NCBI GenBank assembly: GCA_017625405.1
Contig: JAGALB010000061.1
Location: 1-61,811, forward strand
Direction of reading: 5' to 3'
From: Ruminiclostridium sp.
Lineage (GTDB): Bacteria; Bacillota; Clostridia; Oscillospirales; Ruminococcaceae
DNA: 61,811 nt
Shown piece by piece: positions 1 to 61,811 of the stretch. Numbering within the stretch: the stretch's first letter is position 1; every line of letters begins with the position of its first letter. The translations under genes were made by a program, and so were the position numbers. Below the pieces are notes generated by a model that ran no database searches, had not been told where the DNA came from, and saw only the letters and a list, made by a program, of their open reading frames with translations.

Positions 1-13
1 GAAATTACGATAG

Positions 14-119
14 GGCAGCGAAGCTGCCGGTTGCGAAGCAACAAACATATATTTCAAGGTTCGCTCAGCCGTCAAAATCTTTGATTTTGCTAACGGCGTG
101 CGGTTCTTATAATATATGT
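14..119. repeat. Cluster of small palindromes at window edge
   Basis: Two back-to-back perfect hairpins with GAA loops occupy 14-28 (GGCAGC/GCTGCC) and 30-42 (GTTGC/GCAAC). A third hairpin at 68-97 pairs GCCGT plus CAAAATC with GATTTTG plus ACGGC around a TTT loop. The pair ACATATATT (45-53) and AATATATGT (111-119) encloses this third arm. It may be the right part of a structured intergenic element cut by the window edge. The promoter of the following gene should lie here but no convincing -35/-10 pair was found. Confidence 0.5.
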
Positions 120-146
120 GTATAATATTATAAAGGAATGATAATC

Positions 147-1103
147 TTGAATAAAAACAGATTTTTATACAGAATGACAGCAGCTGCTGTTTCCTTTGCG
201 CTTGCGGCTTCCATGTCCGTATGTGCAGGTGCGTGGAGCGACGATCCGGGCGAATCCGAAACAACAACCGCCGCTACCACCACAACTTCCGCAACAACTA
301 CAACAGAGGCTCTCGGCGGCGACAGATGGGATATTGAATCCACCACCACAACAACTGAGCCTGACGCAGTGCTGGAAGATGACATAGTTGCGGAAGAAGA
401 TGACGAGGATATTACTCCGCCTGAGGACGTTGAGGAGGAAATCGAGGAAGAAATTACCGATGCTCCCACAGCTGAGCCTGAAGAAGAAATAACCGAAGCT
501 CCCGCAACCACAACAGCTGCAGCAACCGCTGCGGCGCCCTCCAACACAGCGGCACCTGATTCCTATCAGGCGGTTGACCCCTTTAAGATGTACGTGCCTG
601 AAGTTCTTAACGTAAGAGGCGGTCCCGGCACAAATTACGACAAGCTGGGTCAGGTTTATGCAAACAACACTATCTCCATTATCGGTACAAGCGGAGATTG
701 GTACGTTTTCGATTACTACGGCGTTGACGGTTATCTTCTTTCCTCACTTCTTACAGAAGTGCCTGAAACACAGGCAACTACCACAACCACAGCAGCTCCC
801 GAAACCGAAACAACTCTTCCTCCTGAGGATGACGGAGAAACAGAGGATGATGCAGTAATTGAAGATGAGCCTGCTGAAACTACTGTACAGGTGACAGTGC
901 CTGAAGAAACAGATGCGCCCGAAGAAACAACAAAAACAGAAACACAGCCTGAAGCGGCAGCCCCCGTTGAAGGAAACGGAACAACAGGCGGATTCCCTCC
1001 TGTAATTCTCGCACTTATCTGTGCAATTGCCGCATTCCTGCTTATCGGCGTAGTTCCTGTGCTTATTCACAGATCGCATCACAAAAAATTATATCAATAT
1101 TAA
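147..1103 (+). CDS. Exported SH3b-domain protein with Thr/Glu-rich linkers and C-terminal membrane anchor
   Basis: The protein starts with a signal-peptide-like stretch (charged residues, then a hydrophobic run ending near residue 28). A long Thr-rich and acidic linker follows, then one bacterial SH3 (SH3b) domain at about residues 149-205 with the VRGGPGTNYDKLGQV signature, a second Thr/Glu linker, and a hydrophobic segment at about 285-307 followed by a short basic tail. It is therefore probably an envelope-anchored protein whose SH3b domain binds cell wall; the role is inferred. The TTG at 147 is preferred over the ATG at 138: AAAGGA at 132-137 touches the ATG but lies 9 bases from the TTG, and def and fmt show the same AAAGGAATGAT leader before their starts. 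Confidence 0.72.
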   Translation: MNKNRFLYRMTAAAVSFALAASMSVCAGAWSDDPGESETTTAATTTTSATTTTEALGGDRWDIESTTTTTEPDAVLEDDIVAEEDDEDITPPEDVEEEIEEEITDAPTAEPEEEITEAPATTTAAATAAAPSNTAAPDSYQAVDPFKMYVPEVLNVRGGPGTNYDKLGQVYANNTISIIGTSGDWYVFDYYGVDGYLLSSLLTEVPETQATTTTTAAPETETTLPPEDDGETEDDAVIEDEPAETTVQVTVPEETDAPEETTKTETQPEAAAPVEGNGTTGGFPPVILALICAIAAFLLIGVVPVLIHRSHHKKLYQY

Positions 1104-1107
1104 AAAT

Positions 1108-1143
1108 AAAACCGCTGTAACCGTTTACGTACAGCGGTTTTCT
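1108..1143 (+). terminator. Intrinsic terminator after SH3b gene
   Basis: AAACCGCTGTA pairs with TACAGCGGTTT around a 10-base loop and is followed by TTCT. It sits directly after the stop codon at 1101-1103. Confidence 0.8.
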
Positions 1144-1144
1144 A

Positions 1145-1173
1145 TTGACATTGAAGCTTTTGTGTGGTATACT
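1145..1173 (+). promoter_or_regulatory. Vegetative promoter of the Ig-like/FN3 exported protein gene
   Basis: TTGACA at 1145-1150, a 17-base spacer and TATACT at 1168-1173 form a near-consensus sigma-A promoter about 40 bases upstream of the start at 1215. Confidence 0.85.
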
Positions 1174-1214
1174 TTATTACATTATCACAAAAAAACATTC
1201 AGGAGGAAATTTTA

Positions 1215-2276
1215 ATGAAAACATTGAAAAAAATAATTTCACTTGTTCTCACAGCGGTGATACTCGTAACAACAATGTGCGTCGGCACAGTAACAGCTTC
1301 TGCAGACAGCAAGTTTTCTGTGAAGTTCTATGACGACAGCAAATACTATTACATAAAAGTAGGCGGTATTGACGAAAAAGAATATGACACCGTATACAAG
1401 AACAAGACAAACACTCTTGTTCCCTATGTTTGCCTTATTTACATCGTTGACAATACTACTTATGGTATCGGAAGCCTTGAAGTAATGGGTATAAGCGCAA
1501 CAGCTTTCGTTGCAAACAATCAGGAAAAGAAGCTTGACGCCAAGGGTTATTACAAATACTCTGAAAGCAGCGGAACATACAACTATTATTTCCGTATGCC
1601 CAAGTCAAACAGCAATGCAAAGAAGTATATGAAAATGGCTGATGATATCGTCTTATGCGGAGTTTTCTTCGGTCTTTATGACAGAAATTTAGGCGCAATG
1701 TATGATTGCAACAAAAAGCCTGTTACAGATCTGTATTATTTGATTCCTACTGTTGATTATAACAGCAGTTCTTCTTCCTCTTCATCAAAGAAAAAGATTT
1801 CATCCCTTGAATTTGATGATGTGGCCAACTACACATACACAGGCAAGGCACGTAAGCCTGCAGTAGCTATCTATGACAGCGATTACAAGCTCAAGAATGG
1901 CACAGATTACACACTTTCCTACAAGAATAACAAGGAAATCGGCGAAGGTACAATCACCGTAACAGGTAAGGGCAAGTACACAGGTACAAAGAAGTTTCAG
2001 TTCAACATCGTACCCAAGAAGCCCACTATCAAGGTAAGCGAAAAGAGCGGTAAGATTACTGTAAGCTGGGGCAAGATCACAGGCGCTGAAAAGTATCAGA
2101 TTTACTACTCCGTAAACGGCGGTAAGTACAAGAAGCTGGTTACAACTTCAAAGGTAAGCTATACCACATCGAAGCTCGACACTGACGATGAACTTAAGTT
2201 CAAGGTACGTGCTTTTGCTGAAAATGACGGTGAAAATTATTACGGTTCATTCTCAAAGACAGTTACACTCAAATAA
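1215..2276 (+). CDS. Exported protein with Ig-like and fibronectin-III-like domains
   Basis: This 353-residue protein begins with a clear signal peptide (MKTLKKIISLVLTAV..., cleavage probably after TASA near residue 34). Residues about 35-180 are an unrecognised domain rich in Tyr and Lys. A run of Ser residues near 185 is followed by an Ig-like segment (about 195-275, with YTYTGKARKP and GKGKYTGTK, as in the tandem Ig-like modules of clostridial surface proteins) and a fibronectin-III-like module (about 276-353, WGKITGAEKYQIYYS). No catalytic motif or wall anchor is visible, so it is probably secreted, with an adhesive or scaffolding role by inference. The start at 1215 follows AGGAGG at 1201-1206. 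The gene is monocistronic between its own promoter and terminator. Confidence 0.7.
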   Translation: MKTLKKIISLVLTAVILVTTMCVGTVTASADSKFSVKFYDDSKYYYIKVGGIDEKEYDTVYKNKTNTLVPYVCLIYIVDNTTYGIGSLEVMGISATAFVANNQEKKLDAKGYYKYSESSGTYNYYFRMPKSNSNAKKYMKMADDIVLCGVFFGLYDRNLGAMYDCNKKPVTDLYYLIPTVDYNSSSSSSSSKKKISSLEFDDVANYTYTGKARKPAVAIYDSDYKLKNGTDYTLSYKNNKEIGEGTITVTGKGKYTGTKKFQFNIVPKKPTIKVSEKSGKITVSWGKITGAEKYQIYYSVNGGKYKKLVTTSKVSYTTSKLDTDDELKFKVRAFAENDGENYYGSFSKTVTLK

Positions 2277-2286
2277 AATAAAAACA

Positions 2287-2319
2287 GCGGCGGATACCGA
2301 AGGTATCCGCCGCATTTTT
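2287..2319. terminator. Bidirectional terminator
   Basis: A perfect 12-bp stem (GCGGCGGATACC/GGTATCCGCCGC) with a GAA loop is followed by ATTTTT on the plus strand and preceded by A-rich sequence. It lies between convergent genes and can serve both. Confidence 0.85.
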
Positions 2320-2323
2320 GTAT

Positions 2324-3154
2324 TTATGCCTGAGTTGTAAAATCTGCAAATTTTGTTGCTTCAATAATTTCTTCGGAATGTTCAACGATAGAGGTTGCAA
2401 GCCGTGTAACCTCAGCCGCAGCTTTTGCCGCAGCCTCCGCTTCAGTAGTCTCATCCTCTGCGGCGGCCTTTTCTTCGGCTTTTTCAGCCTCTTCAGCCTT
2501 TTTCGCGCGGATTTCTGCAAGCTTTTCCGCCTGACTTTCCTTCACTTCGTTAAGACGCTTCAACAACTCTTCAATGGTAGAAGCTTTTACGGTTCTTGTG
2601 CCGTCATCACCTGTAAGACCTTCGATAAGGCTTGCGTGGTAGATAACTTCACCATCGGAATTTACGCTTACACCGAATTTTTCAATCATATCGGCATCTT
2701 CTGCCAGCTGCTGTTTTGCGTCCTTTATTTCAGCGATGCTGTTGTGGATGATACCCTCATATTCTGCAGCAACTTCCTCATCTGCCGCCATTTTTTCAAG
2801 CAGATCAGGAGTGATAAGAACGTTATATTCGCCCTTGCCCTTTGCCAGAAGCGCATCAGCTTCCTCATCGGTGGAATAATCGGAAATGATGAAATCAAGG
2901 TTGGGATTTTCCTTTTTCAGCTTAGCCAGATAGTCCTGTGCGGTTTTGCTGAGTTTTTCCGCCTTTTCCTTTGCGGAGCTTATAAAAAGTCCGTCCTGCT
3001 TCTTTTCGGTTTTTTCGGTATCCTTCTTTGCATCTTCAAGCTGGTTATAGAACTCATTCTTTACAGCTTTGGTGCTGTTCTTTTCTGCCTTTTTTGCCTG
3101 TCCGTAATTGTTTGCGGAATTTGTGTAGTTTCCGTAACCGTTAATGTTATGCAT
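2324..3154 (-). CDS. Uncharacterised cytoplasmic coiled-coil protein (DUF6033-like)
   Basis: The 276-residue protein has no signal peptide or membrane segment. It opens with an Asn/Tyr-rich segment (MHNINGYGNYTNSANNYGQ) and then a Lys/Glu-rich region. A central part includes NPNLDFIISDYSTDEEA and YNVLITPDLLEKMAADEE, and the C-terminal third is an Ala/Glu/Lys coiled coil at about residues 195-260. The central motifs resemble proteins grouped as DUF6033 in Clostridia, from memory and not searched. AAAGGAG lies 9 bases before the ATG. Function is unknown; it stands alone. Confidence 0.65.
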   Translation of the reverse strand: MHNINGYGNYTNSANNYGQAKKAEKNSTKAVKNEFYNQLEDAKKDTEKTEKKQDGLFISSAKEKAEKLSKTAQDYLAKLKKENPNLDFIISDYSTDEEADALLAKGKGEYNVLITPDLLEKMAADEEVAAEYEGIIHNSIAEIKDAKQQLAEDADMIEKFGVSVNSDGEVIYHASLIEGLTGDDGTRTVKASTIEELLKRLNEVKESQAEKLAEIRAKKAEEAEKAEEKAAAEDETTEAEAAAKAAAEVTRLATSIVEHSEEIIEATKFADFTTQA

Positions 3155-3256
3155 AAGGGCTCACTCCTTTCTGTGGTAGACCTTTTCTACTTGTTATATC
3201 GTCAGGAAAAGTGAAAAGTTTAGAATAATCATAATAAAAATGTTAAGCTCATAGGG

Positions 3257-3482
3257 CGGTACTTATATAGAAGCGCTGTATGTATTTATCGGAGGAAACC
3301 TTTCTGAAGAAAGGTTGTCCCCCGTACCCCCTTCCAAAGACTTTCAATACTAATTACAGCCTGACAGGTTTACCCTGTCAGGCTGTAATTAATATCTGAA
3401 GTTTTAGGAAAGGAGTTTGAGGAATAACCCTTTTTCAAAAGGGTTTCCCTCAATAACATATAACACTTCTATACGAATATCG
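3257..3482. repeat. Long imperfect inverted-repeat element (complete copy)
   Basis: This intergenic stretch holds one roughly symmetrical element of about 226 bp. Its ends are a 17-bp inverted repeat (3257-3273 and 3466-3482, 13 of 17 matching, core TATAGAAG/CTTCTATA). Each arm carries a hairpin beginning GAGGAA and built on AACCTTT/AAAGGTT or ACCCTTT/AAAGGGT. The centre at 3354-3388 is a near-perfect palindrome on CCTGACAGG/CCTGTCAGG. A second copy starts at 61675 and matches the reverse complement of the right arm closely. It contains no gene. Confidence 0.8.
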
Positions 3483-3509
3483 TCTTAGAGCTAAACATTT
3501 TATTATGAT

Positions 3510-5816
3510 TTACATCTCAATCTTTAAGCCCTGTGCGCTTTCGACAGTTACATTGATACCGCCTGTGAGGGAAACCTTGATTGTATCGCCGTTTCTTGTA
3601 GCAGTAACTGTACCTGCGAGCTTTGCTTCCTTGTCATAAATCTTTGCTTCAGCTGTCTTGCCGTCTTCAAGACCGTAGATAACAGCCTTTGCGCCGTTTA
3701 CATAGTCGTAAGCGAAAGCCTTTTCAAAGTTACCGTATACAATAATGGAGTTAGGCTTAGCATAGAGAGGCATTCCGTAATAATCGTACTTCTTTTCATA
3801 CCATTTGCCGCCAGCAAGAGTTTCACCTGTCTGGATATCTGTCCATTCACCGCTGATAGCAGGAATATAGAACTGAGCTGTGCCTTCCTCATTGAATACG
3901 GGAGCAACTAAAAGGTTGTCACCGAACATATACTGTCTGTCAAGAGGCAGTGTAGCAGGGTCAGCGGAATATTCCATAACCATAGCTCTCATCATGGGGA
4001 TACCTTCTGTGTGAGCCTTTACAGCGTTAGCAAAGAGGTAAGGCATAAGCTTACCCTTGAGGACTGTCCAGTGACGGAGAACGTCGGAGGATTCCTCATC
4101 GAAGTTCCACGGTACACGGTAGGAGCTGTTGCCGTGGAGTCTGGAGTGGGAGGACATAAGACCGAATGCACACCATCTCTTGTAGAGGTCGGGTGTACCC
4201 TGAGCCTCAAAGCCTGAAATATCGTGGCTGAAGTAGCCGAAGCCGCTTAAGCAGAGGGAGAGTCCGCCACGTACAGTTTCCCACATAGATTCGTAGTTGC
4301 TGAAGCAGTCGCCGCCCCAGTGAACAGGAAACTTCTGACCGCCGACAGTTGCGGAACGTGCGAAAAGACAAGCCTTGTCCTTGCCGTAGTATTCTTCAAG
4401 TACCTCGAAAACAGTCTTGTTGTAGAGGTATGTATAGTAGTTGTGCATCTTGTAGGGGTCGGAACCGTCATAGTAAACCACATCGGTGGGGATTCTTTCG
4501 CCGAAGTCGGTCTTGAATGCGTCTACGCCCATTTCGCAGAGTGCACGCAGCTTGCTCTTGTACCATTCGCAGGCAGCAGGATTTGTAAAGTCAACAATAG
4601 CCATACCGGGCTGCCACATATCGCCCTGCCATACGCTGCCGTCCTTGTTCTTGATGAAGTAGCCGTTCTTTGCGCCTTCTTCGAAGAGTGCGGAGCGCTG
4701 ACCGATGTAGGAGTTGATCCATACGCAGATTTCAAGACCCTTTGCCTTAAGACGCTGTAACATAGCCTTGGGGTCGGGGAACATTCTCTTGTCCCATTCA
4801 AAGTCACACCAGCAGAATTCCTTCATCCAGAAGCAGTCGAAGTGGAATACTTCAAGAGGGATGTTTCTTTCAGCCATACCGTCGATAAAGCTTGTAACGG
4901 TTGCTTCGTCATAGCTGGTTGTAAAGGACGTTGTAAGCCATAAACCAAATGTGTAAGCAGGGGGGAGTGCGGGCTTACCTGTAAGGGTTGTATATGTTCT
5001 GATAACGTCTGCGATTGTTTCGCCGCCGAATACGAAGTATTCCATTCTTTCGCCCTGAACTGAGAAAGCAACCTTGGAAACGGTTTCGCTGGCAACTTCA
5101 AATGTTACCTTTTCGGGGTGGTTTACAAATAAACCGTAGTTGTTGGATGTTACATAGAAAGGAATGGACTTGTAGGACTGTTCGGAGGATGTACCGCCGT
5201 CGTTGTTCCAGATTTCAACAGTCTGTCCGTTCTTTACGAAGGTAGAGAACTTTTCGCCGAAGCCGTAGATGTTTTCACCTACGCCGATGTTCATCATTTC
5301 ACGGATAACACCGCTTTCAGCTGTCTGGTCCTGAGCGAAGAAAGGCTTCATAGCATCTTCAGCCATGCGTTCCTTGGTCTTCCAGCCTTCTTCAAGTATG
5401 TAGGAGGTTGTTCTCCAGCCCTGCTTTGTAAGGAGCTTGTCGCCGTAGTAGTACTTGATGTCCCATGCGCCGCTCTTTGCAACAACAACTCTTGTCTTGC
5501 CTGAAGTAAGCTCAAAGGTGTTTTCTGTTTCTGTTACAACGGGCTTGAAGTTTTCGTCTTCGTAAAGTTCAAAGGAGGGAGCCTTCTTAAGAGCACCCTT
5601 GTAATGCTCAACGCATACCTTGATTGAGTTTTCAAGAGTGGAAGTAAATGTGATTTCAAGGTTAGGACCGCCGAGAGTCATACCTCTGTTGCCGATCCAC
5701 TGGTTTGTAGCCAGCACGCTGATAGACTTTTCGTCTGCTGTAACCTCATACATCTGTGTAGCGTAGTTTACGCCGTAGCCGGGCTTGTTAAGCCATAATC
5801 CGTCTGCATACTTCAT
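3510..5816 (-). CDS. yicI: GH31 alpha-xylosidase (YicI type)
   Basis: The 768-residue enzyme matches the length and layout of E. coli YicI, a retaining alpha-xylosidase that removes alpha-1,6-xylose from xyloglucan oligosaccharides. The catalytic nucleophile lies in FKTDFGER at about residue 436 and the acid/base in HWGGD at about 502, a spacing like that of the E. coli enzyme. HFDCFWMKEF and WQPGMAIVDFTNPAA are typical of the YicI branch. No signal peptide is present, so it acts on imported oligosaccharides. It is preceded by a cre-like operator and probably subject to sugar control. A general alpha-glucosidase is the alternative but fits less well. Confidence 0.88.
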   Translation of the reverse strand: MKYADGLWLNKPGYGVNYATQMYEVTADEKSISVLATNQWIGNRGMTLGGPNLEITFTSTLENSIKVCVEHYKGALKKAPSFELYEDENFKPVVTETENTFELTSGKTRVVVAKSGAWDIKYYYGDKLLTKQGWRTTSYILEEGWKTKERMAEDAMKPFFAQDQTAESGVIREMMNIGVGENIYGFGEKFSTFVKNGQTVEIWNNDGGTSSEQSYKSIPFYVTSNNYGLFVNHPEKVTFEVASETVSKVAFSVQGERMEYFVFGGETIADVIRTYTTLTGKPALPPAYTFGLWLTTSFTTSYDEATVTSFIDGMAERNIPLEVFHFDCFWMKEFCWCDFEWDKRMFPDPKAMLQRLKAKGLEICVWINSYIGQRSALFEEGAKNGYFIKNKDGSVWQGDMWQPGMAIVDFTNPAACEWYKSKLRALCEMGVDAFKTDFGERIPTDVVYYDGSDPYKMHNYYTYLYNKTVFEVLEEYYGKDKACLFARSATVGGQKFPVHWGGDCFSNYESMWETVRGGLSLCLSGFGYFSHDISGFEAQGTPDLYKRWCAFGLMSSHSRLHGNSSYRVPWNFDEESSDVLRHWTVLKGKLMPYLFANAVKAHTEGIPMMRAMVMEYSADPATLPLDRQYMFGDNLLVAPVFNEEGTAQFYIPAISGEWTDIQTGETLAGGKWYEKKYDYYGMPLYAKPNSIIVYGNFEKAFAYDYVNGAKAVIYGLEDGKTAEAKIYDKEAKLAGTVTATRNGDTIKVSLTGGINVTVESAQGLKIEM

Positions 5817-5876
5817 AGTCGGATACCATTCCTTTCAAAATTTATTCAATCTGAGTATTGATAATTTATAATATCG

Positions 5877-5890
5877 TGTAATCGTTTGCA
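5877..5890. promoter_or_regulatory. cre-like (LacI/CcpA family) operator upstream of yicI
   Basis: TGTAATCGTTTGCA fits the catabolite-response consensus TGNAANCGNWWNCA at every fixed position and is flanked by GTG and CAC. On the minus strand it lies just upstream of TATTATAAATTAT, a likely -10 region of the alpha-xylosidase gene, so a bound regulator could block RNA polymerase. CcpA or a dedicated LacI-family regulator could bind; none is encoded in the window. Confidence 0.6.
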
Positions 5891-5989
5891 CACTATATTC
5901 ATATTAGCATATATTTTCATAAAAAGCAAGGGGTTTTTGAAAAAATTAAAAGTTTTTTTCATTTATTTCAGGGGAAAGAAACACAGTCT

Positions 5990-6018
5990 TCATATTTCGC
6001 CGAAAAAAATCATAAACT
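5990..6018 (+). promoter_or_regulatory. Candidate sigma-E promoter of spmAB
   Basis: TCATATT (5990-5996), a 14-base spacer and CATAAACT (6011-6018) match the sigma-E consensus KMATATT-N14/15-CATACAHT except for one base. It ends 21 bases before the spmA start. Mother-cell expression of spmAB is known in Bacillus subtilis, so the match is coherent. Confidence 0.55.
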
Positions 6019-6039
6019 CCCCTAAAGGAGCTGATTTTT

Positions 6040-6636
6040 ATGATGAAATGGGTAATGGCGGTTATGCTGACGGCGGCAGTAATATGCGGTGCTGTTACAG
6101 GACGCATGAAGGAGGTTTCCGAAAGCTTTTTAAGCGAATGCACCTCGGCGGTTGAGCTGTCTATATCTCTAGCAGGCATAATCTGCCTCTGGAGCGGTGT
6201 GATGAGAGTGGCGCAGAAATCGGGAATAACCGAAAAACTTGCAATATTGTTTTCGCCTGTACTGGGAAAATTGTTCAAGGGACTAAGAAAAGGCGGAAAG
6301 GCAATGCAGTACATAACTCTCAATCTCACGTCAAATATACTGGGTCTGGGGAACGCCTCAACTCCGCTGGGACTTTCCGCAATGCGTGAGATTGAAGCGG
6401 AAGAACGCAGTTCTTCACCTGAAAAGGCATCTCATAATATGATAATCCTTACGGTTATGAATACTGCAAGCTTACAGCTGATTCCCACAACTGTATCAGC
6501 CCTCAGGCTTCAGGCCGGGTCGTCAGCACCCATGGAGATTCTGCCGTGTGTATGGCTTGTATCGGTATGTGCGCTGACAGCCGCATTGCTTGGTGCGGAG
6601 TTCTTTCGTTTTTTGTGTAACAGGAGGGAAAAATGA
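6040..6636 (+). CDS. spmA: Spore maturation protein A
   Basis: This 198-residue membrane protein belongs to the SpmA family (nucleoside-recognition/gate domain), required with SpmB for normal dehydration of the spore core. Recognisable motifs are LAGIICLWSGVMRVAQKSG and NLTSNILGLGNASTPLGLSAM, which lie in or next to membrane segments. AAAGGAG at 6023-6029 supports the start. Its last bases overlap the spmB start (ATGA), so the two are translationally coupled. Confidence 0.92.
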   Translation: MMKWVMAVMLTAAVICGAVTGRMKEVSESFLSECTSAVELSISLAGIICLWSGVMRVAQKSGITEKLAILFSPVLGKLFKGLRKGGKAMQYITLNLTSNILGLGNASTPLGLSAMREIEAEERSSSPEKASHNMIILTVMNTASLQLIPTTVSALRLQAGSSAPMEILPCVWLVSVCALTAALLGAEFFRFLCNRREK

Positions 6637-7154
6637 GTCTTACGGATTTTATCATTCCTGTTTTTATCGCCTTTGTGATGATTTACGGTCTGATTAAAAA
6701 GGTTGATATTTTCGGCGAATTTACCGCAGGAGTGAAGGAGGGGCTTTCTACCGTTTATGAAATTTTCCCCTCGCTTTTCTGCCTTGTGGTAACAATTGCA
6801 GTGTTCCGTGCATCAGGCGGAATGGATTTGCTGAGCGAGCTGCTTTCTCCGGTTTTCACGGCAATCGGATTTCCGTCGGAATGTGCGCCGCTTGCAGTGC
6901 TGCGTCCCTTTTCAGGCAGCGGCTCGATTGCGCTTTTTGATGATGTGATGACCCGCTACGGGCCTGACAGCTTCCCCGGCAGAGTGGCTTCGGTAATTCT
7001 CGGCAGCAGCGAAACCACGTTCTATACGCTGTCGGTATATTTTGCCGCTACCAAGGTGAAAAAAACAGGCTACGCACTTCCTGCGGCTCTTTGCGGCGAT
7101 GTTGCGGTATGCGTTATGAGCGGTCTTGCTGTCAGAATGCTGCTTGGCTGTTGA
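6633..7154 (+). CDS. spmB: Spore maturation protein B
   Basis: This 173-residue membrane protein is the SpmB partner of SpmA. It has four to five hydrophobic segments and the family motifs VLRPFSGSGSIALFDDVM and ILGSSETTFYTLSVYFAATK. The ATG overlaps the spmA stop by four bases. A strong hairpin follows the stop codon, so spmAB is probably a two-gene unit. Confidence 0.92.
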   Translation: MSLTDFIIPVFIAFVMIYGLIKKVDIFGEFTAGVKEGLSTVYEIFPSLFCLVVTIAVFRASGGMDLLSELLSPVFTAIGFPSECAPLAVLRPFSGSGSIALFDDVMTRYGPDSFPGRVASVILGSSETTFYTLSVYFAATKVKKTGYALPAALCGDVAVCVMSGLAVRMLLGC

Positions 7155-7161
7155 ATAATAA

Positions 7162-7193
7162 AACGGCGGTGTCGCTTTTGCGACACCGCCGTT
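7162..7193. terminator. Bidirectional terminator between spmB and chemoreceptor
   Basis: A 14-bp perfect stem (AACGGCGGTGTCGC/GCGACACCGCCGTT) with a TTTT loop is followed by TATT on plus and by TTTATTATT on minus. It lies between convergent genes. Confidence 0.85.
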
Positions 7194-7207
7194 ATTGATA
7201 TGCAGAT

Positions 7208-9388
7208 TTAATCGTTAGTCTTGAAATCTTCCACAATACCACGGAGTACATCGGAGTGGCTGCTGAACTCGTGGCTGGCAGCTGCACATTCTTCCGAAGT
7301 AGCGCTTGTATTCTGAGTGAGGTCGCTGATTACCAGCATGCTTTCGTTGATGCCGGAGATACGCTGTGCCTGTTCGTCAGAAGCGGAAGCAATCTGAGTC
7401 ATGAAGTCGTTGATCTGACCGATGTTGCGTACGATTTCGTTAAGGGCAACAGCAGTTTCATCTGCGATTTCCTCACCCTTACGTACCGCATTGATAGATT
7501 CGGAAATAAGCTTTGCTGTCATGTTTGCAGCTTCTGCGGAGCGGCTTGCCAGGTTACGTACTTCATCAGCAACTACTGCGAAGCCCTTACCTGCGTCGCC
7601 TGCCTTTGCAGCTTCGACTGCGGCGTTGAGAGCAAGGATATTTGTCTGGAATGCGATATCATCAATAGTCTGGATAATTGTGTCAATCTGTTCGCTTGTC
7701 TTTGTGATTTCATCCATAGATGACATCATCTGTGACATCTTGCGTGCGCTTTCGTGTGCGCTTTCAACAGTTTCGTTTACAAGCTTGCTTGCCTTGTTGG
7801 TAACGCCTACGTTAGCCTCAATACGTTCAGAAATCTGGCCGATATTTGTGTTGAGAGCTTCAAGGCTGGAGCTCTGCTGAATTGTGCTGTTTGCAAGGTT
7901 TTCGGAGCTGGAAAGAATCTGGCTGGAACCGTTGCTTACGTCGCCCGATACCTTTTCAAGGGAGCGTACGATGGAGTTAAGACTGTTACAGATTGTAATA
8001 AGCGACGTTCTGATGGAACGGTAGTCGCCTACATATTCTGTTTCGGGCTTTACGGAAAGATTCTTACCTGCAAGACCGCCGAGAACTCGGTCGATGTCGG
8101 TTGTGATGGAGCTTAAGCTCTTTGTTACGCCGGAAAGGGCTTCCATAAGCGCCTTTGTTTCGTGAATATCGGATTTGATTTTAGGAAGGGGAGAGTAAAT
8201 ATCGCCTTCAGCAAGAAGACCGAGACGGTCGCTGATAAGGTTGATGGGTCTGGAAACGCTTCTTGCGATGATTGCGAAGATTACTGCGCCTAAAATAAGA
8301 ATGCCGACGATAATGAGAATGTTGCTGAGAATTGAAGAGAAAAGGGAGTTGAAAGCAGAGGATGAAGGAATGATGATTGCCAGTGACCAGCCTTCAATAT
8401 TGCCTACGGGGATATAACCGATATAACAGTTTTCACCAAGGTAATTGATCTGTTCAACACCTGTTTCGCCTGCCAGCATCTTTTCTGCGATTGCCGCTGC
8501 GCCTGTGTAATAGCCGCCTTCTTCAGCAGCGAGCATTCCGAAGGTCTTCATGTCACGGACATAACCTTCGTTGGCGTGTGCCACGATAGTGCCTGCACTG
8601 TCGATGATGAATGCGGAGCTGTCTTCGTTGATCTTCATGGAATCAAGAAGGGAAGAGAACATGGTATAGTCAATACCGCCGTATGCAACACCGGAGAAAG
8701 CAATGTTACCGATCTTGGCAGCCGCCATAATTGTAATGGAACCGTCCAGTTCACGGGTAAGAGGGCTGGATATGTAGGTTGTGCCTTCAAGAGCCTGCTT
8801 GAAGTAATCACGTTTTGAAATATCTGTATCGTTATACGTCTTACCGTCATCATATGCGATAGAGAAGTCCTTGAAGCTTGTGCCTTCAATTTCCTTTTCA
8901 AGGAGCTTCTTACGGCCTGACATCTGGAGATTGCCTGTATAGATAGAGCTGTTTGCAGCAACAGCCTCAACCTCAAGACGGATGATATCAAGCTTCTGGT
9001 TAACAACAGCCTGATATGTGTTTACGGAAGATTCAAGCTCTTCAAGTATATACTTTTCTGCAAGATCATAGCTAAGAGCGCAGTTTACAATACACATGAC
9101 AACGGAAAGCGCAAAGAGAGCAGTACAGCCTGAGACCATGATGACAATACCCAGGGTTTTCTTGCTTTTCTTCTTTATTTTGCGTGTCTGGTGGTTGAGC
9201 ACTGCTTCGTCGCTGAAATACTCAACCTCCTTTTCCTTCTTTTCCTTTTTTGGAAGCTTCTTTGTGATTTTTCCTATAAGCTTTCCGAGAGTCTTGTCAT
9301 ACAGGTCGCTGAAGAAATACTTGATGTTATAACCGAGACCTTTCAGTCCTGCGAGTATTTTCGATAAAATTGCTTTAATCTTATTCAT
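7208..9388 (-). CDS. Methyl-accepting chemotaxis protein with dCache-type sensor
   Basis: The 726-residue receptor has an unusual 79-residue cytoplasmic N-terminal extension with amphipathic and very basic parts. TM1 (about 80-103), an extracellular double-Cache-like domain (about 107-350), TM2 (about 352-375), HAMP and a full signalling domain follow. The hairpin tip contains [21 protein letters not shown], the CheA/CheW-contacting core. It ends FKTND without a CheR-tethering pentapeptide. AAAGGA lies 9 bases before the ATG. It starts 34 bases after the polymerase gene on the same strand, so they are probably co-transcribed. No flagellar or che genes are in the window; the ligand is unknown. 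Confidence 0.88.
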
Positions 9389-9422
9389 AACTTTTATTCC
9401 TTTACAGGTTTTTTGAGTCCGT

Positions 9423-11099
9423 TCACTTTATATCAACCTTCGCTGCCTTACGCTGCGGACGGTCAATTTCATATTCTATTGCGTCTATGATTGTTCCGCT
9501 GTCATCGAAAAGCACAAATGCGAGTCTGCCTGTTCCGATTTCTGCGGTATTGCCTGCAGCGTCTGTAACAACGCCTGTTTTTCCGTCATTGACAATTTTA
9601 ATGCCGTTTTCTGCAGTATACTCATAGCCATACACACTGCTGCTGACTGCTTCACCTTTACGGTTGTTGTATTCTGTGTAAAAGGGAGATTTTGCTTCAA
9701 TGTCTGAAGGGCGGTTAAGGCCTGTGCCTGCGTAATCCGCCGCTCTTCTGGTTGCCGGTGTGAATCCGTCGTAGGAGTCAGCGGTCGATACAATGACATA
9801 TCCGCAGTCAGCATTTTTCAGCTGAATAAGATATGTGTATACATCACCATTGGCATACATTTTTCCAAGATTCTGTTCGCTTGTATCAAGACCGTCAATT
9901 GCGTCCTGAACGGCAGGAATATTTGTCATATAGGGATTTACGCCGTGGAAGTTCATATACATTCCCCAGCAGTTGTAAATGAACATTCCCGCAACAGTTG
10001 CCACGGTAACAAGGAATGCGTTGTCGCTTTTTTCTTCGGCTCGTTTCTTTGAGTAGCCGGGCATTTTCTTCTTTTCTGCCGACTTTTCCTTTTCGGCAAG
10101 TACGGCAGCCTCTGCCTTTTCCTTGAAATAGTTCAGGGCTGAGGGGATTGCGAAAACAGAGAAGATGAAGATGAACATTGAGAAACGTTCAACGATAAAT
10201 GCGTATGTGATAAAGCTCCAGACAGAAGCGTTTGCAAGCATGAACCAGAGAAGGGTATGAGAATCCTCCTTTTCCTTCCAGCCGAGGAAGTAGGAAACCA
10301 TCACAAGTGCAAGAACGGCAAGCGGCATTATAAGATACTGGACGCCGAAGCCCTGTTCAAACCATTTGCTGCTGATATAGCCTGTGTAGTCCTTACCGGT
10401 AACGGCTGTGACAGCCTGTGCCGCAAGGTTGAGAGGATTTGCACCGACAGCCTTCATTATGAGACATGTAACAAGCAGTCCCACAGAAACCGAGCTGTAT
10501 ATGATGATTGCTTTTTTTGTGGGTCTGATGAAATAAGCGAGCAGGTAAAAGGGTATGAATGCCAGTGCGGTGTAATGGAACAGTGACGCAAGTACCGCAA
10601 AAATCATTACAGGTATGATTTTACGCTGCTTTATGAAGCTGTAACAGAGAATCAGCAGTGAAACCGCCATACTCTGACGGATAAAGTTCAGGGAGGTGTA
10701 GAAGAAGGTAAGACAGAGATAAACTGCCACCGAAATCCATGCGCTGTCGCTGTGACGGTATATTGCGTACGCTACCGGAGCAAGTATCAGCAGAGCGTAG
10801 ATACCGTACATCACTTCGGGATTGTATGATACCAGAGTGATAACCTTGGTGAGCGCTGTGAATGCAGGCTCATAACCGAGGGTGAAGGCTTCGCCCCATG
10901 AGGCGCTGTGTATTTCGTCAAAGATTCTTATATAGCTGAAATAGTCGTTGCCCATTCCGTAGCGGAAGGTGCTGACAACCCACATCAGCAGGAACATTAC
11001 CGAAAGGTAAATGATTTTTTTGGGTTTTGTGGCGTTTTTCCCTGTAAGAGGAACGCCCAGAATAACCGCAAGGGCAAAAAGCGCAATATATACTACCAT
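9423..11099 (-). CDS. EpsG-family polysaccharide polymerase-like membrane protein
   Basis: The 558-residue protein has about ten hydrophobic segments in its first 330 residues and the family motifs [16 protein letters not shown] and [19 protein letters not shown], typical of EpsG-like proteins that polymerise exopolysaccharide. A basic cytoplasmic loop, another membrane helix and a C-terminal soluble domain of about 180 residues follow. That domain contains [20 protein letters not shown] and is longer than in ordinary EpsG. GAAAGG precedes the start. It is transcribed divergently from remA, whose product activates matrix genes in Bacillus subtilis. Confidence 0.72.
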
Positions 11100-11149
11100 T
11101 AATGGTGCCTTTCATAAAATCGGAAATAATATACATTTATACATTGTTT

Positions 11150-11178
11150 AGTATAGCACAATCTTTCAAAAAAATCAA
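11150..11178 (-). promoter_or_regulatory. Promoter of EpsG-like gene
   Basis: On the minus strand TTGATT (11173-11178) and TATACT (11150-11155) are separated by 17 bases, upstream of the start at 11099. Confidence 0.65.
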
Positions 11179-11235
11179 TGCTTCTGGATTTATTTGTTAA
11201 TTATACATAAACCGAGCTGAAAATTTTTTACACTA

Positions 11236-11264
11236 TTGATTTTTATTATGTTTAATGGTATAAT
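11236..11264 (+). promoter_or_regulatory. Promoter of the remA-gmk-priA unit
   Basis: TTGATT (11236-11241), a 17-base spacer and TATAAT (11259-11264) lie 43 bases upstream of the remA start. With the opposing promoter at 11150-11178 this makes a divergent promoter region. Confidence 0.75.
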
Positions 11265-11306
11265 AAATTATTATGCGAAAATATGGCATTTACGGAGGAT
11301 TCTGAT

Positions 11307-11537
11307 ATGAAACTGGTGGACGTGGGCTACGGTAACAGAGTAAGCGGAGAGCGTATAGTTGCGGTTATAGGTGCAGATTCCGCACCTGCAAAAAGACTGG
11401 TTGCCGCAGCAAAGGAAAACTTTACCGCCATTGATGCCACCTGCGGCAAAAAGACAAGAACCGTAATCGTCATGGACAGCGGACATATCGTTATGTCTGC
11501 AAAGGAACCCGAAAGTATTGAACCGACTGAAAAATAA
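11307..11537 (+). CDS. remA: Extracellular matrix regulatory protein RemA
   Basis: The 76-residue DUF370 protein matches RemA throughout, with KLVDVGYGNRVSGERIVAVI, DSAPAKRL and IDATCGKKTRTVIVMDSGHI. RemA is an oligomeric DNA-binding activator of biofilm matrix and osmoprotection genes in Bacillus subtilis. GGAGG at 11294-11298 fixes the start at 11307. It is the first gene of the housekeeping cluster, as in many Bacillota where remA precedes gmk. The divergent polysaccharide polymerase gene is a plausible target. Confidence 0.92.
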   Translation: MKLVDVGYGNRVSGERIVAVIGADSAPAKRLVAAAKENFTAIDATCGKKTRTVIVMDSGHIVMSAKEPESIEPTEK

Positions 11538-11556
11538 ACGAAAGAAGGACATATAA

Positions 11557-12162
11557 ATGAGCAAGGGAATCTTAATCGTTGTATCCGCACCTGCAGGCTG
11601 CGGAAAGGACACCATACTTGAGCAGGCTTTAGGCCGCAATGACAATCTTTTTTATTCCGTTTCGGCTACATCAAGAGCCATGCGCCCCGGTGAAACCGAC
11701 GGAGTAAGCTATCACTTCAGAACAAGAGAGCAGTTCGAGGATATGATAAAGAACGGCGAGCTTCTTGAATATACCGAATACTGCGGCAACTACTACGGCA
11801 CACCCAGTAAGGCGGTTGAGGATATGCTTGCGGCAGGCAAGGATGTAATTCTCAAGATTGAGGTTGAGGGCGCAGGAAATATCAGAAAGATGTTCCCCGA
11901 CTGCACTATGATTTTCATTCTGCCTCCCTCCTTTGCGGAGCTTGACCGCAGACTTCACAAGAGAGGCACTGAAGATGAGGAAACTATCCAGCGTAGACTC
12001 AGAACTGCCAGGGAAGAGCTTACATATGCAAGAAACTACGATTTTCTGGTTGTAAACGGTGCGCTTGAAAAGGCGGTTGATGATTTTCTTGCGGTAGTAG
12101 CGGCTGAAAAGATGAAAACAGCTGTAAGCGGCGGACTTATTGACGAACTGCTCAGCGAATGA
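11557..12162 (+). CDS. gmk: Guanylate kinase
   Basis: The 201-residue enzyme phosphorylates GMP to GDP. It has a P-loop at residues 9-18 (APAGCGKDTI), the GMP-binding segment SATSRAMRPGETDGVSYHF and the lid region RLHKRGTEDEETIQRRL. The P-loop departs from the usual GPSGxGKGT/S: Pro-Ser becomes Pro-Ala and the Gly/Ser after Lys is Asp, but the essential GK is kept. The stop overlaps the priA start. rpoZ and coaBC, often found between gmk and priA, are absent here. Confidence 0.93.
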   Translation: MSKGILIVVSAPAGCGKDTILEQALGRNDNLFYSVSATSRAMRPGETDGVSYHFRTREQFEDMIKNGELLEYTEYCGNYYGTPSKAVEDMLAAGKDVILKIEVEGAGNIRKMFPDCTMIFILPPSFAELDRRLHKRGTEDEETIQRRLRTAREELTYARNYDFLVVNGALEKAVDDFLAVVAAEKMKTAVSGGLIDELLSE

Positions 12163-14579
12163 AATGCATGATTGCGGGAATAGCGGTTGAAAAAACCGCT
12201 GCTTCCTTTGATGACCTGTTCAGCTATGCCGTGCCTGAAGAGCTCAGGGATAAGGTTTGCGTGGGTATGCGTGTTGCAGTTCCTTTCGGCCGCAGCAACA
12301 AGACCCGTGCAGGTGTGATATTCACTCTTTCCGAAGGAGATATTGACGGAAAGCTGAAAAGCATAATTTCCATAGCCGATGACGGCATTATTCTTGACAG
12401 AGAAATGCTGAAGCTGTGCGGTTATCTTAAAGAAACCACCTTCTGCACTTATTACGACGCTGTAAGGACTATGCTCCCCGCAGGACTTTCCATAAAAGCG
12501 GAGGAAAAATATGCGCTTTCGGAAAAATACAGTGCCGAAGGGCTTTCCGACAGTGAGAATGCACTGCTTACACAGCTTCTGCTGTCAGGGAAAAAAGAGT
12601 TTTCCGCTTTGCTTTCACAGCCCGAAAACAAAAAAGCGGTTGACGGACTTACTGAAAAGGGAATACTGATAAAAACAGAGCTGATAAAACGCCGTGTGGG
12701 CGACAGTACCGAGCGTATCGTGACCCTTACGGGCGCGGATACAGCAGAAACGAGACTTTCTCCCAAGCAGAAAAAGGTGCTTGAAACACTTTCGGAAGCG
12801 GGTGCGGCTTCGGTGAAGGAGCTTTGTTATCTGTGCAGCGTTACCGAATCGGTAGTGAAGAATCTTGCGGCGAAGGGACTGCTTGAAATCCACGAAGAGG
12901 AAGCTTCGAGAGCAGTTTCAAAGGATGCGGTTTCAACAGCAAAATTGTCCGATATAGTTTTTTCGGATTTACAGCAGAGAACCTTTGACGGCATAAAGGC
13001 GCTTATGGAAACGGGAAAGCCGCAGTGCGCACTGCTTCACGGCATTACGGGCAGCGGAAAGACCTCGGTTTTTATAAAGCTTATAGAATACGCACGTGAC
13101 AGCGGAAAAACGGCGATACTGATGATTCCCGAGATTTCCCTTACACCTCAGACGGTGGGAAAATTCCAGAGCCTTTTCGGTAATACCGTTGCGATTATCC
13201 ACAGCGGTCTTTCTCTCGGTCAGCGCGCGGATGAATACAAGAGAATACGCAGAGGAGAAGCGAAAATCGTTATCGGTACACGAAGTGCGGTTTTTGCACC
13301 TCTTGACAATATAGGAATAATAGTAATGGACGAAGAGGGCGAGCATACCTACAAGTCGGAAATGTCGCCCCGTTATCATGCCCGTGATGTGGCAAAGCAG
13401 AGATGCTTTCATCATAACGCATTGCTGCTTCTGGCTTCGGCAACCCCGTCCTTTGACAGCTACAACAATGCTTTGAGCGGAAAATATCATCTTTTTGAAA
13501 TGAATGAGCGTTACAGCAATGCGGTGCTCCCGGAAGTGAAGATGATAGATATGCGTATTGAAGCGGAAAACGGGAACAGAGGAAATTTCAGCGAGGAGCT
13601 TCTGTGTGAGCTTAAGTATAATCTCCACAAGGGCGAGCAGTCCATGCTGCTGCTGAACCGCAGAGGTTATCACACCTACGCCAACTGCATAAGCTGCGGT
13701 GCGGTGGTGGAATGCCCCAACTGTTCCGTACCTCTTACTTATCACAAGGTAAACGACAGCGTAATCTGCCATATCTGCGGCTTTCACAAGGCTATGCCGA
13801 AAGCCTGCGAGAAGTGCGGCAGCAACTACATATACCAGAGCGGAACAGGCACACAGCGTATTGAGGATGAAATCAAGGAATATTTTCCCAATGCGAGAGT
13901 GCTTCGTATGGACGCAGACACCACCATGTCCAAGTTTTCCTATGAAAAGCGTTTCAAGGAGTTCCGCAACAATGAATACGACATAATGATAGGCACGCAG
14001 ATGATAGCCAAGGGGCTGGATTTCGAGAATGTGACGCTGGTGGGTGTTCTGCTTATTGACCGTTCCCTTTATGCAGGCGATTATCTCGGTTACGAGAAGA
14101 CCTTTTCACTGGTGACGCAGGTAGTGGGACGGTGCGGCAGAGGCGCAAAGGCAGGCAGAGCCTTTATACAGACCTTTACCCCTGACCATTATGTGCTTGA
14201 GCTTGCGGCACAGCAGAACTACAAGGAATTCTATGCTCAGGAAACAGAGGTGCGCAAGGCGCTTATCTTTCCGCCTTACTGTGATATCTGCATGGCAGGC
14301 TTTTCGGGAGCAAACGAAGCGGCGGTAAAGGCTGCGGCGGATAAATTCTTCGCAATGCTGAAAGCAGAAGCGGACAGGGCCAAGGATATTCCCGTCATTA
14401 TGCTGGGGCCTACAATGAACGGCAGGATAAATAACACCTACCGTGCGAAAATAATAATCAAGTGCCGCAATTCGGCGCCGTTCCGTGAAATCCTCAGAAG
14501 GGTCATGAACGCAGCGTATAAGGATCCGGCTTTCAGGGAAGTTAATTTTTTCGTTGATTTCAACGGTGATTTATATTGA
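12159..14579 (+). CDS. priA: Primosomal protein N' (replication restart helicase PriA)
   Basis: The 806-residue PriA reloads the replisome at stalled forks. It shows the N-terminal DNA-binding domain (YAVPEELRDKVCVGMRVAVPFG), Walker A GITGSGKTSVF at about residue 296, and a zinc-binding module with four CxxC pairs (CISC, CPNC, CHIC, CEKC) at about 510-555. The helicase core motifs GTQMIAKGLDF and VVGRCGRG are present. The Walker B tetrad reads DEEG instead of the usual DEEH. The start overlaps gmk by ATGA. Confidence 0.95.
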   Translation: MKCMIAGIAVEKTAASFDDLFSYAVPEELRDKVCVGMRVAVPFGRSNKTRAGVIFTLSEGDIDGKLKSIISIADDGIILDREMLKLCGYLKETTFCTYYDAVRTMLPAGLSIKAEEKYALSEKYSAEGLSDSENALLTQLLLSGKKEFSALLSQPENKKAVDGLTEKGILIKTELIKRRVGDSTERIVTLTGADTAETRLSPKQKKVLETLSEAGAASVKELCYLCSVTESVVKNLAAKGLLEIHEEEASRAVSKDAVSTAKLSDIVFSDLQQRTFDGIKALMETGKPQCALLHGITGSGKTSVFIKLIEYARDSGKTAILMIPEISLTPQTVGKFQSLFGNTVAIIHSGLSLGQRADEYKRIRRGEAKIVIGTRSAVFAPLDNIGIIVMDEEGEHTYKSEMSPRYHARDVAKQRCFHHNALLLLASATPSFDSYNNALSGKYHLFEMNERYSNAVLPEVKMIDMRIEAENGNRGNFSEELLCELKYNLHKGEQSMLLLNRRGYHTYANCISCGAVVECPNCSVPLTYHKVNDSVICHICGFHKAMPKACEKCGSNYIYQSGTGTQRIEDEIKEYFPNARVLRMDADTTMSKFSYEKRFKEFRNNEYDIMIGTQMIAKGLDFENVTLVGVLLIDRSLYAGDYLGYEKTFSLVTQVVGRCGRGAKAGRAFIQTFTPDHYVLELAAQQNYKEFYAQETEVRKALIFPPYCDICMAGFSGANEAAVKAAADKFFAMLKAEADRAKDIPVIMLGPTMNGRINNTYRAKIIIKCRNSAPFREILRRVMNAAYKDPAFREVNFFVDFNGDLY

Positions 14580-14603
14580 AAAACAGGAAAGGAATGATTT
14601 TAA

Positions 14604-15062
14604 ATGGCATTAAGAAATATTGTAAAATTCGGTGATGACGTACTCAGAAAAAAGTGCCGTGAGGTAACAGCTTTTGACGATAAGCTGTGGGTACTTCTCG
14701 ATGATATGTATGAAACAATGAACGAAGCAAACGGCGTCGGACTTGCAGCACCCCAGGTGGGCATTTTACGCAGGGTTGTAGTGATTGACGTGGGTGAAGG
14801 CCCTATTGAGCTTATCAATCCTGTGATTACTTCCGTAAAGGGTAAGCAGAGAGAGGTTGAAGGCTGTCTTTCTTCTCCCGGACAGTGGGGCTATGTTGTA
14901 CGTCCCGCAAAGGTAAAGGTTACAGCTATGAACCGCTATGGCAAGGAATTCAAGATTGAGGGTACAGAGCTTCTTGCCCGTGCACTCTGCCACGAGATTG
15001 ACCACCTCAACGGTGTGGTATTTACAGACCTTGCAGATGAAATGGTTGAGCCTGAAGAATAA
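14604..15062 (+). CDS. def: Peptide deformylase
   Basis: This 152-residue metalloenzyme removes the N-formyl group from nascent proteins. All three signature motifs are present: [18 protein letters not shown] (metal-binding Cys) and CHEIDHLNG (HExxH-type metal site). The short length and CLSSPG form suit the type found in Clostridia. It follows priA after an AAAGGAATGAT leader and precedes fmt, the usual pairing. Confidence 0.96.
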
Positions 15063-15085
15063 TTCCACGAAAGGAATGATTATAA

Positions 15086-16021
15086 ATGAACATAGTATTT
15101 ATGGGTACTCCCGATTTTGCTGTGCCTTGCCTTGAAGAGCTGGTAAAATCGGAGCATAAGGTTACAGGAGTTTTCACACAGCCCGACAAGCCCAAGAACA
15201 GAGGACAGAAAATGCAGTTTTCCCCTGTCAAGGAGTGCGCTGTGAAATATGATATTCAAGTGTATCAGCCTCTTTCCCTCAGAAAGGGAGAGGACGCCGA
15301 GAAAAGCATGGAGATTCTTCGTGAGCTTGCTCCCGATTGTATTGTTGTTGCGGCTTACGGTCAGATTCTTCCCAAAAGCGTGCTTGATTTACCAAAGTAC
15401 GGCTGTATCAACGTGCATGCTTCGCTTCTGCCCCGTTACAGAGGAGCAGCGCCTATCCAGCACTGTATCATCGACGGCGAAAAGGTGACAGGTATTACCA
15501 TTATGTATATGGCTGAGGGACTGGATACAGGCGATATGATATTAAAGGAAGAGGTGGAGATTCACGACAGAATGACCGCTTCCGAACTGCATGACCGCTT
15601 TACAGAAATCAGCGGACCGCTGCTGCTGAAGGCTCTTTCCCGGCTTGAAAACGGTACTGCGGAAAGAATTCCCCAGACTGACGAAAATACCTGCTACGCC
15701 TCCATGATTTCCAAGGAGATGTGCAGAATTGATTTTACAAAGCCTGCTGAAGCTGTCTACAACTTCATACGTGGTATGTCTGCAAGCCCCTGTGCTTTCA
15801 CCATGCTGGGAGATAAGCGTCTGAAGGTATATTTTGCGGAAAAGACGGACATGACAACAGCAGAAGAGGCAGGAACAACCGTTGATGACATTTTCTCGGT
15901 TGCCTGCGGTGACGGAGGAGTTATCCGTTTGAGCGACATTCAGCTTGAAGGCTCAAAAAGAATGAATGTAACCGACTTTTTAAGAGGAAGAAAAATCGAA
16001 AAGGGTACAAAGCTTGGTTAA
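15086..16021 (+). CDS. fmt: Methionyl-tRNA formyltransferase
   Basis: The 311-residue enzyme formylates initiator Met-tRNA with 10-formyltetrahydrofolate. It has the N-terminal Rossmann-like start IVFMGTPDFAVP, the catalytic motif INVHASLLPRYRGAAPIQ (Asn-His) and the Asp-containing YMAEGLDTGDM, followed by a C-terminal tRNA-binding domain. It uses the same AAAGGAATGATTATAA leader as def. def and fmt are opposite halves of the formyl cycle. Confidence 0.96.
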   Translation: MNIVFMGTPDFAVPCLEELVKSEHKVTGVFTQPDKPKNRGQKMQFSPVKECAVKYDIQVYQPLSLRKGEDAEKSMEILRELAPDCIVVAAYGQILPKSVLDLPKYGCINVHASLLPRYRGAAPIQHCIIDGEKVTGITIMYMAEGLDTGDMILKEEVEIHDRMTASELHDRFTEISGPLLLKALSRLENGTAERIPQTDENTCYASMISKEMCRIDFTKPAEAVYNFIRGMSASPCAFTMLGDKRLKVYFAEKTDMTTAEEAGTTVDDIFSVACGDGGVIRLSDIQLEGSKRMNVTDFLRGRKIEKGTKLG

Positions 16022-16033
16022 AAGGAGATAAAA

Positions 16034-16735
16034 ATGGAAATTTTCTACATGCTTTTCAGCGACTACTGGCCGGTAGCCATAGGAATTATAGCTGCACTTA
16101 TTTTTTCGTTCGTAACATCTCTTGAAGTAGATGCCACCTTCAAAAAGCATAATGCGGATTATGTCGATTCCAAAGTTCCCGCATGTGATGCAGCAAGACA
16201 GATTCTCGACATGAACGGCCTTTATGATGTCCAGGTTGTAAAAATCAAAGGGCATCTTACCGACAACTACAATCCCAGAACAAAGACGGTTTCACTTTCC
16301 GAGAGCGTTTACGGCAGTGCAACGGTTTCGGCGGTGGGTATTGCCGCACACGAATGCGGTCACGCAATCCAGCATGCGGTAGGCTATACCCCTATAAAGC
16401 TGCGTACTTTCTTTGCGCCGGTGGTAAGCATTTTTTCAAATTCCTGGATGTGGGTATTCATTATCGGCTGCTATATGAACTGGATGCTGCTTATTGAAGC
16501 AGGTATCGTATTTTTCAGCACAATCGTTATTTTCCAGGCTATTACTCTGCCTGTTGAATTCAATGCCAGCAGCAGGGCTATTGATACCCTTATAAAGACG
16601 AAGATTCTTTACGGCACGGAAGTTGCAGGTGCCAGAAAGGTGCTTAAGGCAGCGGCGATGACATACGTTTCCGCACTTCTCACTTCCATTATGCAGCTCT
16701 TACGTCTTATAACAAGAATGAACAGAAGAAGATAA
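16034..16735 (+). CDS. Membrane zinc metallopeptidase (YugP-like)
   Basis: The 233-residue protein has an N-terminal membrane helix, the HExxH zinc motif in AAHECGHAIQHAVGY at about residue 110 and two further hydrophobic segments near residues 135-180. PVEFNASSRA, with its conserved Glu, completes the family signature. This places it with the neutral zinc metallopeptidases related to Bacillus YugP, which act at the membrane on unknown substrates. It sits between fmt and rsmB as in many Clostridia. Confidence 0.88.
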   Translation: MEIFYMLFSDYWPVAIGIIAALIFSFVTSLEVDATFKKHNADYVDSKVPACDAARQILDMNGLYDVQVVKIKGHLTDNYNPRTKTVSLSESVYGSATVSAVGIAAHECGHAIQHAVGYTPIKLRTFFAPVVSIFSNSWMWVFIIGCYMNWMLLIEAGIVFFSTIVIFQAITLPVEFNASSRAIDTLIKTKILYGTEVAGARKVLKAAAMTYVSALLTSIMQLLRLITRMNRRR

Positions 16736-16774
16736 CAGGGCAAGACCCTTATCTGAACCGAAAGGACCGTTTTT

Positions 16775-18082
16775 ATGGCGACAGCAAGAAGCATAGTTCT
16801 GGATTTACTTGTAAAAACAGCCGAAAAGGGCGCATATTCCAACATCGTACTGGACAGCGCACTTGAAAGGAATGCTCTTTCCCCGAGGGACAAGGGCTTT
16901 GCAACTGTGCTTTTTTACGGCGTCCTTGAACGGAGAATGACCCTTGATTATATTATCAGAGCCTATTCAAAAACAGAGTTTGACAAGCTTCAGGTTGTGG
17001 CTGTACAGCTGCTCAGGATGGGGCTTTACCAGCTCCTTTATATGGACAGCGTGCCCGATAATGCTGCGGTGAACGAAACGGTAAAGCTGGCTTCGCAGAA
17101 GCAGAAGGGCTTTATCAATGCAATTCTGCGCAGCTTTCAGCGTGACGGAATGAAAATAGATTATGGCGAACTTTCAGGTGACGCTAAGCTTTCGGTGGAA
17201 TATTCCTGTCCGAAATGGCTGGTCAAGATGTGGCGTAACCGCTTCGGCGAAGAAAAAACGGTGAATATCCTGAAATCCACCTTCGGCAGACCGCCTCTTT
17301 TCGTAAAGGTCAACACTCTCAGATGTGATGCGGATACGCTCATTGAGGAATTCAAGAAGGACGGTATTTCCGCACGGAAAAACAAGCTCCTTTCCGACTG
17401 CGTGGAGGTTGACCGCATCGGCGGAATTGAAGCCTGCCGTGCTTATCGTGCGGGACTTTTCCATGTGCAGGATATTTCTTCGCAGATATGCTGTAAAATT
17501 GTCAAGCCCGTTATGGGCGAAACGGTGCTGGATATGTGCGCCGCACCCGGAGGAAAATCATTTTCCATAGCCGAAGCTATGGGCAACAAGGGAAAGCTTT
17601 ACAGCTTTGACCTCTATGACGGTAAAATCTCAATGCTCCGTGACGGTGCAAAAAGGCTGGGTATAAGCATAATCACCGCTGATGTGAATGACGCTTCGGT
17701 ATATAACGAGAATATGCCGATGGCAGACAGGGTGCTGTGTGATGTGGTATGCTCGGGACTGGGGGTTATCCGCAGAAAGCCTGAAATAAAATACAAGCCC
17801 AAAACGGCACTTGAAGAAATACCGCCTATACAGAAGCAGATTCTTAAAACCGCAAGCCGCTATGTAAAGGTGGGCGGAACGCTGATTTATTCCACCTGTA
17901 CACTGAATTTCGACGAGAATGAAGGGGTCGTGGAAGAATTTTTAAAAGAAAACAAGAATTTTGCACCCATAGCGGTGCCGATTGATATAGAAAAAGAAGG
18001 CGCAGACTACTGCCGCAATTTCTTCCCCGATGTAACGGGCGGAGACGGCTTTTTTGTGGCAACTCTGCGGAGAATGGAATAA
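16775..18082 (+). CDS. rsmB: 16S rRNA (cytosine-967 C5) methyltransferase RsmB
   Basis: The 435-residue protein has the N-terminal NusB-like RNA-binding domain (about 1-140) and a C-terminal SAM-dependent Nol1/Sun methyltransferase domain with MCAAPGGKSF and STCTL. The catalytic loop reads DVVCSGLGVIRRKPEIKY. The catalytic Cys is kept, but the Pro normally before it (PCSG) is Val, a deviation worth noting. AAAGGA precedes the start. The stop lies one base before the rlmN start. Confidence 0.92.
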   Translation: MATARSIVLDLLVKTAEKGAYSNIVLDSALERNALSPRDKGFATVLFYGVLERRMTLDYIIRAYSKTEFDKLQVVAVQLLRMGLYQLLYMDSVPDNAAVNETVKLASQKQKGFINAILRSFQRDGMKIDYGELSGDAKLSVEYSCPKWLVKMWRNRFGEEKTVNILKSTFGRPPLFVKVNTLRCDADTLIEEFKKDGISARKNKLLSDCVEVDRIGGIEACRAYRAGLFHVQDISSQICCKIVKPVMGETVLDMCAAPGGKSFSIAEAMGNKGKLYSFDLYDGKISMLRDGAKRLGISIITADVNDASVYNENMPMADRVLCDVVCSGLGVIRRKPEIKYKPKTALEEIPPIQKQILKTASRYVKVGGTLIYSTCTLNFDENEGVVEEFLKENKNFAPIAVPIDIEKEGADYCRNFFPDVTGGDGFFVATLRRME

Positions 18083-18083
18083 T

Positions 18084-19109
18084 ATGACAAAAACCGACAT
18101 ACTTTCGCTGAGCTTTAATGAGCTTGAAGCGGAAATTCTCGCAATGGGCGAGAAGAAATTCAGGGCAAAACAGCTTTTTGAATGGCTGCATAAGAAAAAA
18201 GTAACAGAGTTTTCACAGTGCACTAATCTTTCTGCACAATTTGTTGCAGCTCTCGACGAAAAATTTTGTCTGAATAACCTAAAAATTAAAAAAAGACTTG
18301 TATCTTCCATAGATAATACTGTAAAATACCTTTATGAACTTCCCGACGGGGAACGTGTGGAAACGGTTCTTATGAGCTATTCCCACGGCAACAGCCTGTG
18401 TATTTCCACTCAGGTGGGCTGCAGAATGGGTTGTGCGTTCTGCGCTTCCACAAAGGCAGGCTTTGTGAGAAATCTCACCCCTGCGGAGATGCTGCTTCAG
18501 ATTTACGAAACAGAGCGTGACAGCGGCAGACCTGTTGAAAGCCTGGTTCTTATGGGTATCGGCGAACCGCTGGACAACTACGACAATGTGCTGAAATTCT
18601 TATATCTTCTGTCTTCTCCCGAGGGCAGGAATATGAGCCTTCGCCATGTTTCGCTGTCTACCTGCGGTCTTGTGGACAGGATAAACGAGCTTGCAGAGTT
18701 TAAGCTGGGGCTTACCTTATCGCTTTCCCTTCATGCTCCCACAGATGAAAAACGCAGCGCTATAATGCCTATAAACAAAAAGTATTGCGTTGCGGAAGTC
18801 ATAGAAGCATGCAGGAACTATTTTGAAAAGACAGGCAGACGCATAAGCTTTGAATTTTCGCTTATTGCCGATGTAAACGACAACCGTGAAACGGCTATGG
18901 AGCTTATAAAGCTGCTGAAGCCGCTGAGCCCCTGTCATGTGAACCTTATTCCCGTAAATGAAATACGTGAGGGCGGCTTCAGGAAAAGTCCTAACGTAAA
19001 GAGCTTCCAGAAATTCCTTACAGAAGGCGGTCTGAACGCTACCGTAAGGCGGACTCTCGGCTCCGACATCAGCGCAGCCTGCGGGCAGTTAAGACGTGAT
19101 AATATTTAA
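18084..19109 (+). CDS. rlmN: Dual-specificity 23S rRNA/tRNA adenine-C2 methyltransferase RlmN
   Basis: This 341-residue radical SAM enzyme methylates A2503 of 23S rRNA and A37 of some tRNAs. The iron-sulfur cluster motif CRMGCAFC (CxxxCxxC) lies in QVGCRMGCAFCASTKAG. LVLMGIGEPLDNYDNV and the C-terminal catalytic Cys in DISAACGQLRR are present. The start at 18084 is taken because it follows the rsmB stop directly. Confidence 0.95.
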   Translation: MTKTDILSLSFNELEAEILAMGEKKFRAKQLFEWLHKKKVTEFSQCTNLSAQFVAALDEKFCLNNLKIKKRLVSSIDNTVKYLYELPDGERVETVLMSYSHGNSLCISTQVGCRMGCAFCASTKAGFVRNLTPAEMLLQIYETERDSGRPVESLVLMGIGEPLDNYDNVLKFLYLLSSPEGRNMSLRHVSLSTCGLVDRINELAEFKLGLTLSLSLHAPTDEKRSAIMPINKKYCVAEVIEACRNYFEKTGRRISFEFSLIADVNDNRETAMELIKLLKPLSPCHVNLIPVNEIREGGFRKSPNVKSFQKFLTEGGLNATVRRTLGSDISAACGQLRRDNI

Positions 19110-19167
19110 AGGTTACAAAATGTAATATTTACCCGGATTCTGTAACCTGATTGTAATAAAATAACAG

Positions 19168-19196
19168 TTGATTTGTAACTTTTTTTAAGGTATACT
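19168..19196 (+). promoter_or_regulatory. Promoter before the phosphatase-kinase-rsgA group
   Basis: TTGATT (19168-19173), a 17-base spacer and TATACT (19191-19196) lie 22 bases before the phosphatase start, giving this group its own promoter inside the cluster. Confidence 0.7.
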
Positions 19197-19218
19197 ATTT
19201 AGTGGTGGTGATTTTGAT

Positions 19219-19947
19219 TTGAAATGCTTTTCCAAAACAGACATCGGTCTTGTAAGAAGCGAAAACCAGGACAGGGTATGGACGGGCACTCTTGACGAGG
19301 ACGCTGTTGCAATTATCCTGTGCGACGGCATGGGCGGCGAAAACGCAGGCAGCGTTGCCAGCCAGATGACCATTGATTTTATGTCGGACAGAATCCGCAA
19401 GGGCTTCCGCTCAAATATAAACAGGAATTATATAAGAAATCTGCTTATAACCTCGGTTACAGCCGCAAACAGTCTTGTTTATGACAAAGCCATGAATGAA
19501 ACCGATAAATACGGTATGGGCACTACCTGCGTCGCAGGTATTATCTATAACAACCGTGCTTATATAATAAATGTAGGGGACAGTCGTGCATATCTTATTT
19601 TTGATGACAGTATGCAGCAGATAACAAAGGACCATACATATGTAAGGCGGCTTGTCGAGCGTGGTGAAATCACCGAAGAGGAAAGCCGTGAGCATCCCAA
19701 GAGAAATCAGATAACAAGAGCAGTCGGTGCGGAGAAGAATATCACCCCCGATTACTTTGAAATAGACCTTGAGGAAGGCAATATAATGCTGTTCTGCTCC
19801 GACGGACTCCACGCATATGGACAGGACGTTGAAATTGCGGGTGTTATAGTAAATAATCCCATAGGAAAAGTGTGCGATTTGCTGGTAGATTATGCTCTTG
19901 CCAACGGCGGCAGGGATAATGTGTCGGTTGCGGTTGCGCAGGTATAA
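19219..19947 (+). CDS. stp: PP2C-family serine/threonine phosphatase (Stp/PrpC)
   Basis: The 242-residue phosphatase reverses phosphorylation by the PASTA kinase encoded next. Metal-binding motifs are visible: SENQDRV, CDGMGGENAG, GTTCVAG, NVGDSRAYL, CSDGL and RDNVSVAV. The start is TTG at 19219, preceded by GGTGGTGAT at 19203-19211; no ATG of this frame lies near. The pairing with prkC and rsgA is conserved across Bacillota. Confidence 0.92.
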   Translation: MKCFSKTDIGLVRSENQDRVWTGTLDEDAVAIILCDGMGGENAGSVASQMTIDFMSDRIRKGFRSNINRNYIRNLLITSVTAANSLVYDKAMNETDKYGMGTTCVAGIIYNNRAYIINVGDSRAYLIFDDSMQQITKDHTYVRRLVERGEITEEESREHPKRNQITRAVGAEKNITPDYFEIDLEEGNIMLFCSDGLHAYGQDVEIAGVIVNNPIGKVCDLLVDYALANGGRDNVSVAVAQV

Positions 19948-19977
19948 TGCACAGAGCTGAGAAAAGGAATTGTTGAA

Positions 19978-21576
19978 ATGGATAAAAATATAGGAAAGAA
20001 GCTGGACGGACGCTATGAGCTTTTAGAGCTTATCGGTGTCGGCGGTATGGCTGATATTTATAAGGCTAAGGATATTACCGACGACAGGACAGTGGCGGTA
20101 AAGATTCTGAAGAATGAATTTGCGGCAAGTGAGGATTTTCTCCGCCGTTTCCGCAATGAATCAAAGGCCATTGCGCTTCTGTCACATCCCAATATCGTAA
20201 AGATTTTCGATGTAGGCTTTACAGATAAGATTCAGTATATCGTCATGGAATACATTGACGGTATCACACTTACCGAATATATCGCAAGACAGGGTGTTCT
20301 GAAATGGCGTGACGCCGTTCATTTCACAACACAGGTGCTCCGTGCCCTTCAGCACGCACATGACAGAGGGATTGTGCACCGTGATGTAAAATCCCAGAAT
20401 GTAATGCTCCTGTCTGACGGTACAATAAAGGTCATGGACTTCGGCATTGCACGCTTCAACCGTGAAACCGACAAGACTATGTCAGAAAAGGCTATCGGCT
20501 CGGTACACTACATAAGCCCAGAGCAGGCACGAGGAGAAATGACCGACGAAAAGAGCGATATCTATTCCGTAGGTGTCATGCTTTACGAAATGCTTACGGG
20601 TGAAAAGCCCTTTGACGGTGAAAACCCCGTTTCCATCGCTATCAAGCATATGCAGATGACTCCCAAGCGCGTTACCGAAATCAACAGCTCCATTCCCGAG
20701 GGTCTTGAGGAAATTACGGTCAAGGCCATGCAGAAGGAGCCTTCCAAGCGCTATCAGACCGCAGGGGAAATGATAAAGGATATCGAAGAATTCAAGAAGA
20801 ATCCCAGCATTGTTTTTGAGTACAAGTATTTCTCCACAGACGGCTCTACCAAGTACTTTGACAAGGTTACTCCCGAACAGCAGGCAAAGGCTTCAGGAAA
20901 GCGCAAGGTGCCGCTGGTTGAGGATATTGACGATGACGACGATGATGAGGATGACGACGACGGCTACTACGATGATGAGGAATACTATCAGCGCCGCAGA
21001 CGTTCACCCATTCTTCCCATACTCTTTGCTCTTGCAACAGCTTTCGTAATTATGACCGCATGGCTTATCCATACCATTGTTACCGAAAACTTTGAGGTTA
21101 TCGAAAGCCAGAGCGGCGAGGAAGTTACAATGCCCGCCCTTGTGAATATGACATGGGACGAGGTACTTGCCCAGTATAACGACTACAACTTCATTCCCAC
21201 ACTTCAGTATTCTTCCGAATATGAAAAGAACGTGGTTATGGAACAGAGCGTAATGCCTGGCAGAAGCATCAGAAAGAACCAGGTTATCGAGGTAGTTGTC
21301 AGCAGCGGTCCTAAGCTGGTGGAAATTGACGACTATTCAAACAAGCATATCAATGACGTTATTGCAATGCTCAATAAGCAGGATTTAATGTACGAAATAA
21401 TCAGAACCGAAGACGACGATGTGGCACAGGATTTCGTTATCAAGACAAATCCTCCTGCACGTGAATTTGTCGAGGTGGGCGATACCGTAACCTGTTATGT
21501 AAGCCTTGGTCAGAGCAGCGAATCAACAGCTGTTCCCCAGATGGTGAACCTTTCCCTTGCAAGCGCTCAGGCATGA
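19978..21576 (+). CDS. prkC: PASTA-domain Ser/Thr protein kinase, cut short by an in-frame TGA
   Basis: The kinase domain occupies about residues 1-270, with glycine loop IGVGGMADIYK, catalytic Lys in VAVKIL, HRDVKSQN, DFG in VMDFGIARF and SPEQARGE. An Asp-rich juxtamembrane stretch, one membrane helix (about 345-367) and extracellular PASTA repeats (about 378-445, 446-513 and the start of a third) follow. Translation stops at TGA 21574-21576, codon 533, inside the third PASTA repeat. The same frame then stays open for 220 codons and completes that repeat. A truncated product would keep kinase, membrane helix and two PASTA repeats. A mutation or assembly error is the simplest reason; TGA is the normal stop of gmk and spmA here, so code reassignment is unlikely. 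Confidence 0.9.
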   Translation: MDKNIGKKLDGRYELLELIGVGGMADIYKAKDITDDRTVAVKILKNEFAASEDFLRRFRNESKAIALLSHPNIVKIFDVGFTDKIQYIVMEYIDGITLTEYIARQGVLKWRDAVHFTTQVLRALQHAHDRGIVHRDVKSQNVMLLSDGTIKVMDFGIARFNRETDKTMSEKAIGSVHYISPEQARGEMTDEKSDIYSVGVMLYEMLTGEKPFDGENPVSIAIKHMQMTPKRVTEINSSIPEGLEEITVKAMQKEPSKRYQTAGEMIKDIEEFKKNPSIVFEYKYFSTDGSTKYFDKVTPEQQAKASGKRKVPLVEDIDDDDDDEDDDDGYYDDEEYYQRRRRSPILPILFALATAFVIMTAWLIHTIVTENFEVIESQSGEEVTMPALVNMTWDEVLAQYNDYNFIPTLQYSSEYEKNVVMEQSVMPGRSIRKNQVIEVVVSSGPKLVEIDDYSNKHINDVIAMLNKQDLMYEIIRTEDDDVAQDFVIKTNPPAREFVEVGDTVTCYVSLGQSSESTAVPQMVNLSLASAQA

Positions 21577-22236
21577 GCAGAGGAATATGATATTCTCCTT
21601 ACTATTATCTATGAACCCAGCACCGAGGTTGAAGAAGGAAGGGTTATCCGTCAGAATATCGAAGCTACCACACGTGTCGAAAAGAATACAATGGTAGAAA
21701 TCGTTGTAAGTGATGGCAGTGATCCTGTGCGTGAAGCCAGCGTTTCCATAAATATCAATGAAAGCGCAACAGGCGAATTCATGTTCAAGTATTACATTGA
21801 CGGAACACTTCAGGAAGATATGACCGAAACAAAGGACCTTTCACTTATTGACAAGATTGAGTGGACCTTTGAAAACAGCGGTGTACATGAATATGCAATC
21901 CAGGTTACTTCTGTGGATACAGGCGCAACAGGTCTTCTTTACAATATGGAAGTAGACTTTACTACCGATCCTCCCACAAAGGATCATCACGACACCTTCA
22001 ATGCAAAGGTATTCAAGCAGCTTCTCAGCGCCGAACCTGTTGAAAACTGGGAGGATGGCGGAATACCCTCCACACAGACAGGTGCTGTGATTACCGAGCC
22101 TGCTGAAGAAAACGGCGGTGAGCCTGAATTCTCGGAAGAAAACGGTGACACAGAGACTGAAAGTCCCGATTCAGGAGAGGAAGAAGAGCCTTCTCTGGAT
22201 ATAACAGAAGAGCCTTCTGCTGAAATTACCGAATAA
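21577..22236 (+). pseudogene. prkC: C-terminal PASTA/extracellular part of prkC downstream of the TGA
   Basis: This stretch continues the kinase frame without a further stop. It opens with AEEYDILLTIIYEPSTEVEE and VEKNTMVEIVVSDG, the remainder of a PASTA repeat. An extracellular domain of about 110 residues and an acidic Glu/Pro/Thr-rich tail ending at 22236 follow. No ribosome binding site stands before the internal ATG at 21691, so independent translation is unlikely. If the TGA were read through, the full protein would be about 752 residues. Confidence 0.85.
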
Positions 22237-22248
22237 AAGAGGCAAAAA

Positions 22249-23115
22249 TTGGAAATCAAAGGAAGAATTATAAAGTCCGTCGGCGGTATCTACGAGGTAG
22301 AAACCGCCGACGGAAATTATCAGTGTAAAGCGAGAGGCATTTTCCGCAGTAAGGGTATTTCTCCTTATACGGGAGATTTTGTGCGTATAAGCGCCGAGGA
22401 TAATGCCGAGCCGATAATTGAAGAAATTTTTGAAAGAAAAAATGAGCTTATCCGTCCGCCTATGGCGAATCTGGATATAGTTCTGCTGGTTATCTCCGCT
22501 TGTGAGCCGTACCCCAACGCTTATGTCATAGATAAGCTCATTGCGGTTTTTGAAAGCAAGGGCATTGAAACTGTGCCTGTTTTCACAAAGCAGGATAAAT
22601 CTGACAGCGGTGAGCTTATCGGCGTATATGAAAGCCTGGGTTACCGCTGCTTCAGGGTTGATAATACAACAGGTCAGGGCAGCGATGAAATCAAGGAATA
22701 TATAAACGGAAAAACCGTTGCGCTTATCGGAAATTCAGGTGTAGGAAAGTCCAGCCTTATAAACTGCATTTTCCCTGAGCTTGCCCGTGCAACAGGTGAA
22801 ATCAGCAAAAAGCTGGGCAGAGGCAGACACACCACAAGAGAGGTGACCCTGTACCGCTTCGGTGATGGGTATATTGCCGATACTCCCGGTTTTTCAACGG
22901 TAGAGGTAAACCGGTATATTGATATTCCGAAAGAGGATCTCAGGTACTGTTTCCGTGAATTTGAGGGTGTGGAATGCCGTTTCGCAGACTGTGTTCACCT
23001 GAAGGAAGCAGGCTGCGGCGTCCGTGAAAAGCTGGGCGCAGGAGAAATTGCCAAGAGCCGTTACGAAAGCTATGAAAGAATGTATGCTGAAATTATGGCA
23101 AGTCAGAAATATTAA
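22249..23115 (+). CDS. rsgA: Ribosome small-subunit GTPase RsgA
   Basis: This 288-residue circularly permuted GTPase assists 30S maturation. An OB domain (about 1-65) precedes the permuted G domain with TKQDKSD (G4), GNSGVGKSSLIN (G1) and DTPGF (G3). A C-terminal zinc site CRFADCVHLKEAGCGV follows. The start is TTG at 22249, six bases after AGAGG. It follows the kinase by 12 bases, the usual stp-prkC-rsgA order. rpe and thiN, which often follow, are missing. Confidence 0.94.
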   Translation: MEIKGRIIKSVGGIYEVETADGNYQCKARGIFRSKGISPYTGDFVRISAEDNAEPIIEEIFERKNELIRPPMANLDIVLLVISACEPYPNAYVIDKLIAVFESKGIETVPVFTKQDKSDSGELIGVYESLGYRCFRVDNTTGQGSDEIKEYINGKTVALIGNSGVGKSSLINCIFPELARATGEISKKLGRGRHTTREVTLYRFGDGYIADTPGFSTVEVNRYIDIPKEDLRYCFREFEGVECRFADCVHLKEAGCGVREKLGAGEIAKSRYESYERMYAEIMASQKY

Positions 23116-23150
23116 AAACGACCCGAAAGGGGCGGTAGTCATAAAGAAAT

Positions 23151-23190
23151 AACTCCAGAGAAGAAAGCATCTTCTCTGGAGTTTATTTTA
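23151..23190. terminator. Terminator after rsgA
   Basis: A 14-bp perfect stem AACTCCAGAGAAGA/TCTTCTCTGGAGTT with a five-base loop is followed by TATTTTAT. It lies between convergent genes. Confidence 0.85.
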
Positions 23191-23221
23191 TATTCAGTCG
23201 ACAAATTGCAATTTATCTGAC

Positions 23222-23401
23222 TTAATTTTCTTTATAAAACACACCAACTAATGCGCCTATCCCATCGGTGGGCGACACAATCTGCTGAAGTATCCATCCT
23301 TCAGCAACATACTCGTTTATAATCTCCTGAGCCTGTTCCAAATCTTTCACACGAGACAGTTTTATATCTTTGTTTAAATAAACCAGTTTATATTCCTTCA
23401 T
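23222..23401 (-). CDS. DUF4177-like small protein
   Basis: This 59-residue protein is read on the minus strand and starts MKEYKLVYLNKDIKLSR. It contains the features of DUF4177 proteins: a Lys/Tyr-rich beta start, an EQAQEIINEYVAEGWILQQ helix-strand segment and a hydrophobic end (GIGALVGVFYKE). GGAGG lies 9 bases before the ATG and a strong promoter lies upstream. The family is cytoplasmic and of unknown role. It forms a separate minus-strand unit inserted between rsgA and spoVM. Confidence 0.8.
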   Translation of the reverse strand: MKEYKLVYLNKDIKLSRVKDLEQAQEIINEYVAEGWILQQIVSPTDGIGALVGVFYKEN

Positions 23402-23441
23402 TTTATTAGTCCTCCATAAATTAAAGTATATTTACAATTTA

Positions 23442-23470
23442 ATTATAACACAACTAATACAAAAAGTCAA
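23442..23470 (-). promoter_or_regulatory. Promoter of the DUF4177-like gene
   Basis: On the minus strand TTGACT (23465-23470), a 17-base spacer and TATAAT (23442-23447) lie about 40 bases upstream of the start codon. Confidence 0.85.
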
Positions 23471-23485
23471 CATAATAATCAACGC

Positions 23486-23525
23486 AAAGCCACTTTTGAC
23501 ATCGACATCAAAAGTGGCTTTTAAT
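23486..23525 (+). terminator. Terminator-like hairpin upstream of spoVM region
   Basis: AAAGCCACTTTTGA (23486-23499) pairs perfectly with TCAAAAGTGGCTTT (23508-23521), followed by TTAATATTT. No plus-strand gene ends just before it, so it may insulate the spoVM region or be a leftover of a lost gene. Confidence 0.65.
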
Positions 23526-23646
23526 ATTTCTGTATGTCTACTCGACTAAGGGTCATTTTTGTTTGTCGGATAAAAAATTGCTGTAACATATTTTTTTCTG
23601 CGGAATAGAATGAAGCATATAAGGAAATCCGTAAGGGGGTGACGGC

Positions 23647-23802
23647 ATGAGAAACAGGGGAAACAACTGCAGATGCGCTTTTGCGGCGGCATTGCTGCTG
23701 TTCGGGCTGGTGTTCCTGTGCTTTGTTTCATGGCGCTTCATGCTTTTCCTTATAGCTGCCGTGTTCATCATTATCGGAATCATCCTTATAAGAAAATGCT
23801 GA
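23647..23802 (+). CDS. Small membrane protein next to spoVM
   Basis: This 51-residue protein starts MRNRGNNCRCAFAAALLLFG and is almost entirely hydrophobic after a short basic, Cys-containing head, forming one or two membrane segments and ending LIRKC. GGGGGTGA lies just before the ATG. The gene ends 14 bases before spoVM, so both are probably expressed together in the mother cell. I do not recognise the family. Confidence 0.65.
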   Translation: MRNRGNNCRCAFAAALLLFGLVFLCFVSWRFMLFLIAAVFIIIGIILIRKC

Positions 23803-23816
23803 CGGGGGTACATATT

Positions 23817-23894
23817 ATGAAGGTTATCGTTATGAGAAGTCCTAAGGCTTTCGCCTGGTTACTGCGTCTTGTTTTCGGAGTCAGAAGAGCGTGA
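23817..23894 (+). CDS. spoVM: Stage V sporulation protein M (SpoVM)
   Basis: The 25-residue peptide starts MKVIVMRSPKAF and ends WLLRLVFGVRRA. It has the size, amphipathic helix, central Pro-Lys and Arg-containing C-terminal half of SpoVM, the curvature-sensing peptide that anchors the SpoIVA coat basement layer to the forespore membrane. CGGGGGT (23803-23809) lies just before the start. The position downstream of the stp-prkC-rsgA group matches the Bacillus order (rsgA, rpe, thiN, spoVM), which strengthens the call for so short a gene. Confidence 0.85.
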   Translation: MKVIVMRSPKAFAWLLRLVFGVRRA

Positions 23895-24014
23895 AAAGTT
23901 GTCCTTGTTTGTCCTGACATAATGTGGTAACATTGAAGATGCCGGAGCAGTGAAGCTGTATAACGCCCGTATGTGCTGTGCTGTAAGGCGAATATGGCGG
24001 AAAGGAATGAAAAA

Positions 24015-24212
24015 ATGGAAGAGGAAAAAATTGCGGGAAAGGAAGAGGTGCTGGAATATCTCACAAATGTAATGCGTGACGCAGGTGTTGACGAAAAGAC
24101 ACGCATGAAAGCGTCAGAGCAGCTGGGAAAATATCTGGGTATGGATGCGGTGAGAAACAGGACCGAAGAAAAAATGACGGTGACTATCTGTGATGACATC
24201 GGCGGAAAATGA
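24015..24212 (+). CDS. Short phage terminase small-subunit-like protein
   Basis: The 65-residue protein includes KEEVLEYLTNVMRD and KTRMKASEQLGKYLGM, which resemble the oligomerisation part of Terminase_2-type small subunits. The N-terminal DNA-binding HTH of that family is missing. AAAGGA at 24001-24006 fixes the start. It overlaps the large-subunit gene by about 20 bases, the usual phage order. It is probably a remnant, or a very short form. Confidence 0.6.
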   Translation: MEEEKIAGKEEVLEYLTNVMRDAGVDEKTRMKASEQLGKYLGMDAVRNRTEEKMTVTICDDIGGK

Positions 24213-25473
24213 AATCCGTCTGTCTGAGCTTATAGCACCGTCTTTTTACTGTATTCACCGTGATATTCAGGAAAAAGGCCACACCCATTATGTGCTGAGA
24301 GGCGGACGTGGAAGCTGCAAATCCTCATTTGTAAGCATTGAGGTGATTCTTGGGATAATGAACGATGAAAACGCAAATGGCGCAGTAATACGCAAGGTCG
24401 GACAGTATCTGCGTGACAGCGTTTTCGAGCAGCTGCTGTGGGCGATAGAAAAGCTCGGGGTTTCCCATTTATGGGAAGCAAAGGTGACAACCCCCGAGCT
24501 TATTTTTATTCCCACAGGCCAGAAAATACTTTTCCGTGGCGCAGACAAGCCGAAAAAACTCAAATCCACAAAGGTTGCAAAAGGGTATATCAGGTATATC
24601 TGGTATGAGGAGCTGGATGAGTTTTCGGGGCAGGATGAGATTGACACAATCAATCAGTCCTTAATGCGTGGCGGCGAGGTTTTCAGCTGCTTTTACAGCT
24701 TCAATCCTCCTCGTGAGAAAAATCACTGGGTCAATTCCATGTGCGACGAGCCGAGAAAAGACAGGCTTGTCCACAAAAGCGATTACCGTGATGTTCCTGC
24801 AGACTGGCTGGGACCTCAGTTCATAGCCGAAGCGGAATACCTGAGAGAAAGAAACCCCGCCCGTTATGAAAACGAGTATCTGGGTATAGCTTCAGGCACG
24901 GGTGCGGAAATTTTCCCCAATGTAACTGTCAGGAAAATAACCAATGAAGAAATAAACGGCGGAGAACGCTATTGCAGAGGCCTTGACTGGGGCTACGGCG
25001 CCGATCCCTTTGTGTATGTGGCAATGATTTATGACAAGGGCGCAAGGCGGCTGCTGATATATCACGAATTTTACAGATATGGTGCAAAATACGACGAGAT
25101 TGCGCAGGCGATAAAAGAGGAAAACCTTCGCAATTCCACCGTCATTGCCGAAAGCGCCGAGCCACGCTCAAATGACGAGCTCCGTGCCCGGGGGCTTCGC
25201 ATAAGAGCAGCAAAAAAAGGCAGCGGTTCTGTGGAATTCGGCATAAGGTGGCTGCAGAATCTTGATGAAATTGTCATCGACCCTGTCCGCTGTCCCAATA
25301 CCAGAAGAGAATTCTGCGGATACAGCTTTCTGCCTGACGGACACGGCGGCTTACGCAGTGAATTCCCCGACAGGGATAACCACTCCATTGATGCGGTGAG
25401 ATATGCCCTTGAGGATGACGCCGGAAGAAAGAACACCGCTGTTTATGACAGACGCAGACTCGGTATCCATTGA
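24193..25473 (+). CDS. Phage terminase large subunit
   Basis: The 426-residue protein is a PBSX-type terminase that pumps phage DNA into proheads. Visible motifs are Walker A GGRGSCKSSF at about residues 36-45, Walker B IWYEELDEF near 137, coupling motif YSFNPPR and nuclease-domain acids in GLDWGYGADPF and NHSIDAVRY. It looks full length. A GTG one codon earlier (24190) is an alternative start. No capsid, protease or tail genes follow the portal gene, so this is a cryptic packaging module. Confidence 0.88.
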   Translation: MTSAENEIRLSELIAPSFYCIHRDIQEKGHTHYVLRGGRGSCKSSFVSIEVILGIMNDENANGAVIRKVGQYLRDSVFEQLLWAIEKLGVSHLWEAKVTTPELIFIPTGQKILFRGADKPKKLKSTKVAKGYIRYIWYEELDEFSGQDEIDTINQSLMRGGEVFSCFYSFNPPREKNHWVNSMCDEPRKDRLVHKSDYRDVPADWLGPQFIAEAEYLRERNPARYENEYLGIASGTGAEIFPNVTVRKITNEEINGGERYCRGLDWGYGADPFVYVAMIYDKGARRLLIYHEFYRYGAKYDEIAQAIKEENLRNSTVIAESAEPRSNDELRARGLRIRAAKKGSGSVEFGIRWLQNLDEIVIDPVRCPNTRREFCGYSFLPDGHGGLRSEFPDRDNHSIDAVRYALEDDAGRKNTAVYDRRRLGIH

Positions 25474-25478
25474 CAGTG

Positions 25479-25590
25479 CGGGGTGCGGCAGCACCGCCCC
25501 GTAGCCCCTGCGGGGCTACGGGGCATTCTGCGCCGCCTTCGGCGGCGCAGAATAAGCTTTGCCTCCGGCAAAGCGTGCTGCCGCACCCCG
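25479..25590. repeat. Perfect DNA cloverleaf between terminase and portal genes
   Basis: A 16-bp perfect outer stem (25479-25494 with 25575-25590; CGGGGTGCGGCAGCAC and its complement) encloses three perfect hairpins. Arm 1 is 25496-25524 (13 bp, TGC loop), arm 2 is 25525-25553 (13 bp, TTC loop) and arm 3 is 25556-25574 (8 bp, TCC loop). Only three bases between the stems are unpaired. A second element of the same architecture and nearly the same length lies at 45236-45348. It encodes no evident protein. Confidence 0.9.
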
Positions 25591-25639
25591 TTTCCGATCC
25601 GCAGAAACTTCCCGCCGGAAAACAAAGAAAGGAAAAGAT

Positions 25640-26893
25640 ATGTTTCAGATAAGTGAAAGTGCAAAAATAACCCCTGAGCTTGCCCTTAAATATATTGTCA
25701 AGCATAACAGGGGTACGGATGTATATGAAAGGCTGAACGATTACTACACAGGAAATCATGCTATTCTTTCCAGAGTAAAGGAAAAGGGCGCAGCCAATAA
25801 CCGACTTGTGTGCAATCATGCAAAATACATCACTGACTGCACCACAGGTTATTTTATGGGCACTCCCGTTCAGTATCTCAGCAGAAAGGATGCTGATATT
25901 ACAGCTATAAAGGATGCGCTCAGAAAGGCCGACAGTGAGACGCAGGACATTGACCTTGCACGTCTTGGCTCTGTTTACGGTACGGCTTATGAGATGCTGT
26001 ATATTTCGGGCAAAAATCCGCAGATTAAGCTTGCAAGCCTTGATCCGCGCAATGCTTTTGTGGTGTATGACGATACCGTTGAGCAGAAGCCGCTTTTCGG
26101 CGTGTATTATATGCCCGTGTATACCGAAAACGATACTCTGAAGGGATATCGCTGTTACCTCTGTGACCGTGAGTGCAATACTGAATTCCTGATTGACGCT
26201 TCTTTCGGAATGAAGGAAAAGGGAAAGCCTTATCCTCATTATTTCGGTGATGTGCCGATTATTGAGTATTATAATAACGGCGACAGGCAGGGCGATTTCC
26301 AGCAGGTTACTTCGCTCATTGATGCCTATAATGTGCTTCAGTCCGACCGCGTAAATGACAAGGAGCAGTTCGTTGATGCAATTCTCCTGATAAAAGGACA
26401 GATTCTCGGTGATACCAGCGCAGAGGAAAGCGAAACCTACAAGGCGATAAAGGAATTCGGCATTATGACAATGGATGACTGCGGTGATGCGAAATGGCTC
26501 ACACGTCAGTTTGATGAGGCTTCGGTAGATATTCTCAGAAAGGCTATCGAAAATGACATTCACAAATTCAGCGGTGTTCCCTGTATGAATGACGAAAGCT
26601 TTTCGGGAAATGCCTCAGGTGTTGCAATGCGCTACAAGCTTCTTGCATTTGAGCAGATGACCAAGATAAAGGAAAGATATTTCGCAGAGGGTCTGAGACT
26701 CCGTCTTAAAATGATGGCGAATGCGCTCAATACAATGTCGGCAGTAAAGGTTGACACGGATAATATCGAAATTCTCTTTACGCATTCATTGCCCGAAAAC
26801 GAAACAGAGCTTGCACAGACAGCTAATCTCCTTAAGGATATTGTTCCTAATGAGAGGCTGCAGAAGCTCCTGCCGTTTATTCCCTGTGAATAA
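25640..26893 (+). CDS. Phage portal protein (SPP1 gp6-like), short at the C-terminus
   Basis: The 417-residue protein matches the SPP1-type portal family, the ring through which DNA enters the capsid. Examples are HNRGTDVYERLNDYYTGNH, a membrane-like GYFMGTPVQY, DDTVEQKPLFGVYYMP and the segment SFSGNASGVAMRYKLLAFEQ. It stops at LLPFIPCE, where relatives usually continue with an acidic tail of tens of residues, so the C-terminus is probably lost. AAAGGAAAAGAT before 25640 sets the start. The gene stands directly after the cloverleaf. Confidence 0.82.
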   Translation: MFQISESAKITPELALKYIVKHNRGTDVYERLNDYYTGNHAILSRVKEKGAANNRLVCNHAKYITDCTTGYFMGTPVQYLSRKDADITAIKDALRKADSETQDIDLARLGSVYGTAYEMLYISGKNPQIKLASLDPRNAFVVYDDTVEQKPLFGVYYMPVYTENDTLKGYRCYLCDRECNTEFLIDASFGMKEKGKPYPHYFGDVPIIEYYNNGDRQGDFQQVTSLIDAYNVLQSDRVNDKEQFVDAILLIKGQILGDTSAEESETYKAIKEFGIMTMDDCGDAKWLTRQFDEASVDILRKAIENDIHKFSGVPCMNDESFSGNASGVAMRYKLLAFEQMTKIKERYFAEGLRLRLKMMANALNTMSAVKVDTDNIEILFTHSLPENETELAQTANLLKDIVPNERLQKLLPFIPCE

Positions 26894-27008
26894 AAACAGC
26901 ATCTGTAACTGTGTCGATATGAATAGTAATACACACTGAAAATTGTGCAACATATACAAAAGACGGTTGCTGTTATATGTAAAATATATTTTATTTTTCA
27001 AAAAGCCC

Positions 27009-27037
27009 TTGAAATGAACCGTAATATATGATATAAT
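27009..27037 (+). promoter_or_regulatory. Promoter of the GSF-repeat operon
   Basis: TTGAAA (27009-27014), a 17-base spacer and TATAAT (27032-27037) lie 45 bases before the start at 27083, so the operon does not depend on the phage remnant for expression. Confidence 0.75.
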
Positions 27038-27082
27038 TACAATACCATGTGAAAATGACCCTCGAAGGAGTGAGAAGCGTAT

Positions 27083-27805
27083 ATGAGAAACTGCAGCTGG
27101 TGCTTATGGCTGGAAAACGAAAAGATATTCAATATAAGACAGCTGCGTGAACACTTTGACACTCCTGTGCTTGTGGGTTATTATCTTGGCGGCGGTCTTG
27201 AACGCTGGCTTTCCGATGCCGGTGAAAATGCGGTTCTCGCACGTGTACGTGAAATTGACCGCAGCGGCGATATCGGCGGACAGCTTAAATGGGCTTTCGG
27301 TGTAAATCCAAAAGAAAAGGAAAATGCCCCGAAGGTCATTCTTCCCGACTATCCGAGAGCAGTGCGTCTTGCAGTTACCGCAAACAAAACAGGTGTCTGG
27401 TCAGGCAGCAGCTTTAACGGCAGCTCTTTTACAAGCTCATTTGTTGCAGGCGGCTCTTTTACAAGCTCATTTACAGCAGGCGGGTCATTCAGAAGCTCCT
27501 TTTCGGCAGGCTCAATGACAGCAGGCTCTTTTAACATCGGTTCATTCAAGGGCTATTCTTTTTCAGGCAGTTCGTTTACAACCGGTTCTTTCAGAACAGG
27601 CTCTTTTTCGGGCAGCTCTTTCAGACTGGTGAAAACTTCATTTTCAGGCAGCTTTTCAGGCTCCTTCAGACAGGGCGGCTCAGGCGGCAGCTTCCGCTTT
27701 TATTTCGGCGAAACCGAGCTTACAAAGGAAGAGTACAAGCGTACAAAAATCAATCTTTCTTCCTGTCCTCTCAATGCCTACGGCTACGGAATACACCGCA
27801 TTTAA
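27083..27805 (+). CDS. Ser/Gly/Phe pentapeptide-repeat protein
   Basis: The 240-residue protein has an N-terminal helical domain (about 1-100) with INIRQLREHFDTP-like and GGGLERWLSDAGENAVLARV segments. A repeat region (about 109-210) follows in which Phe recurs every five residues in the frame xGSFx, with eight consecutive exact five-residue steps. A short C-terminal tail ends it (FYFGETELTKEEYK). The five-residue period suggests a right-handed beta-helix like pentapeptide-repeat proteins, but Ser/Gly replace the usual Ala-Asp/Asn. There is no signal peptide. It forms a two-gene unit with the next gene. Function is unknown; the Ser-rich faces could be modified by the neighbour. Confidence 0.75.
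   Translation: MRNCSWCLWLENEKIFNIRQLREHFDTPVLVGYYLGGGLERWLSDAGENAVLARVREIDRSGDIGGQLKWAFGVNPKEKENAPKVILPDYPRAVRLAVTANKTGVWSGSSFNGSSFTSSFVAGGSFTSSFTAGGSFRSSFSAGSMTAGSFNIGSFKGYSFSGSSFTTGSFRTGSFSGSSFRLVKTSFSGSFSGSFRQGGSGGSFRFYFGETELTKEEYKRTKINLSSCPLNAYGYGIHRI
27421..27510 (+). repeat. Three 30-bp tandem repeats inside the GSF-repeat gene
   Basis: Units 27421-27450, 27451-27480 and 27481-27510 share CGGCTCTTTTACAAGCTCAT-like sequence; the first two are almost identical and the third has diverged. Each unit encodes two pentapeptides, so copy-number change would keep frame and helical register. Confidence 0.8.
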
Positions 27806-27814
27806 GGAGCATTT

Positions 27815-28642
27815 ATGAATGCAATTCATGTAAATTCAACAAAGCCGTTCTTTGTAAAACACAAGAACGGCGATTATTTTATAGAAGACTTTACTCTGTA
27901 CAACACTGTGATTTCCGCTTTGCAATGGCGGAAACTCAACGGCGATATTTTTATGTGCACCGACAGCATCGGCGCGGCATATTATAAGCGGCTGGGACTT
28001 GAAAAGGTGTGGAACGGGGTTCTTGAAATAATCCCCGATGATATGGAGGGAATAAATCCCGAAATGTTCTGGGCTGCAGGCAAGCTCATTGCCCTGCGTG
28101 ACTGCGGAATGGACTGTGCCCTTGTGGATGAGGATTTTATCGTCTGGAAAAAGCTTGCTCTTTCGAAGACGGCCGTTACCTGCGCCCACAGGGAGGATCT
28201 TATGCCCGATGTATACCCCGACCCGTACTGTTTCGGCGCTGATTTTCCGCTGCTTGACAGGCTTGACAAGACGGCTCTGCCCTGTAATACCGCTTTTCTG
28301 TATATCCCCGACAAATCGCTGCGTGAATTGTATGTAAATCAGTCCATAGCATTCATGAAATCCTCGCAGGACTGTTCCGATTATCTTTGTCATATGGTTT
28401 TTGCGGAGCAAAGACTGCTTGCGATGCTGTGCGGACTTACAAGAACGCCCATAGAAGCTCTCCTTGACAAGGACAGGCTTTTTGTGGCGCAGGACGATTA
28501 CACTCATTTATGGGGGGCAAAGCAGGCTCTGCGTGACAACCCCGATTATCGTTCCGAGTTTCTCGGAAAGTGCCGCAACCGCATAAGAACGGATTTCCCC
28601 GAATATGAATATGTAATTGAAGCAATAGAAAAAAACGGCTGA
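27815..28642 (+). CDS. Glycosyltransferase-like protein (DUF6734-like)
   Basis: The 275-residue protein has no membrane segment. Its first half resembles the DUF6734 glycosyltransferase-like pattern as I remember it: an early FMCTDSIGAAYYKRLGLE segment, then FWAAGKLIALRDCG and DCALVDEDFIVWKKL, in which DED could serve as a DxD metal site. The second half holds PCNTAFLYIPD and FAEQRLLAMLCG. AAGGAG lies 8 bases before the ATG and only 9 bases separate it from the GSF-repeat gene. Modification of that Ser-rich protein is a reasonable but untested guess. Confidence 0.55.
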   Translation: MNAIHVNSTKPFFVKHKNGDYFIEDFTLYNTVISALQWRKLNGDIFMCTDSIGAAYYKRLGLEKVWNGVLEIIPDDMEGINPEMFWAAGKLIALRDCGMDCALVDEDFIVWKKLALSKTAVTCAHREDLMPDVYPDPYCFGADFPLLDRLDKTALPCNTAFLYIPDKSLRELYVNQSIAFMKSSQDCSDYLCHMVFAEQRLLAMLCGLTRTPIEALLDKDRLFVAQDDYTHLWGAKQALRDNPDYRSEFLGKCRNRIRTDFPEYEYVIEAIEKNG

Positions 28643-28666
28643 AAGCATAGCTTTCAGCCGTTTTGT
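28634..28666. terminator. Terminator of the GSF operon
   Basis: A 13-bp stem with an ATA loop (AACGGCTGAAAGC/GCTTTCAGCCGTT) is followed by TTGTTTTTT. The stop codon of the upstream gene (28640-28642) lies inside the stem. Confidence 0.88.
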
Positions 28667-28669
28667 TTT

Positions 28670-28918
28670 TTATTCAGTTCCGAGATAGTTTCTCACAAGT
28701 GCCTGAAGCAGCTCATCACGGTCAATACGGCGGATAAGGCTTCTTGCGTTATTATATGTTGTTATGTAGGTAGGGTCTTCGGAAAGGATATATCCTACAA
28801 GCTGGTTGATAGGATTATAGCCCTTTTCGCTGAGCGCCTGATATACAGTGGAAAGAATTTCCTTCATTTCATTGTCACGTTCGTCCTTAACGGAGAAGGT
28901 CATAGTCTTGTCATGCAT
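28670..28918 (-). CDS. ireB: IreB family regulatory phosphoprotein
   Basis: The 82-residue protein matches IreB (UPF0297/DUF965), with [40 protein letters not shown] and [16 protein letters not shown]. In Enterococcus IreB is a substrate of the PASTA kinase IreK and restrains intrinsic cephalosporin resistance. The start at 28918 is preferred over TTG at 28927 because AAGGAG ends 9 bases before it. It is monocistronic. The interrupted PASTA kinase in this window is its natural partner. Confidence 0.93.
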
Positions 28919-28956
28919 ATAATTCAACTCCTTCTATAAAATACATATTACTATTA

Positions 28957-28984
28957 ATTATACACATTTTTAAAAAAATTACAA
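28957..28984 (-). promoter_or_regulatory. ireB promoter
   Basis: On the minus strand TTGTAA (28979-28984), a 16-base spacer and TATAAT (28957-28962) stand about 40 bases before the start. Confidence 0.7.
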
Positions 28985-29067
28985 GTCCTTTTATCAGTTT
29001 TTTTGTCGGATACCCGATTTCTTTCAATATATCAAAAATGATTGTGCAAATTTATCAATTTTAACTA

Positions 29068-29096
29068 TTGAAATTGTATATAAATTTTGTTATAAT
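29068..29096 (+). promoter_or_regulatory. Promoter of the DivIVA-like gene
   Basis: TTGAAA (29068-29073), a 17-base spacer and TATAAT (29091-29096) precede the start at 29133 and GGAGG at 29117-29121. Confidence 0.8.
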
Positions 29097-29132
29097 ATTT
29101 ACATCTGAATTACGATGGAGGTAAAATGCGTT

Positions 29133-31256
29133 ATGGCAGATGCAAAAAAAGATAAGCAGCAGGAAAAAAATAATCCTTCAAGCGAAGGTTTCGGCTTTAA
29201 GCAGGCTGCACTCGGATTTGATAAAAATGAAGTAAATCTCTACATAAACAAGCTCAAGAAGCAGATGAAAGAGCAGGAGCAGGAATACGAGAACCGCATC
29301 AAGAATATGCGCAAGAATCTTGAAGACGCTCATGACGAGAACAATGCGGCAAAGGCTGCAGCACCTCAGGTAGCTCCCACAATCATCGGCAATACCGACG
29401 CTGATGTAAAGAAGGCTGTTGACGAAGCAGTCAAGGAAGCAAATGCGAAGATCATGGAGCTTCGTAAGCAGATTCTCGACGCAAGAAGAAGCGAAGCAAA
29501 GTTCGATAAGGACTGTGCAATGGCACAGATGTCTGAAAAGAAGGTTCGTGAAGAATACGCAAAGCTCAAGGAAAAGTACAACAATGTGAAGAAGTCCGCT
29601 GGCGGCGGAAAGGCTGTTGTTACTTCCAATGCAGATGAAGTTCTTGCAGAAGCATGCAAGATGGCGGAAGAGGTTATGGAATCCGCAAATGCATACGCAA
29701 AGGCTTCCGTTGAGAGCGTAAACGCATATAAGGCTAAGGTTGAGGCTGAGCTCAAGGCACGCAGCGAAAAGCTCGAAGCTGCAAAGAAGCAGCTTGATGA
29801 GCAGGCAGCAAAGGCAGCCGCTGAAAATGATACAGCCAAGAATGCAATGAAGGAAATTGCTGAAAAGATTGCTGCTGTTACAGGACAGCTGGGTACTTTT
29901 GCAGCAAGCTTCGATGCTGTAAACACACAGATTACCGCAGTTACAGGTCAGATTGACGCAGTTACAGGTCAGTTCGGTGCCGTTACACAGCAGATCAATG
30001 ACGCTACCGCAGCAATTGACGGTGTTTCAAAGCAGTTTGACGATGTTTCAAAGCAGATGAACACTGCCGTTGAATCCATCGGCGGTATAACACAGACAAT
30101 GACAACAGCAGCCCAGTCTATCAGCGGTGTTACACAGCAGTTTGCTGATGTATCAGGCAAGCTTACAGGCGCAAAGGACGCATTCGGCTCTGTTACAGAA
30201 ACTCTTGACAAGGCAAAGACCTCCTTTGCTGATGTTACAAAGACTGTTGCTGATACAAAGACAGGTATTGACGGCATCAAGGCAAGTGCAGGCGAAGCTG
30301 AAAAGCTTACAGCAGGCACAGCTTCCGCAGGCGGTGCTGACGCAGCTGCTCTTACTTCTGTCGGTGAAGCTATCACAGCGGCAACAGGTGCAATTACTGC
30401 AGAACTTGCTCTTCCCGAATTCAAGGCTTCCTTCGACAAGGCAAAGCTTGAAGAACTCAAGAAGAAGCTCAAGATTGAAACTACATACGAAGGCGGCGAA
30501 ACCTTTGACGATGACGACGATGATGATGATCTCATTCTTTCGTCCGTTGAGGTTGAAGAAATCCCCGCAGCCCCCGTTCCCACTGATGACGAGCTTATGG
30601 CTGATATTCCTGAATTCGAGCCTATCACTGCTCCCGAAACAAAGCCCGAACCCGTTCGGGAAGCTCCCAAGGCGGAAAAGAAGCCTGCAAAGCAGATTGA
30701 TGATGATCTCAGCGACTTCATGATTACTCCCACAACCGATGATGACGATATGTCTTCCGGTATGCCTCTTATCAACACCAAGGGTGTAGGTGCAATTGAC
30801 GACTTTACTCTTGATGCATCTCCCGAAGATTTCGGACCTGACTTCGACCTTGCTCCCAACGATCTTACAGCAAAGCCTGACAAGGGTTCTGACCTGGGTG
30901 AGGATATCTTTGACATGGCAATCAACCCTGTTGATGCAAATGACGATACTCTCGGCAAGATGATGGCTGAAAAGAAGGCTGCTGACGAATTAGGCGATTT
31001 CGAACTCAAACCTGCTGAAATCAAGGATGAATATAAACCCAGCTCACCTGCATACGGTGCAAATGATGACTTCGGCGAATTTGCAGATCTCTTTGCTGCC
31101 GGCTCTGCTGAAACATCAGCACCCGTGGAAAAGAAAAAGCCTGCTGCATTCAGACAGCCGGGTCAGAGCGATGATCCCTTCAATTTCGGCATGGATGGCG
31201 GTATGGATGATACAGATATGTCTGCTGACTCCGACCTTTCGGATTTACTCTTATGA
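29133..31256 (+). CDS. DivIVA-like coiled-coil protein with acidic C-terminal region
   Basis: The 707-residue protein begins with a segment resembling the DivIVA N-terminus (FKQAALGFDKNEVNLYINKL, about residues 20-40) and a long charged coiled coil to about residue 245. A striking 11-residue-like periodic region (about 245-385: AVTGQ, DAVTGQFGAV, DDVSKQM, TVADTK) follows, similar to phasin or methyl-accepting stalks. The C-terminal third is acidic and Pro-rich with DDDDDDDL and repeated DDF/DLS motifs, ending SDLSDLLL. There is no signal peptide. It may organise at cell poles or division sites, by inference. The stop overlaps the next start by ATGA. Confidence 0.65.
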   Translation: MADAKKDKQQEKNNPSSEGFGFKQAALGFDKNEVNLYINKLKKQMKEQEQEYENRIKNMRKNLEDAHDENNAAKAAAPQVAPTIIGNTDADVKKAVDEAVKEANAKIMELRKQILDARRSEAKFDKDCAMAQMSEKKVREEYAKLKEKYNNVKKSAGGGKAVVTSNADEVLAEACKMAEEVMESANAYAKASVESVNAYKAKVEAELKARSEKLEAAKKQLDEQAAKAAAENDTAKNAMKEIAEKIAAVTGQLGTFAASFDAVNTQITAVTGQIDAVTGQFGAVTQQINDATAAIDGVSKQFDDVSKQMNTAVESIGGITQTMTTAAQSISGVTQQFADVSGKLTGAKDAFGSVTETLDKAKTSFADVTKTVADTKTGIDGIKASAGEAEKLTAGTASAGGADAAALTSVGEAITAATGAITAELALPEFKASFDKAKLEELKKKLKIETTYEGGETFDDDDDDDDLILSSVEVEEIPAAPVPTDDELMADIPEFEPITAPETKPEPVREAPKAEKKPAKQIDDDLSDFMITPTTDDDDMSSGMPLINTKGVGAIDDFTLDASPEDFGPDFDLAPNDLTAKPDKGSDLGEDIFDMAINPVDANDDTLGKMMAEKKAADELGDFELKPAEIKDEYKPSSPAYGANDDFGEFADLFAAGSAETSAPVEKKKPAAFRQPGQSDDPFNFGMDGGMDDTDMSADSDLSDLLL

Positions 31257-31801
31257 TAAAACTTAAAACAACTGAACTCAAGGCTATGTCCCCTGCGCTC
31301 AAAGCAGGGGACAAAGTCAGCCTGACGGGTTATATCTACACTTCCCGTGATGCAGCACACAAGCGTATCACCGAACTTATGGAAGCAGGCGAAGCAATAC
31401 CCTATGATCTTGACGGTGCCGTTATTTATTATGCAGGCCCCACAGGAACAAAGGAAGGTATGGCAATAGGCTCATGCGGACCGACTACTTCCAGCAGAAT
31501 GGATAAGTTTGCTCCTGATTTTCTCGATAAGGGACTTGCCGCAATGATCGGCAAGGGCGAAAGAAACCAGGCGGTAATTGATGCGATAATACGCAATAAG
31601 GCTGTTTATTTCTGTGCTATCGGCGGTGCCGGAGCACTTGCCTGCAAGTGCATCAAAAGCTGTGAGGTCATAGCTTTTGAAGATCTGGGCTGTGAAAGCG
31701 TGAAGAAACTTTATGTGGAGGATTTTCCTCTGACAGTTGCAATTGATTGTAACGGCGGCAATATTTTTGATGAAGGCAGAAAAAAATATTGTCGAATATG
31801 A
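31253..31801 (+). CDS. Fe-S hydro-lyase beta subunit (fumarate/tartrate dehydratase type)
   Basis: The 182-residue protein matches the C-terminal (beta) subunit of class I fumarases: LTGYIYTSRDAAHKRI, YYAGPTGTKEGMAIGSCGPT, TTSSRMDKFAPDFLD, IGKGERN and IGGAGALACKCI. The partner alpha subunit, which holds the iron-sulfur ligands and is normally just upstream, is not in the window. The gene instead overlaps the DivIVA-like gene by four bases (ATGA). Alpha may be elsewhere, or this subunit may have another partner. Confidence 0.88.
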   Translation: MIKLKTTELKAMSPALKAGDKVSLTGYIYTSRDAAHKRITELMEAGEAIPYDLDGAVIYYAGPTGTKEGMAIGSCGPTTSSRMDKFAPDFLDKGLAAMIGKGERNQAVIDAIIRNKAVYFCAIGGAGALACKCIKSCEVIAFEDLGCESVKKLYVEDFPLTVAIDCNGGNIFDEGRKKYCRI

Positions 31802-31811
31802 ATAATTTTTG

Positions 31812-31840
31812 TTGACAATGTGAAAATTTAATGATATAAT
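31812..31840 (+). promoter_or_regulatory. Consensus promoter of the sigma-factor gene
   Basis: TTGACA (31812-31817), a 17-base spacer and TATAAT (31835-31840) are a perfect sigma-A match 35 bases before the start. Confidence 0.92.
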
Positions 31841-31875
31841 TTAGGCAAGGCCTCATGAAAAAGGGGTGATTTCTC

Positions 31876-32427
31876 ATGGCACTTACTGATGAAGAACTGG
31901 TTCTGGCGTTTCAGAGCTGTTCATCACCCATGGAAAGCGATGAGATTTCATCATTGATTTACCGTTATTCAAGGATAATCAGACTGAAGGCCTCAAAGCT
32001 TAAAAAGAATGCCGATGTGGACAGTGACGATCTTTTTCAGGAGGGCGTCCTGGGACTTCTGGAGGCTGCAAGGAGATATGAAAGCAGCAAGGGCAGATTC
32101 CAGCCTTTTGCCGAAGTATGTATCCTCAACCGTATGAAGAATGCAGTCAGCAAATCTGCAGGCGGCCTTATGGTTGCCGAGGATTATGACTTTGAGCAGA
32201 TAAGGGACGACGGTGCGGCGACAGAGGAAAACCTGATTCTCAAAGAACAGGGTGCCGAGCTTTCGGCAAGACTTTCAAAGCTGCTTTCAAAGCGTGAGCT
32301 GAGCGTTCTCAATCTGTATCTGGAGGGCTTTTCCTACAAGCAGATTGCGGCAAGGCTTGATGTTCCCATGAAATCGGTTGACAATTCACTGGCACGTGCC
32401 AAACAGAAATTGAAAAAATGGCTGTAA
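31876..32427 (+). CDS. Sigma-70 family RNA polymerase factor, SigH-like
   Basis: The 183-residue factor has region 2 (RYSRIIRLKASKLKKNADVDSDDLFQEGVLGLLEAA, core DLFQEG) and region 4 with a HTH (GFSYKQIAARLDVPMKSVDNSLARAKQKL). The size and motifs are closest to the SigH branch that starts sporulation in Bacillus, though a housekeeping ECF-like role is possible. GGGGTGAT precedes the start. It has a perfect vegetative promoter of its own. Confidence 0.8.
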   Translation: MALTDEELVLAFQSCSSPMESDEISSLIYRYSRIIRLKASKLKKNADVDSDDLFQEGVLGLLEAARRYESSKGRFQPFAEVCILNRMKNAVSKSAGGLMVAEDYDFEQIRDDGAATEENLILKEQGAELSARLSKLLSKRELSVLNLYLEGFSYKQIAARLDVPMKSVDNSLARAKQKLKKWL

Positions 32428-32509
32428 AACAGCCTTATGACCGCAGCAGTAACGGCGGTGCAACTCCGTCAGCGGCCGAAATATTATTTTAATTGGCGAG
32501 GTATATCGT

Positions 32510-32782
32510 ATGTACACAGACAAGACACTTGTATGCAAGGACTGCGGAAACGAATTCGTTTTTACAGCAGGAGAGCAGGAATTCTACGCAGAAAAGGGCT
32601 TCACAAACGAACCCCAGCGCTGCAAGAGCTGCCGTGACGCAAAGAAGAATGCAACAAGAAACAGAGAAATGTTCACTGCTACTTGTGCAGAATGCGGACA
32701 GGAAGCAAGAGTGCCTTTCAAGCCCCGTGAAGACAGACCTGTATTATGCAGTGAATGCTTTGCAAAGCAGAAGGGTGAATAA
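32510..32782 (+). CDS. Zinc-ribbon protein
   Basis: The 90-residue protein carries two paired Cys motifs, CKDC...CKSC (about residues 9-43) and CAEC...CSEC (about 59-84), separated by a basic linker. It belongs to the small zinc-binding proteins common in Clostridia (FTAGEQEFYAEKGFTNEPQR is typical of the probable zinc-ribbon zf-trcl family). It likely folds as two zinc ribbons; role unknown. GAGGT stands 9 bases before the start. It follows the sigma-factor gene by 82 bases without a clear terminator, so co-transcription is possible. Confidence 0.78.
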   Translation: MYTDKTLVCKDCGNEFVFTAGEQEFYAEKGFTNEPQRCKSCRDAKKNATRNREMFTATCAECGQEARVPFKPREDRPVLCSECFAKQKGE

Positions 32783-32869
32783 TTGTCGCAAATCATTGGT
32801 TTAGGGGGATATATTTTCGCTGATTTGTATTGACGATACTATTTCATTAGAACAATGACAAGCACAACG

Positions 32870-32900
32870 CCGCCGTGCAGTTTACTGCACGGCGGTTTTC
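32870..32900 (+). terminator. Terminator after zinc-ribbon gene
   Basis: An 11-bp stem CCGCCGTGCAG/CTGCACGGCGG with a TTTA loop is followed by TTTTC. Confidence 0.85.
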
Positions 32901-32928
32901 TTTTTTTGTAGAAAATATAAAAAATCTA

Positions 32929-32957
32929 TTGTATTTACAAAAGAAATGTGATATAAT
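32929..32957 (+). promoter_or_regulatory. Promoter of the diguanylate cyclase gene
   Basis: TTGTAT (32929-32934), a 17-base spacer and TATAAT (32952-32957) lie 46 bases before the GTG start. Confidence 0.75.
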
Positions 32958-33003
32958 CAACATGTATATATTTATAATAGAAATATTTGAGAGAGGTGAT
33001 AAG

Positions 33004-34302
33004 GTGGACAAGCTTTTAATTACAGCGATTGAAGCATTGGTAAGAAATACATCGGACATATTTTTTATCAAGGATGAAAAACTTATATACCGTGCTGCGT
33101 CAATGCCCTTTGTAAGAATGGCAGGTAAAGAAACTCTGGAAGAGATTGTAGGCTTTACGGATACAGAAATATTTGAAGATAAAAGGCTTGCTGCAAGATA
33201 TATTGCCGATGACTGCCGTCTTTTCAACGGAGGCAAGGACCTTATTGATTATGTTGAGCCCATTACCGACGATAACGGAAATGCAAGATATGGTTCTACT
33301 TCAAAGTATATATTAAGGGATGAAAACGGTAAAACAATAGGCGTACTTGGCATAACGAAGGATATAACAAAGGAATATCTTGCGAAGCAGCGCTATCAGC
33401 AGGAGTTCGGTTATCTCTTCGAACTTCCTGCGGATACATATGCTGTGTGCTATATAGATGTTGACGACTGGAGAATTATTACCCAGCGCCGTCAGAATAT
33501 TCATGACGGAACAATCCAGGAATGCCAGACGGTTGAAGAGATGGTTGAATATGCTCTTGAATCCATCGTTGATGTTGACAGTGACGCTGCGGCATTTTAC
33601 CGCAACTTCACAGCGGAAAGACTTTATGAGATATATTCAAGCGGCAGAAGAGCTGTCAGCTTCAAATACCAGAGAAAAATATCTGACGGTTCTTCCAGAT
33701 GGATACGTAGTAAAGCGGATTTTCTGGCAGACATTGACAGCGGACACCTTTGCGTAATGCTATCCGCAAAGGATATTGATAAAACAGAGTGCGAACAGCA
33801 GAAGCTGGCAGAAGCGGCAAAGCTTGACCTTATGACTATGCTGCTTAATCATGAATCCTCCATGGAAAGCATAAAGAGCGTTCTTGAACACGAAAGCGGC
33901 AGCCAGCATGCTTTATTTATGATTGACATTGATAATTTCAAGGCGCTGAACGATACTCTCGGACATAAAGCAGGCGATGAGTTCCTTATTGCGCTTTCAA
34001 AAGAGCTTAAGAAAAATTTCCGTGAAAGTGATATTCTGGGCAGAATCGGCGGAGATGAGTTCTTTGTGCTTATGCGTAATGTTACTGAGCAGAAAAGGGT
34101 AAGGCAGAAGGCAGATGAAATACTTGAAACTATACAGAGTGTAGCTTCAAAGTATCTTCAGGTTGATCTCAGCGGAAGCGTAGGTATAAGTATGTATCCG
34201 AAGAATGGAACAACCCTCGACGAGCTTTATTCAAAGTCAGACGAAGCCCTTTATGAAGCAAAGAGAACAGGAAAAAACAAGTATATTATTTCAGAAGCAT
34301 AA
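33004..34302 (+). CDS. PAS-domain diguanylate cyclase (GGDEF)
   Basis: The 432-residue protein has an N-terminal PAS domain (about 10-120, ending LGITKDITKEY). A second PAS-like or linker region (about 135-265) and a GGDEF domain (about 285-432) follow. The active-site motif is intact (GRIGGDEFFVLM near residue 350), and RESD five residues before it is an inhibitory I-site, so it should make cyclic di-GMP and be feedback inhibited. No membrane segment is seen. The GTG at 33004 is chosen because AGAGGTGAT lies just upstream. Confidence 0.88.
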   Translation: MDKLLITAIEALVRNTSDIFFIKDEKLIYRAASMPFVRMAGKETLEEIVGFTDTEIFEDKRLAARYIADDCRLFNGGKDLIDYVEPITDDNGNARYGSTSKYILRDENGKTIGVLGITKDITKEYLAKQRYQQEFGYLFELPADTYAVCYIDVDDWRIITQRRQNIHDGTIQECQTVEEMVEYALESIVDVDSDAAAFYRNFTAERLYEIYSSGRRAVSFKYQRKISDGSSRWIRSKADFLADIDSGHLCVMLSAKDIDKTECEQQKLAEAAKLDLMTMLLNHESSMESIKSVLEHESGSQHALFMIDIDNFKALNDTLGHKAGDEFLIALSKELKKNFRESDILGRIGGDEFFVLMRNVTEQKRVRQKADEILETIQSVASKYLQVDLSGSVGISMYPKNGTTLDELYSKSDEALYEAKRTGKNKYIISEA

Positions 34303-34304
34303 AC

Positions 34305-34343
34305 AAACCGGCGGAATGGATTTATCCATTCCGCCGGTTTTTA
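34305..34343. terminator. Bidirectional terminator between cyclase and sigG
   Basis: A 16-bp perfect stem AAACCGGCGGAATGGA/TCCATTCCGCCGGTTT with a TTTA loop is followed by TTATTG; convergent genes flank it. Confidence 0.88.
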
Positions 34344-34378
34344 TTGCAAAAGGCGGGAACTGGCCGAGGCGGCACGCC

Positions 34379-35158
34379 TCATATCTGCCCCTTTATTTTG
34401 TTCAGTGCGCCTTTTTCAAGCCGTGAAACCTGTGCCTGGCTAATGCCTATTTCGTTGGCAACCTCAACCTGAGTCTTACCCTGAAAAAAGCGAAGACTTA
34501 AAATGCGTTTTTCACGGTTTCCGAGAGAAGCTATTGCCTCTTTCAGCGCAATTTCTTCCAACCAGTTATTATCATCGTTCTTGTCGCCTATCTGATCCAT
34601 GACATAGATAGTGTCGCCGCCTTCGGAAAACACGGGCTCGTACAGCGAAACAGGCTCAGTTACCGCTTCCAGTGCAATAACCACATCTTCACGCTTGCTG
34701 TCAATATGCGCTGCAATTTCTTCGATTGTGGGCTCACGCTTTTTTTCGTTCAGAAGCTGTTCCTTGGCCTGCATCGCACGGTAAGCAAGGTCACGCAGCG
34801 AACGGCTTACTCTCAGTTGTCCGCTGTCACGGATATAGCGCTTTATTTCTCCCAGAATCATGGGCACGGCATAAGTGGAAAACTTGACGCCGAACTCCAG
34901 CGAAAAGTTATCAATCGCTTTCATAAGCCCTATGCAGCCCACCTGAAACAGATCGTCGGGCGCTTCGCCACGTCCTGTAAATCGTTGTATGACGCTGAGC
35001 ACAAGGCGAAGATTGCCTTTTATAAGTGTTTCTCTTGCCTTTTCGTCGCCCTTTGCCGTTCTTTTCAGTAATTCAGTTTTTTCTGCTTCGGTAAGCACCT
35101 TCAGTTTTGATGTATCAATCCCGCTTATTTCAACCTTTCCGTAGTACATTGCCGCCAC
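34379..35158 (-). CDS. sigG: Late forespore sigma factor SigG
   Basis: The 259-residue factor aligns along its length with Bacillus SigG. It has the N-terminal KVEISGIDTSKLKVLTEAE, GNLRLVLSVIQRF, the region 2 core DLFQVGCIGLMKAIDNF and RVSRSLRDLAYRA. The end is RFFQGKTQVEVANEIG and ISQAQVSRLEK. It directs late forespore genes. No sigE/spoIIGA is adjacent, unlike Bacillus. A small hairpin overlaps its ribosome binding site. Confidence 0.93.
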   Translation of the reverse strand: MAAMYYGKVEISGIDTSKLKVLTEAEKTELLKRTAKGDEKARETLIKGNLRLVLSVIQRFTGRGEAPDDLFQVGCIGLMKAIDNFSLEFGVKFSTYAVPMILGEIKRYIRDSGQLRVSRSLRDLAYRAMQAKEQLLNEKKREPTIEEIAAHIDSKREDVVIALEAVTEPVSLYEPVFSEGGDTIYVMDQIGDKNDDNNWLEEIALKEAIASLGNREKRILSLRFFQGKTQVEVANEIGISQAQVSRLEKGALNKIKGQI

Positions 35159-35162
35159 TCTC

Positions 35163-35179
35163 CTGTAAAAACGTTACAG
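35163..35179 (-). promoter_or_regulatory. Hairpin overlapping the sigG ribosome binding site
   Basis: On the minus strand CTGTAA and TTACAG pair around a five-base loop; the last bases of the stem run into CAGGAGA, the probable Shine-Dalgarno of sigG. It could act as a translational brake, or as an operator on DNA. Confidence 0.5.
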
Positions 35180-35183
35180 AAAA

Positions 35184-35211
35184 AGTATTGGCATAAAGCG
35201 GGGGTATATTC
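35184..35211 (-). promoter_or_regulatory. Weak candidate forespore (sigma-F/G) promoter of sigG
   Basis: On the minus strand GAATA (35207-35211) and CAATACT (35184-35190) are 16 bases apart. This loosely resembles sigma-G-type GHATR and CATNHTA elements but matches imperfectly. The rest of the 351-bp gap up to 35509 holds the plus promoter at 35392-35420 and no gene. Confidence 0.3.
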
Positions 35212-35391
35212 TGAAAAATGGTATGGTAAATTGTGGTGAGGAAGAATCACCGCTTTTCAATAAAAATGTGCACGTTATACCAACGGCAGAAAACCCGGCT
35301 CTGCGTGAAATAACCGCATATAATCAAATAAGCTTGTATCAAGGTTAAAAACAAATGCATAATTTACCACTGTATTCAACATCATCAAACA

Positions 35392-35420
35392 TTGTAACAG
35401 ATACTGTTATGGTGTATATT
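35392..35420 (+). promoter_or_regulatory. Promoter of first sugar-binding lipoprotein gene
   Basis: TTGTAA (35392-35397), a 17-base spacer and TATATT (35415-35420) lie 90 bases before the GTG start, leaving an untranslated leader of about 80 bases. Confidence 0.55.
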
Positions 35421-35509
35421 ATATTCATAAGGTACAGATTTTCGGCGGGAAGAACGCTGGCTCCTGCGGATCTGGAATCATGACTCGTTTTAAAAAGGAG
35501 GTTTATACG

Positions 35510-37093
35510 GTGAGAAAAATCAAAAGAATAACAGCGCTGACACTTTGCATGGCGATGATTGTATCATCCGGTTCCTGTAACCAGGGCAGTGGAAGAGGCA
35601 CTGAACAGAGTGCTGATACCACAACAATTGCTGCATCTGCTACTACTGAAGATCCCAACAAGGAAATAGACATTCAGATTGACTATGATGAAATGGCAGA
35701 TATCGGTGAAGTTGACGCTGTCAATGAAGAGGGCACAGGCAAACTCTGGGAAAGCGGAAAGACAGCAGGCGCAATAAAGGTTCTGAGCTGGTTTGATTTT
35801 CATAATATCGCACCTGAAAAGGATATTGCCGAGCTTTACGCAGAACGCTTCGGCGGTACTGTTGAAACAGAAGTTGTAAGTTCGCTTGAAGTTACAAACC
35901 GTCTAGGTGTGCTTATGGCGGCAGGTCAGTCCCCTGATATTATGAGAATGCAGAGTGAATTTTTCCCGAGCTTTTTCCTTGCCAACAGATTTACACCTAT
36001 GGATGACTGGTTTGATATGCAGTCGCCGCTCTGGTCGGATATGTCGGGAATTATTGACCAGTTTGCATACAAGGGCGAACATTATTATTACCCCTATGCG
36101 CTTACAGCTACTGAATACGGTGTTACATACAACGCTCTCGAGCTTGAAGAAATCGGTGCTCCCGATCCTATGGAGCTTTATTTTGAGGGTAACTGGACAT
36201 GGAACGAATTTGAAGAAATCTGTCTTCAGTGGAAGGCGAGCAATCCTGACAAATATCCTATCGCATGGCCCGGCACATTCGGTGTGCAGCTTGCGGCAAC
36301 GACAGGCACACCCGTTATTGAATTTACAGGCTCCGAAATCAAGAATAATATGAAGGATGCCAATGTTATAAGAACAATGGATTTTGTGGAAAAGCTTGTG
36401 CGTGAAGAGTGCTTCTGGGAAGGCTGGCACGGTCCTGACGGACTTGAATCATGGCTCGGAACATTATTCTTCATAATGCCTCTTGACTGGGCGCACCCCT
36501 GCGGTCAGGAGATCTTCTTCAAGAATCAGCTTGAAGGAGAAATCCGCACTGTACCAATGCCCCGTGACCCCAACGCTGACAAGTATTACATGAGCGGTGC
36601 AACTTCAGGCTATGTGGTTCCGTCGGGCGCACTCAATCCCCAGGGCGCAGCTGCATTTATTCTTGCGTCAAGAATCTGGGCTACCGATCCCGAAGTAGTG
36701 GGGGCAAAGCGTGAAGAAGTGCTTTACGATGGCGGATATTTCTATATCAAGTGTCCTGAATGTAAGTACAAGTTTGAAAATGAACGTGATGAAATCGGTG
36801 CTGTCTGCCCTGAATGCAACACGCCCAGAAAAGCAAAACACAAAATGACTTATACAGATGAGCAGATGCAGATTTTTGACGATCTTCTCGACCCTTCAAA
36901 GTTCACATTTGTATTTGACTGTCACCGTGGTTTCGGCGACGATATGACTCAGTATATGATAGACGTGTTTGACGGTCCTATAAGCAGCCTCGGTGAAACA
37001 GGCTACACCTATCAGCTTGATTCCTATTACAACAGCATTGAATCGGTATTTGACGAATACCGCAGTGATATGAAGGAAAATTCAGGCTCTTAA
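35510..37093 (+). CDS. Sugar ABC transporter solute-binding lipoprotein with zinc-knuckle insert
   Basis: The 527-residue protein has a lipoprotein-type signal (hydrophobic run, then VSSGSC near residue 23), a Thr-rich linker and a family 1 solute-binding fold: VLSWFDFHNIAPEKDIAELY, LMAAGQSPDIMRM, NWTWNEFEEICLQW and SGATSGYVVPSGA. At about residues 415-437 it carries two CPEC knuckles about 18 residues apart, as in a zinc ribbon, which is unusual in an exported binding protein. The GTG at 35510 follows AAAGGAGG. No permease genes are nearby. Binding of a plant oligosaccharide is inferred from neighbours. Confidence 0.82.
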   Translation: MRKIKRITALTLCMAMIVSSGSCNQGSGRGTEQSADTTTIAASATTEDPNKEIDIQIDYDEMADIGEVDAVNEEGTGKLWESGKTAGAIKVLSWFDFHNIAPEKDIAELYAERFGGTVETEVVSSLEVTNRLGVLMAAGQSPDIMRMQSEFFPSFFLANRFTPMDDWFDMQSPLWSDMSGIIDQFAYKGEHYYYPYALTATEYGVTYNALELEEIGAPDPMELYFEGNWTWNEFEEICLQWKASNPDKYPIAWPGTFGVQLAATTGTPVIEFTGSEIKNNMKDANVIRTMDFVEKLVREECFWEGWHGPDGLESWLGTLFFIMPLDWAHPCGQEIFFKNQLEGEIRTVPMPRDPNADKYYMSGATSGYVVPSGALNPQGAAAFILASRIWATDPEVVGAKREEVLYDGGYFYIKCPECKYKFENERDEIGAVCPECNTPRKAKHKMTYTDEQMQIFDDLLDPSKFTFVFDCHRGFGDDMTQYMIDVFDGPISSLGETGYTYQLDSYYNSIESVFDEYRSDMKENSGS

Positions 37094-37135
37094 AAATGAT
37101 ACCTCCGATTTTTGGTAATAATCTTCACTTACGGA

Positions 37136-37163
37136 TAACGGGCGGCATTACTGCCGCCCGTTA
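37136..37163. terminator. Bidirectional terminator
   Basis: A 12-bp stem TAACGGGCGGCA/TGCCGCCCGTTA with a TTAC loop is followed by TTCTTTG; convergent genes flank it. Confidence 0.85.
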
Positions 37164-37170
37164 TTCTTTG

Positions 37171-37953
37171 TCATATATGGTCCCTCATCTGTGTAGGGGT
37201 TATTCCGTAATAAAGCTTGAAACGCTTCATAAATCCGTATTCGTTTGTATATCCGCATCGCTGTGAGATGTCCTTTATACTCAGATCAGTGGAAATAAGC
37301 AGCTCCTTTGCCGTTTTCATTCTGGCATGGATTATATCTGTCATGGCGCTTACTCCGAAGGTCTTTTTGTAAAGGTGCTGGAAGCCTGAACGGCTCATTC
37401 CCATAAACGAGGCAAGCTGATCAATATCTCCCGTGCAGTCGGGAGTGCCGTAGATCATATTGCGCAGCACCATTATCCTTGTGTGCTTGTCGCTTACGGC
37501 GTCATGGCTTACACCGCCGTTTTTAATCATTCTGCTGAGCTTTATAAGCAGAATTTCAAAATAATGCTGTTCAATAATTTCGTGATCTTCTTCGGGGGAA
37601 TAATGCTCGTATGCGATGTGTCTGACTATCTGGGAAAGCTCGTTGATATTTCCCAGGTGTATTATTTCATCTGCGGGTATACCAAGCTGTGCAAATTTTT
37701 CTTCATCACCGCTTTGCATATCCAGAAATATCCAGTCGTCAGCATATACATTATTTTTTGCCTGATATCTGTGAGGCGTATGGGGCGAAAAAAGCACAAA
37801 GGAATCCTTCATAACTTCGGTTTCAACGCCGTTTATGGTGAAGATGGACGGCTCCTTGATGAGAAGCATGAACCAGCAGCCGCTTCCGCCAGGCTTATCC
37901 ATGACAAAAGATTCTTCATGACGGTAGTTATAGCCTACTGAACCGACACGCAT
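37171..37953 (-). CDS. AraC-family transcriptional regulator
   Basis: The 260-residue regulator has an N-terminal cupin-like sensor domain (about 1-140) and a C-terminal double HTH (about 160-260). The HTH includes MGMSRSGFQHLYKKTFGVSA and DISQRCGYTNEYGFMKRFK. The start at 37953 follows AAAGGGGTGTG; an upstream in-frame extension has no ribosome binding site. It is divergent from the second sugar-binding protein gene and sits between two sugar-binding genes, so local control in response to a sugar is likely. Confidence 0.88.
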   Translation of the reverse strand: MRVGSVGYNYRHEESFVMDKPGGSGCWFMLLIKEPSIFTINGVETEVMKDSFVLFSPHTPHRYQAKNNVYADDWIFLDMQSGDEEKFAQLGIPADEIIHLGNINELSQIVRHIAYEHYSPEEDHEIIEQHYFEILLIKLSRMIKNGGVSHDAVSDKHTRIMVLRNMIYGTPDCTGDIDQLASFMGMSRSGFQHLYKKTFGVSAMTDIIHARMKTAKELLISTDLSIKDISQRCGYTNEYGFMKRFKLYYGITPTQMRDHI

Positions 37954-38069
37954 GATATCACACCCCTTTATAGATAATCTTTTTATAATTTTACCGCTTT
38001 TTCGCACGTTTGTCAAGGAAAAATAGTGCAGAATGCACGATATGACACTGGTTTTTGCGTAAAAAGATA

Positions 38070-38098
38070 TTGTTTGCATCTGTAAAATATGGTAAAAT
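38070..38098 (+). promoter_or_regulatory. Promoter of second sugar-binding lipoprotein gene
   Basis: TTGTTT (38070-38075), a 17-base spacer and TAAAAT (38093-38098) lie 30 bases before the start. The weak match suggests an activator, perhaps the divergent AraC protein. Confidence 0.6.
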
Positions 38099-38127
38099 AA
38101 AGAAAATAAACTTATAAGGAGTATCAT

Positions 38128-39510
38128 ATGAAAAAATCAAAGAAGATAATTGCATCCGCTTTATGCCTTTCTCTTGTTGTTTCTGCCTCCGCTTGCTCAG
38201 GCAGGGACGAAAGCACGGTAACGACCACAACAACTGTTGCAACAACCTCAAATACTCTTGATGATGATCTTATAAATCCCGTTGATATGGAGGAATACGT
38301 TGACGAAGACGCTGAGGCTCTCGAAGACCCCAATCTTACATATTTCGGATATTACGATATGCGTGTGGCAGGCGACATCAAGCCTGCGGTAAAGCTTTTT
38401 GAAGAAACCTACGGCGGAAAGATTGACTATGTTGAATGCGCCTGGGGTGAACGTATTGAAAAGCTTCAGGTGCTTATTTCCGCAGGCGACTCTCCCGACC
38501 TTGTAGATAAGGAGGACATTACTTTCCCGCTGCTTATTTCCAAGAATGTATACGAAGACCTTACAGATTATATAGATCTTTCCCAGCCTCACTGGGCAGG
38601 CTTTGAAGACCTGGTTGAACAGTACGGCTGGAACGGTAAGCATTGCTATTACCCCTGGTTTGCAACGGCTCTCTGCGATTATGTGTATTACAGCAACACA
38701 CGCTTTGAGGAATACGGAATCACAACACCCCGTGAGCATTACGAAAACGGTAATTGGACATGGGATACCTTCAGGGATACAATGATTCAGTTCATTGAGG
38801 CAAGCCCCAATGAAACCGTAGGCGTTTACGGCAATATCACAACCGATACAATCTGCAGTACAGGTATGCCGCTGGTAAGCATAGCAGACGGTAAAATCAC
38901 AAACAACATGAAGACTCCCGAAATCGAAAGAGCTATGACTTTCCTTGAGGACCTCTGCCGTCAGGGACTTACCGCAAAGAAGGAAGGCTACTGGGGTAAC
39001 GAAATCAAGCCTCTTGTTGAAGGCTCTGCCTGCTTCCTTTCTTATGGTCAGTATCAGTACGAATCTCTTGCAAGAGAAAGATATGCCGAATATGATTTTG
39101 ATTTCGTACCTTTCCCCAGAGATCCCAATGCTGATGAATACTACTACATGGCTTCTACCTTCGGTTATATGGTTCCCGCAGGCTCTGACAATGTAAAGGG
39201 TGCTGCAACATTTATAGATATGATTCGTCTTTGCTCTACCGACCCCGATTTGCGACAGGAAATGAAATCCAGCACAATGACAGCAAAGGGCTGGAGCGAA
39301 GAGCAGTATGACAGAATGGCTGAATTTGAAAAAATCGGCAATTATCACATTGTTGCAGACTTCTCCACAGGCTTTGACGCTGACACAGCAACACTTATTT
39401 CCGATATGCTTATTGATGCGGCATTCAATCAGGATTCCGAAGGCTGGACTGTTCTCAGGGATACAAATATAAACACTATCAACACAGTAATTTCCGAAAT
39501 GGGTGAATAA
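38128..39510 (+). CDS. Sugar ABC transporter solute-binding lipoprotein
   Basis: The 460-residue protein has a lipoprotein signal (VSASAC near residue 23), a short Thr-rich linker and a family 1 solute-binding fold. Typical segments are FEETYGGKIDYVECAWGERI, VLISAGDSPDLVDKEDI and NGNWTWDTFRDTMIQFIEAS, and MASTFGYMVPAGSDNVKG lies in the C-terminal lobe. It resembles the protein at 35510 but lacks the Cys knuckles. AAGGAG precedes the ATG. One base separates its stop from the GH43 gene start, so both are one operon. Confidence 0.87.
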   Translation: MKKSKKIIASALCLSLVVSASACSGRDESTVTTTTTVATTSNTLDDDLINPVDMEEYVDEDAEALEDPNLTYFGYYDMRVAGDIKPAVKLFEETYGGKIDYVECAWGERIEKLQVLISAGDSPDLVDKEDITFPLLISKNVYEDLTDYIDLSQPHWAGFEDLVEQYGWNGKHCYYPWFATALCDYVYYSNTRFEEYGITTPREHYENGNWTWDTFRDTMIQFIEASPNETVGVYGNITTDTICSTGMPLVSIADGKITNNMKTPEIERAMTFLEDLCRQGLTAKKEGYWGNEIKPLVEGSACFLSYGQYQYESLARERYAEYDFDFVPFPRDPNADEYYYMASTFGYMVPAGSDNVKGAATFIDMIRLCSTDPDLRQEMKSSTMTAKGWSEEQYDRMAEFEKIGNYHIVADFSTGFDADTATLISDMLIDAAFNQDSEGWTVLRDTNINTINTVISEMGE

Positions 39511-39511
39511 A

Positions 39512-41050
39512 ATGAAGGTAAAAGCTTTTTTACTTGCTGCGTTATTGGCGGTTTCCTGCGGATGTTCCTCCGCAGCGGAAGAAGCAATCCAGCAGAAAAT
39601 TGACGAAGGATATATTGAAACAATGGAAGATGTAACAAAAATAAACGGCGTCAGTGATGTTTATGCCAAGAAGCTTGAAAACGGGAATCCGATTTCCAGC
39701 GAATTTTACTGTGCAGACCCTACTGCTGTGGAGTACAACGGGCGGCTTTATGTATACGGTACCAACGACCACCAGCAGTATGAAGCGGTAGGCGACGAGG
39801 GCAGCAACACATACGGTGAAATCAAATCCCTTCATGTGTTTTCCACTGACGATATGGTAAACTGGAGCCACCACGGCACTATTGATGTAGAAACAGTTGC
39901 CCCCTGGATTATGAATTCATGGGCGCCGTCAATCGTATCGAGAGTAGAAGACGACGGACTTACACATTTCTATCTTTATTTCTCCAATAACGGCTGCGGG
40001 GTCGGCGTTATAACCTCCACCGACCCTCTCGGACCCTGGAGCGACCCGTTGGGAAGACCCCTTATCAATTACGATACCGAAGGTCTTGAGGGCTGCCCCA
40101 ATCCCTTTGACCCGGGCGTCTGCATAGATGATAACGGCGACGGATGGATAGCATTCGGCGGCGGAAAGAAGCGTGGCGGAACGGATTATATGCCGGGTGT
40201 TGCACGTATTGCAAAGCTTGGTAAGGATATGATTTCCTTTGACAGTGAATTTGTTGAGATAAAAGCGCCCTATTTCTTTGAAGCGAGCGAGCTTAACTTT
40301 ATAAACGGCACTTATGTCTATACCTACAACAACAGCTGGGAAAAGCGTATCGAATGGGAAATAGAGGGTGCGTCACGCCCCAAGGCGTGCAGCATGGCGT
40401 ATATGACCACAAAGACGCCTCTTGATACCGACAGCTGGGTATACCGTGATGATTATTTCTGCAATCCCGGCGAAAGCGGTCTTGGTTACAGCAACAACCA
40501 TTCCCATCTGCACAAGTATATGGGCAGGTATTATATGTTCCATCATACAATGCTCCGCCAGACAGGAGCAGGTACTACCACAGGCGGCTTCAGAAGCCTG
40601 TGCGTTGTTGAAATCCCCGTAAATGAGGAAACTCTTGAAATTACCCCCACAGGCAGTAATTTCACAGGGGCATCCCAGATAAAATACGTTGACCCATATG
40701 CCGAAAACAGCGGTGAAACCTTCTTTACTACCACAGGTGTCGGTTTTGAATACGATGATTTTTCAATAACCGCAGTAAAGAGCACGGAAAAAGGCACTGT
40801 AATATGCGTTAAGGGTGTTGATTTCGGCGAAGAGGGCGCTTCCGCCTTTACAGTAAAGGCGAAGGGTAAGGGCAGAATTGAAATCCGTCTTGACAGTCCC
40901 GAAGCGCAGTTTGCAAACGCAGTGGAAATCGACAGTACAGATTATCAGGGTTACATTGACAGAGCTGAGGAAAAAATCACAGGTGTACATGATGTGTATA
41001 TCGTATTTTCCGATAAGGATATGACCCTTGACAGCTGGCAGTTTATTTAA
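39512..41050 (+). CDS. GH43 glycosidase lipoprotein, probable arabinoxylan arabinofuranohydrolase
   Basis: The 512-residue protein has a signal peptide with Cys residues near 17-20 (VSCGCSS). A GH43 five-bladed propeller (about 50-370) has the catalytic base in YCADPTAVEYNGRLYVYG, SWAPSIVSR and the acid in FEASELNFINGTYVYTY. HSHLHKYMGRYYMFHHTM follows, and a C-terminal beta-sandwich (about 390-512) resembles CBM6. This layout is that of arabinoxylan arabinofuranohydrolases (XynD/AXH); beta-xylosidase is the alternative. ATG 39512 is preferred to GTG 39503. It probably acts at the cell surface, supplying sugar to the binding proteins. Confidence 0.82.
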   Translation: MKVKAFLLAALLAVSCGCSSAAEEAIQQKIDEGYIETMEDVTKINGVSDVYAKKLENGNPISSEFYCADPTAVEYNGRLYVYGTNDHQQYEAVGDEGSNTYGEIKSLHVFSTDDMVNWSHHGTIDVETVAPWIMNSWAPSIVSRVEDDGLTHFYLYFSNNGCGVGVITSTDPLGPWSDPLGRPLINYDTEGLEGCPNPFDPGVCIDDNGDGWIAFGGGKKRGGTDYMPGVARIAKLGKDMISFDSEFVEIKAPYFFEASELNFINGTYVYTYNNSWEKRIEWEIEGASRPKACSMAYMTTKTPLDTDSWVYRDDYFCNPGESGLGYSNNHSHLHKYMGRYYMFHHTMLRQTGAGTTTGGFRSLCVVEIPVNEETLEITPTGSNFTGASQIKYVDPYAENSGETFFTTTGVGFEYDDFSITAVKSTEKGTVICVKGVDFGEEGASAFTVKAKGKGRIEIRLDSPEAQFANAVEIDSTDYQGYIDRAEEKITGVHDVYIVFSDKDMTLDSWQFI

Positions 41051-41057
41051 ACAAAAG

Positions 41058-41095
41058 AAATGCCGCCGCTGACTTAAAAGTCAGCGGCGGCATTT
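41058..41095. terminator. Bidirectional terminator after GH43 gene
   Basis: An 18-bp perfect stem (AAATGCCGCCGCTGACTT and its complement, minimal two-base loop) lies between convergent genes. Confidence 0.85.
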
Positions 41096-41105
41096 GCTGT
41101 TATTA

Positions 41106-42437
41106 TTAAAAACCATTGTTTTTCAGTTCTGCAACAAGCTGTACGAAATATTCCCTTACATCGAAATCTTCAATATTTTCACGGTTCAGGTCAATAACGT
41201 CGGAATGTGTAACGCCACGTTTTCCGTTTGTGCTTATGAAATGGAATTTTTCGCCCCATTTCATGGAATCTACGGAAACAAGTCCGTCGTTTTCGCCGTC
41301 AGTCTTTTTTACAAAGGGATAGCTTATATCCATGGGGAAGCGTCCGCTTCTTACACCCTTTGAAACTGAACCTACGCTCTGGTAAAAGACGCCCTCACAG
41401 TCGGGGACGCTTTTATTCATTTCTATACATCTGCTTTCACGCAGATCGCCTACGGCGGCAATAAAATCAGGTGTGGAATCACCTCTTACGACCGCTGCGG
41501 CATTGTATGCGTCAGCAAGCTTCTTCTGTGTCTGTTCCGAAAGATTATCGAAAATCTTATCCACAAAGATACAGCCACGGTGGGGAGTGTTTATCGTAGT
41601 CAGGGATGCGGCATATTTTCCGCAGCCGTATACGGAAAGTGCGTAACGGGTGTCAAGACCGCCCTTGGAGTGGGCGATTATGTTGAGCTTTTCCGCCCCT
41701 GTTTCCTTTATGACTTCTTCAATCCTTGTAGCAAGCTCAGCGGCACTGTCCTTTACCGAAAGCGCTGACTGCTGGTTACCGTAGTATATTTCTGCTCCGT
41801 TAAGAGTCAGGGCTTCGGGTATTCTTCCCCAGTAGTTGAAGATGTTTCTGTCACGGAAGAAAACCCCGTGTACCAGAAGTATCGGGTATTTTGTAGCGCA
41901 GATATTCTTGCCTGCTCTGGCGGCTTCGACTGCGTCGTGACGTATTTCGTATGCTGCTTCCTTCTGTGTTTTTGCAATAATTCTGAACAGGAATAAAATG
42001 TTTATCAAAGGAAACATACCGAACATTGCACCCAGCACACGCAGTCTGAATCCCAGCTGTCCCGAAGTCAGATAAACACGGATGATCCCGTTCCAGAATG
42101 TGACCGCACATATCACCACAGCAACAACCGCATACACAATGTACTGCCACAGGTCGTATCCGCCTGTTATAAGCATAAGAATGAAAATCAATGCGTCGGC
42201 AGTGGTTGCGTGCAGAAAAATCATAAGCAGGTCGCTGCCGCCTGCAAGGATTTTAAGGCGTGTTTTCCGCACCTTATAGCTGCCGGGTATGATGTTTACC
42301 GTGATAAAGGCAATGGTCAGTATTACTGTTATGAGTATTGAGGGAATAAGTCCCACGGCGGTATTCATAAAAAGCAGCGGAGTGTTTGAAAGACCGCATA
42401 TTATAATAAAATCAATCAGTAGAATCAGAAATCTCAT
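41106..42437 (-). CDS. Membrane-anchored alpha/beta hydrolase (lipase-like)
   Basis: The 443-residue protein has about five membrane segments in residues 1-165, then a lipase domain beginning YPILLVHGVFFRDRNIFNYW. The nucleophile elbow is AHSKGG (near residue 263), followed by INTPHRG, with the acid in NDGLVS and the His in THSD. It belongs with triacylglycerol-lipase-type hydrolases; the substrate is probably a lipid or ester at the membrane. AAGGAG lies before the ATG. It is monocistronic. Confidence 0.8.
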   Translation of the reverse strand: MRFLILLIDFIIICGLSNTPLLFMNTAVGLIPSILITVILTIAFITVNIIPGSYKVRKTRLKILAGGSDLLMIFLHATTADALIFILMLITGGYDLWQYIVYAVVAVVICAVTFWNGIIRVYLTSGQLGFRLRVLGAMFGMFPLINILFLFRIIAKTQKEAAYEIRHDAVEAARAGKNICATKYPILLVHGVFFRDRNIFNYWGRIPEALTLNGAEIYYGNQQSALSVKDSAAELATRIEEVIKETGAEKLNIIAHSKGGLDTRYALSVYGCGKYAASLTTINTPHRGCIFVDKIFDNLSEQTQKKLADAYNAAAVVRGDSTPDFIAAVGDLRESRCIEMNKSVPDCEGVFYQSVGSVSKGVRSGRFPMDISYPFVKKTDGENDGLVSVDSMKWGEKFHFISTNGKRGVTHSDVIDLNRENIEDFDVREYFVQLVAELKNNGF

Positions 42438-42499
42438 ACAGGAATTTCTCCTTGTGTTTTACTGAATAAATTATATCACAGTAATAAATGAAAAGCAAT

Positions 42500-42531
42500 A
42501 GCCGTATACCCGTTTTTGCGGATATACGGCT
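42500..42531 (-). terminator. Terminator of the Thr-rich lipoprotein gene
   Basis: AGCCGTATA and TATACGGCT form a 9-bp stem with an inner CCG/CGG; on the minus strand it follows the gene ending at 42536 and is followed by ATTGCTTTT. Confidence 0.6.
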
Positions 42532-42535
42532 GTTT

Positions 42536-43675
42536 TCAGGCATCTGCGTAAGTGTTTTCCAGCGTCATTTTAAATGTAATGGGTCCGTAGGAATCAAAGG
42601 TTTCGGAATTCTGGAGTGTGAAGGTGATTTCAAGTGCATCGCCTACCTTGGGGTCATAATTGTCAACCCAGAAGTAGTCATCCACCGTGCCGCCTGCGGG
42701 AACTTCAAAGAATGCTGTGAAAGTACCGCAGTCAGTTCCGTTGATTACGATTTTTTCGCCGATGAAGGTAAGGGGTACATTGTATTTATTTACAACGTTT
42801 ATTGAAGCGGAGGTAAATCCGTCGTAGGTTTCAAGGTCTGTTATATTGAGAACAGCAGAACCGTCTGAAAGTGCAGGGGTTTCGGGCTCATCGGGAGATT
42901 CGGGTTCGTCAGGAGTTTCGGTTTCAGCAGGCGTGTCTGTTGCGTAGTAATCATTGCCGACGGGTGCAGGGATGGTCATACCGGAAACATCGGTGCCCAG
43001 CATCTTCATAATGGGCTGTACCAGATAGAAGCCGTTTTCTTCGGTGCCTGCAATAAATGGCATAAGGATAATATTGCCGTTATCGCTTACGGTAGCGAAA
43101 GCCCAGTATTCAATATATTTGTTGGGTGAGCAGTAGGGGAGGACTTCCTCCATTGAAACCTTGTCACCTGTGCCGAAAGAGATGGAATAAAGCTCGCCGT
43201 TTAGCTTGAACTGAGTCATGAAAATTGAGCTGTCATGAGCAGGTGCTTCTATAACGCCGTTTTCGCTGGTCATTCCGAAAATATAGAGATTCTGTGTGTT
43301 ATTTCCGAGAAGTGCATGGTCAGCTGTGACAGCTTCAACGGAAAGCTTCTTTTCGTTTATTCCGGTAGCTGCAAGGTCTTCGGAAATTGCTTTTCTGTCA
43401 AAAGAAATCAGACCGTCACCTATTTTCGAGTTTTTTATAAGACCTGTGCCAATGGGCTTTTCCTGATTTGTGGTTACTTCGGTTTCGGGAGCAGTTGTGG
43501 TTGCTTCTGTTGTAGTAGTAGCTTCGGTAGTAGTTGTCGCAGCAGTGGTTGTTGTGGTAGTTTCTGCGGCAGTAGTGGTTGCAGCAGTTGTTGTAGTAGT
43601 TGCCTCACCGCCGTTTGAGCAGCTTGCTGTTACAAGAATAAAGGAAGATAAAATTATTGATAGGATTTTTTTCAT
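42536..43675 (-). CDS. Thr-rich lipoprotein of unknown function
   Basis: The 379-residue protein has a lipoprotein signal (ILVTASC near residue 19), a 50-residue Thr/Ala/Glu linker and an uncharacterised domain (about 75-240). A Pro/Glu/Thr linker with repeated PDEPE-like units and a C-terminal beta-rich domain (about 270-375, INVVNKYNVPLTFIGEKI) follow. The lipid anchor and spacers place the two domains outside the membrane. It has a TTGACA-N17-TAAAAT promoter with a palindrome at the start site, so it is probably repressed under some condition. Function unknown. Confidence 0.72.
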   Translation of the reverse strand: MKKILSIILSSFILVTASCSNGGEATTTTTAATTTAAETTTTTTAATTTTEATTTTEATTTAPETEVTTNQEKPIGTGLIKNSKIGDGLISFDRKAISEDLAATGINEKKLSVEAVTADHALLGNNTQNLYIFGMTSENGVIEAPAHDSSIFMTQFKLNGELYSISFGTGDKVSMEEVLPYCSPNKYIEYWAFATVSDNGNIILMPFIAGTEENGFYLVQPIMKMLGTDVSGMTIPAPVGNDYYATDTPAETETPDEPESPDEPETPALSDGSAVLNITDLETYDGFTSASINVVNKYNVPLTFIGEKIVINGTDCGTFTAFFEVPAGGTVDDYFWVDNYDPKVGDALEITFTLQNSETFDSYGPITFKMTLENTYADA

Positions 43676-43708
43676 TTTGTTCCTCTCCTTAAGAATTTGA
43701 ATAACGAT

Positions 43709-43757
43709 ATGTAAATATCATTTACATTATTTTACCATATATGTACATTTGTGTCAA
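43709..43757 (-). promoter_or_regulatory. Promoter with overlapping palindromic operator
   Basis: On the minus strand TTGACA (43752-43757), a 17-base spacer and TAAAAT (43729-43734) form a strong promoter. Just downstream, ATGTAAAT (43709-43716) and ATTTACAT (43720-43727) form a palindrome over the expected start site. Its core GTAAAT-N3-ATTTAC recurs at 43827-43841. Confidence 0.75.
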
Positions 43758-43817
43758 TAGGTATAGTAAACAAAAGAGGATTGAGGCCGAAAGGAAATTT
43801 CGTGAAATTGATATCCT

Positions 43818-43850
43818 GCACATATAGTAAATAATATTTACTATATGTGC
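43818..43850. promoter_or_regulatory. Perfect 33-bp palindrome, candidate operator
   Basis: Arms 43818-43833 and 43835-43850 (GCACATATAGTAAATA and complement) are perfect 16-bp inverted repeats around one base. It shares GTAAAT-N3-ATTTAC with the palindrome at 43709-43727. The 302-bp gap from 43676 to 43977 holds only these sites and two divergent promoters. Confidence 0.7.
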
Positions 43851-43914
43851 GCTGAATGCTGCCTGTGAAAAAAGATAATATTGCAGTTTGTGTTGAAAGA
43901 CAGAGAATTTATTC

Positions 43915-43943
43915 TTGACATTTGGTTTTTACGGTAATATAAT
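43915..43943 (+). promoter_or_regulatory. Consensus promoter of small membrane protein gene
   Basis: TTGACA (43915-43920), a 17-base spacer and TATAAT (43938-43943) are a perfect match 35 bases before the start. Confidence 0.9.
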
Positions 43944-43977
43944 TGAATTATAATAACATATGAAAGGGATGCTTATC

Positions 43978-44214
43978 ATGGATATGCTCAAAAAATTCTT
44001 CCCCTTTTCCTTTGGCGCAAAGGATGTCGCAAACCTTATTATCAAAATCATCATTTACCTTGTAATTGATGTAGTGCTGGGCTTTGTTATCGGACTTCTT
44101 TCCGGTATTCCCGTAGTCGGAATGATAATCAGCCTTGTAAGCTCGCTTATCGGTCTTTACTGTCTTGCAGGCATTGTAATTGCTATTCTTGTTTTCTGCA
44201 AGGTGCTCAAGTAA
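43978..44214 (+). CDS. Small two-helix membrane protein
   Basis: The 78-residue protein has a short Lys/Phe-rich head (MDMLKKFFPFSFGAKDVANL) and two long hydrophobic segments separated by a Gly/Pro turn (SGIPVVG), ending in a basic CKVLK tail. GAAAGGGAT lies before ATG 43978, chosen over an earlier in-frame ATG that precedes it. Glycine-zipper-like small membrane proteins of this kind are common in Ruminococcus; I do not recognise a function. It has a perfect promoter, so expression may be high. Confidence 0.7.
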   Translation: MDMLKKFFPFSFGAKDVANLIIKIIIYLVIDVVLGFVIGLLSGIPVVGMIISLVSSLIGLYCLAGIVIAILVFCKVLK

Positions 44215-44226
44215 ACTAAGAACATA

Positions 44227-44262
44227 AAAAATAGTCAACTGTTTACACAGCTGGCTATTTTT
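44227..44262 (+). terminator. Terminator after small membrane protein gene
   Basis: AAATAGTCA pairs with TGGCTATTT (one G-U pair), with CTG/CAG inside, followed by TTATAT. Confidence 0.7.
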
Positions 44263-44302
44263 ATATAGAAAAACATACGGACATATAACAACGGAGGCTG
44301 TT

Positions 44303-45226
44303 ATGGAATTTATCAAAGGGATAACTTTTGCATCCTTTGCAAGAAAGGGTCTGCTGGCAAGCGAAGAAGCGCACAGAAGCCTTGACAATCTTGTCGCACG
44401 CACCAATGCAAATCTGATTATTATTGTTCCGTTCGGACTTCAGGAAACGGCGCATTCAGAAAAGATTGAATACGATATGACCTGCGGTGATGACGAGCTG
44501 ACGGAATTTATAGATTATGCCCATAAAAAGGGGCTTATGGTAGCGCTGAAGCCTACGGTCAACTGCCGCAACGGCACATGGAGGGCTCATATAAACTTTT
44601 TTGATGAGGATGTACCCTGTGAGCCGAAATGGTGCAACTGGTTCAGCTCATACACCGATTTTCAGCTTCATTTTGCCCGTATAGCTGAAAAGGCAGGCTG
44701 TGAAATGTTCATTGCTGGCTGTGAAATGGTGCAGACCCAGCGCAGGGAAGCCGAATGGCGAAAGCTCATAGGCGATATAAAATCCGTTTACAGCGGTCCC
44801 GTATCATATAATACCGACAAATATCAGGAGCATAATGTCAGCTGGTGGGATTGTGTGGATATTATTTCCTCCAGCGGTTATTATCCTATCAATGACTGGG
44901 AAAATCAGCTTGACCGTATTGAAAAGGTAGTGAAGAAGTTCGGCAAGCCCTTCTTCTTTGCGGAAAGCGGTTGTATGTCGGTAAAGGGTTCAAATCTTGT
45001 TCCCAATGACTGGTCGGTAAAAGGCGATGTGGATTTACAGGGACAGGCAGATTGGTACAAAGCCATGTTTGCTGCCTGTGAAAAGCGTGACTGGGTAAAG
45101 GGCTTCGGAGTCTGGGACTGGGCAGGCAGACAGTATTCCGTCCAGGACGCCATGACTCACGGCGGATATGATATTTACGCAAAGCCTGCCGAGCAGGTTG
45201 TAGCGGAGTTTTACGGAAGAAAGTGA
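44303..45226 (+). CDS. GH113-like glycoside hydrolase (TIM barrel)
   Basis: The 307-residue protein shows a TIM-barrel pattern close to GH113 beta-mannanases. It opens KGITFASFARKGLLASEEA, then LVARTNANLIIIVPFGLQET, GLMVALKPTVNCRNGTWRA and IAGCEMVQTQRREAEWR (probable acid/base Glu near residue 140). FFFAESGCMS near 215 holds the probable nucleophile. It has no signal peptide, suggesting action on imported oligosaccharides. GGAGG precedes the ATG. The exact substrate is uncertain. It is alone between a terminator and the second cloverleaf. Confidence 0.68.
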   Translation: MEFIKGITFASFARKGLLASEEAHRSLDNLVARTNANLIIIVPFGLQETAHSEKIEYDMTCGDDELTEFIDYAHKKGLMVALKPTVNCRNGTWRAHINFFDEDVPCEPKWCNWFSSYTDFQLHFARIAEKAGCEMFIAGCEMVQTQRREAEWRKLIGDIKSVYSGPVSYNTDKYQEHNVSWWDCVDIISSSGYYPINDWENQLDRIEKVVKKFGKPFFFAESGCMSVKGSNLVPNDWSVKGDVDLQGQADWYKAMFAACEKRDWVKGFGVWDWAGRQYSVQDAMTHGGYDIYAKPAEQVVAEFYGRK

Positions 45227-45235
45227 AATTGCACC

Positions 45236-45348
45236 GTGCGGCGCACGGTCATATCTGCGTCAAAGCCGCAGATATGACAAAATGCGAAGGCAGCTTCGGC
45301 TGCCTTCGCATTATTTTTGAATAACTATTCAAAAATCGTGCGCCGCAC
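45236..45348. repeat. Second perfect DNA cloverleaf, between convergent genes
   Basis: A 12-bp perfect outer stem (45236-45247 GTGCGGCGCACG with 45337-45348) encloses three perfect hairpins. Arm 1 is 45248-45278 (12 bp, seven-base loop), arm 2 is 45281-45312 (14 bp, TTCG loop) and arm 3 is 45313-45336 (11 bp, tight two-base turn). At 113 bp it is one base longer than the element at 25479-25590, and both outer stems share GTGCGGC...GCCGCAC, although the arm sequences are unrelated. It may also end transcription of the two convergent genes. Confidence 0.9.
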
Positions 45349-45356
45349 TGACGGGA

Positions 45357-46643
45357 TTATCGGTCAGCACAGACTTCGATAAATGAAACGCCATAGCGGA
45401 TAAGCTCTTTAACACACTCGCCGTCAATTCTCTCGCCCGGCATCACAAGCGGAACGCAGGGCGGACAGGGGCAGTGTATGCCTCCGCAGATTCTTCCTGC
45501 GGCATTCTCTGTTTTTATGGTTTCTTTAGGACTGAAATATGCTTCTCTGGGCGAAATTATACATTCAGGCTTCAGAACGGTGTGGATTTCCGATTCAGAA
45601 AAGCCTTTGCGTGGCAGATTTTTCATTATAGTGTATAACTGTTCAAAATCTTCCGCTTTCTGCGAAACGGAAAACAGCATAACCACATATTTTTCATCGC
45701 TCATTTCGCATTCTGTGCCCTTTTCCCGTAAAAGCTGCGCTAAATCATAACCGCTGTATCCATAAGCTTCAGCGTCAACTGTAATACGCATGTCATCGCT
45801 TTTTTTCAGAGTGTATCCGATGCTTTCAAGGCTCTTTTTAAGAGCGTTTATTTCCTTGATTGTACGGAGTGAGTCTTCTTTGTTTCCGGCAATGAATGAA
45901 TTGCACAAATCCAGGCTGTCAAGAATAAGGTAGGAGGGGCTTGATGAGCCGAACATACCCATAACATTTTTGGCGGTGGGATAAAGTGCTGCGTCACGCA
46001 GATGAAGGTATGCTCCGCCTGTAAGACAGGGCAGGGTTTTGTGGGCACTGTCTGCGGTCATATCCGCGCCGAGGATAATGGGATGATTTTTTGTAAACAC
46101 CTTGTATGCTCCGTGAGCGTTGTCTACAAGAAGCTTTATGCCGTGCCTGTGGCAGACCGCAGAAATAGCGGTAATATCTACCTCGCCGCCGTAATAGTCC
46201 ACTGAGCTTATGAAAACCGCAGCGGTATCGCTGTCAATCAGCCTTTCGATTTCTTCGGGAGAAATAACAGTGCTGAGATATTCTTCGGGATATGCCCATT
46301 TTATATTGAAGCCCAGCAGTATGCAGGCTGTGAGCAGACTTTTGTGGCTGTATCTTCCTGCAATAATCGTGTTTTTTTCGCTTATCTGTTTTAATGTTCC
46401 CAGCATTCCCTGAATAGCAAGGGTGCTGCCGCCGCAGGAAAAAAGGGTTGCACCTGCGCCGAAAAGGGCGGCGGTATTATTTTCGCTTTTACGGATGATT
46501 CCGTCAGCTTCGTAAAGGCTGTCAGCGCCGTCTATTTCTGTAATGTCAAAAGGGCTGTTCATCCCTTTCCCGCCGGGCATATGACAGCGTATCATATTTT
46601 TATTGCTGTAATCTGTAAGAAAGTCATGTACAGGAGTGTTCAT
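45357..46643 (-). CDS. PLP-dependent Orn/Lys/Arg decarboxylase family protein
   Basis: The 428-residue protein has the family opening (HMPGGKGMNSPFDITEIDGADSL, shortened here to the core MPGGKG), LFSCGGSTLAIQGML and AVFISSVDYYGGEVDI. LVDNAHGAYKVF and the PLP-binding Lys in DSAHKTLPCLTGGA follow. It resembles the short YaaO/SpeA-like branch, without the response-regulator-like wing domain of large inducible decarboxylases. It probably makes a polyamine precursor; substrate uncertain. It is convergent with the GH113-like gene across the cloverleaf. Confidence 0.82.
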   Translation of the reverse strand: MNTPVHDFLTDYSNKNMIRCHMPGGKGMNSPFDITEIDGADSLYEADGIIRKSENNTAALFGAGATLFSCGGSTLAIQGMLGTLKQISEKNTIIAGRYSHKSLLTACILLGFNIKWAYPEEYLSTVISPEEIERLIDSDTAAVFISSVDYYGGEVDITAISAVCHRHGIKLLVDNAHGAYKVFTKNHPIILGADMTADSAHKTLPCLTGGAYLHLRDAALYPTAKNVMGMFGSSSPSYLILDSLDLCNSFIAGNKEDSLRTIKEINALKKSLESIGYTLKKSDDMRITVDAEAYGYSGYDLAQLLREKGTECEMSDEKYVVMLFSVSQKAEDFEQLYTIMKNLPRKGFSESEIHTVLKPECIISPREAYFSPKETIKTENAAGRICGGIHCPCPPCVPLVMPGERIDGECVKELIRYGVSFIEVCADR

Positions 46644-46723
46644 TGTTCTGCCTTCCGGTTTGTTTGTGGTTTTTGACTATATTTACATAATACCACAACG
46701 GGTTTATTTTTGCAATAATTTTA

Positions 46724-46752
46724 TTGACTATTATCCTGCAAAGTGATATAAT
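46724..46752 (+). promoter_or_regulatory. Promoter of the CofE-like gene
   Basis: TTGACT (46724-46729), a 17-base spacer and TATAAT (46747-46752) lie 33 bases before the start. Confidence 0.85.
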
Positions 46753-46784
46753 GAATAAGTATTAATTCAAAAGGAAGTTATAAT

Positions 46785-47489
46785 ATGGAAATGCCATTTG
46801 TCCCCAACGAGGGAAAAAACTTAACCATAGATACGGATTTCGGAACATATGCACGTTATCCCGTTAAAACTCATGTTATCATGCGTGAGGATGTAATGAC
46901 TGATGTGCTTGACAAATATGTATGCCCTTATCTTGAAAAGGGTGATACGGTAATCATTTCCGAAAAAATCATCGCAATCACACAGGGCAGAGCATTCAAG
47001 CTTGACGAAATCAAGGTTTCCCGACTTGCAAAGTTCTTAAGTAAGTTTGTTGTAAAGACAAATTACGGTATCGGTCTCGGTATGCCTGAAACAATGGAGC
47101 TCTGTATCCGTGAGGTAGGCAGACCCAAGGTGCTTTTCGCTGCTGTCTGCGCTGCTGTCGGCAAGCTTTTCGGCAAGAAGGGCGTTTTCTACAACATCTG
47201 CGGTATGAAGGCGCGTGCAATTGACGGTCCCTGCGATTATACAATCCCGCCCTATAACAATTATGCAAAAATGGCTCCCGACAAGCCTGATGAGGCTGCG
47301 GCTGAGCTTGCAAAGCACTGCGGCTGCGATGTTATCATCATCGACGCAAATGATATCGCTGCAACCGTTCTGGGCAGAAGCCGTCAGGATATGCCTATTG
47401 CTTTCGGCGAACAGGTTTTCCGTGATAATCCCCATGACCAGTGCTCACAGCAGACACCTATTTCCATCGTGCGTAAGGTAGAGGCTTAA
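46785..47489 (+). CDS. F420-0:L-glutamate ligase (CofE)-like protein
   Basis: The 234-residue protein carries the CofE-like pattern GDTVIISEKIIAITQGRAF, KTNYGIGLGMPETMELCIRE and IDGPCDYTIPPYN. It ends with DVIIIDANDIAATVLGRS, in which DANDI is typical. Archaeal and actinobacterial CofE add glutamate to coenzyme F420. Clostridia of this type are not known to make F420, so the real substrate is unclear and another gamma-glutamyl ligation is plausible. It stands alone before fba. Confidence 0.8.
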   Translation: MEMPFVPNEGKNLTIDTDFGTYARYPVKTHVIMREDVMTDVLDKYVCPYLEKGDTVIISEKIIAITQGRAFKLDEIKVSRLAKFLSKFVVKTNYGIGLGMPETMELCIREVGRPKVLFAAVCAAVGKLFGKKGVFYNICGMKARAIDGPCDYTIPPYNNYAKMAPDKPDEAAAELAKHCGCDVIIIDANDIAATVLGRSRQDMPIAFGEQVFRDNPHDQCSQQTPISIVRKVEA

Positions 47490-47505
47490 AATTTAGGAAA
47501 TCGTA

Positions 47506-47534
47506 TTGCTTTTTTCCGCAATATATGATAAAAT
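47506..47534 (+). promoter_or_regulatory. fba promoter
   Basis: TTGCTT (47506-47511), a 17-base spacer and TAAAAT (47529-47534) lie 35 bases before the start. Confidence 0.6.
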
Positions 47535-47568
47535 AATAACAGTATTTTATGAAAGGAAGTAAAATCCA

Positions 47569-48432
47569 ATGTTAGTTTCAGCAAAAGAAATGTTAAACAA
47601 GGCTCGTGAGGGCAAGTACGCAGTTGGCCAGTTCAACATCAACAACCTTGAATGGACAAAGGCTATCCTTCTCACAGCTCAGGAATGCAACTCCCCTGTT
47701 ATCCTCGGTGTTTCCGAAGGCGCAGGCAAGTACATGTGCGGTTATACAACAATCGTAGGCATGGTAAAGGGTATGATCAACGAACTCGGTATCACAGTTC
47801 CTGTTGCTCTTCACCTTGACCACGGCTCCTTTGAAGGTGCCAAGGCTTGCATCAACGCAGGCTTCTCCTCTGTAATGTTCGACGGTTCTCACTATGCAAT
47901 CGAAGAAAACATTGCAAAGACAACAGAACTCGTTAACGCTTGTAACGTTCTCGGCCTTTCCCTCGAAGCTGAAGTAGGTTCTATCGGCGGTGAAGAAGAC
48001 GGCGTTGTAGGTGCAGGCGAATGTGCAGATCCCGACGAATGCAAGATGGTTGCTGACCTCGGCGTAACAATGCTCGCAGCAGGTATCGGTAACATCCACG
48101 GCAAGTACCCCGAAAACTGGGCAGGTCTCAGCTTCGACACACTTGCAGCTATCAAGGAAAAGGTTGGCGATATGCCCCTCATACTCCACGGCGGTACAGG
48201 TATCCCCGCTGACATGATCAAGAAGGCAATCTCCCTCGGCGTTGCTAAGATCAACGTTAACACAGAATGCCAGCTTGCTTTCCAGGAAGCTACAAGAAAG
48301 TACATCGAAGAAGGCAAGGATCTCCAGGGCAAGGGCTTCGACCCCAGAAAGCTCCTCGCACCCGGCTTCGAAGCTATCAAGGCTACTGTTAAGGAAAAGA
48401 TGGAATTATTCGGTTCCGTAAACAAGGCATAA
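47569..48432 (+). CDS. fba: Class II fructose-1,6-bisphosphate aldolase
   Basis: This 287-residue glycolytic enzyme cleaves fructose-1,6-bisphosphate. It has the zinc/catalytic motif HLDHGSFEGAKACI, EAEVGSIGGEEDGVVGAGE, GNIHGKYP and HGGTGIPADMIKKA. Its codons are strongly biased to C-ending forms compared with neighbours, consistent with high expression. GAAAGGAAG precedes the ATG. Two hairpins follow the gene. Confidence 0.96.
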   Translation: MLVSAKEMLNKAREGKYAVGQFNINNLEWTKAILLTAQECNSPVILGVSEGAGKYMCGYTTIVGMVKGMINELGITVPVALHLDHGSFEGAKACINAGFSSVMFDGSHYAIEENIAKTTELVNACNVLGLSLEAEVGSIGGEEDGVVGAGECADPDECKMVADLGVTMLAAGIGNIHGKYPENWAGLSFDTLAAIKEKVGDMPLILHGGTGIPADMIKKAISLGVAKINVNTECQLAFQEATRKYIEEGKDLQGKGFDPRKLLAPGFEAIKATVKEKMELFGSVNKA

Positions 48433-48493
48433 GGCGAGCCGCCTTTGGCAATTCCGCCTTTTGCAAGGCTGGATTAAGTTTATAGATAATATT

Positions 48494-48535
48494 AACGGCG
48501 GAGTTCGCAGAAGTGCGGATTCCGTCGTTTTGTGT
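48494..48535 (+). terminator. First terminator after fba
   Basis: An imperfect 16-bp stem (AACGGCGGAGTTCGCA with TGCGGATTCCGTCGTT) and GAAG loop is followed by TTGTG. Confidence 0.7.
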
Positions 48536-48543
48536 ATGCTGTT

Positions 48544-48580
48544 CCGCCCCGTATCTTTTTGATACGGGGCGGTTTTGTTG
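48544..48580. terminator. Second terminator between fba and bPH gene
   Basis: A 12-bp perfect stem CCGCCCCGTATC/GATACGGGGCGG with a T5 loop is followed by TTTTGTTG; it lies between convergent genes. Confidence 0.85.
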
Positions 48581-48584
48581 TTTA

Positions 48585-49136
48585 TCAACCATTTGCCATA
48601 GAACGTGTAAGTTCTTCTGCTTGTTTTTTAACTCTTTCATTATCATATATATCAATCTGGTTCATAACAACACGACGAAAAGAGTCGGCGTTTTTAATGA
48701 AAGGGAAATTATAATTTCCTGAAGAAGTTGTTATTACAACTTTTCCAAATCCGAAAAGTTTGCCGCTCAAATTTTGTTCTACTGTTATATTATTTATTTT
48801 ATTTAAAGGTGCATCCATAATTTTCGTGTTAATGATGCCTGTTTTTCCAAAAATTTTCTTTGTTGTAACAGCTAGTTCAGTTGATTTAATAGTGAGAATG
48901 TCTTTTAAAGCGTACAGTGCGGGAGTAAGAATAGCAGGTATTAGTATAGTTGCTATTACGTGAATCAATTTTAACTTGTACATTAATATTGAGAAAATCG
49001 GGAAAAGCAAAAGCAAACCTATAATTATACCGACTAAAAGACTTTTAATAATTGAAGGAATTATGCTAATCATTGTTTGTTCTGCTTTAGCTACTATTTC
49101 TTCATCTTTAGTTAAATTGTTTTCGATTTGTGACAT
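48585..49136 (-). CDS. Membrane protein with bacterial PH-like domain
   Basis: The 183-residue protein has two adjacent membrane segments (about 25-70) followed by a bacterial PH-like (bPH_2, YdbS-type) domain (about 80-165) with KSTELAVTTKKIFGKTGIIN and MDAPLNKINNITVEQNLSG. The start at 49136 follows GAGGAGGG. The upstream region is divergent with an XRE regulator gene and carries two AACTA-N4-TAGTT operators, so that regulator probably controls it. The A/T-rich codons and promoter contrast with fba and suggest a recent arrival. Confidence 0.78.
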   Translation of the reverse strand: MSQIENNLTKDEEIVAKAEQTMISIIPSIIKSLLVGIIIGLLLLFPIFSILMYKLKLIHVIATILIPAILTPALYALKDILTIKSTELAVTTKKIFGKTGIINTKIMDAPLNKINNITVEQNLSGKLFGFGKVVITTSSGNYNFPFIKNADSFRRVVMNQIDIYDNERVKKQAEELTRSMANG

Positions 49137-49148
49137 ATTTACCCTCCT

Positions 49149-49198
49149 CAACTAAAAATAGTTGGAAAATCAATATTTAATAACTATATGTAGTTATT
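49149..49198. promoter_or_regulatory. Pair of AACTA-N4-TAGTT operators
   Basis: CAACTA-AAAA-TAGTTG (49149-49164) and AATAACTA-TATG-TAGTTATT (49179-49198) share AACTA-N4-TAGTT and have centres 32 bp apart, about three helical turns. They lie just downstream of the minus-strand promoter at 49207-49235, as expected for repressor sites. The neighbouring XRE protein is the likely ligand. Confidence 0.65.
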
Positions 49199-49206
49199 TG
49201 ATAATC

Positions 49207-49235
49207 ATTATATCGCAAAATATAATTATTGTCAA
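49207..49235 (-). promoter_or_regulatory. Consensus promoter of the bPH gene
   Basis: On the minus strand TTGACA (49230-49235), a 17-base spacer and TATAAT (49207-49212) match the consensus exactly. Confidence 0.85.
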
Positions 49236-49295
49236 TAGAATTGATTATAATAAATGATAAAATTTGATTAAAACGATTTATTGAGGTAACTATAT

Positions 49296-49628
49296 ATGGC
49301 ATTCTATCAACGCATACGTGATTTAAGAGAGGACAGCGACAAGAAACAATCTGAATTAGCTGAATATCTCGGAACTACTACTCAATACTATGGTTTGTAT
49401 GAAAAAGGCGCAAATGAAATCTCCTTCGAGCGTGCTATAATGCTTGCAAAATACTATAATGTGAGCCTTGACTATATTGCAGGGCTGACAAATAAGAAAG
49501 CTGCTCTTGATGCGCCGAGACCCAGCAAGGAAGAAGCGGAGCTTCTCGCCATGCTGAATGACTTGTCACCCAAAAGCCGCAAGAAATTTGCTGCACTTTT
49601 AAAGCAGATGATAAACACACTCAAATAA
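49296..49628 (+). CDS. XRE-family HTH regulator
   Basis: The 110-residue protein has an N-terminal Cro/CI-type HTH (RIRDLREDSDKKQSELAEYL, TTTQYYGLYEKGANEISFE, about residues 5-62, ending YNVSLDYIAGL). A short linker and C-terminal helix (LSPKSRKKFAALLKQMI) that may dimerise follow. GAGGT lies before the ATG. It is divergent from the bPH gene, with two operators between them. Probably a local autoregulating repressor. Confidence 0.85.
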   Translation: MAFYQRIRDLREDSDKKQSELAEYLGTTTQYYGLYEKGANEISFERAIMLAKYYNVSLDYIAGLTNKKAALDAPRPSKEEAELLAMLNDLSPKSRKKFAALLKQMINTLK

Positions 49629-49633
49629 AAAAC

Positions 49634-49663
49634 GGGCGGATTCGCATTTATGCGAATCCGCCC
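49634..49663. terminator. Bidirectional terminator
   Basis: A 13-bp perfect stem GGGCGGATTCGCA/TGCGAATCCGCCC with a TTTA loop lies between convergent genes, preceded by AAAAAAC. Confidence 0.85.
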
Positions 49664-49669
49664 TTGCTG

Positions 49670-49879
49670 TTATTCCATTCCGATGAATGTAAAATCCTTG
49701 TCTTCGATGATTTTCTTGAAAACATCTGCGTCGATTTCCTTTGCCATCGTTACAACCGCAGTACCCTTTTCGTGGCTTACGACTGCTGCTTCAACGCCGT
49801 CAACAGCTTCCAGAGCCTTCTTGACGGTAGCTTCGCAGTGACCGCACATCATGCCTTCAATTTTAAGTGTTTTTTCCAT
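49670..49879 (-). CDS. copZ: Possible free CopZ-like copper chaperone from an internal start in copA
   Basis: An ATG at 49877-49879 on the minus strand is preceded seven bases upstream by AGGAGG (in ACAGGAGGAAAAATCT), stronger than most sites in the window. Starting there gives a 69-residue protein MEKTLKIEGMMCGHCEATV... with CxxC, the size and motif of CopZ. The sequence therefore looks like a copA-copZ pair whose copA stop has been lost, or a designed nested gene. Confidence 0.6.
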   Translation of the reverse strand: MEKTLKIEGMMCGHCEATVKKALEAVDGVEAAVVSHEKGTAVVTMAKEIDADVFKKIIEDKDFTFIGME

Positions 49880-52168
49880 AGATTTTTCCTCCTGTATATT
49901 TTTTGATTTTGCTTTTATTTTCTTATCCCGTTTCGGGTTATGAACATCAATCAGATTGAGCCTTAAAGCATTTGAAACAACGCAGAAGCTTGAAAGGCTC
50001 ATGGCTGCGGCTCCGAACATTGGCGTCAGAGTCCAGCCTGTTATGGGTATCCACATTCCTGCGGCAAGGGGTATGCCGATAATATTATAGATAAATGCCC
50101 AGAAAAGGTTCTGCTTTATATTGCGGAGTGTTGCACGGCTGAGACGTATTGCCGCCGCCGCATCGGAAAGCCTGCTGTTGATAAGCACAACGTCTGCGGC
50201 ATCAATGGCTATATCCGTTCCTGCACCGATAGCAATACCCGTATCCGCACGGGTAAGGGCGGGTGCGTCGTTGATTCCGTCGCCCGTCATAGCGGTTTTT
50301 CCTTGTTTTGAAAGGCTGCGTACTGCTGCCTCCTTGCCGTCGGGAAGAACTCCTGCAATAATTTCTTCAATACCTGCCTGTGCAGCAATTGCACGGGCGG
50401 TTTTTTCGTTATCGCCCGTAATCATTACCACACGTATGCCCATATTTTTCAGCTGTTCAATGGCAAGGCGGCTGTCGGGCCTGATTTCATCGGCAACAGC
50501 GATAATTCCCATAAATCTGCCGTTATCTGAAAAGAAAAGCGGTGTTTTTCCCTGTTCGGAAAGCTTTTGTGTTATGCTTCCCATTTTGTCGGGGATTGCT
50601 ATAAAGCCTGATTTTCCTGCACGAAGCTCTCTGCCGTTATATACGGCGGTGATGCCGCTGCCTGCATGGGCGGTAAAATTTTCTGTTTCAAATGCGGTGA
50701 TGCCTGTTTCTTCCGCCTTTTCTGCAACAGCACGTGCCAGAGGATGCTCGCTCTGCTTTTCCAGCGAATACGCAAGGGTAAGAAGTTCAGCCTCGGTAAC
50801 GCCCTCTGCGGGGATAATATCGGTGACAACAGGCTGTCCCAGAGTGATTGTGCCTGTCTTGTCAAGGGCCATTATTTCTGTTTTTCCCGTATTTTCAAGG
50901 GCAGAGGCATTTTTGAAGAGAATGCCGTTTTTCGCCCCCATACCGCTGCCCACCATGATTGCTACGGGGGTTGCAAGTCCCAGTGCACAGGGGCAGCTTA
51001 TAACCAGCACCGAAATGCCTCTTGCAAGGGCGAAACCTGCGGTTTCGCCGCAGATAAGCCAGATGATTATCGTGATTACTGCGATAATGATAACCGCAGG
51101 CACGAAAATGCCTGCCACCTTATCCGCAATTTTTGCAACGGGAGCTTTTGTGGATGCGGCGTCGCTTACCATTTTTATAATCTGTGAAAGCGTGGTATCC
51201 TCGCCGACTTTGGTTGCTTCGCATCTTAAAAAGCCTGATTTGTTCACAGTGGCGGCGCATACGTTGCTGCCTGTTTCTTTGTCAACAGGAATGCTTTCGC
51301 CTGTAAGTGCGGATTCGTCTACTGTGGCGTGACCGCTTATGACTATGCCGTCAACGGGAATACTCTGACCGGGTTTTACAATGAAAATATCACCTTTTTT
51401 TACATCACATGCAGGAATTTCTGTTTCCTTTCCGTCAAGCTCGATGGTTGCTGTTCTCGGAGCAAGCTCCATAAGCCCTCTAAGAGCGTCAGTCGTTTTT
51501 CCTTTTGACCTTGCTTCCAGCATTTTACCTACGGTAATCAGCGTTAAAATCATTGCCGCAGACTCAAAATAGAACTCGTGGGAATAATAGTGAATCAGCT
51601 CTGAATTGCCTGCGCTCTGTGCTCCGATGAACCTGAACAGGGCATAGGTGCTGTATACAAAGGAAGCTCCTGAGCCCAGCGCTACAAGCGTATCCATATT
51701 AGGTGCGCCGTGCAGAACGCCCTTGAAGCCGTTTATGAAGAATTTCTGGTTTATCACCATGACCACAGCCGCAAGCAGCAGCTGAAGAAGTCCGTTTGCC
51801 GCCATATTCTCTTCAAAAAAAGACGGCAACGGCAGACCTGCCATATGCCCCATGGAAAAGTACATCAGAACAGCAAGAAATCCCAGAGAAGAAAACAGCC
51901 TTTTCTTCATCAGCGGAGTTTCCTTGTCCTTAAGCTTTCCTGAGCTTTCCGAAGAGGTTTTGTTTTCTGCTCCTGCTTCGCTTGCGCCGTAGCCTGCGGC
52001 ACAAACGGCGGATATTATTCTGTCGGGAGAGGCTGTTCCTTCAACCGTCATGGAGTTTGTCAGCAGGCTTACCGTACAGGATGTTACGCCTTCAACGGTG
52101 TTTACCGCCTTTTCCACACGCCCCACACAGGCGGCACAGCTCATGCCTGTAATATCGTATTTTTTCAT
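49670..52168 (-). CDS. copA: Copper-exporting P1B-type ATPase with fused C-terminal CopZ-like domain
   Basis: The 832-residue pump has an N-terminal metal-binding domain (MSCAACVGRVEKAV), eight expected membrane segments, the transport motif SCPCALGLATP near residue 392, the phosphorylation site DKTGTIT near 435 and GDGINDAPAL. Unusually, a second metal-binding domain (GMMCGHCEATVKKAL) is fused to the C-terminus (about 764-832). The join (KNIQEEKS) is encoded by DNA that also contains AGGAGG, so a separate CopZ may be made from inside the gene. csoR lies immediately upstream on the same strand, 13 bases away. Confidence 0.94.
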   Translation of the reverse strand: MKKYDITGMSCAACVGRVEKAVNTVEGVTSCTVSLLTNSMTVEGTASPDRIISAVCAAGYGASEAGAENKTSSESSGKLKDKETPLMKKRLFSSLGFLAVLMYFSMGHMAGLPLPSFFEENMAANGLLQLLLAAVVMVINQKFFINGFKGVLHGAPNMDTLVALGSGASFVYSTYALFRFIGAQSAGNSELIHYYSHEFYFESAAMILTLITVGKMLEARSKGKTTDALRGLMELAPRTATIELDGKETEIPACDVKKGDIFIVKPGQSIPVDGIVISGHATVDESALTGESIPVDKETGSNVCAATVNKSGFLRCEATKVGEDTTLSQIIKMVSDAASTKAPVAKIADKVAGIFVPAVIIIAVITIIIWLICGETAGFALARGISVLVISCPCALGLATPVAIMVGSGMGAKNGILFKNASALENTGKTEIMALDKTGTITLGQPVVTDIIPAEGVTEAELLTLAYSLEKQSEHPLARAVAEKAEETGITAFETENFTAHAGSGITAVYNGRELRAGKSGFIAIPDKMGSITQKLSEQGKTPLFFSDNGRFMGIIAVADEIRPDSRLAIEQLKNMGIRVVMITGDNEKTARAIAAQAGIEEIIAGVLPDGKEAAVRSLSKQGKTAMTGDGINDAPALTRADTGIAIGAGTDIAIDAADVVLINSRLSDAAAAIRLSRATLRNIKQNLFWAFIYNIIGIPLAAGMWIPITGWTLTPMFGAAAMSLSSFCVVSNALRLNLIDVHNPKRDKKIKAKSKNIQEEKSMEKTLKIEGMMCGHCEATVKKALEAVDGVEAAVVSHEKGTAVVTMAKEIDADVFKKIIEDKDFTFIGME

Positions 52169-52181
52169 TTAACTACCTCGG

Positions 52182-52490
52182 TTACTTCATAAGCTTCTGC
52201 AATGTCTGCATAAGCTCGTCTATTACTTCATCGTTTCCGCTTCTTATATTATCTGCAACACAGGTGTGGATATGATTGCTCAGAAGCTCACGGTTGAATG
52301 CGCTGAGTGCGGCATTTGCCGCTGCAACCTGAATGATTATATCGGTACAGTATGCGCTGTTTTCCACCATTTTCCTGATACCGCGTATCTGACCTTCGAT
52401 ACGGTTAAGGCGGTGAATAAGGGCGGTGTATTCTTCCTCTGAGCGCTCCTTTGTCTTATGACAGCACTGGCAGAGTTCCTTTTCGTCCAT
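52182..52490 (-). CDS. csoR: Copper-sensing repressor CsoR
   Basis: The 102-residue protein has the CsoR/DUF156 pattern HRLNRIEGQIRGIRKMVENS and the metal ligands Cys-His-Cys in AYCTDIIIQ and SNHIHTCVAD. An extra Cys pair CQCCHK sits in the N-terminal tail. CsoR releases DNA on binding Cu(I). It heads the csoR-copA unit, and a pseudo-palindrome fills its promoter spacer. Confidence 0.93.
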   Translation of the reverse strand: MDEKELCQCCHKTKERSEEEYTALIHRLNRIEGQIRGIRKMVENSAYCTDIIIQVAAANAALSAFNRELLSNHIHTCVADNIRSGNDEVIDELMQTLQKLMK

Positions 52491-52529
52491 AAATTTCTCC
52501 TTTTGGTTAGGTTTTGCTTACTGATAATT

Positions 52530-52558
52530 ATTATATACCCTATGGGGGTATATGTCAA
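52530..52558 (-). promoter_or_regulatory. csoR-copA promoter with operator in the spacer
   Basis: On the minus strand TTGACA (52553-52558) and TATAAT (52530-52535) are exactly 17 bases apart. The spacer is the G/C-tract inverted repeat ATATACCC...GGGTATAT (52533-52553), the type of site bound by CsoR, so occupancy would block RNA polymerase directly. Confidence 0.85.
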
Positions 52559-52604
52559 GTCTTTTTTTCAGTGCGGCAAACTTCGAGAAAATTTGCTTAA
52601 CATA

Positions 52605-52633
52605 TTGCAAAAAGCAATAAAATAGTATATAAT
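52605..52633 (+). promoter_or_regulatory. rodA promoter
   Basis: TTGCAA (52605-52610), a 17-base spacer and TATAAT (52628-52633) lie 54 bases before the start. Confidence 0.75.
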
Positions 52634-52687
52634 AATACTGTATAGTTTTAAGAAAACAACTGTACTTTACGCAAAGGATAACCAGAT

Positions 52688-53848
52688 ATGAAAAAGATTT
52701 TTTCCGCCGTGTGGGATTATTTCAGACGGCTTGATAAATTCATGCTGCTGATATGCCTTGTGCTCAGCGCATTCTCGGTGTTCCTGCTGTATACCCTGAA
52801 CGTCAATGAAATAAGCGCATTTGTCACCGACAGGCAATGGAAGACACAGTTTGCAGCTTCCTGCGTGGGTGCGGTTGCCGCACTTGTGATTTCTGCTGTT
52901 GATTACCGCTTTATGGTGAAGCTCTGGTGGCTTTATGCTCCCGTATCGCTGATTCTGGTAGGGCTTCTGTTTACGCCGCTGGGTGTGGGCGTTGACGGTG
53001 CCGACGACATCGGCTGGCTGAATCTGGGATTTATCCAGTTCCAGCCGTCGGAAATGCTGAAAATTGCATTCATAATGACCTTTTCGCTGCACCTGAGCAA
53101 GGTGGGCGACAAGCTTAATGATATATGGAACGTGATACTGCTTGCGGTTCACGGACTTGTGCCTGTGGGCATTATCATGCTTCAGGGCGATGACGGCTCG
53201 GCACTTGTGTTTCTGTTTATGTTTCTCGGCATGCTGTTTGCGGCAGGAATTTCCTGGAAATATATGCTTGCGGCAGGCATCTGCATTCCTGCGGCGGCAT
53301 TTGTTGCATGGAACTACGTTATGCAGCCCCATCAGCTTAAACGATTTCAGGTGCTTTTTGATGAGGAAATGCAGCAGAGCGAAATACTGGGTATATATTA
53401 TCAGCAGTGGCTGGGCAAAAAGGCTCTGGGCTCGGGTCAGCTTACGGGACTGGGAATATTCGGCAGCGACAAATACACCTATGTTTCAGAAATAGACACT
53501 GACTTTATTTTTGCATATATCGGTATGACGCTTGGCTTTATCGGATGTATTGCCACAATTATAATTTTAGCGGCGCTGTGCCTTAAAGCACTTTCCAACG
53601 CCACCGCATCAAAGGACAGCCTCGGCAGATATATCTGCGTGGGAGTTTTTTCCATGTATCTGTTCCATTCGGTAATAAATATCGGCATGGTGCTTGCGGT
53701 GTTCCCTGTAATCGGCATTCCGCTTCCGTTTATCAGCGCAGGCGGAACTTCGGTTGTGTGTATGTATGTTGCGGCTGGTCTTGCAATGAGCGTTCACTCA
53801 TACCGTAAAAAGAAAACCCATATGTTCTATGAAGAAAAATACGATTGA
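52688..53848 (+). CDS. rodA: SEDS-family peptidoglycan glycosyltransferase RodA
   Basis: The 386-residue membrane protein has about ten hydrophobic segments and SEDS motifs: FQPSEMLKIAFIM, LQGDDGSALVFLFMF (with the catalytic-type Asp region), GLGIFGSDKYTYVSEIDTDF and FPVIGIPLPFISAGGTS. It polymerises peptidoglycan glycan strands during elongation with a class B PBP. SAGGTS replaces the common SYGGSS. The size and TYVSEIDTDFIFA suit RodA more than FtsW. AAAGGA lies before the ATG. Confidence 0.85.
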   Translation: MKKIFSAVWDYFRRLDKFMLLICLVLSAFSVFLLYTLNVNEISAFVTDRQWKTQFAASCVGAVAALVISAVDYRFMVKLWWLYAPVSLILVGLLFTPLGVGVDGADDIGWLNLGFIQFQPSEMLKIAFIMTFSLHLSKVGDKLNDIWNVILLAVHGLVPVGIIMLQGDDGSALVFLFMFLGMLFAAGISWKYMLAAGICIPAAAFVAWNYVMQPHQLKRFQVLFDEEMQQSEILGIYYQQWLGKKALGSGQLTGLGIFGSDKYTYVSEIDTDFIFAYIGMTLGFIGCIATIIILAALCLKALSNATASKDSLGRYICVGVFSMYLFHSVINIGMVLAVFPVIGIPLPFISAGGTSVVCMYVAAGLAMSVHSYRKKKTHMFYEEKYD

Positions 53849-53901
53849 TAACGGCTTGTCCGTAAAAATAAAACGTCACTTATCAGAAAGGAAAAAATAA
53901 T

Positions 53902-55161
53902 ATGGCTACACAGCCCATTCTTGCAACTCTTGACCTTCTTTACAAGGAGGAAGCCCTCGGGGCACAGAAGGCACGATATGAAAAAGCGATTGCCTCATAC
54001 AAGGATTATTTCTCTTCAAACGGTGAAAAAATCCGTCTTTTTTCCGCACCCGGCAGAACTGAGGTAGGCGGAAATCACACCGACCATAACTGCGGCAAGG
54101 TACTTGCGGCAAGCGTTGATATGGATATAATCGCAGTTGTTGAACCTCTTGATGATCCTATTGCGGTTGTAAAATCCGAAGGCTTTGACGAAAGCTGGAT
54201 TCTGCTTGAAGAACTTGATGTGGTTGAAAGTGAAAAGAATACCACAAACGCACTTATCAGAGGTGTCGCAAAGGGATTTAAGAATAAGGGCCTCAAAGTC
54301 GGAGGCTTCAAGGCATATGCCACTTCAAATGTTCTCAAGGGTTCAGGTCTTTCTTCCTCGGCAGCATTTGAAAACCTTATCGGTACAATCTTCTCCTATC
54401 TTTACAACGAGGGCAAGGTGAACCCCGTAAAGATTGCCCAGATTTCCCAGTATGCGGAAAATGTATACTTCGGAAAGCCCAGCGGTCTTATGGATCAGAT
54501 GGCTTCATCCGTCGGCGGCTTTGTTGCTATTGATTTCAAGGATGTCGAAAGCCCCATTATCGAAAATGTCAACGTTGATTTTGATTCTTTCGGACATGCC
54601 CTCTGCATTATTGATACAAAGGGTGACCACGCAGATCTTACCCCCGACTATGCGGCAATTCCTGCGGAAATGAAGGCTATTGCAAATTATTTCTCGGTGC
54701 CCGAACTCCGTCATCTCTGCAAGCATGATATTATACTTAATATAAACGCTCTCCGTGTAAGATTCGGTGACCGTGCAGTGCTGCGTGCGCTTCATTTCTT
54801 TGAAGAAAACAAGCGTGTTGAAAAGCTCGTGAATGCTCTCAAGAGAAATGACTTCCAGGCGTTCCTCGATTCTATAAACGAAAGCGGCAACAGCTCCTAC
54901 AAATACTTACAGAATGTTTATTCAAACAGCCATGTTGAACAGCAGGGACTTGGTATAGGTCTTAACATTGCCGAGTTTGCTCTCCAGAGAAAGGGTGCTT
55001 CCCGTGTTCACGGCGGCGGCTTCGCAGGCACTATCCAGGCGTTTGTTCCCTTTGAGCTTTTAAAGGAATTCAAGATGGAAATGGAAAAGGTGTTCGGCGG
55101 AAATACCTGTCATGTACTTAAAATCAGACCCGTAGGCGGCTGTGAAGTTACTCTCGGTTAA
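53902..55161 (+). CDS. galK: Galactokinase
   Basis: This 419-residue GHMP kinase phosphorylates galactose for the Leloir pathway. It has the N-terminal signature PGRTEVGGNHTDHN, the phosphate-binding GSGLSSSAAFENLIG and the C-terminal HGGGFAGTIQAF. The signature has Thr-Glu-Val-Gly-Gly-Asn where Arg-Val-Asn-Leu-Ile-Gly-Glu is usual; the HTDH core remains. GAAAGGAAAA precedes the ATG. It stands alone rather than with galT or galE. Confidence 0.9.
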   Translation: MATQPILATLDLLYKEEALGAQKARYEKAIASYKDYFSSNGEKIRLFSAPGRTEVGGNHTDHNCGKVLAASVDMDIIAVVEPLDDPIAVVKSEGFDESWILLEELDVVESEKNTTNALIRGVAKGFKNKGLKVGGFKAYATSNVLKGSGLSSSAAFENLIGTIFSYLYNEGKVNPVKIAQISQYAENVYFGKPSGLMDQMASSVGGFVAIDFKDVESPIIENVNVDFDSFGHALCIIDTKGDHADLTPDYAAIPAEMKAIANYFSVPELRHLCKHDIILNINALRVRFGDRAVLRALHFFEENKRVEKLVNALKRNDFQAFLDSINESGNSSYKYLQNVYSNSHVEQQGLGIGLNIAEFALQRKGASRVHGGGFAGTIQAFVPFELLKEFKMEMEKVFGGNTCHVLKIRPVGGCEVTLG

Positions 55162-55169
55162 AAAACAAA

Positions 55170-55192
55170 ACGGGCGGCTTGCCGCCGCCCGT
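55170..55192. terminator. Hairpin between galK and hflX
   Basis: ACGGGCGGC and GCCGCCCGT form a 9-bp stem; a second small hairpin GTCGCC/GGCGAC follows at about 55204-55220. T-tracts are weak, but the genes are convergent and need a stop here. Confidence 0.6.
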
Positions 55193-55264
55193 AATTTAAA
55201 CCCGTCGCCGAAGGGCGACTCCTTGACTTTTCGTTTTTCACTATTCATTATTCACTCTGAATTT

Positions 55265-56512
55265 TTAGTCTTCAACCGAAAATTCAGCAGCCTGTTTTAC
55301 CAGCTTTATATCAACCAGTGCATCGGTGAGTGTGCCGTTTTCGGTGTACTCCTCGCTGAAAATCTTTCCGTTTTCACGTATCTGTGCAGAAAATCCTGCC
55401 TTGTCATAAGGGATAAGGAGCTTCATGCGCTTTGCGCTTTCGGGAAGATTATTCGCAATAAGAGAAAGCATTCTTTCAAGGCCTGTTCCGTCCTTTGCGG
55501 AAATTTTCACTGTGGTGTCGTCTTCGGGGATATCGTATTCCACCAGATCGGATTTGTTCAGCACGGTCACCACGGGAATTTCGCTGCAGCCAAGCTCCGC
55601 CAGTATCTGCTGAGTGGTCAGCGTCTTGTCGGCAGCTTCGGGGTCGGAAATATCGCACACGTGAAGAATTATATCAGCACAGGCGGCCTCTTCAAGCGTA
55701 GACTTGAAGGCTTCTACAAGATGGTGGGGGAGTCTTCTGATAAGTCCTACGGTGTCAATAAGCAGCACGCTTCTGCCGTCGGGTAGTTCAATTGAGCGGC
55801 TGGTAAGGTCAAGGGTTGCGAAAAGCTTGTTTTCAGCAAGTACGCCTGCGTCGGTAAGTCTGTTCAGCAGAGTTGATTTACCTGCGTTGGTGTAGCCTAC
55901 AATTGCAGCTGTGAGGACATTGTCCTTCTTTCTGCGGCGGCGTGAGAATTCACGGCGCTCAGTAAGCTCACGAAGCTCTTCTTCCAGCTTTTCTATTCTT
56001 CTTCTGATATGTCTTTTATCGGTTTCCAGCTGTTTTTCGCCGGGACCTCTGGTGCCTATACCGCCGCCCAGACGTGAAAGTGAACGGCCGATACCCATAA
56101 GGCGGGGAAGACGGTATCTGAGCTGTGCAAGCTCAACCTGGAGCTTACCCTCATTTGTGACTGCTCTGCCTGCAAAAATATCAAGAATCAGCATTGTGCG
56201 GTCAATTACTCTTATATTTACCACTTCTTCGATATTTCGTATTTCACTTGCTGTAAGCTCGGTGTCAAACACAAGAAGCTCAGCTTCAAGGCTTTCGGCA
56301 AGTTCTGCAATTTCTTCAATTTTACCCTCGCCCAGTACAGTTGCACTGTCAGCGGAGGGGCGTTTCTGTATAACCTTTGCAACAACCTCTGCGTTTGCGG
56401 TTTTTGCAAGCTCTTCCAGCTCGTCAACGGAAGCTTCCACATTGTAGCTGCCGTTGTCAAGGGCGGCAAGTATGGTTTTAACGGGAGCGTTGTTCTGTTC
56501 TGTTACTGTCAT
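55265..56512 (-). CDS. hflX: Ribosome-associated GTPase HflX
   Basis: The 415-residue protein has the HflX N-terminal domain (ELTASEIRNIEEVVNIRVID), the glycine-rich linker GGIGTRGPGEKQLETDKR and a coiled coil. The G domain has VGYTNAGKSTLLNRL (G1), DTVGLIRRLP (G3) and LNKSDLV (G4). HflX splits stalled or heat-damaged ribosomes. AAAGGA lies before the ATG. It is divergent from nadB with only 29 bases between. Confidence 0.94.
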   Translation of the reverse strand: MTVTEQNNAPVKTILAALDNGSYNVEASVDELEELAKTANAEVVAKVIQKRPSADSATVLGEGKIEEIAELAESLEAELLVFDTELTASEIRNIEEVVNIRVIDRTMLILDIFAGRAVTNEGKLQVELAQLRYRLPRLMGIGRSLSRLGGGIGTRGPGEKQLETDKRHIRRRIEKLEEELRELTERREFSRRRRKKDNVLTAAIVGYTNAGKSTLLNRLTDAGVLAENKLFATLDLTSRSIELPDGRSVLLIDTVGLIRRLPHHLVEAFKSTLEEAACADIILHVCDISDPEAADKTLTTQQILAELGCSEIPVVTVLNKSDLVEYDIPEDDTTVKISAKDGTGLERMLSLIANNLPESAKRMKLLIPYDKAGFSAQIRENGKIFSEEYTENGTLTDALVDIKLVKQAAEFSVED

Positions 56513-56541
56513 TTATTATTCCTTTCTTAACGGAGGTTTTT

Positions 56542-57996
56542 ATGAAATTTGAAAATTATGACGTCATTATCGTAGGTTCGGGCGTTTCGGGACTTTATGC
56601 GGCGCTGAACCTTAATCTCAACCTTAAAATCCTTATGCTCTCCAAAAAGGAGCTTACTCTCTGTAATTCCGCACTTGCCCAGGGCGGCGTTGCTGCGGTA
56701 ATGGATAAGGAAGACGATAACTACGAGCTTCATATAAAGGATACCCTTATTGCAGGCGGTTACAAGAATGATAAGGAAAATCTGCGTATTCTTGTTGAGC
56801 AGGGTCCTACCGATGTAAAGAATCTGCTGAAATACGGCGTTGAGTTCGACCGCAAGGAAGACGGTTCAATCGACCTTACCCTTGAGGGCGGACACAGCCG
56901 CCACAGAATTGCTCATCACAAGGACAGCACAGGCTACGAAATAGTTACCAGCCTTATTGACAGCGTAAAGAAGCTGAGCAATGTCACGATAGTTGAAAAC
57001 GGACACCTTGTAGGTATCGAAAAGAACGACGGCAGCTTCTATGCGGCTGTATACAAATCGGGTGAATACTCCTATTATACATCAAAGGCAGTTATTTTTG
57101 CAACAGGCGGAATAGGAAGAGTTTACGATTTTACCACAAATTCGGCAATTGCAACAGGCGACGGCATTCAATTCGCCTATAATCTTGGTGCAGAAATAAA
57201 AAATTTAAGCTATATACAGTTCCACCCCACAGCCTATGCAGATAAGAAGAACCGTGAGTGCTTCCTCGTTTCCGAAGCTGTAAGAGGTGAGGGCGCATAT
57301 CTTCTCAACTGTCACAAGGAACGTTTTATGCATAAGTACGAGCCCGAACGCAAGGAGCTTGCTCCCCGTGATGTGGTTTCAAAGTGCATAATGGAAGAAC
57401 AGCGGGTAACAGGAAGCGATGAATTCTTCCTTGATATTTCCTACAAGGATGCCGATTTCATAAAGAACCGCTTCCCCATGATTTACAGCCGTGTGCTTGA
57501 AAAGGGCTATGACATGACAAAGGAGCCTATCCCGATTTACCCCTGTCAGCATTATCTTATGGGCGGTATTTCTGTAAACGGCAACGGTGCAACCACAGTA
57601 AAGGGACTTTATGCCGCAGGTGAATGCGCTCATACAGGCGTACACGGCCTTAACCGTCTTGCAAGTAATTCTCTGCTTGAAGCACTTGTTTTCTCACGCC
57701 TTATTGCGGAACAGATAAATGAAACAACAGCACCCTCGGAAAGCGGAACAACCGAATATGAATTCCGCAGTCCCGAAGGGAAGCCCATTCCGTCAGGTCT
57801 GCGCACCGAAATACGTCACATCATGCAGAAGGCTTACTTTGTGGTTCCCGATGTGGAAGAAGCCAGGAAGTCCATCGGCAGGGTAAAGGAAATCAAGGAA
57901 CAGCTTGAAACAGGCGGCTATGAAATGACTCCCGATTACATCGAGGCACTTTCCATTGCAACCTGTGCGTATATTGTTTTAAGCGAGATTGTGTGA
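56542..57996 (+). CDS. nadB: L-aspartate oxidase
   Basis: This 484-residue flavoenzyme oxidises aspartate to iminoaspartate, the first step of de novo NAD synthesis. It has the FAD-binding GSGVSGLYAALNLN, NSALAQGGVAAVM, EGGHSRHRIAHHKDSTGYEI and FHPTAYADKKN. GEGAYLLN, CQHYLMGGISV and GLNRLASNSLLEALVF follow, typical of NadB rather than succinate dehydrogenase. Its stop overlaps the next start. nadA, the partner, is not in the window. Confidence 0.93.
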   Translation: MKFENYDVIIVGSGVSGLYAALNLNLNLKILMLSKKELTLCNSALAQGGVAAVMDKEDDNYELHIKDTLIAGGYKNDKENLRILVEQGPTDVKNLLKYGVEFDRKEDGSIDLTLEGGHSRHRIAHHKDSTGYEIVTSLIDSVKKLSNVTIVENGHLVGIEKNDGSFYAAVYKSGEYSYYTSKAVIFATGGIGRVYDFTTNSAIATGDGIQFAYNLGAEIKNLSYIQFHPTAYADKKNRECFLVSEAVRGEGAYLLNCHKERFMHKYEPERKELAPRDVVSKCIMEEQRVTGSDEFFLDISYKDADFIKNRFPMIYSRVLEKGYDMTKEPIPIYPCQHYLMGGISVNGNGATTVKGLYAAGECAHTGVHGLNRLASNSLLEALVFSRLIAEQINETTAPSESGTTEYEFRSPEGKPIPSGLRTEIRHIMQKAYFVVPDVEEARKSIGRVKEIKEQLETGGYEMTPDYIEALSIATCAYIVLSEIV

Positions 57997-58511
57997 TGGT
58001 TATAATTATCAGCGGTGCGACTCACACGGGAAAAACCGTACTTGCACAGAAATTGCTTGAAAAATATCATTATTCCGTTCTGTCCCAGGATCTGCTTAAA
58101 ATGGGTCTTATCCGAAGCGGCAATACAGCCCTCACCCCTGAGGATGACAGGGAAATGACGGATTATCTCTGGAAAATAGTCAGAGAAATGATAAAAACGG
58201 CAATCGAAAACAATCAGAATCTCATAGTTGAAGGCTGCTATGTTCCCTTTGACTGGAAAAAGGATTTTGAAGCGGAATATTCAAAGGAAATCCGCTGTGT
58301 TTTTCTTGTGTTTTCCGAAAGCTATATCAAAAACAATATGGCACAGATAAAAGAACACGCAAATGACATCGAACAGCGTCTTGACGACAGTTGTATAAAC
58401 GAAGAATATCTTATAGATGAGAACAGATTCTACCTTGACGGCTGTAAAAAGGCCGGGGCGGAATATATAATGATTGATAAGGAATACATAATCACGGAGG
58501 AAATTATATGA
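57996..58511 (+). CDS. P-loop nucleoside/nucleotide kinase-like protein
   Basis: The 171-residue protein begins IIISGATHTGKTVLAQKLL, a P-loop at about residues 6-14. LSQDLLKMGLIRSG and LIVEGCYVPFDWKKDF follow, typical of small adenylate-kinase-like or Zeta-like kinases. There is no clear lid motif. TGATG overlap couples it to nadB, and ATGA overlap couples it to the next gene. Because it lies inside a NAD-synthesis cluster, a role with a pyridine nucleoside or nucleotide is possible but unproven. Confidence 0.65.
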   Translation: MVIIISGATHTGKTVLAQKLLEKYHYSVLSQDLLKMGLIRSGNTALTPEDDREMTDYLWKIVREMIKTAIENNQNLIVEGCYVPFDWKKDFEAEYSKEIRCVFLVFSESYIKNNMAQIKEHANDIEQRLDDSCINEEYLIDENRFYLDGCKKAGAEYIMIDKEYIITEEII

Positions 58512-58741
58512 AATGTCCACACTGCGGCAGTGAGCATGTTTTCGTGCAGGCTGTCACCGAAACAAAGACAAAAACAAAGCATCGTGGCTGCTTTGGCTGG
58601 GCGTGCTGGATTTTACTTGCAGTATGCACCTGCGGTCTGATACTTATTATCCCCGCAATTACAAATTCAAAAACAAAGACAAAGACAAAAACCCACAGCG
58701 AAGCAGTCTGCCAGGGCTGCGGACACAGGTGGAGAGTCTGA
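58508..58741 (+). CDS. Small zinc-ribbon membrane protein
   Basis: The 77-residue protein has CPHCGSEHVF at the N-terminus and CQGCGHRWRV at the C-terminus, which together could fold as one zinc ribbon. A basic TKTKTKHRG segment, one hydrophobic helix (about 32-52) and a mirrored TKTKTKTH segment lie between. It overlaps the kinase gene by ATGA and ends 17 bases before nadC, so it is part of the nad unit. Function unknown. Confidence 0.7.
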   Translation: MKCPHCGSEHVFVQAVTETKTKTKHRGCFGWACWILLAVCTCGLILIIPAITNSKTKTKTKTHSEAVCQGCGHRWRV

Positions 58742-58758
58742 TAAGAAAGGACACAATT

Positions 58759-59595
58759 ATGAAATTACTTCAGTTTTACGTAGACGATATTATTAAAACA
58801 GCTTTAAACGAGGATATCAACTACATCGACAGCACAACCGACCTGCTTATTGACCCTGCTGACCGCAGCGAAGCATATTTTGTTGCCAAGGCAAGCGGTG
58901 TTGTTGCAGGTCTTGATGTAGCTCTGAGAGTTTTTGAGCTGCTTGATTCAACAATTGAAATTACCCGTCATTTCGGCGACGGTGATGCTGTGAAAAAAGG
59001 CGATATCATCGCAGAATTCAAGGGTAATACCGCTGCGCTTTTAAAGGGCGAGCGTACAGCGCTGAATCTTCTTCAGCATATGAGCGGTATCGCTTCCTAC
59101 ACAGCTCTATGTGTGGAAAAAACAAAGGGTACAAACGCTTCCATCTGCGATACAAGAAAGACTCTTCCCGGACTTCGTGCATTACAGAAATATTCGGTAG
59201 TAATGGGCGGCGGAAGAAATCACCGCTACAATCTTACCGATGCGGCAATGCTCAAGGACAACCACATTGACGCTTACGGCGGTATCACAAATGCCGTAAA
59301 TGCCCTCAGAAGCCGTGCAGGCCATATGCTTAAAATCGAGGTTGAAACCCGTAACTTTGATGAGCTTAATGAGGCTCTTGCAGTAGGCGCAGATGTTATC
59401 ATGCTGGACAATATGAGCTGCGAGGATATGAAGAAGGCGGTTGAAATTACTGCGGGCAGGGCAAAGCTTGAAGCAAGCGGCAATGTTACTCTTGAAAATA
59501 TCGGCGAGGTTGCAAAGACAGGCGTTGATATAATCAGCCTCGGTGCGCTTACCCACAGTGTGACCGCATTCGATATTTCCATGAAGTGGCGCTGA
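58759..59595 (+). CDS. nadC: Quinolinate phosphoribosyltransferase (decarboxylating)
   Basis: The 278-residue enzyme turns quinolinate and PRPP into nicotinate mononucleotide. Motifs include GERTALNLLQHMSGIAS, CDTRKTLPGLRALQKY, GGGRNHRYNLTDAAMLKDNH, IEVETRNFDEL and LDNMS. GAAAGGACA sets the start at 58759. With nadB it gives two of the three enzymes of NAD synthesis from aspartate. Confidence 0.95.
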   Translation: MKLLQFYVDDIIKTALNEDINYIDSTTDLLIDPADRSEAYFVAKASGVVAGLDVALRVFELLDSTIEITRHFGDGDAVKKGDIIAEFKGNTAALLKGERTALNLLQHMSGIASYTALCVEKTKGTNASICDTRKTLPGLRALQKYSVVMGGGRNHRYNLTDAAMLKDNHIDAYGGITNAVNALRSRAGHMLKIEVETRNFDELNEALAVGADVIMLDNMSCEDMKKAVEITAGRAKLEASGNVTLENIGEVAKTGVDIISLGALTHSVTAFDISMKWR

Positions 59596-59648
59596 TTTTT
59601 GCAAAATAAATATAGCGGAATTAAATTGTGTAAACAAAGGAAAAAACT

Positions 59649-60392
59649 ATGCAGAAAATGCTTGGATACGTAAGAAAAGCGTGTCAGGAATTTGATATGA
59701 TACAGGACGGGGACAGGATAGCCGTAGGAGTATCGGGAGGAAAGGACAGCCTTGTGTTGCTTGCCGCCCTTGCAGGCTACCGCCGTTTCTGTCCGCAGAA
59801 ATTTGAGCTTGTGGCAATCACTCTTGACCCCCAGTTCGGCGGCGAAGCAACCGATTATTCCTCCGTTGCAAAAATGTGTGAGGAGCTGGGCGTTGAATAT
59901 GAGCTGATACCCACGGATATAGGTCAGATTGTATTTGATATAAGAAAAGAGCCCAACCCCTGCTCCCTTTGTGCAAAGCTGAGAAGAGGTGCACTTCATG
60001 ATGCCGCCATAAAGCACGGCTGCAACAAGATTGCTCTGGGTCATCACAATGACGATGCCATTGAAACCTTTATAATGAATCTTTTCAGAGAGGGCAGGAT
60101 AGGGTGCTTTGCGCCTGTGACCTACCTTTCACGCAAGGATATAACCATGATAAGACCTATGGTTTTTGCTCCTGAGCAGGCGGTTATTTCCTGCTGTAAC
60201 AGAATGGGATTTGAGATTGTAAAATCGAAATGCCCTGCCGACCATACCACTGTAAGACAGGAAACAAAGGACTGGCTGCGTGATATGGAGAAAAAGGACA
60301 AGGGCTTTAAAATACGTATATTCGGAGCTCTCAGAAGAAGCGGTGTAAACGGCTGGGGCTTCAGTGAAGAAACAAAAACGGAGGAAGAGTAA
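59649..60392 (+). CDS. ttcA: TtcA-like tRNA thiolation PP-loop enzyme
   Basis: The 247-residue protein has the PP-loop SGGKDSLVLLAAL at about residue 30, a CxxC (NPCSLCAKLRRGALHDAA) near 104 and the segment GHHNDDAIETFIMNLFREG. A later Cys lies in KSKCPADHTTVRQ. This is the pattern of TtcA, which thiolates C32 of tRNA using an iron-sulfur cluster. AAAGGA precedes the start. The stop overlaps the start of the CCA-transferase-like gene by one base. Confidence 0.82.
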   Translation: MQKMLGYVRKACQEFDMIQDGDRIAVGVSGGKDSLVLLAALAGYRRFCPQKFELVAITLDPQFGGEATDYSSVAKMCEELGVEYELIPTDIGQIVFDIRKEPNPCSLCAKLRRGALHDAAIKHGCNKIALGHHNDDAIETFIMNLFREGRIGCFAPVTYLSRKDITMIRPMVFAPEQAVISCCNRMGFEIVKSKCPADHTTVRQETKDWLRDMEKKDKGFKIRIFGALRRSGVNGWGFSEETKTEEE

Positions 60393-61648
60393 TGGATTTT
60401 TCGGTACCCGAACAGGTTGTCGAAATACTGGATGAGCTTAAAGCGCATACCTACGAAGCGTATCTTGTGGGTGACTGCGTAAGAGGGCTTATTATGGGTG
60501 AAAAGCCTCTGGATTTTGATGTTGTCACCAATGCCGAAATGAACAGGCTTTTAGCTATTTTCGAGGACAGGTACAAGGTGAATACCGACTATGCCGACAA
60601 GGGCGAAATTATCATCATCAACGGCGCAATGGGAATCAGCGTTTCTCCTTACCGCAGCAGAATAGCCCCTGACGGAAAACCTGTTTACTGCGAAAGACTG
60701 GAGGAGGATCTCCGCCGCCGTGTATACCGTGCCAACGCTGTGGCATACAGTATGACCGAGGGTATCACAGACCCCTTTGATGGTCTGCCTGATGCCTGCG
60801 GTGATAATGTGATACTTAATGCCATCAGATATGAGCCACGACCTGACGCTGCTCAGAAAAAGGGCAGAAGATCAAAGGTGATTTCAAACATTTTCGGTTT
60901 CAATCCCGATTCTGTGTTTGAAGCATTACGCCGCTGTGCTACCGAGAACACCGATATAACACCTTCAACGCTGGATATGGTGTGTGAGAATGCCGAAATG
61001 GTTTTCCGCATGGATAAGGAAAAATTCCATTCTGAGTTCCGCAAAATGCTTATGGGCAGACGGATTACAGATGCTCTTATGGTGTTCAGACCTGTAATAT
61101 TCACAATTTTCCCCAAGCTTGCGGAAACTGACGGTTTCGATCAGCACAGTGCGGTGCAGGAATATCCGCTTTATGAGCATGCCGCAAGGGCGGTAGGCTA
61201 TGCTGTTCCCGAGTATTCTGTCCGCCTTGCACTTCTTTTTCACGGAATAGGTAAAATTGACTGTTACTCCGACAGAGGCGGCTATTATTCCTACGACGGA
61301 CACGGTGAAAGAGGCGCAATGCTCACACGGCAGATACTTACCGATCTCCAGTTTCCTGCCGAGCTTGTCAGACAGGTTGTATTTCTTGTACTTCATCACG
61401 ATGATGATATAAATGAGAGCAATTACACTTCATATACAGCCGAATACGGCGCGGATAACGTGCGGCTGCTCCTGCTGATGCGTTCAGCAGATGTCAGAGC
61501 AAAGCGTACAGACCGACGCTATGAGCAGTGTTCTCTGGATCTTCGCTCCCTTGCCGATGAGGTTACAAAGGGCAGAAATGAAACAGCAAGACGCAATGCG
61601 GTTACTTTTTCCGATTTAAAGAAACTTGCAAGAAATCTGGGCTTATAA
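60392..61648 (+). CDS. CCA tRNA nucleotidyltransferase/HD-like protein with degenerate motifs
   Basis: The 418-residue protein follows the CCA-transferase plan: a nucleotidyltransferase head (EAYLVGDCVRGLIMGEKPLD, with the DFD metal acids), a neck, and an HD-like domain at about residues 260-370. Several key motifs deviate. GGCVRD reads GDCVRG, RRDFTINAMAYD reads RRRVYRANAVAYS, the Arg-rich B motif is weak (FEALRRCATEN), and HDIGK reads HGIGK. It could be a relative that has lost or changed activity. It is coupled to the TtcA-like gene, again a tRNA link. Confidence 0.75.
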   Translation: MDFSVPEQVVEILDELKAHTYEAYLVGDCVRGLIMGEKPLDFDVVTNAEMNRLLAIFEDRYKVNTDYADKGEIIIINGAMGISVSPYRSRIAPDGKPVYCERLEEDLRRRVYRANAVAYSMTEGITDPFDGLPDACGDNVILNAIRYEPRPDAAQKKGRRSKVISNIFGFNPDSVFEALRRCATENTDITPSTLDMVCENAEMVFRMDKEKFHSEFRKMLMGRRITDALMVFRPVIFTIFPKLAETDGFDQHSAVQEYPLYEHAARAVGYAVPEYSVRLALLFHGIGKIDCYSDRGGYYSYDGHGERGAMLTRQILTDLQFPAELVRQVVFLVLHHDDDINESNYTSYTAEYGADNVRLLLLMRSADVRAKRTDRRYEQCSLDLRSLADEVTKGRNETARRNAVTFSDLKKLARNLGL

Positions 61649-61674
61649 AAATAAAAAATCCTTGAAGTCGTAAG

Positions 61675-61811
61675 GTGGATATCCGTATAGAAGCTTTACA
61701 GGCATTACTGAGGAAAACCCTTTTGTAAAAGGGCTTTTCCTCAGACTCCTTTCCGAAAACTTTAAATTTTAATTTAAGCCTGACAAGGTAATTTACCCTG
61801 TCAGGCTTAAA
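61675..61811. repeat. Second copy of the long inverted-repeat element, cut by window end
   Basis: It begins with ATATCCGTATAGAAG, then a GAGGAAAACCCTTTT/AAAAGGGCTTTTCCTC hairpin and CTCCTTTCCGAAAACTTT. The central palindrome on TTAAGCCTGACA/TGTCAGGCTTAA runs to the last base. The order and sequence match the reverse complement of the right arm at 3380-3482. The right half lies beyond the window. Its arms may also terminate the upstream gene, for which no other terminator is seen. Confidence 0.8.

Follow-up and report, generated by a model that had tools for sequence, protein, structure and literature searches.

The cloverleaf at 25479-25590 of the window (the whole stretch of 61,811 nucleotides that was analyzed) is probably one copy of a dispersed, non-autonomous family of palindromic mobile elements of this Clostridia genus. 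Direct support comes from the dispersal of the copies, the conservation of their shape, DNA-type hairpin tips, hypervariable loops, inversions, a bounded unit, and two insertion sites that are short in relatives. Our comparisons support a family that keeps its architecture, i.e., perfect pairs, and not its letters.

The cloverleaf and its copies

The element spans 112 bases, in which a 16-bp outer stem surrounds three perfect hairpins (13, 13, and 8 bp, each with a 3-nt loop), and only C25495 and A25554-25555 are left unpaired between the stems (Table 1). The inner part of the 25479-25494 stem half, GTGC-GGCA-GCAC, is itself a palindrome. Folded as single-stranded DNA, the segment 25470-25600 reached -68.1 kcal/mol (z -12.1), and the element folded as RNA reached -106.8 kcal/mol (z -12.6); neither value was equaled by any of 200 shuffles. 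The cloverleaf drawn in the earlier note, with its three unpaired bases, was thus confirmed by sequence, folding, and shuffles, and its location between the terminase and portal genes by the PF04466/phrog_3717 and PF05133 matches. The element starts five bases past the terminase stop codon. We considered an intrinsic terminator (one GC hairpin with a run of T after it) and rejected it on reading the sequence, which has three arms and an outer stem followed by TTTCCGATCC. Elsewhere in the window, we observed an inverted repeat at 3286-3456 (83 nt, 76% complementary, 5-nt center).

Table 1. Positions of the genes, stems, arms, and cloverleaf copies discussed in the text (window positions unless a contig, C, is named)
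Feature	Position	Strand	Remarks
Terminase large subunit gene, upstream of the element	24190..25473	+	PF04466, E 7.3e-37; phrog_3717, terminase large subunit
Probable inserted segment, terminase stop to portal leader	25474..25624	.	from stop-to-portal distances; right edge approximate
Outer stem, 5' half	25479..25494	.	16 bp, perfect; pairs with 25575-25590
Arm 1	25496..25524	.	13 bp, loop TGC
Arm 2	25525..25553	.	13 bp, loop TTC
Arm 3	25556..25574	.	8 bp, loop TCC
Outer stem, 3' half	25575..25590	.	pairs with 25479-25494
Portal protein gene, downstream of the element	25640..26893	+	PF05133 (SPP1_portal), E 1.4e-97
Second window cloverleaf	45236..45348	.	12-bp outer stem GTGCGGCGCACG; folds as drawn, both strands
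Arms of the second window cloverleaf	45248-45278; 45281-45312; 45313-45336		12 bp, 7-nt loop; 14 bp, 4-nt loop; 10 bp, 4-nt loop
Own-genome cloverleafs, perfect outer stem	25479-25590; 45236-45348; C8:13095-13209; C42:17377-17481; C55:3940-4049; C2:28115-28214		detector script
Own-genome cloverleafs, perfect outer stem (rest)	C22:29298-29398; C29:47718-47824; C45:24823-24929; C53:47493-47599; C62:10633-10744		detector script
Twelfth own-genome cloverleaf, imperfect outer stem	C23:31741-31842		covariance model R1

We then followed the element through its own genome (G000) using a detector script that looks for a perfect outer stem enclosing short-loop hairpins. The scanned stretches amounted to 2.11 Mb with overlaps counted, i.e., nearly the whole genome, leaving out C62 59601-63920 and C53 79401-79769. 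With at least two inner hairpins, the script gave 14 matches, whereas eight rounds of dinucleotide shuffling, 16.9 Mb in total, gave none. Eleven were three-arm cloverleafs with a perfect outer stem (100-115 bp), one was an alternative boundary for a cloverleaf already counted (L188), and two (L143 and L185) were AT-rich two-hairpin forms that we excluded from the cloverleaf count; many single hairpins were listed as well. Because a general MAFFT alignment of the 11 copies mixed their arms, a covariance model, R1, was built from three own-genome copies. R1 recovered 10 of the 11, missing the copy at 45236, and added one with an imperfect outer stem, so that the own genome holds 12 three-arm cloverleafs. 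The second cloverleaf in the window has a GH113 gene (44303-45226, +) on one side and an Orn/Lys/Arg-decarboxylase-like gene (45357-46643, -) on the other, both with their 3' ends towards it.

The flanks of the own-genome copies have almost no similarity to one another, apart from one 41-base match between L157 and L188. Among the 12 tested, they rarely paired better with their own partner than with the flanks of other copies (clearly at L114, weakly at L150 and L127), and flank pairing therefore failed as a general rule in G000. With flank similarity and pairing this low, a unit larger than the cloverleaf is seen only in relatives. The arms of the G000 copies also differ greatly, so their common descent rests on shape and a few similar arms.

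A second class of structure was observed in the own genome: three tandem hairpins without an outer stem (L153:13090-13167, L184:7070-7162, L150:2990-3080, and L052:9360-9450). One hairpin of this class reads CATTTTCCGCC-nnn-GGCGGAAAATG, or similar, in L150, L052, and, with a mismatch, L184.

The covariance search of related genomes that had been suggested earlier did find copies: R1 matched 5 of the 71 genus genomes, the own genome included (G000, G005, G063, G083, and G084). The remaining 66 gave no match to R1, which marks the family as narrow. Among 394 sampled genomes of the order, at least four matched, all of this genus and the own genome among them; stricter filters and at most nine scored candidates per genome make this count a lower bound. 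The outer stem hardly varies in G005 and its kin (GCGGCGAAGCCGC...GCGGCTTCGCCGC). This pattern occurred in 54 stretches of a public genome collection, and the script found cloverleafs in 41, all from the MAGs uncultured Ruminiclostridium Lapin-020, -022, and -023, Oscillospiraceae HAN074, and Oscillospiraceae Mgla_MAG_6-bin_38; it found none in the other 13, which came from other organisms. Carriers are thus G000, four of the other 70 genus genomes, and one further MAG. Our catalog has 70 rows (G005, 23; G084, 22; G000, 12; G083, 7; G063, 4; Mgla MAG, 2), the relatives' rows coming from pattern or model matches, so that their copy numbers are lower bounds. One AT-rich row of G000 (L168) was dropped as a chance form, which leaves 69 copies; the imperfect C23 copy is extra.

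The ends GTGCGGC/GCCGCAC, put forward earlier as a signature of the family, are present in 3 of the 12 own-genome copies and did not hold up in that role. The motif GTGCGGC N78-108 GCCGCAC matched in 26 of the 71 genus genomes. In G000, there were three forward matches versus none for a reversed-pattern control, and outside G000 31 versus 44; the script found no cloverleaf in the 25 of these 31 that were scanned. BLAST of the window element among 41 genomes matched G000 and no other. We found no published description of this cloverleaf family in the open-access literature, a scope that leaves outside most subscription papers and all preprints.

Pairing, hairpin tips, and change at orthologous sites

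To follow pairing across the family, we aligned 55 model matches; the 54 distinct rows, in many cases the two strands of one element, were fitted to the structure and hence lean towards it. In this alignment, 95.9% of the cells paired, versus 52.4% after shuffling and 38-48% with the partners slid, and the covariation score was 0.829 versus 0.161. Both sides changed in 51 of the 52 pairs; the number of further pair types (161) showed no excess over shuffles (161.5). With less bias, we tested every pattern match in the examined loci of the five carrier MAGs, fixing the 13-bp stem ends alone and leaving out the 13 stretches from other organisms in which the script found no cloverleaf. All 51 matches had three hairpins, with 1659 Watson-Crick pairs, 3 G-U pairs, and 28 unpaired nucleotides outside the loops. 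The near absence of G-U pairs argues for a constraint at the DNA level. The claim that architecture and not sequence sets the family was therefore supported by copies in the own genome and in relatives, which keep pairing and covary strongly.

The tips of the hairpins are distinctive too. By script, the 69 copies contain 168 perfect hairpins of at least 6 bp, 157 of them with 3-nt loops; of these loops, 119 are GNA or its complement TNC, and 155 are closed by a C-G pair. Among the other perfect hairpins of the own genome (at least 8 bp, 3-nt loops), the corresponding counts were 41 and 98 of 222. The loops occur in both strand senses (GNA 62, TNC 47). In addition, the outer-stem half is self-palindromic over at least 4 bp in 61 of the 69 copies (7 of 11 in G000), leaving a single strand two possible folds, one cloverleaf or a series of five small hairpins. 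We infer that the folded DNA, and not RNA, is the target of selection or of a copying process.

We also compared orthologous elements among G005, G084, and G083. Of 28 comparisons, 23 could be aligned base by base (four were left out for unequal length and one for lost ends); they are not all independent, some sites being counted in two or three genome pairs. Across the 23, divergence was 40% in the loops (83 of 207 positions), 8.3% in the aligned flanks, and 1.1% in the stems. Among the stem pairs, 746 were unchanged, 11 had changed on one side, and 3 on both; with one-sided changes outnumbering two-sided ones, close relatives show less full compensation than the family at large. The slow stems could reflect concerted evolution among copies rather than selection. 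Of the 69 loops, 27 were identical, 8 were exact reverse complements, and 34 had changed otherwise. Assembly error could account for some of the loop changes because the sequences are MAGs. In 4 of the 23 comparisons, the interior was inverted relative to the outer flanks, one of the four including about 100 bp of near flank. Between L242:582-670 (G005) and L252:3626-3714 (G084), we observed the element inverted along with about 95-110 bp of flank on each side.

Insertion sites, a bounded unit, and competing explanations

The comparison with empty sites that had been proposed for the element found short equivalents at two junctions. At the terminase-portal junction, the distance from the terminase stop to the portal gene is 166 nt; the closest relatives, L017 and L018, have 17 and 15 nt there. 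Across 26 relatives, the gap was 12-18 nt in eight, 49-263 nt in eight, and absent or an overlap in five; the five odd junctions comprised one of 20 nt with a distant terminase, one of 605 nt, and three without a start found. At the second site, the C22 copy lies between co-directional genes, which we take to be jag and mnmE, and the junction measures about 200 bp, versus 8-19 bp in five of the six genomes in which both flanks matched. The sixth genome (G004) has 170 bp with other hairpins. Where G084 has a single element, G005 has two (L262 and L251).

Other palindromes were seen at both junctions. Three of the eight long terminase-portal junctions (L019, L024, and L031) contain other perfect hairpins with arms of 12, 14, and 8 bp, and this junction may be a hot spot for palindromes. 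In L306 (G004), the junction matching the own-genome C22 site holds, in place of the cloverleaf, a different palindromic insert with GGGCGAAC-tgt-GTTCGCCC.

A bounded unit was observed among the copies in relatives. D-type copies form a 267-bp unit (L281:716-982) whose ends are shared at three non-orthologous sites in G005, G083, and G084, where the copies are 87-91% identical. The cloverleaf is central in the unit, with 79 and 77 bp on its two sides, and the sharp ends carry imperfect terminal inverted repeats. Beyond the orthologue, the unit gave six matches at two more sites, starting at query position 417 (five) or 427 (one) and ending at 679-694. In another locus (L273, about 1150-1340), about 190 bp of additional sequence, containing long imperfect inverted repeats, lies in the G084 and G083 flank and is absent in G005; this is another MITE-like insert.

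Dispersed copies and two short sites support the mobile palindromic element proposed in the earlier note, and its further suggestion, movement as folded single-stranded DNA, is plausible. When the region becomes single-stranded, the strand would fold into compact mini-hairpins, and an enzyme supplied in trans would recognize the folded single-stranded DNA, as proposed for REPINs and IS200/IS605 elements. The opening and resealing of hairpins, together with recombination between palindromic arms, would then change loops and cause inversions as side effects. More speculatively, DNA shape itself might be the heritable unit: the element would be copied via a folded single-stranded cloverleaf, a non-RAYT enzyme would open and reseal the tips in each cycle, scrambling or flipping the 3-nt loops and inverting the arms, and only perfectly refoldable copies would survive.

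Some observations count against a mobile element. By eye, we saw no convincing target-site duplication: TTATGA occurs on both sides of L250, and the other D-type copies compared share no clear repeat. The REP transposase profile PF01797 had no match in the carriers G000 and G005 (5 of 14 control genomes match), and this reading is weakened by the lack of a linked transposase there. SbcD is a subunit of a hairpin nuclease. It scored over the cut-off in none of five carriers (G083 has a partial match below it), so SbcCD is no obvious loop cutter in carriers. An expected role for SbcCD was in this way unsupported; the contrast with non-carriers (4 of 20) shows nothing, given a Fisher p of 0.55. 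More generally, SbcD exceeded the curated cut-off in only 4 of the 25 genus genomes tested; of the 14 control genomes, 8 were above it and 13 matched at all.

Alternatively, the elements might not be mobile: palindromes would arise and stay perfect by replication template switching at quasi-palindromes and spread by ordinary duplication alone. Near-perfect stems with variable tips match such templated repair, and single mismatches are present, with 11 single-changed pairs to 3 double-changed ones. We nevertheless consider this unlikely, since template switching does not account well for the recurrence of a 267-bp unit, ends included, at three non-orthologous sites, for one three-arm plan at 12 own-genome sites, or for the short equivalents at two sites.

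We judge it slightly less likely still that the elements act as RNA, in which case the terminase-portal transcript would fold as a cloverleaf that protects, processes, or attenuates the mRNA, with the same happening at other operons. The extreme RNA fold energy fits this idea, as do the five own-genome copies with a stop codon no more than 30 bp away (window 25479, window 45236, L150, L198, and L181) and the at least two copies between co-directional genes. However, RNA would tolerate G-U pairs, of which there are 3 in 1662 arm pairs; the loops are strand-symmetric, with 8 of 69 flipped between orthologues, and interiors are inverted in 4 of the 23 comparisons. Placement near stop codons holds for several own-genome copies, yet is no family-wide rule, and neighboring genes come in all arrangements, including 5'-5' in 10 of the 57 elements with both neighbors picked. 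These gene calls are simple ORF picks, and 53 of 70 elements overlap a picked ORF, assumed here to be an open frame running through the palindromes; most copies are for that reason presumably, rather than directly, intergenic. Rfam gave no match in the window at the gathering score, the lowest E value under lax settings being 0.025 (22.5 bits, against a cut-off of 80). The structured RNA suggested at the outset is accordingly disfavored.

Finally, a phage packaging or recombination site, another early suggestion, is very improbable despite the location inside a packaging operon: the script found no cloverleaf in the scanned stretches of 41 other terminase loci (the junction being examined in 26), exact searches of viral contigs with two patterns from the window element and one from relatives' elements gave no match, and other own-genome copies lie outside the phage region, one of them between metabolic genes. 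BLAST of the element against phages and plasmids returned partial matches only (best E 0.03).

Comparison with known systems

Descriptions of known bacterial palindromic repeats, REPs among them, rely on a conserved sequence. In the mobile family proposed here, the sequence drifts but a four-helix shape and a DNA-specific triloop persist, and a sequence search misses the family for that reason. The family is a natural test case for the idea that folded single-stranded DNA is the thing that moves and undergoes selection, and its hypervariable loops, slow stems, and inverting interiors provide a comparative readout of hairpin processing in living genomes.

In the parts of PMC3116915 considered here, REPINs are short, non-coding, dispersed elements in which two inverted terminal palindromes flank a spacer; length and hairpin capacity are critical, and changes are compensatory. 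REPINs and BIMEs are described there as paired REP palindromes for which movement by RAYT is proposed, and the legend of figure S11 names a "clover" fold as the form likely recognized by the transposase. As far as that account goes, our family resembles REPINs in its inverted terminal palindromes, given the self-palindromic outer-stem halves, and in a hairpin spacer with compensatory change, but has three perfect internal arms in place of a simple spacer. It also differs in that PF01797 (RAYT, Y1 transposase) was not detected in G000 or G005 and in that G000 and the other carriers do not share the sequence of its ends. REP palindromes carry a GTAG or CGTC tag at one end, according to the portion of PMC3733652 considered; by eye, no common tetranucleotide lies beside the stems of the 11 own-genome copies. 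We did not file the family as REPINs because these two features, RAYT in two carriers and the tag, fail.

The D-type unit, small, non-coding, and bounded by terminal inverted repeats, resembles a bacterial MITE, a likeness seen in the relatives' copies; here, however, the conserved part is the folded center. The tips recall the DNA mini-hairpin d(GCGAAGC), whose GNA loop on G-C pairs is, in the part of PMC4686876 considered, extraordinarily stable (Tm 78 C) and nuclease-resistant; that work concerns synthetic oligonucleotides, and the same part makes no mention of mobile DNA.

Sponge mitochondrial RHEs, as presented in the sections of PMC2800124 considered, have conserved stems, substitutions in the loops, and triple-hairpin regions, and Allomyces double-hairpin elements (DHEs), as cited there, lack flanking duplications. 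Dispersed hairpins with conserved stems and variable loops are what we observed as well, in bacterial contigs instead of organelle genomes. An enclosing perfect stem, GNA triloops, and inversions are not reported in those sections. Overall, by analogy, the family appears to work most like REPINs and mitochondrial hairpin elements.
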